From the IMG/VR virus record IMGVR_UViG_3300046516_001288, positions 1 to 22,849 of that record: a stretch of 22,849 nt of DNA; one strand, given 5' to 3'. The position numbers were made by a program, and so were the translations under genes. This DNA is from a virus. The notes beneath the pieces were generated by a model. That model did not search any database, had not been told where the DNA came from, and was given only the letters and a program-made list of their open reading frames with translations. Below, in pieces: positions 1 to 22,849 of the stretch; the first letter of the stretch is position 1, and each line of letters starts with the position of its first letter.

Positions 1-2
1 AG

Positions 3-620
3 ACCGCGCTGGGAACGCAACAGTTCATCGGCAACATGCTCAACAGCGGGTGGAACAGCGCGCTCACACCGGCTTACAATCTGGCCAACAACGCCTCCCA
101 GCAGGGCTACAACGCCGGTGCGCTACTAGGCCAGCAGGGTTACGGCGCGGCCGGGGCGCTGGCCCAGCAGGGCTATGGGGCGGCGGGACAACTGGCCGGG
201 TTGGGTGCTACCGCCTACGGCCAGGGCCTCGGCGCGGGGCAGGGCGTGGCCAACCAGAACCTCCAATCAGGGTTGCTCGCGGCGCAGCAGCTACCGGGGC
301 AGGCGGTCACCCAGGCCAACCTCGACCAGCAACAGGCTGGCGCGCTGCAGGCGGCGGGCACCGGGCAGCAAAATTACCAGCAGCAACTGATCGACGAGGC
401 GATGGGCAACTGGCAGGCGCAGCAACAGCAGCCGTATCAGAACCTCGATGTGCTGCTCTCCGCCGTGGGCGCGGTGCCCTACGGCACGACGTCCACGGGA
501 ACGGGCAGCAGCAGCACGACGCAGAAGACCGATCCAGGCCTGCTCAACACCATCGGCGCCTATGTCGGCTTCGCGTCCAAGCTCGGCAGCACGGCAGCAA
601 GCATAGCGAAATCGGGATGA
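3..620 (+). CDS. Gln/Ala/Gly-rich putative virion protein (5' partial)
   Basis: The frame is open from the left edge of the window, so the ATG at 36 is probably internal and the true start lies upstream. The visible part has about 205 codons. Its N-terminal third is built from 11-residue repeats with the core QQGYGAAG. A Gln-rich stretch follows (QQQLIDEAMGNWQAQQQQ), then a Ser/Thr-rich linker and a small hydrophobic C-terminus. The arrangement of a helical DEAM-type segment, an aromatic/Asn motif (PYQNLDVLL) and a Gly/Ser/Thr tail resembles a common small virion protein found beside DNA-ejection proteins; this is family recall, not proof. It precedes two more probable virion genes in the same direction, which supports a late structural role. 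I cannot assign a precise function. Confidence 0.7.
   Translation, partial: TALGTQQFIGNMLNSGWNSALTPAYNLANNASQQGYNAGALLGQQGYGAAGALAQQGYGAAGQLAGLGATAYGQGLGAGQGVANQNLQSGLLAAQQLPGQAVTQANLDQQQAGALQAAGTGQQNYQQQLIDEAMGNWQAQQQQPYQNLDVLLSAVGAVPYGTTSTGTGSSSTTQKTDPGLLNTIGAYVGFASKLGSTAASIAKSG
99..176 (+). repeat. 33-bp period coding repeat
   Basis: The 12-mer CAGCAGGG(C/T)TA(C/T) occurs at 99-110, 132-143 and 165-176, exactly 33 bases apart. It encodes an 11-residue repeat with QQGY at its core in the Gln-rich virion protein. The phase is kept, so the repeat is constrained as protein. Confidence 0.75.
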
Positions 621-627
621 GGGTTGA

Positions 628-990
628 GTGATGGTGCAAATCTCATCGGACGCATCCAATCCCGCCACATATGGCGACACGTCGGGGTTCAACAGCGCGA
701 ACAGTCCCGGTCTTAACTGGCTGGCGGCGGCGAAGGCATTCGGCGCGGGCAGTGGCAGCAGCGACGGCCAACCGGTCCCCGGCACGGTGCCCACGCTCGC
801 GCCACAAAACGCGCCGATCCCCAACTCGCCGGTCGGCCGGCCGGGCCAGCCGATCAACCTCCTTGAACTGATACGTCTGCTCACCCAGCGTCAGCAGATG
901 TATCAGCAAGCGGCGACCGGACCCGCCGTGGCCGGAGGAGCGCCACAAATGCCGTCACGACCGCCTGGACCTGGGCTGTTGGGATTGTAG
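628..990 (+). CDS. Small hypothetical virion-region protein
   Basis: This is a 120-residue protein if the GTG at 628 is used, or 119 if the ATG at 631 is used; the two codons are adjacent and GTG-ATG cannot be resolved by eye. It lies 7 bases after the upstream stop and 9 bases before the next start, so it belongs to the same late transcript. The N-terminal half is rich in Ser, Asn and Gly. The middle holds one likely helix (INLLELIRLLTQRQQMYQQA), and the end is rich in Pro and Gly. No catalytic motif, signal peptide or membrane segment is visible. I do not recognise the family. Its position between two virion genes suggests a minor structural or assembly role. Confidence 0.65.
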   Translation: MMVQISSDASNPATYGDTSGFNSANSPGLNWLAAAKAFGAGSGSSDGQPVPGTVPTLAPQNAPIPNSPVGRPGQPINLLELIRLLTQRQQMYQQAATGPAVAGGAPQMPSRPPGPGLLGL

Positions 991-999
991 GGGGACGCC

Positions 1000-3384
1000 A
1001 TGGCCGATGATCAGACGACCGCTGCTCCCTCCCTCGACCTCTCGGCGCTCACGCCGGAGATGATCAATGGGCTGTTTGCGCGTGCCACCCAGCCGCTGCC
1101 CAACATCCAGCCGGATCAGACGCCGGTCGATCACAGCGGCTTCTGGGGCGGGCTGCGGCACGGCATCTCCCTGCTCGGTGAGTTCGCCGGTTCGCCGGGA
1201 CCCGAGACGCTGAAGACGCTGTCGCCGGCGGAACGCGAGCAGGCCGGGTTCCAGGCGCTGTCACGTTTCGGCACCGGGCTGATGGCGGCCTCGCACTACG
1301 TGCCGGGCCAGACCTTCGGCAGCAATCTGGCGCAGGGCTTCCAGGCGGCGGAGCACGGCTACGACACCACCGCGCGGCAGGCGGCGGGACTGCTCGGCGC
1401 TCAGCAGGCTTACGCGATCCAAAACCAGCAGGGGGATCTGGCGAAGCTGAAGGAAGTGCTGCCGCTGCTGCAATTGAAGGCGCAAACCCAGGCGGCGGAT
1501 GTGGCGCGACGGATCGCGGCGGGCGGTGTGGCACCGCCTAACGTCGGTGATGTTGGCGCGGATACTTACGTGGGGGCCATCGGCGGGCATGAGGGGACCG
1601 GTCAGAATCCCCGCTCCTCGGCGGCCGGCGTCGGCCAGTTTCTCGATAGCACCTGGAACGACTTCGCCACCGCCAATCCACAGTATTTCGCCGGCATGTC
1701 GCCGGATCAGATCCTCGCGGCGAAAAAAGATCCCGCGTTCGGCGCGAAGGTTGGCCCGATCGCCATCGAGTGGCTGGCGAAACAGAATGCCGACGAACTT
1801 CAGCGCAAAGGCGTCACGCCCAGCGGGCCGCTGCTGGGTATCGCGCATTATCTGGGCGCCGGGGCGGCGGGCGCCATCGCTGGGGCGCCCGACAACGCAC
1901 CGATCAGCGCCTATGTCGTTCCGGCCGCCGTCAAGTCCAACCCGGAACTGGCGAACATGACTGTCGGGCAGATGAAGGCCCGCTACGCCAATACGCCCCC
2001 CCCGTCGTTCATGAAGCCAGCGGTAGCGCCCGGTCAGGCCTCGGCGCCAGGAGCGGGTGCTGGAGCCGGCGCTCGTCCCGCGTTGCCGCCGCCCGAGGCG
2101 CCGATCGCACCCGGCGCCGGTGGAACCCAGACCGCCGGACCCGCGGCGCCCACGGGGTCGGTTATCCCGCCCTCACCCCCTGGCAGCGCCGCTGACGTCG
2201 AGGCGATCAAGGCGGGGATGATCGGCGCCGGAGCCGACCCCACGACGCTGGCACCTGGTTCAGGCTCCACCCCGGCGCCGATGCCGGGCGCCGTCGTCAC
2301 GGCCCAGGCGACGCCACCGATCGTCAGTCCCTACGGGCCGGACTGGAAGCCGACGGAAATTCCGATCCCCAACCTGCCGCGCTACGATCCGAACCTGACA
2401 CCGGCGCAGAACGCGAGCTTCGACAGGCAGCGACAGGAGGCGGGACTTGGCCTGCCCGGAGAGGTGCCGGCAAAACTCGCCGCCGTCGAGAAAGCGCGGG
2501 CCGATGCCATCGCGGCGAAACAAAAAGACGCGGCCGACGCGGCGGACGTCTTCCGCAAGGAGCAGGCCGAGTCGCAACGTGGCATCGCGCAGCATCTTTG
2601 GGACCAGCAGCAGAAACAAGACGACGCGAAGCAGAAGCTGGCCAACGACATCGCGTTGGAACAGGAGCGCGGAAGCCAGTCACGTCTCAGCACCGCCGCC
2701 GGTGCCGTGGTGGAAAGCAACAAAATCGTCAGGGACATGCTGGCCAAGGACAGCGTCACGGCGGCGGGTAAGGTGCAAAATCTGGAGGGGTTGCTGGCGT
2801 TGTCCGACAACGTCGGGGACAAGAACACCACACTGCAAAGCCTCGCCAACGTCAAATACGGCGGCACGTCATTACTTAATCATCTGGCTAATTTCGGTAT
2901 TGTCCCGAAGGGGGATGCCGGGCCAATCCAGATGCTGCAGAGCGGTATTTCCGGCGCGATCACTGAATTGCGGTCGGGGATACAGATGGGCCAGTTGTCG
3001 GATCGCGACCTGACTTTCATCGAAAGCATGGGGCCGTCGCTCTACGAGGATCAGGCCACGCGCACCGCCGTCATCAAATATCTGCAACAGGCGGCGCGGG
3101 CCAAGATGAAACTCAATACGATCTATAACGAAGAAATGACACGACCCAACACCAGCTCCGCCGACGCCCTGGAGCGGGCGCGTGACATCATGGAAAAGAA
3201 ATATCCGATCGTGCCCCAGATGCCGGCGGACCTGTATGCCCACCGAAGAGATCCAAACCCGGAATGGAGCGGGAAAGTGGCTGAATGGGCGGATAACTAT
3301 AACGTAAAGTCGCGCACATTGTATCGCGCCCCCGGTGGCGGCCTGAAACTGGTTCCCGATCCCCAGGCGCCAGGAGGTGAGTAA
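1000..3384 (+). CDS. Internal virion protein with lytic-transglycosylase-like domain
   Basis: The product has 794 residues and starts at an ATG preceded by a G-rich stretch (TAGGGGGACGCC). Residues about 188-320 look like a soluble lytic transglycosylase or phage lysozyme fold. The likely catalytic Glu is E198 in GGHEGTG, followed by the typical substrate-site motif AAGVGQFLDSTW at 208-219. A long Pro/Ala/Gly linker covers about 335-440, then a charged Gln/Lys/Ala-rich coiled-coil region at about 480-570, then a mostly helical C-terminus. Such domains in phage virion proteins locally open peptidoglycan during DNA entry, as in T7 gp16; the role here is inferred from that. The stop overlaps the next ATG by one base (TAATG) after a strong AGGAGGTGAG ribosome site. 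Confidence 0.75.
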   Translation: MADDQTTAAPSLDLSALTPEMINGLFARATQPLPNIQPDQTPVDHSGFWGGLRHGISLLGEFAGSPGPETLKTLSPAEREQAGFQALSRFGTGLMAASHYVPGQTFGSNLAQGFQAAEHGYDTTARQAAGLLGAQQAYAIQNQQGDLAKLKEVLPLLQLKAQTQAADVARRIAAGGVAPPNVGDVGADTYVGAIGGHEGTGQNPRSSAAGVGQFLDSTWNDFATANPQYFAGMSPDQILAAKKDPAFGAKVGPIAIEWLAKQNADELQRKGVTPSGPLLGIAHYLGAGAAGAIAGAPDNAPISAYVVPAAVKSNPELANMTVGQMKARYANTPPPSFMKPAVAPGQASAPGAGAGAGARPALPPPEAPIAPGAGGTQTAGPAAPTGSVIPPSPPGSAADVEAIKAGMIGAGADPTTLAPGSGSTPAPMPGAVVTAQATPPIVSPYGPDWKPTEIPIPNLPRYDPNLTPAQNASFDRQRQEAGLGLPGEVPAKLAAVEKARADAIAAKQKDAADAADVFRKEQAESQRGIAQHLWDQQQKQDDAKQKLANDIALEQERGSQSRLSTAAGAVVESNKIVRDMLAKDSVTAAGKVQNLEGLLALSDNVGDKNTTLQSLANVKYGGTSLLNHLANFGIVPKGDAGPIQMLQSGISGAITELRSGIQMGQLSDRDLTFIESMGPSLYEDQATRTAVIKYLQQAARAKMKLNTIYNEEMTRPNTSSADALERARDIMEKKYPIVPQMPADLYAHRRDPNPEWSGKVAEWADNYNVKSRTLYRAPGGGLKLVPDPQAPGGE

Positions 3385-5336
3385 TGGCTCTCTTCGATAA
3401 CGACGTTTCGATCGGTCCGGAGGGCGGCGGCGATACCGCTGTCGGACCCGTCGCGCCCGTCAATCCGTTCACGGCGGCGCCGAGTCCCCTGACCCATCCA
3501 TATCAGAACGGGGTGCCAATGGATCATGGCGGCCTCGTCAGCAATACTTTCGATGCGATCCGCGCCAACATCGCCCCCAATCTGCAATTGACCGCGCCGC
3601 ATTGGCCGGGAACGAGTGAACCGAAGCCGCTTTTTCCTGAACCCGTCGAAGCGCCATTCCTGACGGCGGTCGGACACGGCATGCGCAATGCCGTCGATTA
3701 TGGGGCGGAAAAACTGGCGCGTGGCGGCGAAGCCATTCTTGGACCCATCGCCTCTCAACTGCCGGGTTACCGATCCGCCGATGACATTCGCGCCGATCTG
3801 GAAAAACGGCGCCAGGATTACCAGGCCAATCCCGACAACGATCCGAACAGCACATCCTCGAAGGTGGGCCAGGGCATTGGTGCCGGTCTGGTTTACGGTG
3901 GTCCGCTGGCTCGCGCCGGAAGCGCGGCGGCGGCATTGCTCGGCCGGGTCGGCGCGACCTCGATCCCCGGTGTCTCACGCGCGTTGGAATATCTCCAGGG
4001 CACCGCCCAGGCGGCACCCGAGGCATCCAAAGCCGTGCAACTCGCGACCCGAGGCGGTTCCCTGGCGCTGCAAGGCGCTGAGCAGGGCGGCGCCACGAGC
4101 GCCATTGAGGCGGACCCGAACAAACCAATCCTGCCCCAGGTGGCCGAGGGCGCGGCGGCGGGAGCAGTGCTGAACCCGGCGCTCGCCTCCGCCGTGAAAG
4201 TCCTGGGCTATCCCGTGAAGGCGGCGGCCGGGAAGCTGTCGGGGATGGTGAACGACGATGTGGCGCCGCTGGCGGATCGCTTCATCAACCAATACGGGAT
4301 CAAGCTCGACCCCACACAACTGACGGACAACCCAACTTACCGGCTCATGGCGGATCAGGCCGGTAAGCTGCCGTTTTCCGGTGCTGGCGACCGGATCGCG
4401 GAAGCGCGGTTGCAATGGCAGAAAGCCCTGGCCAACGAGATGGGAGAGGCATTACCTGGGACGAACGCTCCCTTCAAAGGCATCACCCACGCCGTGATGG
4501 ACCGCGCGGCCGGGCGTATCGTATCAGGTATCGACGCCATCGCCGGACGCACGACGATCCCGGCCGATCCGGATCTGGTGCTTGGCCTGCAAAACCTCCG
4601 CAATGACATGGAGCGGTTCTCCCTGTCACCGGAACAGCGCGCCGCGATCGAGAAGCAGGTCGGTAACGTCGGTCAGGCGTTCGTGAAAGGCGGCGGCCGG
4701 ATCACCGGCGAGGGTTATCAGAACATGGTCCAGACCAACGGGCCGCTGGATGACCTGATCAGCCGCCAGGACCCCACGCTGCACGGCTTTGGCATGAAGA
4801 TCAAAGACATCGTGGACGGGGCGTTCCAGCGGGCGGCGGCGCCCGGCGATCAGGAGGCGTTACAGGCTCTTCGTCATCAGTATCGCGTGATGAAAACCGT
4901 GCAGCCGCTGGTCGAGCAAAAGGGTCTGACCGGCGACATCGATCCGAATGGCCTGTTGCAACGCGTCATCGCGCAATCACGGAAATTTGACGGCTCGACC
5001 AGCGGCCTCGCTTATACCGGCGGCGGCAAGCTGGGGGATCTGGCTTACGGCGGACAGATATTCTTTGGCCGGCCGCCCGACAGCGGGACCGCCGCGCGCA
5101 ACGTGATCATGGGGCTCGTCGCGGGAGGCGGCGGGTTAGGCGCGTTGGCTCATCCCCTGGTTCCCGCCGGCACGCTCGCGACGCTCGCGGCCAATCGCGC
5201 CGCCCAGGGTTTTATACGTAGTCCGGGCGTGGGGCAGAACATGGTGGAAAAATCGCTGAACCCACGGACAGGCCCGCTTCGCCTCGCGCCTCCCGTCGTG
5301 CCGGGGTTGCTCGACTACGCTAATCAACCGCGTTGA
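3384..5336 (+). CDS. Putative internal virion / DNA-ejection protein
   Basis: The product has 650 residues. Its ATG overlaps the preceding stop (TAATG), with an AGGAGGTGAG ribosome site at 3372-3381, so it is translationally coupled to the transglycosylase-like gene. The protein is rich in Ala and Gly, with a Gly/Ala-rich hydrophobic region at about 150-290. A helical central part contains the segment GITHAVMDRAAGRIVSGIDA, and another Gly-rich hydrophobic segment lies at about 573-610. No enzymatic motif is seen. Amphipathic and hydrophobic Gly/Ala-rich helices beside a virion transglycosylase fit an ejection protein that enters the cell envelope, but this rests on context and composition. 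It ends the rightward late block and overlaps the oppositely oriented peptide gene at 5320-5391 by 17 bases. Confidence 0.7.
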   Translation: MALFDNDVSIGPEGGGDTAVGPVAPVNPFTAAPSPLTHPYQNGVPMDHGGLVSNTFDAIRANIAPNLQLTAPHWPGTSEPKPLFPEPVEAPFLTAVGHGMRNAVDYGAEKLARGGEAILGPIASQLPGYRSADDIRADLEKRRQDYQANPDNDPNSTSSKVGQGIGAGLVYGGPLARAGSAAAALLGRVGATSIPGVSRALEYLQGTAQAAPEASKAVQLATRGGSLALQGAEQGGATSAIEADPNKPILPQVAEGAAAGAVLNPALASAVKVLGYPVKAAAGKLSGMVNDDVAPLADRFINQYGIKLDPTQLTDNPTYRLMADQAGKLPFSGAGDRIAEARLQWQKALANEMGEALPGTNAPFKGITHAVMDRAAGRIVSGIDAIAGRTTIPADPDLVLGLQNLRNDMERFSLSPEQRAAIEKQVGNVGQAFVKGGGRITGEGYQNMVQTNGPLDDLISRQDPTLHGFGMKIKDIVDGAFQRAAAPGDQEALQALRHQYRVMKTVQPLVEQKGLTGDIDPNGLLQRVIAQSRKFDGSTSGLAYTGGGKLGDLAYGGQIFFGRPPDSGTAARNVIMGLVAGGGGLGALAHPLVPAGTLATLAANRAAQGFIRSPGVGQNMVEKSLNPRTGPLRLAPPVVPGLLDYANQPR

Positions 5337-5391
5337 ACAGCAGAATCAAAATGATCGGGACGACGATCGCGCCGAACAGAAAATCAACCAT
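5320..5391 (-). CDS. 23-residue hydrophobic peptide
   Basis: This is a short frame, MVDF...NAVD, with 23 residues. Its core (FLFGAIVVPIILILLF) is one membrane helix with acidic residues at both ends. The ATG shares one base with the stop of the upstream gene (TGATG at 5393-5389), so translation is probably by coupling. The stop TAG lies inside the 3' end of the converging 650-residue gene. It is the last gene of the leftward small-gene operon. It could be a membrane peptide of the lysis or superinfection type, but no function can be assigned. Support is the composition plus the exact overlap. Confidence 0.5.
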   Translation of the reverse strand: MVDFLFGAIVVPIILILLFNAVD

Positions 5392-5603
5392 CACGCGTGG
5401 AACAGCCAGAACCGGCCCATGGCCACACCGGCGGCGACGGCCGCCGCGAGGGCCAGCAGCAACTGAACCAGAAACTTCCGGTTCTCTGTCCTGATTTCTT
5501 GCCGCATCCTGTCGATGTTGACGCGGCCCTGGTCGATTTGCACGGTCATCAGTTCCATCCGAAGCAAGTGTTCAGCGCGCTCTTCCTCATCGGTCAGCGG
5601 CAT
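5391..5603 (-). CDS. Coiled-coil protein with C-terminal membrane anchor
   Basis: The product has 70 residues from the ATG at 5603. The open frame extends 20 codons further upstream, but that extension lies inside the upstream gene and reads unlike it. The first 45 residues are a charged helix rich in Glu, Arg, Met and Gln (MPLTDEEERAEHLL...). Residues about 46-66 form a membrane segment (FLVQLLLALAAAVAAGVAMG) with a short aromatic tail. This layout is common in small phage membrane proteins encoded near lysis or early genes. It overlaps the upstream gene by 17 bases and the downstream peptide by one base. A holin-like or anchoring role is possible but unproven. Confidence 0.65.
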   Translation of the reverse strand: MPLTDEEERAEHLLRMELMTVQIDQGRVNIDRMRQEIRTENRKFLVQLLLALAAAVAAGVAMGRFWLFHA

Positions 5604-5802
5604 GATGCCGCTCGCGGTAACCCGGTGGATCTGAGAGAGAATGGCCGAACACCAACTCCACAAAAGTGTCCAGATCAGCCTTGCGTAGCTTGCTGAGCGT
5701 CTCGCCCTTCATCAGCAGGGCCTCGTGTTCCGGGCCAATCAGATGGCAGCACCCCCACTTCTGATGGAGTCGCCGGATCTCGCTGGGGTTTTTCTTTTTC
5801 AT
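5587..5802 (-). CDS. Small basic hypothetical protein
   Basis: The product has 71 residues and begins MKKKNPSEIRRLHQKWG. Two Cys (WGCCH) and several His are present, but there is no full zinc motif. The middle, LMKGETLSKLRKADLDTF, is a likely helix. Its ATG overlaps the upstream stop in an ATGA (5802-5799), which supports this start. It belongs to the leftward small-gene operon. I do not recognise the family. Confidence 0.6.
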   Translation of the reverse strand: MKKKNPSEIRRLHQKWGCCHLIGPEHEALLMKGETLSKLRKADLDTFVELVFGHSLSDPPGYRERHHAADR

Positions 5803-5927
5803 GCCGCCGCCTCGCTCAAATCCTGTTTGCTGGATGAGCGATGCCGGGGTAAACCCATGACCAGGGTCCCCGAAACCGCTGCATCCGGTTTCCGCGTCCG
5901 GGTTGGTTCACAGCCAGCCCGGCGCAC
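5799..5927 (-). CDS. 42-residue basic protein, possibly the 3' part of an interrupted gene
   Basis: From a GTG at 5927 this frame encodes 42 residues, with a basic N-terminus (RRAGCEPTRTRKPDAA) and the end KQDLSEAAA. Its stop overlaps the ATG of the next gene (ATGA), which supports a real coding end. Upstream in the same frame, an ATG at 5963 opens MDDNTLVM and then meets a TGA at 5939-5937, after which EKR leads into the GTG. Read without that TGA the gene would be a coherent 54-residue protein. So it is either two tiny genes or one gene broken by a stop. The GTG has a G-rich stretch upstream (GAGAAAAGCGG) that could serve as a ribosome site. Confidence 0.45.
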   Translation of the reverse strand: MRRAGCEPTRTRKPDAAVSGTLVMGLPRHRSSSKQDLSEAAA

Positions 5928-5965
5928 CCGCTTTTCTCACATCACCAGGGTATTGTCATCCATCG

Positions 5966-6046
5966 CTAATCGTTCCTGGCCCGAGGCAGGTCCCGGTCGT
6001 CATCCCGCATCGCGCGGGCCGCACGTACGTAATTGTTCCCGGCCAT
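5966..6046 (-). CDS. 26-residue peptide (frame uncertain)
   Basis: The frame MAGNNYVRAARAM...RARND has 26 residues and mostly C or G at third positions, as in neighbouring genes. An alternative frame, 5956-6081 with 41 residues, starts in an ATGA overlap with the upstream stop but has weaker third-position GC. Only one of the two is likely real. Position in the coupled operon is the main support, and no function is visible. Confidence 0.35.
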   Translation of the reverse strand: MAGNNYVRAARAMRDDDRDLPRARND

Positions 6047-6077
6047 GGCGCACGCGATGGAGTCATTGCTTCGGCCA

Positions 6078-6233
6078 TCATCTTCCCCCCACCACGACAA
6101 ACTTAGCCGCCGCGTCGGCCTCCGCCAGCATCGCGCGCGGGATACTCTCCATCGCAAGCCAATATGCCCCCACCAGCACGACACCGATCGCCAGCGAGGC
6201 CAGCAGGCGCTGGAGCGGTGGGCCGGGCATCAT
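6078..6233 (-). CDS. 51-residue single-pass membrane protein
   Basis: The frame starts MMPGPPLQRLL and has one membrane helix at residues about 10-28 (LLASLAIGVVLVGAYWLAM). An amphipathic helix rich in Ala and Glu follows, and the end is FVVVGGR. The start overlaps the upstream stop (ATGA), and a possible downstream start overlaps its own stop. The N-terminus is short and only mildly basic, so topology cannot be fixed. It could be a small phage inner-membrane protein. No family is recognised. Confidence 0.55.
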   Translation of the reverse strand: MMPGPPLQRLLASLAIGVVLVGAYWLAMESIPRAMLAEADAAAKFVVVGGR

Positions 6234-6406
6234 TCCGCCCCATAACCGTTGGGAACGACACGACCGTCGATTACACAGGGCAACGAAGGATCGTCCACCA
6301 GCCTACGGATCGCATCTTCCATGGCGGCTTCTTTACGGCGCCGGTAAGGCGGCCAGATCAGACGCGAAAACCGCTCGCACGCTGTCAGGGGCCGAAATTC
6401 AATCAT
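6230..6406 (-). CDS. 58-residue hypothetical phage protein
   Basis: The frame MIEFRPLTACERFSRLIWPP continues with a very basic stretch (YRRRKEAAM) and ends VVPNGYGAE. Both ends overlap neighbours in ATGA junctions (6406-6403 upstream, 6233-6230 downstream), which fixes the start and end well. Trp, Tyr and Pro placement looks like a folded small protein rather than random sequence. Function is unknown, and the operon context suggests an early phage accessory role. Confidence 0.6.
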   Translation of the reverse strand: MIEFRPLTACERFSRLIWPPYRRRKEAAMEDAIRRLVDDPSLPCVIDGRVVPNGYGAE

Positions 6407-6621
6407 CGCCCAATACCTTCTCTGCTGACCATCTCGGCAACCTCGGCACCGCTCATCAACCGCGTGCCGGCCTCCAGCCGTTCCGCCCGCTCGGCCAGTT
6501 CGTCGAGCCGCTCAATCGCCAGCTCCTCGCCGTAAGGATCGCACGGCATGTCCCGAAGCGCGCGAAACTTTCGTCGCGTGCGCATCCACAACGCGAGATT
6601 TCGCAGTTCCTCACTCAACAT
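6403..6621 (-). CDS. 72-residue helical hypothetical protein
   Basis: The preferred start is the ATG at 6621 (MLSEELRNLALWMRTRRKF), which overlaps the end of the upstream gene by 11 bases. The open frame continues 45 codons further, but that part lies across a well-supported upstream gene. The protein is almost wholly helical and charged (ELAIERLDELAERAERLEAG), with a possible leucine-zipper-like dimerisation helix. There is no catalytic or metal motif. The stop overlaps the next start in ATGA. Confidence 0.6.
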   Translation of the reverse strand: MLSEELRNLALWMRTRRKFRALRDMPCDPYGEELAIERLDELAERAERLEAGTRLMSGAEVAEMVSREGIGR

Positions 6622-6940
6622 TGTCCGCGTCCTCCCGCCGGGTCCACCGTGCTTCGCATTCAGAACACGCCCACGCGCCAGCTTCCTCGGGCAGCGGATA
6701 ACGGGCCACGGTGAATGGCTGCTTGCAAAAGTCGCACGCTTCCGGGAGGCCGCCACGATTGACGATCAACATCTCCAACACCGCGCGGGCATACTCATCG
6801 CTATATTCATCGCTCATCGCGCGCCTCCTGTTGGCGGTTGGCAGGGGCCATCCGGGCGATCCAGGTATGTCTCGGTAATGACAAGCATCGCCGTCCTGGC
6901 AAGGACAATATGGATCGTTACCGATGCACGACGACGTCAT
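6611..6940 (-). CDS. Cys-rich zinc-ribbon protein with a second internal start
   Basis: From the ATG at 6940 the product has 109 residues in two parts. Residues 1-40 hold a small Cys/His motif (DPYCPCQDGDACHYRD) of a kind that also occurs as a stand-alone phage protein. Residues 42-109 (from MSDEYSDEYA) carry two Cys pairs (CDFC and CSEC) that look like a zinc ribbon. The internal ATG at 6817 is preceded by the same ribosome-site block as the first start, CAGGAGGCGCG, so a shorter 68-residue product is likely made too. The start at 6940 lies inside the end of the upstream gene. A nucleic-acid or protein-binding role is inferred from the zinc motifs. Confidence 0.6.
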   Translation of the reverse strand: MTSSCIGNDPYCPCQDGDACHYRDIPGSPGWPLPTANRRRAMSDEYSDEYARAVLEMLIVNRGGLPEACDFCKQPFTVARYPLPEEAGAWACSECEARWTRREDADNVE

Positions 6941-7139
6941 CCCGCGCCTCCTGTTTCAGTCGCTCGATCGCGGCCGTGGCGTCGTAAAGGATGGCGGCGG
7001 GCGGCGGTTCGATGTGCTTTCTGCACCAACTCGTGAGCCTCTCAACGCTCAGAATGTCGTCGGCGCGGCGGTCCCACGGGTCGACGATGTCGTAATACCC
7101 GGCGGCGCCCTGGACCCGCGAAGGGCGATCCTCGCTCAT
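6918..7139 (-). CDS. 73-residue hypothetical protein
   Basis: The frame begins MSEDRPSRVQGAAGYYDIVD, has a central Trp/Arg segment (DPWDRRADDILSVERLTSWC) and a helical end. The ATG overlaps the upstream stop (ATGA at 7139-7136), and the 3' end overlaps the following start by 23 bases. The dense overlaps and the mixed aromatic/charged composition support a real gene. No family is recognised. Confidence 0.55.
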   Translation of the reverse strand: MSEDRPSRVQGAAGYYDIVDPWDRRADDILSVERLTSWCRKHIEPPPAAILYDATAAIERLKQEARDDVVVHR

Positions 7140-7615
7140 GCCGCCCTCTCGATCATCTCGATCACACGGTGCATGTCGGCCAGAACCTCCTCGGCGCAGC
7201 CCAGGTGGAACACCTCGTCACCGATCCGATCCGTCGCGCCATATTCGCCGCACAGGCCGCACACAGGCTCCAACACGCCCGCGCCATCGCAGATATCGCA
7301 ACGCACACCGCCGGCCGGGTCGTTGCCGTTGAAAGCAATCCCATCCTCGCAGCGGGGGCAGGTTGACGACAGAGACAGTCCGTCACAGGCTGCGGAATTG
7401 GGCCACGCGCGCGGCTGTGGCGAAAGCGCGCAATCATTAGACGCGCTCTCAAGTATTGGAATACAATTAAAGCGAGTCCTGCCCCGTTTTACCTCTTGCT
7501 TCGGTAGTATTGCTTGGTAAAATACACCACTCGCGCCAGCGACGCCGTGGGCACCGTGCGTGCCGCCAAGTAATTCCTTATCAGATTGGGAGTGGTCGAA
7601 ATGCGCCTTGAGCAT
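7136..7615 (-). CDS. DnaJ-like zinc-finger protein, first gene of the leftward operon
   Basis: The start at 7615 is chosen because CGGAGG lies 5 bases upstream. An in-frame ATG at 7693 would place coding sequence across the promoter and operators. The product has 159 residues. The first about 90 residues show no recognisable domain. The C-terminal part has three Cys pairs (CPRC, CDIC and CGLC) and a fourth ligand set HLGC. CDICDGAG is close to the CxxCxGxG repeat of DnaJ zinc domains. This suggests a two-zinc structural or binding domain, without evidence for chaperone activity. It ends in an ATGA overlap with the next gene and should be the first gene transcribed from the promoter at 7669-7641. 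Confidence 0.55.
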   Translation of the reverse strand: MLKAHFDHSQSDKELLGGTHGAHGVAGASGVFYQAILPKQEVKRGRTRFNCIPILESASNDCALSPQPRAWPNSAACDGLSLSSTCPRCEDGIAFNGNDPAGGVRCDICDGAGVLEPVCGLCGEYGATDRIGDEVFHLGCAEEVLADMHRVIEMIERAA

Positions 7616-7640
7616 GATAGCCTCCGTGTGTCTGGAGGCC

Positions 7641-7669
7641 ACCCTATGCAGAGTTTCTGCATCAGTCAA
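7641..7669 (-). promoter_or_regulatory. Leftward promoter PL
   Basis: Read leftward, TTGACT (7669-7664) is followed by a 17-base spacer and TAGGGT (7646-7641). The -35 is good and the -10 is weak. The spacer is almost exactly filled by operator O1, so bound repressor would block RNA polymerase. It drives the small-gene operon beginning at 7615. Confidence 0.5.
7647..7661. promoter_or_regulatory. Operator O1 (TGCAG-N5-CTGCA)
   Basis: Perfect inverted repeat ATGCAG-agttt-CTGCAT with core at 7647-7661. It lies between the -35 and -10 of the leftward promoter. Confidence 0.7.
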
Positions 7670-7677
7670 TATGGCGA

Positions 7678-7692
7678 TGCAGACTCTCTGCA
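7678..7692. promoter_or_regulatory. Operator O2 (TGCAG-N5-CTGCA)
   Basis: Perfect inverted repeat GATGCAG-actct-CTGCATC, outer limits 7676-7694. Its centre is 31 bases (about three helical turns) from O1, just upstream of the leftward -35. Confidence 0.7.
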
Positions 7693-7769
7693 TCTTTTTT
7701 TCACCGACCGTGAACCGCCGGGATATCAGCCTGTCTTATTGATCCTGCGGAAGCTCGGCCAACCCCTGC

Positions 7770-8037
7770 CTATTGATCCGCCTGCGAAGCCTGATCCGCG
7801 CGCCATATTGCCTTCGCCAATCCCGAAGGCGCCTCTGAAACAATCCCGCGCAAAATCCACTCCGTCGAAACCCCGTAGCGGTCGGAAAAGCATTTCATGA
7901 ACCAATGGGCGGGATAATGGTCGCCGCGTAGAGACGCCCAGTTCACGCGCGACCTCCGCCTGGGTCTCGCCAATCGCCTCGATCGCGACCCGCAGCCGGC
8001 GGCCTATCTCGACCTTATAAATCACCTCGTCACTCAT
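7770..8037 (-). pseudogene. Frame-disrupted CI-like (XRE-family) repressor
   Basis: From the ATG at 8037 the first 36 residues (IGRRLRVAIEAIGETQAEVARELGVS) read as the start of a helix-turn-helix repressor. That frame then continues to 7726 with unrelated sequence. In another frame the protein resumes with NWASLRGDHYPAHWF and YGVSTEWILRGIVS, which is the usual continuation in alphaproteobacterial XRE repressors of this type, and ends at 7770. In family members I recall, about six residues including the recognition helix separate GVS from NW; here they are missing. This fits a short deletion of 3n+2 bases, perhaps about 29, removing the recognition helix and shifting the frame. A divergent Cro-like gene and matching operators show that it sits in the repressor position. 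It has no ribosome site, only a promoter close by. Confidence 0.7.
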
Positions 8038-8044
8038 GGCCGGG

Positions 8045-8074
8045 AATATGGGACGGAATGTAGATTCCCTGCAA
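8045..8074 (-). promoter_or_regulatory. Promoter for the repressor gene
   Basis: Read leftward, TTGCAG (8074-8069) is followed by an 18-base spacer and CATATT (8050-8045). The -35 overlaps the imperfect operator O3. The start codon at 8037 is only 7 bases past the -10, so the message would be leaderless or nearly so. Confidence 0.4.
8059..8073. promoter_or_regulatory. Operator O3 (imperfect)
   Basis: TGTAG-attcc-CTGCA, one mismatch from the TGCAG-N5-CTGCA core. Its centre (8066) is 42 bases, four helical turns, from the centre of O4. Confidence 0.55.
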
Positions 8075-8091
8075 GACAGGAGATGGATGGG

Positions 8092-8119
8092 TTGACCGTA
8101 TGCAGCAGTCCTGCATACT
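8092..8119 (+). promoter_or_regulatory. Rightward promoter PR
   Basis: TTGACC (8092-8097) is followed by 16 bases and CATACT (8114-8119). Operator O4 fills the spacer and the -10. Transcription would start at about 8126, on or next to the ATG of the Cro-like gene. Confidence 0.5.
8098..8118. promoter_or_regulatory. Operator O4, perfect 8-bp inverted repeat
   Basis: GTATGCAG-cagtc-CTGCATAC is a perfect 8-base inverted repeat with the same 5-base spacer as the other three sites. It is the longest match of the set and lies 7 bases before the start codon of the Cro-like gene. Confidence 0.8.
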
Positions 8120-8125
8120 CAGGTC

Positions 8126-8335
8126 ATGCCAGATTATGACGCCCCCCTGATCAAGGTTCTTCAGAAGATCGGCCCCAGTCGGTTGGCTGAACATCTTGGG
8201 ATCGTCCCCTCCGCTGTTACCCAGTGGCGGCGGGTGCCCGCCAGACACGTCCCGCGCGTGGCCGCGCTCACCGGCATACCAGGATGCGAAATCCGTCCGG
8301 ACATGTATCCGTGCGAGGAAGCCGAAACCGCGTGA
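8126..8335 (+). CDS. YdaS/Cro-like DNA-binding protein
   Basis: The product has 69 residues. A helix-turn-helix is visible at about 17-36 (PSRLAEHLGIVPSAVTQWRR), followed by a VPARHVPRVAALTG helix and a short acidic tail. This matches the YdaS/Cro group, which typically acts as the early repressor opposite a CI-type gene. It is divergent from the disrupted repressor gene, and operator O4 overlaps its promoter, so it probably binds these operators and controls itself. Only a weak CAGG lies near the start, which fits a leaderless message. It is the first gene of the rightward early region. Confidence 0.8.
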   Translation: MPDYDAPLIKVLQKIGPSRLAEHLGIVPSAVTQWRRVPARHVPRVAALTGIPGCEIRPDMYPCEEAETA

Positions 8336-8353
8336 ACAAAGGGAGGCGGGGAG

Positions 8354-8587
8354 ATGTGGACAGTATCGTGGCAGGACTTTCGCCGGCACGCGTTCGGCGA
8401 CCCGATGCCACCGATTGAACGCGAGACGTTCGAAACGAAGGAGGCGGCCGACCGGCGAAAGACCGAGTTGAAATCGTCTTGTGTCATCGCCTGCGTGACG
8501 CCGCTGGTAATCCGGCGCCGGCGACAAAAACCCGTGCTCGACGGCGATGTGCCGATCTTCAACGCGGCATGGAAACTGGCGAAGTGA
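8354..8587 (+). CDS. 77-residue hypothetical protein
   Basis: The ATG is preceded by a strong purine-rich site (GGGAGGCGGGGAG). The protein begins MWTVSWQDFRRHAFGD and has a charged helix (ETKEAADRRKTELKSS), a short beta-like stretch and a basic RRRRQK segment. A compact nucleic-acid-binding or regulatory protein is possible. Its stop overlaps the GTG of the resolvase gene (GTGA), so the two are coupled. No family is recognised with confidence. Confidence 0.65.
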   Translation: MWTVSWQDFRRHAFGDPMPPIERETFETKEAADRRKTELKSSCVIACVTPLVIRRRRQKPVLDGDVPIFNAAWKLAK

Positions 8588-9054
8588 GCGAACAGCCTGC
8601 CGTGGTCATTAACTTTCCACGCCCAACATCGGCCAACCGCATGTTCTCGCGGCAAATGACCCGTCGTGGCCATCGCGACCTGACACCGGAATACAAAGCG
8701 TGGCGAGACGAAGCCGGGTGGCTCGTCAAGATGCAGATCGTGGGACTTGTGACGATTACCTCACGCTTCAACATCGTCATCGAGGTGCCGCGAACGTCGA
8801 GAACCGATATTGATAACAATGTGAAACCAATCCTCGACCTCGCACAGAACATGGGGATCATCTCAAACGACAAAAACTGCGCCGGGATCACGATCACGCC
8901 AGCCGATCGAACCGACTGCATGGCGGCTTTCTGGCCGCTCGCCGAAGCGGGCGTGGTGACGGCACGCATGAGGTCAGTGCGGCCGGCGATGCGGCGGACG
9001 GCCCCAAAGCGGCGGGCGCTGACGTGGCTGGCCCCTGGGAAGCTACCGGCGTGA
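8584..9054 (+). CDS. rusA: RusA-like Holliday junction resolvase
   Basis: The start is the GTG at 8584 in a GTGA overlap; a longer frame from 8479 only adds sequence lying over the upstream gene. The product has 156 residues. The N-terminal FPRPTSANRMF is typical of RusA. The acidic residues D75, D77 and D96 in DIDNNVKPILDLAQNMG and SNDKN have exactly the spacing of the catalytic D70, D72 and D91 of E. coli RusA. Such enzymes cut four-way DNA junctions during phage replication and recombination and before packaging. The C-terminus is longer and more basic than usual (RMRSVRPAMRRTAPKRRA), perhaps aiding DNA binding. Its stop overlaps the next GTG. Confidence 0.88.
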   Translation: MSEQPAVVINFPRPTSANRMFSRQMTRRGHRDLTPEYKAWRDEAGWLVKMQIVGLVTITSRFNIVIEVPRTSRTDIDNNVKPILDLAQNMGIISNDKNCAGITITPADRTDCMAAFWPLAEAGVVTARMRSVRPAMRRTAPKRRALTWLAPGKLPA

Positions 9055-9146
9055 ATGCGCGGGATCACCTGTGGTTGGTCTGGCCCGCGTTGGTCGCCCT
9101 GTCGTGGCTGGTGGCCTGGGTGATCACCCGATGGGTCGATCGATGA
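9051..9146 (+). CDS. 31-residue membrane peptide
   Basis: The GTG at 9051 overlaps the resolvase stop (GTGA), and the TGA at 9144-9146 overlaps the next ATG (ATGA). The peptide begins MNARDHLW, and residues about 7-27 form a Trp-rich membrane helix (WLVWPALVALSWLVAWVITRW) ending in basic and acidic residues. Double coupling and composition support it as real. Function is unknown. Confidence 0.5.
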   Translation: MNARDHLWLVWPALVALSWLVAWVITRWVDR

Positions 9147-9769
9147 TGTGCTACGCGTCTCGCACCGGCACACGCCGCAATCTGACCGCCTTACGGGAAG
9201 CCGGGTGGGGCCTGCTGGTTTCGCGTGCCGGCGTCTGGCGCACCGAGGGGTTCGACGATTACGTGCTCGACAACGGCGCGTGGTCGGACTTCCAGGCGGG
9301 GCGATCTTTTGACGGAGATGCGTTTGAACGCCTGATCGAGCAACTCGGCGCGCGAGCTCGCTGGATCGTGCTGCCGGATATCGTGGCCGGCGGTCTGGCA
9401 TCGCTGGCATTGTCGGTTCGCTGGCTTAATCGCTGCCTGTCCGTTTGTCCCTTGGTGCTGATCGCGGTGCAGGACGGCATGGTCGAGACCGACCTCGCAC
9501 CGCTGGTCGGCCCCTCGGTCGGTGTTTTCCTGGGCGGCTCGACGGAATGGAAGTTGGCCACGATGGCGGCCTGGGGCCGGTTCTGCGCCGCTCACGCCGT
9601 CCACTACCATGTCGCCAGGGTGAACACCGGACGCCGCATGGCGATGGCCGTGGCGGCCGGGGCGGACAGCGTCGATGGCACCAGCGCCACGCGTTACGCC
9701 GTGACGATCAGGAAGCTGGATAACACATCGCGACAGTTGGATCTCTGGACACCGGAGCGCGGCTCATGA
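9143..9769 (+). CDS. TGT/DpdA-like TIM-barrel protein
   Basis: The start is the ATG at 9143 in an ATGA overlap (an adjacent ATG at 9146 is possible). The product has 208 residues. Motifs occur in the order of tRNA-guanine transglycosylase-type barrels: LDNGAW (42-47, candidate acid D43), LPDIVAGG (77-84), AVQDGM (108-113), GVFLGGSTEWK (127-137), HVARVNTGRR (156-165) and GADSVDGTS (173-181, D175 and D178). TGT enzymes swap guanine for a 7-deazaguanine in tRNA; the DpdA branch, also found in phages, does so in DNA. I assign the superfamily with fair confidence, but not the substrate. No preQ0-synthesis gene is visible, so any precursor would come from the host. It is encoded between a resolvase and a GcrA-like protein. 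Confidence 0.65.
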   Translation: MMCYASRTGTRRNLTALREAGWGLLVSRAGVWRTEGFDDYVLDNGAWSDFQAGRSFDGDAFERLIEQLGARARWIVLPDIVAGGLASLALSVRWLNRCLSVCPLVLIAVQDGMVETDLAPLVGPSVGVFLGGSTEWKLATMAAWGRFCAAHAVHYHVARVNTGRRMAMAVAAGADSVDGTSATRYAVTIRKLDNTSRQLDLWTPERGS

Positions 9770-10179
9770 ACGCGCGGGAGAGGGTGTGGGGCTGGATCGA
9801 GGCCAATCGCCAGGGCCACGTTCTGCATGCCTCGCCGCGCCAGATCGCGGCCGCTACGGGCGTCGGGCTGGAGTGGGTCAAGACGATCATCGAGCAGTGG
9901 TGCGACGAGGGGTGCCTGACGCGCGTTGAGTTCAAACGATATCGGATCGTCGAGACGCCGAAACTGGACGGTTTCACGCGAAACGCGGAATGGTCGCGGG
10001 AGGCGCGTGGGAAGCTGGCGGAGTTGTCGGCGCGCGGGCTGTCGCTCTCGGAGATGGCACGCGAGATGCGCACGACGGTCAACGCCATCGCCGGGCAACG
10101 CAGCCGCATGGGCCTGCCGAAACGGCCGTCACCGATACGGCGTGGGGCGTGGCTCAGGCTGCCCGAGATTGACCCATGA
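9766..10179 (+). CDS. GcrA-like helix-turn-helix protein
   Basis: The product has 137 residues and is coupled to the upstream gene by ATGA. The first 65 residues resemble a winged-helix fold (SPRQIAAATGVGLEWVKTII). Residues about 76-125, WSREARGKLAEL, GLSLSEMAREM and TVNAIAGQRSRMGLPKR, follow the pattern of the GcrA DNA-binding region (W..E....L..L...G.S...IA......NA..G...R.GL). GcrA is an alphaproteobacterial cell-cycle transcription factor that works with sigma-70 and senses adenine methylation, and phage versions are known. This one lacks an obvious GcrA C-terminal sigma-binding domain, so it may only borrow the DNA-binding part. It overlaps the opposite RHH gene by 26 bases. Confidence 0.6.
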   Translation: MNARERVWGWIEANRQGHVLHASPRQIAAATGVGLEWVKTIIEQWCDEGCLTRVEFKRYRIVETPKLDGFTRNAEWSREARGKLAELSARGLSLSEMAREMRTTVNAIAGQRSRMGLPKRPSPIRRGAWLRLPEIDP

Positions 10180-10339
10180 GGTTCTGGCGCCCCGACTTTG
10201 CCCGCCGAACCGCCACCTCTCGCGCCAACAGATGCGTGATCAGAGAGGTCAGCGTCCGGCTCTCTTCCTTGGCCAGACGCTCCGATTCGATCCGCAAATC
10301 CTCGGGTAACCGCAAGGAAAACGTTTTTTTCGCACTCAT
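10154..10339 (-). CDS. Ribbon-helix-helix repressor-like protein
   Basis: The product has 61 residues. The N-terminal KKTFSLRLPEDL is the beta strand and first turn of an Arc/CopG-type ribbon-helix-helix. It is followed by the helix RIESERLAKEESRTLTSLI and then HLLAREVAVRRAK. These proteins bind DNA as dimers. It is divergent from the Sak4-like gene, and the space between holds ATTGC repeats over the rightward promoter, so it probably controls the replication operon and itself. Its 3' end runs 26 bases into the opposite GcrA-like gene. Confidence 0.75.
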   Translation of the reverse strand: MSAKKTFSLRLPEDLRIESERLAKEESRTLTSLITHLLAREVAVRRAKSGRQNLMGQSRAA

Positions 10340-10355
10340 AATGGCTTCTCACGCA

Positions 10356-10384
10356 TTGCTATTGCATTGCGTTGGGTGTATAGT
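10356..10384 (+). promoter_or_regulatory. Replication-operon promoter with ATTGC repeats
   Basis: TTGCTA (10356-10361), a 17-base spacer and TATAGT (10379-10384) form a fair sigma-70 promoter upstream of the Sak4-like gene. Three ATTGC direct repeats (10355-10359, 10361-10365, 10366-10370) overlap the -35 and spacer and are candidate RHH-binding sites. Confidence 0.5.
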
Positions 10385-10414
10385 GCCTGACGTAATTTGT
10401 CAAGGAGAACCGCC

Positions 10415-11314
10415 ATGAACGCCATCACGAAACCCCGGTCGAAGCTGCTCGCCGTCGAGCCGGAGGCCGTCGAGCCCGGACACCCCACGGTCCTGGTCTA
10501 CGGTCCTCCTGGGGTCGGCAAGACCTGGGTCAGCCTGGATTTCCCCGCCGTTTATTACATCGACACCGAGGGCGGCGCTGATCTCGACCACTACCGCGCC
10601 AAGTTGCGCGCGTCCGGTGGCGCCTATCTCGGCCCCGATCAGGGTAGCCTGGATTTCGACGTGGTCATCAATCAGATCCAGGCACTGGCCACGGAGCAGC
10701 ACAATTATCGCACCGTCGTCATCGACTCGATATCGAAACTTTGGAACGTGGCGCTGTCGGACGAGCAGGAGCGGCTCGGCGCCAAGGACGCGTTCGGCGC
10801 GTTCAAGAAACTGCCCACGCGGCAATTCCAGTCGCTGATCAAATGGATCAACCGCCTGGACATGAACGCGGTCTTTATCGCGCATCAGAAAGACCTCTGG
10901 GGCCTGAACGACCAGAAGCAGCGCGAAATGATCGGCTACTGCGCCGACGCGCAAGATAAGCTTGAGTACGACCTGCATCTGTCGCTTCGCATCGCGAAGC
11001 TTGGTACCAGCCGCTATGCCTATATCGGCAAGTCGCGCCTGCCGACGTTCCCCGAGGGCGACATGTTCCCGTGGTCATACGAGAACTTCGCCGAACGCTA
11101 TGGCCGCATCGTCATCGAGCAAGAGGCGAAACCAATCGTGCTCGCCGATGAAGGCCAGATATCCGAACTGAGCCGGCTGCTGTCGATCGTGAAAATGCCC
11201 GACGACTGGGCCGAGAAAGTCTTCAAGAAAGCCGGCGTCGAGGCCTGGACCGAAATGGACGCGGACAAGGCAGCCAAGGTCATCGAAAATCTCAGGTCGC
11301 GTCTGTCCGCCTGA
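10415..11314 (+). CDS. Sak4-like RecA-core ATPase (recombinase)
   Basis: The ATG at 10415 has AAGGAG 7 bases upstream; a TTG at 10397 opens the same frame but would include that site. The product has 299 residues. Walker A is GPPGVGKT (30-37). The aspartate of Walker B is D104 in TVVIDSISKLW, and DTEGG and IAHQKD are further motifs of the RecA-like core. Proteins of this AAA_24/Sak4 type are phage single-strand annealing or exchange proteins that work with a phage SSB. The next gene is SSB-like, which supports that pairing. The C-terminal about 60 residues are helical (LSRLLSIVKMPDDWAEKVFK) and may bind partners. It is the first gene of the rightward replication operon. Confidence 0.8.
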   Translation: MNAITKPRSKLLAVEPEAVEPGHPTVLVYGPPGVGKTWVSLDFPAVYYIDTEGGADLDHYRAKLRASGGAYLGPDQGSLDFDVVINQIQALATEQHNYRTVVIDSISKLWNVALSDEQERLGAKDAFGAFKKLPTRQFQSLIKWINRLDMNAVFIAHQKDLWGLNDQKQREMIGYCADAQDKLEYDLHLSLRIAKLGTSRYAYIGKSRLPTFPEGDMFPWSYENFAERYGRIVIEQEAKPIVLADEGQISELSRLLSIVKMPDDWAEKVFKKAGVEAWTEMDADKAAKVIENLRSRLSA

Positions 11315-11331
11315 AAAGGAAGGAAACCATC

Positions 11332-11835
11332 ATGCACGTTAAACCCGTCACACCCGAACAAGCGGCGGCGGCCGCGACTTCATTCGAACCGTTGCCCCCT
11401 GGGGATTACGATTTCTCGATCTATCAGGCGGAGGACACACGCTCCGCCAAAGGCGACGATATGCTGAAGCTGACGCTGCACATCCTGCTTGGCGACGGCA
11501 GGCATCGCACCGTCTTCGATTATGTTCTCGGCACTGACAACTGGGCCTGGAAGGCCCGCCATCTGGCCGAGGCCATCGATATGGTCTCGCAATACGAGAA
11601 CGGTGAGCTCGATCCAGACTTCCTGGAGAGCCGTGTTGGGCGCCTGCGGCTGAAGATCAAGCCGGCCAACGGGCAATACGGCGCTGGCAACCAGGTAGTG
11701 GACTACCTGCCGCGCGAGGCCACGGAAGCGGCGCGATCCACGGCGGGACAACGCACACCGGCGATCAATCGCGCGCCGGTACCGTCACGGGAAAAGGTTC
11801 TGGCTGGTGATATTGATGATGACATACCATTTTGA
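11332..11835 (+). CDS. SSB-like single-stranded-DNA-binding protein (DUF669-like)
   Basis: The product has 167 residues, with GGAAGGAAAC before the ATG. The body (PPGDYDFSIYQAEDTRSAKG, then LKLTLHILLGDGR and VFDYVLGTDNWAWK) looks like the beta-rich fold of phage DUF669-type proteins. A flexible Pro/Arg-rich stretch leads to the C-terminal tip DDDIPF at 162-167, which is the same acidic tip that E. coli SSB uses to recruit partner proteins. It follows a Sak4-like ATPase, matching the usual Sak4-SSB pair. The fold is inferred, but the tip is directly visible. It is followed by the helicase gene after 12 bases. Confidence 0.72.
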   Translation: MHVKPVTPEQAAAAATSFEPLPPGDYDFSIYQAEDTRSAKGDDMLKLTLHILLGDGRHRTVFDYVLGTDNWAWKARHLAEAIDMVSQYENGELDPDFLESRVGRLRLKIKPANGQYGAGNQVVDYLPREATEAARSTAGQRTPAINRAPVPSREKVLAGDIDDDIPF

Positions 11836-11847
11836 TACGGTATAGCA

Positions 11848-13347
11848 ATGGATGAGTTTTGCTCCCTCGACGATTTTTGGCACGTCAGCCAGATCGTCGA
11901 GGAAGGACTTGGTTCCCCTTATCTGACCGCGTGGGAAAGGGGGTTCCTGGATGATATTCAGGAACGCATCGACCAGCATGGCGAGAACGTCCGCCTGTCC
12001 ATTGCTCAGATCGAGACACTGGATGCCATCGAAGAGAAGTTGGAGGTTGAGCAAGAAGCGCCGGAGACACCTCCTCCGGCGGAGACCAGCCCCCTCGGCA
12101 TCACGCTGAACGAGGATCAGGCCCGCGCGCTGGCGGAGATTGAAGCGTCGATCATCATGCGCCGGCCACATCTGCTGACCGGCCATGCTGGCTCCGGCAA
12201 GACCACGCTGATCCAGGTGTTGGCCACGCGCTGGGGGACCAAAAAGGTCGTGCTCTGCGGTCCCACGCACAAGGCGTGCGAGGTGTTGAGCCGCAAACTG
12301 CGCGCCGCCGGTATCAAAATCCCGGTCTGCACCATTCATTCCCTGTTGAGCCTGCGGCCAAAAGCCGAAGGTGCCCGACAGGTCTTCATCCGCCGCCCCA
12401 AAGCACCGCCGGTCGTGGCCGACCTCGTCATCATCGATGAGGCGTCCATGCTCGACGCCTCCATGATGCGCCACATCGAGCTTTGGCTGGCCGAGATCGC
12501 CGTGGTGTTCGTGGGCGATCCGGCGCAACTCCCGCCCGTGGGCGAGGCCGGCAGCCGCTGCTTCGCCACGGTCCCCGAAAGCCATCTGCGCGGCATCGTG
12601 CGGCAGGCGGAAGGCAATCCCATCATCGCCGCCTCGGCCGTCGTGCGCGCCTCCCAGGCGGCCGTCGTGCCCGATTGGTCGTGGGCCACTCCCCTTCGGA
12701 TTGGCGATACCGGGATTTTCAATCCAGGCCATGAGGTCAACGCATGGCTGAAGCACGCCTTCACATCGGCCGCCTTCGTCAGTGATCCCGACACGTTCCG
12801 CTATTTGGTCTGGCGCAACGATCGGGTGGACTGGTTCAACGCCCGCGTGCGCCGCTGGCTGGGCCACGATCCGGCGGTGCCATTCGTTTCCGGCGAACGC
12901 GCGCTGATCCGCACTCCGCTCGTCGTCAACAAGGAAATCGTGCTGTCGACCAACGAAGAAGTGACGGTGGTGTCGATCGCCGCCGGCCAACACCTGGAAA
13001 TTCCAACCTGGGAGGTCCGTGTGGTCTCGGCGGGGGGTAATGTCGTGGATATCCACATTGTCCGCGACTGGATGGAGCACAAAGCGCGGCTGGACACGCT
13101 GGCGCGCGCGGCCATCGGCGATACCGCCTCGTGGGAGGACTTCCACGCCTTCAAGGCCGAGTTCGTCGACGCGCGGCCACTTTACGCGCTGACCACGCAT
13201 AACGCGCAGGGCTCGACGTTCCGCCATGTGTTCATCGACGTGCCGGAGTTCCGCGACTGGGTCAAACGCGCGCCGGACGAAGGCAAGAAGGGACTGTATG
13301 TCGCCATAACCCGTGCCTCGCACACCGTGACCTTGGTCGGTTCCTGA
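11848..13347 (+). CDS. SF1 DNA helicase (RecD/Dda-like)
   Basis: The product has 499 residues. Residues 1-70 form a helical domain (LTAWERGFLDDIQERIDQHG...) that is also seen attached to other phage proteins. Then comes an acidic/Pro linker and a superfamily 1 helicase core. The core has Walker A GHAGSGKTT (112-120), GPTHKA, Walker B IIDEASM (195-201), GDPAQLPPVG (223-232), a QGSTF motif V at about 450 and YVAITRAS motif VI (484-491). This layout is typical of RecD2/Dda-type 5'-3' helicases. It probably unwinds DNA for replication or recombination beside the Sak4-SSB pair and the primase. No ribosome site is strong. A long antisense frame over this gene is an artefact of base composition. Confidence 0.85.
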   Translation: MDEFCSLDDFWHVSQIVEEGLGSPYLTAWERGFLDDIQERIDQHGENVRLSIAQIETLDAIEEKLEVEQEAPETPPPAETSPLGITLNEDQARALAEIEASIIMRRPHLLTGHAGSGKTTLIQVLATRWGTKKVVLCGPTHKACEVLSRKLRAAGIKIPVCTIHSLLSLRPKAEGARQVFIRRPKAPPVVADLVIIDEASMLDASMMRHIELWLAEIAVVFVGDPAQLPPVGEAGSRCFATVPESHLRGIVRQAEGNPIIAASAVVRASQAAVVPDWSWATPLRIGDTGIFNPGHEVNAWLKHAFTSAAFVSDPDTFRYLVWRNDRVDWFNARVRRWLGHDPAVPFVSGERALIRTPLVVNKEIVLSTNEEVTVVSIAAGQHLEIPTWEVRVVSAGGNVVDIHIVRDWMEHKARLDTLARAAIGDTASWEDFHAFKAEFVDARPLYALTTHNAQGSTFRHVFIDVPEFRDWVKRAPDEGKKGLYVAITRASHTVTLVGS

Positions 13348-13350
13348 TCG

Positions 13351-14193
13351 GTGGCATCCATCCCTTCAGACATCGAACGCGCCGCTCTGGTGGGCTTCAA
13401 GGTGTTTCCAACGTCCCGTTCCAGTCGTGCCGCCGCTTATCCCGGCGCGCATCTGGCGGCGACCGACGACCTGAACCAGATCGCGCGTTGGTGCCGGGAG
13501 TATCCGCGTTGCAACTGGCGCCTCATCTTCGGCCCCTCGGGGCTTTGGGGACTCGATGTCGATGCCGCCGGGCCAACCCACGCGGCGGACGGAATCGCGG
13601 CGTTGCGAGCGCTGGTCGCCGTCCATGGCGCCTTGCCGCCACGCCCCACCTCGCTTTCCGGCGGCGGTGGTTACGGGCTGATATTTCGCCACAATGGCGA
13701 GCGGATCATCGGCAGGACCGGCTACCCGGCGCCAGGGATCGATCCACGCCGGGGTATGCTGTCCCTCACAATCCCGCCCTCCATCCATATCGTGACCCGC
13801 CAGCCCTACCGATGGGCGCGCGGTTGGGCGCCGTGGGATGTGGCGCCCCCCATCGCGCCGGGCTGGCTGGTCAGGCTGGTCGAGATGCCGCCCGAACCAA
13901 AGCGGGTGGCAGTGGTGATCGATACCTCGGACCAGGCGCGCCGCCGGCTGTATCGCGCGGCCCTGGCGGTGATCGACGCGCCGCCGGGGTCGCGTAACGA
14001 AACCCTGAACCGACGGGCCTACCAGATCGGCCGGATGATCGGCGCCGGGTTGCTCGGCGAGATGGAGGCGGTCGAGGCCCTCTACGGCGCCGCGCGACAG
14101 GCCGGGCTGGACCACGTGGAGACACGCGACACCATCCGCTCCGGGATCAGCTCGGGCCGGCGCAATCCCATGGGGGCCGGCGATGGAAGATGA
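13351..14193 (+). CDS. PrimPol-domain primase-polymerase
   Basis: The GTG at 13351 begins 3 bases after the helicase stop, and no better start is visible. The product has 280 residues. The N-terminal two thirds match the bifunctional primase-polymerase domain. ALVGFKVFPT opens the fold, GLDVDAAG at about 68-75 carries the acidic metal-binding pair, and LSGGGGYGLIFRH at about 105 is the conserved SGGxG motif. The last 90 residues are helical, with RRAYQIGRMIGAGLL and TIRSGISSGRRNP, typical of the region that follows in such primases. It overlaps the VapE-like ATPase by 11 bases, so primase and helicase functions are split over two coupled genes. Confidence 0.8.
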   Translation: MASIPSDIERAALVGFKVFPTSRSSRAAAYPGAHLAATDDLNQIARWCREYPRCNWRLIFGPSGLWGLDVDAAGPTHAADGIAALRALVAVHGALPPRPTSLSGGGGYGLIFRHNGERIIGRTGYPAPGIDPRRGMLSLTIPPSIHIVTRQPYRWARGWAPWDVAPPIAPGWLVRLVEMPPEPKRVAVVIDTSDQARRRLYRAALAVIDAPPGSRNETLNRRAYQIGRMIGAGLLGEMEAVEALYGAARQAGLDHVETRDTIRSGISSGRRNPMGAGDGR

Positions 14194-15535
14194 CGAGCCG
14201 CCACCCACGGATGCGGTGGATAACGTGGTCCCGATCACCGCCGCCCCAAAACCGTCCTGGGTCGGTCGCCTGCACCACACCAGGGAAGGCGAGGTCCACC
14301 CGACCTTGGCCAACGCGCTGATCATCATGGCGCACGATCCAAGGTTCCGAGGCACGCTCGGCCATAACCTGTTCACCGACCGACGCATGCTCATGCGCGA
14401 GGCGCCGCCATCGGAGGACAGCGGGTTCCTGATGCCAGGACCCTATCCACGCTTCTGGCAGGATGAGGACATCTCGCTGGTGCAGGCTTACATGCAACGC
14501 GTCTGGGCACCCCGGTTCCAGCGTAACACGATCTCCGACGCGATGGCCGTCACCGCCATGTCGCACCCATTCCATCCCGTGCGCGACTGGCTCGATACAC
14601 TGAAATGGGACGGAACCAAACGGCTGGACAACTGGCTGACGAACGCCTTCGACGCCCGCAACGACGAGATCCAGGGCACCGACGCATGGCGACAACGCCA
14701 CGGCTATTTCCAGGCCATCGGTGCCAAATTCCTGATCGCCGCCGTGCGCCGGGTGCGTTGCCCTGGTTGTAAATTCGATTCCATGCTGATCCTGGAAGGG
14801 CCGCAACGCATCGGCAAAAGCACCGCGCTCCTGACCTTGTTCAGCCGTGAATGGTTTTCCGACGCGGTGCCCCTGGATCTCGCCAACCGGGATGCCGCCA
14901 TCGCCCTGCATGGCCTGTGGTGCCTGGAATTCGCTGAGATCGAGCACCTGGTCAGAACCGAGGTGGAGACAATCAAGGCGTTCCTGTCCCGTTCGGTCGA
15001 TCATTACCGGCCAGTGCATGGGCGCGACTTCGTCGACCGGCCACGCCAGGGCGTATTGGCGGGGACCACGAACAGTGACGACTATCTACGGGATCAGACT
15101 GGCAACAGCCGCATGTGGCCGGTGCCGTGCCAGTCCGTGGATCTCCACTGGCTGGTCGTCAACCGCGATCAATTATGGGCCGAAGCCGCCGCGCGCGAAG
15201 ACAGCGGGGAAAACCTCTGGCTGGATGACCAGGATTTACAGAACGCGGCCAGTGAAACCACGGAATCCCGCATGTCGGAAGAAGTCTGGCAGCCAGCGGT
15301 CGTCCGTTGGCTCACCGACCCCGCGACCAATCTGGTCGAGCCAGTAACCTCCTCCCGAGTGCTCGAGGAAGCCATCGGGATGCCAAAGGAACGGATGACC
15401 AAGGCAGCCTCCATGCGGGCAGGCGCCGTCCTTCGCTCCCTCGGGTGGGAACGGCACTGGGAATCAACACCCGAAACCAGTGGAAAAAAAGGCCACTCCA
15501 CCAGGGTCTGGCGACCGCCCAAAGAAGGCACGTGA
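14183..15535 (+). CDS. VapE-type replicative ATPase/helicase
   Basis: The product has 450 residues. Walker A is GPQRIGKST at 206-214. Upstream, HPVRDWLDTLKWDGTKRLDNWL is the signature of the virulence-associated E (D5-like) ATPase family. A Cys pair CPGC lies at about 193-196. Downstream, LWCLEFAEIEHL carries the Walker B acidic residues, VETIKAFLSRSVDHYR follows, and GTTNSDDYLRDQTGNSRMWP holds the sensor and arginine-finger region. The C-terminal 100 residues look like a winged helix for DNA binding (RMTKAASMRAGAVLRSLGW). It probably unwinds DNA at the origin together with the PrimPol protein. The nearby repeat array supports this. Confidence 0.85.
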   Translation: MEDDEPPPTDAVDNVVPITAAPKPSWVGRLHHTREGEVHPTLANALIIMAHDPRFRGTLGHNLFTDRRMLMREAPPSEDSGFLMPGPYPRFWQDEDISLVQAYMQRVWAPRFQRNTISDAMAVTAMSHPFHPVRDWLDTLKWDGTKRLDNWLTNAFDARNDEIQGTDAWRQRHGYFQAIGAKFLIAAVRRVRCPGCKFDSMLILEGPQRIGKSTALLTLFSREWFSDAVPLDLANRDAAIALHGLWCLEFAEIEHLVRTEVETIKAFLSRSVDHYRPVHGRDFVDRPRQGVLAGTTNSDDYLRDQTGNSRMWPVPCQSVDLHWLVVNRDQLWAEAAAREDSGENLWLDDQDLQNAASETTESRMSEEVWQPAVVRWLTDPATNLVEPVTSSRVLEEAIGMPKERMTKAASMRAGAVLRSLGWERHWESTPETSGKKGHSTRVWRPPKEGT

Positions 15536-15560
15536 TGAGGCACGTGATGAGGCACGTAAT
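15527..15560 (+). repeat. Tandem GGCACGTGATGA repeat at the VapE 3' end
   Basis: Two perfect 12-base copies (15527-15538 and 15539-15550) are followed by a partial third (15551-15560). Each full copy contains the palindrome CACGTG. The VapE stop codon lies in the first copy. It borders the putative origin. Confidence 0.75.
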
Positions 15561-15562
15561 TG

Positions 15563-15813
15563 AGGTGGTGGGAAAATGTCTCGGATATCTCGTGCCCAGA
15601 GAAAGGTGGTGGAATCACCGAAAAAGACCGCCAATTCCACCACCTGTATATATATATAGATAGGTGGTGGTATAGGTGGTGGAATAAAAAACGTATGCAT
15701 ATCAATCATAACACCACCTCCACCACCTCCACCACCTGTTACGCATTGCTTACGTGGGTGTGCCTGCAAGAACCCTATAGAAAAGACTTCAGAAATGGCT
15801 GTGGAGGTGGTGG
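15563..15813. repeat. Candidate replication origin: AGGTGGTGG iterons and TA tract
   Basis: Nine copies of AGGTGGTGG are visible. Forward copies start at 15563, 15604, 15662, 15674 and 15805. Reverse copies lie at 15637-15645, 15711-15719 (one mismatch), 15720-15728 and 15729-15737. Inverted pairs flank short loops: AGGTGGTGGAAT at 15604-15615 pairs perfectly with 15634-15645. Copies at 15637 and 15662 flank TATATATATATA (15647-15658). The copies at 15662 and 15674 form a 12-base tandem, and the three reverse copies form a 9-base tandem. The segment 15536-15919 holds no convincing gene and is much more AT-rich in places than its surroundings. Repeats plus an easily melted tract next to primase and helicase genes are typical of an origin, where an initiator binds. 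The function is inferred. Confidence 0.65.
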
Positions 15814-15830
15814 GGTGGATGGTTTTCGAC

Positions 15831-15869
15831 ACAAAAAAAACCGCCGCCAAGGGGGAAGGCGGCGGCGGT
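15831..15869 (-). terminator. Rho-independent terminator for the leftward accessory operon
   Basis: ACCGCCGCC (15840-15848) pairs with GGCGGCGGT (15861-15869). Read leftward, the hairpin is followed by a run of eight or nine T before GTG. It lies 51 bases past the stop at 15920. On the plus strand no T-run follows, so it acts in one direction. Confidence 0.85.
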
Positions 15870-15919
15870 CGGAGTGGATCGTGGTGACAGTCGCGAGGCG
15901 GCCCCGCGACGGACGGAGA

Positions 15920-16516
15920 TTAACCCAGAACGAAGTTCAGGCCCATGGCTGACAGGTGCTCAAGCGCCACGGCGGCGGACGCGCGTTGCTCGGCGGTGGG
16001 CGGTTCGGGTAGCAGGACGTCAACCCACCGGCCCTCGCTCGCGCCGGTCAGGTCCAACGGCCTGAACCCGGTCACCTTGCCCGTCGCGTCCCGCATGATC
16101 TCCCGCTCCTCATGCGCCGTTCGCCGTTCGTCGCCGTCACGATAGACAACCTGCGCCATGACGATCTCGACACGATCCTCGGCCTCACGGATCGGGACCG
16201 CGTCTATCCGCGCATCATGTTCGGCCTCGGTCTCGCCAAACCGCCTCGGCACGTCGCGCATCCATGCCTCGGTGATGAAAGCGAAGCCCTCAGCGTCATG
16301 GGCGGCGCAATACGCGCGCAGGTAAAGCGCCACCGTTTCCTTCCCCAGGCCAGGCGGCGGCGTGCAGACGACGCGCCGATCGCCAGGGAGGTGGATCACC
16401 AGGATGGTCGCGCATGATCCCTGTTCGAGGATCATGCGCCTGGCGAACTCAATGTCGAAGCGCACCTGCCTGGCCCACCGCTCGGGTCCGCGTGCCCGCT
16501 TTGGTTTCGCGCTCAT
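15920..16516 (-). CDS. 198-residue hypothetical phage protein
   Basis: The preferred start is the ATG at 16516 in an ATGA overlap with the upstream stop; GAGGGA lies 11 bases before it. The open frame continues 55 codons further, but only across the upstream HTH gene. The protein begins MSAKPKRARGPERWARQ and then has a mixed alpha/beta body (FARRMILEQGSCATILVIHL, VALYLRAYCAAHDAEGFAFI) containing TEAWM. Two segments rich in Glu and Arg follow. There is no catalytic motif, and I do not recognise the family with certainty. It is the last gene of the five-gene leftward operon, just before the terminator. Confidence 0.65.
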   Translation of the reverse strand: MSAKPKRARGPERWARQVRFDIEFARRMILEQGSCATILVIHLPGDRRVVCTPPPGLGKETVALYLRAYCAAHDAEGFAFITEAWMRDVPRRFGETEAEHDARIDAVPIREAEDRVEIVMAQVVYRDGDERRTAHEEREIMRDATGKVTGFRPLDLTGASEGRWVDVLLPEPPTAEQRASAAVALEHLSAMGLNFVLG

Positions 16517-16809
16517 GACTCGCGATCCCTCAGTGACGGGGCGGGATGCGCGTGGCGGAATGCCGCGAGACCCTCGAGCCACGCCAACAGCGCCGGAGGG
16601 ACAGGCGAGCGACCCAGGCCCCAGTTCCGCGTGGTCGACGGGCTGGTCCGTAGTTCGACGGCCAGGGTACCATACGTCCACCGCAACGCCCTCAGGGCCG
16701 CCTGGAGACGCTCAGGGGGCGCCGGGAGGGCAGAGGGCTCTGGAGGGGCCTGCTCCCGCTCCAGGGCCTGATGCGCGGGGATCAGGGGGCGGAGAGGGCT
16801 GCCGCTCAC
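16513..16809 (-). CDS. Mini helix-turn-helix protein, copy 1
   Basis: This starts with a GTG at 16809 in a GTGA overlap with the upstream stop, and GAGG lies 4 bases before it. The product has 98 residues. The first 30 residues are rich in Pro and Ala. Then comes a domain with ALRALRW, a turn region around AVELRTSPSTTRNWGLG and the signature PPALLAWLEGLAAF. The domain is about half identical to that of the gene at 17313-17531 in the same operon. The pattern fits a small HTH protein whose DNA-recognition helix is STTRNW. A regulator role is inferred. Confidence 0.65.
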   Translation of the reverse strand: MSGSPLRPLIPAHQALEREQAPPEPSALPAPPERLQAALRALRWTYGTLAVELRTSPSTTRNWGLGRSPVPPALLAWLEGLAAFRHAHPAPSLRDRES

Positions 16810-17279
16810 GGGGCCTCACCAGCGGACTCGAACGATTGGACCCAGAGAGCATCAATCTCCGACGGTCCGCGATAGTGCCCGATCGGTCGGTCATCCTCCG
16901 GCACCCCGGACAACACCAGATCCAGAAACCGGCTTTCGTGCTCCGATCGCCGCCGCGCCTGACGGGCGCGGAAGGTGGAAACTTCCCAGAAGGGCCGATC
17001 GTCGATCGTGAACGATGATGCCTTGGTTCGGTGCCACGCGGCGATGCGTGCCTCGAACTCAGCGGCGTGCTTCTTGTTCACGCGGTCCCGCTCCGCGATG
17101 AGCGAGACGACCTTGGCGGCCCGCCTGTCCATCGACGTCGCCAACGCATCCTCGCGTTGCTCGCGGGCGATCGACCGGCGCGCCTCGTTGATCAACTGCG
17201 CGGCGCACTGACGCCACCACGGCAGGACCAACTGACGCAGTAACAACTTCGTGTCAGCTTTGTTCAGTTTCTTGGTCAT
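16806..17279 (-). CDS. 157-residue hypothetical protein
   Basis: The ATG at 17279 has AGGAG 8 bases upstream. The protein is strongly charged and mostly helical. MTKKLNKADTKLLLRQLVLP opens it, a long Arg/Glu/Ala coiled-coil-like region spans about 30-80 (DRRAAKVVSLIAERDRVNKK), and the C-terminus has more aromatic residues (RPFWEVSTFRARQ, IDALWVQSF). No known motif is found. It sits between the two mini-HTH genes and overlaps the second by 4 bases, so it is expressed with them. Confidence 0.65.
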   Translation of the reverse strand: MTKKLNKADTKLLLRQLVLPWWRQCAAQLINEARRSIAREQREDALATSMDRRAAKVVSLIAERDRVNKKHAAEFEARIAAWHRTKASSFTIDDRPFWEVSTFRARQARRRSEHESRFLDLVLSGVPEDDRPIGHYRGPSEIDALWVQSFESAGEAP

Positions 17280-17312
17280 ATCGGTATCTCCTGTTGGTGT
17301 GGTGGCGTGGTG

Positions 17313-17531
17313 TCAGGCGGCGGGTCCAGGTGGTGGCGGATTGGCGTTGACGAAGGCCGCGAGCAGCTCGAGCCACTCGAGCAAGGCGGGCGGCGGATCG
17401 TTCTGGCCACTCAACCAACGCCGGATCGTTCGTTCATTGATGGCCAGCATCTCGGACAATTCTCGCGGACCCCAGCGCAGGCCCCGCAAGGCGAGGGAGA
17501 AGCGCGCCGCGCTCGACAGGTGGCTGCTCAT
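17313..17531 (-). CDS. Mini helix-turn-helix protein, copy 2
   Basis: The ATG at 17531 is in an ATGA overlap with the upstream stop; an open frame further upstream lies over that gene. The product has 72 residues. FSLALRGLRWGPRELSEMLA, with NERTIRRWLSG as recognition helix, reads as a classic XRE-like helix-turn-helix. PPALLEWLELLAAF follows and the end is Pro-rich. It is the paralogue of the 98-residue protein downstream but lacks the Pro-rich N-terminus. Its HTH is closer to consensus than the other copy. It may regulate this operon. Confidence 0.7.
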   Translation of the reverse strand: MSSHLSSAARFSLALRGLRWGPRELSEMLAINERTIRRWLSGQNDPPPALLEWLELLAAFVNANPPPPGPAA

Positions 17532-18298
17532 ATCGCCACCCCGTTCCGCCTGAAGGTCACGCCAGCGCGGCGCTTGGCGCCACGGCCTTGCGTGCTGTGG
17601 TCGGGGATCATGATGCTGTTGCGGCCCTTGCCGGACGTGCCGGAGCAGAGAAGGCAATGGTCACACGTCGTCACCTTGCCACCTTCGGCACTGGCGGGGC
17701 ACAGCGACTCGCCAGACTGCTTCGCCCAGTCAACCGCCGGTGCGACACGGAAGGTGCGCCAGCCAGCAGCTCGCGCTTCGTTCGCCTCTTCAATGCTGTC
17801 GGCGCTCGCCATGACGTAAGCCTGTAGCCATGCGGCATGCGGCGCGCGCCACTGGTGCGTGTAACCGGTGCGGCCCTTGGAGCGGGACAGCATGGCATCC
17901 CAGATGTGGCTCGGAACGGCGGCCGGGTCACCGTAGGTGCCCATGCGAATGAGGCGGCCAGCGAAGGTGGCTGACAGATCGGCCTCGGCGCATACATCGT
18001 AAACGCCACGGGCATAGGCGGAGTAAACCACCGAAACACCCTGACCCAGATTGACGTAACAAGTGCGCGAACCGGCGACGCGGCCGTTGTCGGCATAGGT
18101 TCCCTGGTGCTTGCAGTCGCCACAGATGGTTGACGCCGCGCCGGAACGGGCCGCGAGCACAGGATGGAGGTCGTCATTCAGGACGTAGGTCTGAATCAGA
18201 TCCGCGCCGGTTTTTTCGTTTGATGAGCCATTGAAACCGGTCGCTATCATTACGATGGGCTTCCCGTTCAACATTGATGGGCCGCGATAAATAATCAT
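17528..18298 (-). CDS. Conserved uncharacterised Cys-rich phage protein
   Basis: The start at 18298 is chosen because AGGGA lies 9 bases upstream. The ATG at 18307 directly abuts that site, and an in-frame TTG at 18379 is really the -35 box of the promoter. The product has 256 residues beginning MIIYRGPSMLNGKPIVMIAT. Conserved-looking blocks are ICGDC (58-62), RTCYVNLGQG, MGTYGDPAAVP, GYTHQW, MASADS, AAGWRTFRV and CPASAEGG. The C-terminal cluster C200, C212, C215 and C218 (TTCDHCLLC) plus C59/C62 suggests metal or Fe-S binding. I recognise it as a family found in many phages and prophages with no known function, but cannot confirm its database name. Confidence 0.75.
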   Translation of the reverse strand: MIIYRGPSMLNGKPIVMIATGFNGSSNEKTGADLIQTYVLNDDLHPVLAARSGAASTICGDCKHQGTYADNGRVAGSRTCYVNLGQGVSVVYSAYARGVYDVCAEADLSATFAGRLIRMGTYGDPAAVPSHIWDAMLSRSKGRTGYTHQWRAPHAAWLQAYVMASADSIEEANEARAAGWRTFRVAPAVDWAKQSGESLCPASAEGGKVTTCDHCLLCSGTSGKGRNSIMIPDHSTQGRGAKRRAGVTFRRNGVAI

Positions 18299-18350
18299 GA
18301 GGGTCATTCCCTGCGTCGTGACCGGGACCAATTCCCGTGTCGGTGACATG

Positions 18351-18379
18351 GATATACGAAATGGCGTGAAGTTCGTCAA
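18351..18379 (-). promoter_or_regulatory. Promoter of the leftward accessory operon
   Basis: Read leftward, TTGACG (18379-18374), a 17-base spacer and TATATC (18356-18351) form a strong sigma-70-like promoter. It gives a leader of about 45 bases before the ATG at 18298. On the plus strand the 18299-18495 gap also has TTGACA at 18432 and three ATGGCGT(G/C) repeats (18361, 18439, 18473) but no good -10. Confidence 0.65.
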
Positions 18380-18495
18380 TGATTTTCTTTCATGAATGTT
18401 TTCGATGAAACGGGCGATTTTGATCGAGGGATTGACAAATGGCGTCAGGTCAGTGTCATTGACCCATAAATCATGGCGTGGGATTCAGTCTCAGG

Positions 18496-18903
18496 ATGAG
18501 TGCCAGCACGCAAGAACAGCCCAGAAAGGCTTTCGGGGTTCGCGGAGGCCTGTCCAGCGGATCATGGAAGCCGGGTCAGTCGGGCAATCCGAACGGCCGC
18601 GCCAAGCCGCTCGTGGACGTTGCCGCCCTCGCGCGTAAGCATGGGCCGAAAGCCATCGAGATAGTCGCCGGCATCATGATGCGGGACAAGGACAGCAAGG
18701 TCAGGCTGGCGGCCGCTGTCGCGTTGTTGGATCGTGGGTTCGGCCGGCCCAAGCAGGAAATTGAGACGACGGGCAATCAGACGATTGAGCTGCACTTAGT
18801 GGCCGCGCGCGTGATCTCACAGGAGCTGCTGGCCTCGGCCGATGCGCCGCCTGTCATCGAGCATGCGGCGGTGACGAGCGATACCGATGCGCCGACGGAA
18901 TGA
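18496..18903 (+). CDS. Small terminase subunit-like protein (DUF5681-type)
   Basis: The ATG at 18496 directly follows TCAGG; a GTG at 18478 would add six residues. The product has 135 residues. The motif SSGSWKPGQSGNPNGRAK near residues 19-36 is the hallmark of DUF5681-type proteins, often found directly before large terminase genes and believed to act as small terminase subunits. A helical region follows (AALARKHGPKAIEIVAGIMM, VRLAAAVALLDRGFGRP). In this window a few tiny genes separate it from TerL. If it is the small subunit, it should bind the packaging start site, perhaps within or near its own gene. The start of the rightward packaging operon is here. Confidence 0.65.
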   Translation: MSASTQEQPRKAFGVRGGLSSGSWKPGQSGNPNGRAKPLVDVAALARKHGPKAIEIVAGIMMRDKDSKVRLAAAVALLDRGFGRPKQEIETTGNQTIELHLVAARVISQELLASADAPPVIEHAAVTSDTDAPTE

Positions 18904-19012
18904 GTATGTCGTGCCATTTCGCGAGCCATGCGCGAACGAATCGGGAACAACTAACGCTCATACAAACCTCGGATGCATCCGTAAACGACCGATTGATCAG
19001 GTGGCCGCATGA
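18887..19012 (+). CDS. 41-residue hypothetical protein
   Basis: The frame MRRRNEYVVPFREPCANESG continues to IDQVAA and overlaps the end of the terminase-like gene by 17 bases. Its stop overlaps the next ATG (ATGA at 19009-19012). A competing frame from 18900 runs through to 19229 without a stop, but coupling and sequence style favour this reading. No function is visible. Confidence 0.45.
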   Translation: MRRRNEYVVPFREPCANESGTTNAHTNLGCIRKRPIDQVAA

Positions 19013-19065
19013 CTTATGCTACGGACACAGGGGTTATCCGCAGAAGCGTGACGATAGCGGTATGA
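19009..19065 (+). CDS. 18-residue peptide
   Basis: The frame MTYATDTGVIRRSVTIAV has ATGA overlaps at both ends (19009-19012 and 19062-19065). Its reality rests only on those overlaps. It may instead be a translational bridge between its neighbours. Confidence 0.3.
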   Translation: MTYATDTGVIRRSVTIAV

Positions 19066-19229
19066 CAAAGCGTCGTTGTCTGGCGTGTTGGTCATGGTTC
19101 AGCGCCAGTGGCCCGGACGTCACCGTGTGTCCCGCCTGCCGAGCACACGCAAGACATACACACGTAAGACATACATACGTGCACATGTCAGCGCCGGCCG
19201 CATGCCCCCCCACCAAGGCCGTCTGGTGA
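19062..19229 (+). CDS. Zinc-ribbon small protein
   Basis: The preferred start is the ATG at 19062 in an ATGA overlap. The product has 55 residues: MTKRRCLACWSWF, a short loop and CPACR form a four-Cys zinc ribbon. Compact proteins of this type are frequent in phages near the terminase genes. The tail contains two copies of a RHT(H/Y)V repeat encoded by a 15-base tandem duplication. A longer frame from 18900 (109 residues) is less likely. Confidence 0.55.
   Translation: MTKRRCLACWSWFSASGPDVTVCPACRAHARHTHVRHTYVHMSAPAACPPTKAVW
19151..19180 (+). repeat. 15-bp tandem duplication in coding sequence
   Basis: AAGACATACACACGT (19151-19165) is followed directly by AAGACATACATACGT (19166-19180), with one difference. 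It keeps the reading frame of the zinc-ribbon protein. Confidence 0.8.
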
Positions 19230-19295
19230 TGGCACTGGCCCCCCTCCCAAATTCCCCACCAAAATCCCACAACATCGTTACGCAATGTCAACGTC

Positions 19296-19478
19296 ATGAG
19301 TGACATGTATCCACGGCGTTGTGATTACCATTTGGGTGATGATTGGTGGCCAGGGCGGGAGACTGTTGAGGTTATCGTTCCGGAGGAAGAGCGTGCGATT
19401 GATACCGGGCTGCTTGATCAGTTTGGTGTTCCCATCAGGCGTTACCCGGTGCGTCGTCCGTTGGGTTTCTGTCGGTGA
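19296..19478 (+). CDS. 60-residue conserved-looking phage protein
   Basis: The product has 60 residues: MSDMYPRRCDYHLGDDWWPG, then ETVEVIVPEEERAIDTGLLD and QFGVPIRRYPVRRPLGF. The GLLDQFGxPIxR...RRPxGF pattern is one I associate with a small protein common in phage genomes beside terminase genes; its role is unknown. The stop overlaps the next GTG (GTGA). The 66-base gap before it (19230-19295) holds nothing recognisable. Confidence 0.65.
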   Translation: MSDMYPRRCDYHLGDDWWPGRETVEVIVPEEERAIDTGLLDQFGVPIRRYPVRRPLGFCR

Positions 19479-19672
19479 ACGAGAGCACGCGGCAGTTACT
19501 GGCTGGCATACCCGAGAAGTTGATCAAGGCTTTGCCGGCTGGTTTCACGGTGCTCATACTTCTCAACCTGATGTTCATGGGGGCGTTGACGTATGCCGTC
19601 AGCCACAACACCGAGGCGCGCAACCAACTCCTGAAGACGATCGTTGAGCGTTGCCTGGACAAGCCGGGATGA
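19475..19672 (+). CDS. Small single-pass membrane protein
   Basis: The GTG at 19475 overlaps the upstream stop (GTGA). The product has 65 residues. A basic amphipathic start (GIPEKLIKALPAG) leads into a membrane helix at about 23-43 (FTVLILLNLMFMGALTYAV), then a polar helix (HNTEARNQLLKTIVERCL). This is a common small phage membrane protein type located before TerL. Holin-like activity is possible but unproven. The stop overlaps the TerL ATG (ATGA). Confidence 0.65.
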   Translation: MNESTRQLLAGIPEKLIKALPAGFTVLILLNLMFMGALTYAVSHNTEARNQLLKTIVERCLDKPG

Positions 19673-21123
19673 TCGACACCGAAGCACCTCCGATCAACTG
19701 GGCCGAGGCGATAGCGGCGTCTGGAAACCCGTTTCTGACGGCGATTGGCAGATATGCGCGGGCGCCGACGGCGTTTGTGCGGGAGGTTCTACAGGTTGAG
19801 CCTGACCCGTGGCAGCGGGAGGCATTAAGGGCTGTCGCGCGTGGCCACACGCGGATCGCGATCAGGAGCGCGCATGGTTGTGGCAAGACGGCGCTGGCAG
19901 CCTGGTTGATGGTTTGGTTCTGCAACACGCGTGTGCCGTTCAAGGTAGTTTGCACGGCGCCGAGCGCGCCGCAGTTGTATGACAGTTTGTGGAGTGAGAC
20001 GACGAAGTGGTTCAGTGCGTTGCCCGAGGGGTGGCGTCAGTTATGGGATTTGCAATCGGATCATATCAGGTTGAAGTCGAACGCTGACTGTTTCATCAGC
20101 GCGCGGACCAGCAGGCGGGATCAGCCTGAGGCGCTTCAGGGCGTTCATAGTGACCATGTGTTGTTGGTTTGTGATGAGGCGTCGGGCATTGAGGAGAATG
20201 TTTACGAGGCCGCTGTTGGCAGCATGAGCGGGCCTGGGGCGATCACGGTTTTGATTGGCAATCCGACGCGCGCCACGGGCCATTTCTGGCGTGTGATGAC
20301 GATGGAGACGGATCGTTGGTTCTGTCTCAAGGTGAGTGGGCTTGATAGTCCGAGGGTTGATCCCCGGTTCATCGAGGAGATCGCGCAGCGGTATGGTCGG
20401 GACAGCAACGCGTTCCGCATCAGGTGTCTGGGTGAGTGGCCCACGGCAGAGGATAACACGCTAATACCGGTGGATTTGATTGATGGGGCGATGGTGCGTG
20501 ACGTGCCGATTGATCTCACCGCGACGTCCGTGTGGGGCGTCGATGTGGCTCGTTTTGGTTCGGACGCCAGCACGTTGATCAAGCGGCGTGGGTTGGTTGT
20601 CGAGGACATGCCGCGTTCATGGCATCAGTTTGACACGATGCAGTTGGCTGGCGCCATCAAGGCTGAGTATGACGCGGCGTTGAACAGCAAGCCGTCGTTG
20701 ATCGTGATTGACGTGATTGGCATTGGTGCCGGGGTCGTGGACCGGTTGCACGAGCAGAATTTGCCCATTCTTGGCCTTAACGTGGCCGAGGTCGCCAGTG
20801 TCACCGGGCGGTATGCGCGGCTTAAGGATGAGTTGTGGATACGGATGAAGGAGTGGTTGGCGGGACGTAATGTCCGGCTGCCCCGGCACGACCGGTTGCG
20901 CGACGATCTCGCGGCGCCGCGTTATGCCTTTCTGAGTGATGGTCGGTTGCAGGTCGAGAGCAAGCAGATGATGCGGGCGCGTGGTCTGCCCAGCACGGAT
21001 TATGCCGACGCGTTGTGTCTGACGTTCTGTCAGCAGGGCCTGGGGATTGGCAGTGGCATGACCAGTGGGTTGCATGACAGCCGCCCCTTTGGGATGGCCT
21101 TCCAACCGGGGGAGTTCGTGTAG
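19669..21123 (+). CDS. Terminase large subunit (TerL)
   Basis: The start at 19669 lies in an ATGA overlap; six upstream codons in frame belong to the overlap region. The product has 484 residues. ATPase motifs are SAHGCGKTALAAW (Walker A, K73 and T74) and VLLVCDEAS (Walker B, D169 and E170), followed by the coupling segment LIGNPTRATGHF. The RNase H-like nuclease domain has D292 in WGVDVARFG, D348 in IVIDVIGIG and the third acid among D444/D447 in STDYADAL. All expected motifs are present, so the enzyme looks intact. It cuts concatemeric DNA and pumps it into the capsid through the portal, which is encoded two genes downstream. Confidence 0.93.
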   Translation: MIDTEAPPINWAEAIAASGNPFLTAIGRYARAPTAFVREVLQVEPDPWQREALRAVARGHTRIAIRSAHGCGKTALAAWLMVWFCNTRVPFKVVCTAPSAPQLYDSLWSETTKWFSALPEGWRQLWDLQSDHIRLKSNADCFISARTSRRDQPEALQGVHSDHVLLVCDEASGIEENVYEAAVGSMSGPGAITVLIGNPTRATGHFWRVMTMETDRWFCLKVSGLDSPRVDPRFIEEIAQRYGRDSNAFRIRCLGEWPTAEDNTLIPVDLIDGAMVRDVPIDLTATSVWGVDVARFGSDASTLIKRRGLVVEDMPRSWHQFDTMQLAGAIKAEYDAALNSKPSLIVIDVIGIGAGVVDRLHEQNLPILGLNVAEVASVTGRYARLKDELWIRMKEWLAGRNVRLPRHDRLRDDLAAPRYAFLSDGRLQVESKQMMRARGLPSTDYADALCLTFCQQGLGIGSGMTSGLHDSRPFGMAFQPGEFV

Positions 21124-21125
21124 CC

Positions 21126-21248
21126 ATGAGCGTGACCGAGACTGATCTGGAGGCGGAATACAGGGAGGCGCTGGCGGCGTTTCATGCGGCGGTCGCGCGT
21201 TTGCAGCGGGCGCGAGGCCGGTTGATCGCCTCGAGGGCAACCCCATGA
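21126..21248 (+). CDS. 40-residue helical linker-gene protein
   Basis: The ATG lies 2 bases after the TerL stop, and the TGA overlaps the portal ATG (ATGA at 21245-21248). MSVTETDLEAEYREALAAFH and VARLQRARGRLIA form one long amphipathic helix. Tiny helical proteins of this kind often sit between TerL and portal genes; their role is unknown. Confidence 0.65.
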   Translation: MSVTETDLEAEYREALAAFHAAVARLQRARGRLIASRATP

Positions 21249-22849
21249 GCGGCCTCCTCCCCCCGCCTCCCGGCGCCCCCCCTCCCCTTCCGCCCATCCC
21301 CAACCTCGTGCCCAGGGGCATGCGGCCAATTGGGATCAATGCCACGAGCGAGCAGATGCTGGCGTTTCTGCTGCCGCCAAAGAACAATGATGATCCGCCG
21401 CCCGACAGTGACCAGTCCCTCCCGCCCACGCTCAGGCGGTATGCGGCGGGATTAAGACCATCCCCGAGGCCGGCGGGCGCCGAATGGCAACAGGAGATAT
21501 TGTATCAACGCGTTGGCAAGACCGATGCCGAGATCGCCGAGAACGCCCGGTTCTGGTTCTCGGCCTGCCGGAATTACGATGATCAGTTGAGCCGGCAGCG
21601 GATAACGGCATCGGAATATTACGCCGGAGAGCCCAACGCGCCACGGCTGGAGGGTCGCAGCAACATCACCTTGACGGTGGTCAGGGACACCATCAGGCAG
21701 ACCCTCCCGAGCCTCCTCCGTCTCTTCACCGGCGTCGAAGATCCCGTCTCTTTCAGCCCCATTTCGTCGGAGGAGACGGATGGCACGGTGGCCCAACTGG
21801 CGCGGCAGGCGACGGACTATGCCAGATGGGCCTTGTTCTCGGCCAATCCCGGCTGGACCATTCTGCATGATGCGTTGCTTGACGCGCTGACCCGCAAGGC
21901 TGGGTGGGTCAGATGGCACTGGGGTGCGAGACAGGCCAGCAGGACCGAGGTCTGTGAAGGTCTCCTCCTCCCGCAACTCCAGATGCTCCTCGCCGAACCT
22001 GGGATCGAGGCGAGCCGGATCATCCGCCGCCCGATGTTGCCCCAGGAGCAGCAGGCGCTCGCCAAAACCCCCGAGGGGCAGATGTATCTGAGCCAGGGCG
22101 CCGCCGCTGAGTTGTGGTCGGCCACGCTCACCCGCTCCACGTCGCGTGGCTGGCCGCACATCACGCAGCGGCCGGCGGAGTGTATCTGGATCGATCCCGG
22201 CGCGTCGACCGTCGCGACCGCGAAGGCGCTGTGGGACGTGCGCGACGTGACGGTCTCCGAACTGCTCGAGATGGGTCTGCCGGAGGACAAGGTGCTGGCG
22301 CATCGGGGTCGCGGCCAGGACATGCGGCGGCGTCAGGAGGTGATCGCCAGAGACGGGGCCAGGGGGCGTAACATGGCCGCCAGCCCGCCGAACGATAAGG
22401 CGACCAGCCTCGTCAGGTATGCCGAGGGCTGGATCAGGATGGACACGGACGGCGACCACCGCGCCGAACTTGTCCATGTGCACATGCTGGGCAACGCCCA
22501 GTCACTTATACAATGGGAGCGGGTCGACGAGACACCGTTAGCCTGTTTCACGCCATATCGGGAGGTGGGTCAGGTCATCGGCATGTCGCAGGCCGACATG
22601 GTGATGGATCTGCAACGGATCGAGAGCCGGGTAATGCGGGCCACCCTGGACAGTCTGGGCCAAAGCATGTTTCCGAGGACGGTGGCGACCCAGGGCCAGG
22701 TCAACATGGCCGACGTCCGGCAGACCGCGATCGGCAGTATTATAAGAGTGGCCGCCGCCGGCGCGGTGACCGAGTTGACCAAGCCCTTCATGGGCAAGGA
22801 GGCGCTGCCGGTAATGGCGGTGCTGGAGAGTATAAGAGAGAGCCGCACC
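21245..22849 (+). CDS. P22-type portal protein (3' partial)
   Basis: The frame opens at an ATG in an ATGA overlap and stays open for 535 codons to the window edge. The N-terminus is unusual: about 25 residues rich in Pro and Gly (LLPPPPGAPPPLPPIPNLVP). The body has EWQQEILYQRVGKTDAEIAE, YYAGEP...LEGRSNITLTVV, LPSLLRLFTG and a long helical region. The later block EVGQVIGMSQADMVMDLQRI and the segment around NMADVRQTAIGSIIRV match the wing and stem region of P22-like portals. The portal forms the dodecameric DNA channel at the capsid vertex and docks TerL. Capsid scaffold and coat genes would be expected beyond the edge. Confidence 0.85.
   Translation, partial: MSGLLPPPPGAPPPLPPIPNLVPRGMRPIGINATSEQMLAFLLPPKNNDDPPPDSDQSLPPTLRRYAAGLRPSPRPAGAEWQQEILYQRVGKTDAEIAENARFWFSACRNYDDQLSRQRITASEYYAGEPNAPRLEGRSNITLTVVRDTIRQTLPSLLRLFTGVEDPVSFSPISSEETDGTVAQLARQATDYARWALFSANPGWTILHDALLDALTRKAGWVRWHWGARQASRTEVCEGLLLPQLQMLLAEPGIEASRIIRRPMLPQEQQALAKTPEGQMYLSQGAAAELWSATLTRSTSRGWPHITQRPAECIWIDPGASTVATAKALWDVRDVTVSELLEMGLPEDKVLAHRGRGQDMRRRQEVIARDGARGRNMAASPPNDKATSLVRYAEGWIRMDTDGDHRAELVHVHMLGNAQSLIQWERVDETPLACFTPYREVGQVIGMSQADMVMDLQRIESRVMRATLDSLGQSMFPRTVATQGQVNMADVRQTAIGSIIRVAAAGAVTELTKPFMGKEALPVMAVLESIRESRT

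Follow-up and report, generated by a model that had tools for sequence, protein, structure and literature searches.

A repeat array behind a VapE-family helicase gene, read as the origin of replication of a tailed, probably temperate phage

Some satellites and phages carry their replication origin next to the gene for a replicative helicase, and the origin is built of short repeats. PICI origins contain two sets of iterons around an AT-rich region and support the replication of plasmids (PMC6092414). SaPI origins have opposed repeats that load two head-to-head hexamers (PMC9894130), and recognition of the origin by the C-terminus of the SaPI Rep protein was already known (PMC7581432). The isolated C-terminal domain of Cch2, from SCCmec, likewise binds a putative origin (PMC7581432). 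In Streptococcus phage Sfi21, inhibition of the phage by a plasmid-borne fragment of the origin has been reported (PMC6356513).

The locus described here lies in a virus record of 22,849 bases, the whole of which is referred to below as the window. Its segment 15563-15813 very probably serves a tailed phage, itself probably temperate, as the origin of replication, with the adjacent VapE-family helicase as the initiator.

The repeat array and its genomic setting

In the array AGGTGGTGG occurs eight times exactly and once with a mismatch at one base; five of these copies are on the plus strand and four on the minus strand (Table 1). The initial annotation had described nine iterons in both orientations around a TA tract, together with 9- and 12-base direct tandems and a perfect 12-base inverted pair, all in non-coding DNA. 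These features are confirmed, the nine iterons being eight exact and one near-exact: the 9-base tandem begins at 15711, 15720 and 15729, the 12-base tandem at 15662 and 15674, and the inverted pair occupies 15604-15615 and 15634-15645. Iterons flank both AT tracts, and the array lies in the gap between the end of vapE at 15535 and a convergent gene (15920-16681, minus strand), whose product of 253 aa has no Pfam or PHROG match. The repetition far exceeds chance, since the commonest 8-mer of 15536-15835 occurs 9 times and the commonest 9-mer 8 times, against maxima of 3 and 2 for any 8-mer and any 9-mer in 2000 dinucleotide-preserving shuffles. Apart from stretches that overlap the array, no 300-base stretch elsewhere in the window rises above 3 copies. 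One isolated exact AGGTGGTGG at 17328-17336, outside the array, is probably a chance occurrence. When viral contigs were searched for paired AGGTGGTGG, more than 100 matches came up; they were presumed to be coding sequence rich in glycine (GGT GGT GG) for the most part and were dropped.

The gene for an AAA_24 / Sak4-like protein opens the replication module, and vapE closes it directly before the array. The DUF669 protein has a counterpart in Sfi21 (Sfi21p37) that is annotated as a single-strand DNA binding protein. Membership of VapE in its family (PF05272) is clear, with 225 bits against a curated cut-off of 25. The only PDB match to the profile of the window's VapE is 7pds (6 chains, E 1e-56), an entry named 'Similar to D. 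nodosus vapE', which we take to be a SaPI Rep. The record also encodes DNA ejection proteins, a repressor-like protein and the large subunit of terminase, and the carrier is therefore a tailed and probably temperate phage; the ejection proteins suggest the podovirus type.

Several elements around the iterons were also compared with L005, L007, L008 and L011, the relatives whose intergenic DNA can be aligned with that of the window. The TATATA run of the first AT tract is kept in all of them, and the conserved non-iteron blocks in 15684-15710 and 15738-15804 are possible host-factor or priming sites. A tandem of GGCACGTGATGA across the vapE stop codon has no counterpart in these relatives. The hairpin of the convergent gene's terminator, also present in L005 and L008, likely marks the right edge of the origin region. 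Rfam and tRNA scans gave no matches, and GC-skew has no clear switch at the array in this 22.8-kb fragment.

Table 1. Replication genes, iterons and flanking elements of the window
Feature	Position	Strand	Remarks
AAA_24 / Sak4-like single-strand annealing ATPase	10397-11314	+	Pfam AAA_24 E 1e-21; PHROG Sak4-like E 8e-22
DUF669 protein	11332-11835	+	Pfam DUF669 E 1.4e-5
SF1 helicase (AAA_30, UvrD_C_2, PIF1-like)	11848-13347	+	Pfam AAA_30 E 2e-24
PrimPol primase-polymerase	13351-14193	+	Pfam Prim-Pol E 5e-22
VapE-family helicase, proposed origin-binding initiator	14183-15535	+	Pfam VapE-like_dom E 8e-67; PHROG DNA helicase E 1e-89
VapE C-terminal winged helix, proposed iteron reader	15335-15532	+	about residues 385-450; AlphaFold2 models
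GGCACGTGATGA 12-base tandem, 2 copies and 1 degenerate	15526-15561	+	spans vapE stop codon
Iteron 1	15563-15571	+	exact AGGTGGTGG; in register with L005, L008, L011
Iteron 2	15604-15612	+	exact AGGTGGTGG; in register with L005, L008, L011
Iteron 3	15637-15645	-	exact AGGTGGTGG; in register; L005 and L008 have GGTGGTAAC here
AT tract 1, proposed melting site	15646-15661		88% A+T in a neighbourhood of about 63% G+C; (TA)6 at 15647-15658
Iteron 4	15662-15670	+	exact AGGTGGTGG; in register in L005, L007, L008, L011
Iteron 5	15674-15682	+	exact AGGTGGTGG; 12 bases from iteron 4; in register in L005, L007, L008, L011
AT tract 2	15684-15710		78% A+T; AT[AT]TCAA core, conserved in origins of alignable relatives
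Iteron 6	15711-15719	-	one mismatch, AGGTGGTGT on its strand; in register with relatives
Iteron 7	15720-15728	-	exact AGGTGGTGG; 9-base tandem; in register with relatives
Iteron 8	15729-15737	-	exact AGGTGGTGG; 9-base tandem; in register with relatives
Spacer	15738-15804		conserved columns GCATTGCTTACGTGG..., AGAAAAG in alignable relatives
Iteron 9	15805-15813	+	exact AGGTGGTGG; in register with L005, L008, L011
Intrinsic terminator of convergent gene	15837-15871	-	hairpin -20.2 kcal/mol, z -4.3, then U-run

Rewriting of the repeat word in relatives

Thirteen viral contigs encode close relatives of the window's VapE, and three of them are essentially the same phage as the window. Relatives whose VapE is 50-75% identical have an array at the same place. 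The diverged relatives lack the exact AGGTGGTGG array at this place, and most of them carry an array with another word; in one (L009), a single exact AGGTGGTGG copy lies within an array of AGGTGGTAG. Among the alignable relatives, L005, L008 and L011 have an iteron at 9/9 window positions with orientation unchanged, and L007 has one at 6 of the nine. The words used are GGTGGCTACA, GGTGGATACA or GGTGGTAACA. GGTGGTGG occurs eight times in the window, GGTGGCTAC five times in L005, GGTGGATAC three times in L007 and GGTGGTAAC seven times in L011, and the window word is absent from the arrays of L005, L007 and L011. Because nine dispersed copies have been replaced in step, a single trans-acting reader appears to force their agreement. 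At position 3 of L005 and L008, a single copy of GGTGGTAAC, the L011 word, stands inside the GGTGGCTACA array, and from its sequence it is perhaps a relic of an earlier iteron word.

The initial annotation had regarded absence of the repeats from close relatives as an argument against an origin. What the alignable diverged relatives lack is the word; an equivalent array is present, and in the closest relatives it keeps the layout of the window, so the origin reading withstands this comparison.

Arrays of this kind extend well beyond the close relatives. A search with an alignment as query retrieved 79 viral loci, some of them already in the first set, as well as 7 loci from genomes. In a strict test, which compared a 420-base stretch at the stop of vapE with shuffles by its exact 7-mers, 22/40 loci had a significant array directly 3' of vapE (p <= 0.005), and in 17 loci the array was the most repeat-dense stretch of the whole locus. 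About half of the VapE loci thus pass, so that a clear array does not stand behind every VapE gene. Arrays after vapE, with further words, persist down to about 30% identity; words found by a more tolerant search include GGTGGTATA, GTGTTGGA, GTGGTTAC, GTTGCCAT and AAGGGACG, and the order of two plus, three minus and then one plus copy recurs often in these wider loci. A genome of Belnapia moabensis (Acetobacteraceae) encodes a VapE relative of 49% identity with its own array. Such arrays stand behind vapE in phages of many kinds and in varied genomic surroundings.

Exchange of iterons with the Rep C-terminus

Natural swaps of the iterons occur in relatives of Staphylococcus phages. Loci L052-L093 and L101-L156 include close relatives of phages such as 2638A, in which PrimPol and VapE form one chain that is about 34% identical to the window's VapE. 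The Rep proteins of L055 and L057 are identical at 741/745 residues before the last 70 and at 60/70 within them. Their iterons, AAGGGACG in L055 versus AAGTAACA in L057, are wholly different, and the non-iteron flanks are near-identical. Along the locus, DNA identity stays near one level except in a stretch that extends from about -200 to +400 relative to the Rep stop, where it drops to about 50%. With L056 included, nearly identical PrimPol-VapE proteins are accompanied by three different iteron words. As judged from these alignments, a cassette of about 600 bases, holding the Rep C-terminus and the iterons, is exchanged between Staphylococcus phages. In addition, a tree was built from the remainder of the protein. 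L103 and L105 do not differ at all in the residues that went into it, yet their iterons differ, and along its branches the iteron type has switched at least 7 times. Comparison of the relatives thus establishes, for DNA and protein sequence, the position of the array, the conservation of its layout, the in-register rewriting of its word and the exchange of iterons together with about 70 C-terminal residues of Rep.

The C-terminus of the window's VapE contains a predicted winged helix. In the AlphaFold2 model of the C-terminal block, pLDDT is about 90 over the winged-helix core, with helix H3 at 407-419 and wing strands at 423-428 and 439-444; the model of the whole protein is poor (mean pLDDT 49), and the C-terminus alone was taken from it. 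A Foldseek search of the C-terminal domain against the PDB gave no significant match, the best (E 0.08) belonging to weak winged-helix-like ones only. In the Staphylococcus clade, only columns 445 and 456 among 224 variable Rep columns of 40 distinct sequences track the iteron type perfectly, in a test that takes both the choice of columns and the correlation from one data set, with many near-copies in it and with neighbouring columns linked by cassette exchange. Both columns lie in the C-terminal wing, and each of their residues occurs with a single iteron type: column 456 is the variable residue of YG-K/L/V/R-Q, and column 445, at the wing tip, is E/Q/S,T/D. The next-best column, 458, is two residues from 456. 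For the window's clade of about six close systems, the variability of segments was measured. Of the five segments compared there, the wing varies most, with 37% pairwise identity against 64-77%, and the recognition helix has 71%; the wings of the Staphylococcus and window proteins are matched by fold position only. This pattern suggests that it is the wing that determines which variable half an iteron has. A tentative generalization, which falls somewhat short of probable, is that throughout the VapE family two or three residues of the wing hairpin fix the variable half of the iteron and that phages change the identity of their origin by swapping the cassette of about 600 bases, with no change to the nine-place layout. 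If so, such a wing code would let co-infecting phages and satellites escape cross-talk between origins, and iteron words could become predictable from protein sequence. The natural swaps, in which near-identical Reps meet different iterons, provide material for studying how a self-loading helicase chooses its origin.

These swaps also bear on the identity of the reader, which the initial annotation had left between VapE and PrimPol. Its proposal of an origin is sustained with VapE in that role, given the place of the array, the in-register rewriting and the cassette exchange, and PrimPol is disfavoured because near-identical PrimPol-VapE chains, bar the last 70 or so residues, carry different iterons. 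An origin whose iterons are read by PrimPol or another protein of the module, with VapE only unwinding the DNA, is accordingly very improbable. PrimPol, which forms the N-terminus of the Rep chain in the Staphylococcus phages, stays near-identical there across different iterons, the perfectly correlated columns lie in the C-terminal wing only, and Staphylococcus iterons such as AAGGGACG have no GTG. Points in its favour are the operon that PrimPol and the other module genes share with vapE, the PrimPol-type pRN1 protein, which primes at GTG and needs a region downstream of its gene (PMC4234260), and the presence of GTG in iterons of the window's clade. Equally improbable is an operator for a repressor or another phage regulator in place of an origin: although short repeats in both orientations can bind regulators, and lysogeny-type regulator candidates are encoded at 7726-8335, the array lies between the 3' ends of convergent genes and away from promoters, no sigma-70-like promoter being found at 15400-16000, and in relatives its repeats and the C-terminus of Rep change together. 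A site for partition, packaging (pac/cos) or recombination can hold short repeats too and is still less probable, as no tool result favours it, the terminase genes are about 3 kb off at 18478-21123, and the array recurs behind vapE in so many settings.

With the array read as an origin and VapE as its initiator, a sequence of events can be proposed. VapE would be made from the replication operon just upstream of the array, and its C-terminal winged helix would bind the nine oppositely oriented iterons. It would then assemble as two opposed hexamers around 15646-15661 and 15684-15710 and melt these AT tracts, and PrimPol would make primers, with the DUF669 and Sak4-like proteins and the SF1 helicase assisting. 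Iteron binding, melting, loading of a double hexamer and actual replication in this phage are what we infer by analogy. Inhibition of the phage by a plasmid-borne origin fragment would directly test the origin reading, as with Sfi21.

Comparison with described origins

The initial annotation had suggested a new origin layout, and this part of it does not hold. Opposed repeats around AT-rich DNA 3' of a Rep helicase are the published layout of SaPI and PICI elements (PMC6092414, PMC9894130, PMC7581432), and the Sfi21 origin is annotated at the equivalent position. SaPI/PICI rep-ori units consist of a primase, a Rep helicase and an origin directly 3' (PMC6092414, PMC7581432, PMC9894130), and the window has the same order, with PrimPol at 13351-14193, VapE at 14183-15535 and the array, as putative origin, from 15563. 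The opposed iterons around AT-rich DNA are common to both. The reader in SaPI/PICI elements is the Rep C-terminal domain, and cassette exchange and column correlation in relatives indirectly suggest that the VapE C-terminus may have this role in the window. The carriers differ, as SaPIs and PICIs are satellites and the window belongs to a tailed phage that encodes terminase and ejection proteins of its own; a PICI itself is ruled out by the encoded terminase large subunit and DNA ejection proteins. The Rep proteins of SaPIbov1 (DUF927) and SaPI5 (Primase_Cterm) also belong to helicase families other than VapE (PMC7581432). Cch2 resembles the VapE proposal in being a helicase that binds, with its C-terminal domain, repeats lying directly behind its own gene; it differs in having three AAGTG iterons only, in its helicase family and in that replication in vivo was not shown (PMC7581432). 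A classical iteron plasmid origin was rejected, since direct repeats in one orientation are replaced here by five plus and four minus copies, and a RepA-type initiator without a helicase domain by the adjacent VapE helicase.

Among phages, Staphylococcus phages of the 2638A type share with the window a VapE-family Rep and iterons directly downstream, and differ in the fusion of PrimPol to VapE, an AT-rich genome, other words and an identity of about 34%. The module of Sfi21 consists of AAA_24, helicase, DUF669, PrimPol and D5 helicase, followed by an annotated 'origin of replication, 302 bp non-coding region, phage inhibitory sequence'. In this origin (L315:6488-6785), a long AT tract is surrounded by AGTAAC/GTTACT repeats of both orientations. 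The five kinds of genes are the same as in the window, and so are the last two before the repeats; the order of helicase and DUF669 is swapped, and the repeat word differs. The final helicase of Sfi21 is of D5 type (Pox_D5/DUF5906), not VapE, and has no BLASTP similarity to the window's VapE, so that the likeness is one of kind, not of family.

No description of in-step rewriting of VapE iterons, or of a correlation with wing residues, was found in the open literature, and the rewriting and the wing correlation are the interesting part that goes beyond the known layout. The layout itself is not new and is of a kind known from the SaPI/PICI rep-ori and the annotated Sfi21 origin. On the evidence of the aligned relatives, an arrangement familiar from satellite islands and a few phages is here held fixed, and its word is rewritten at all nine places.
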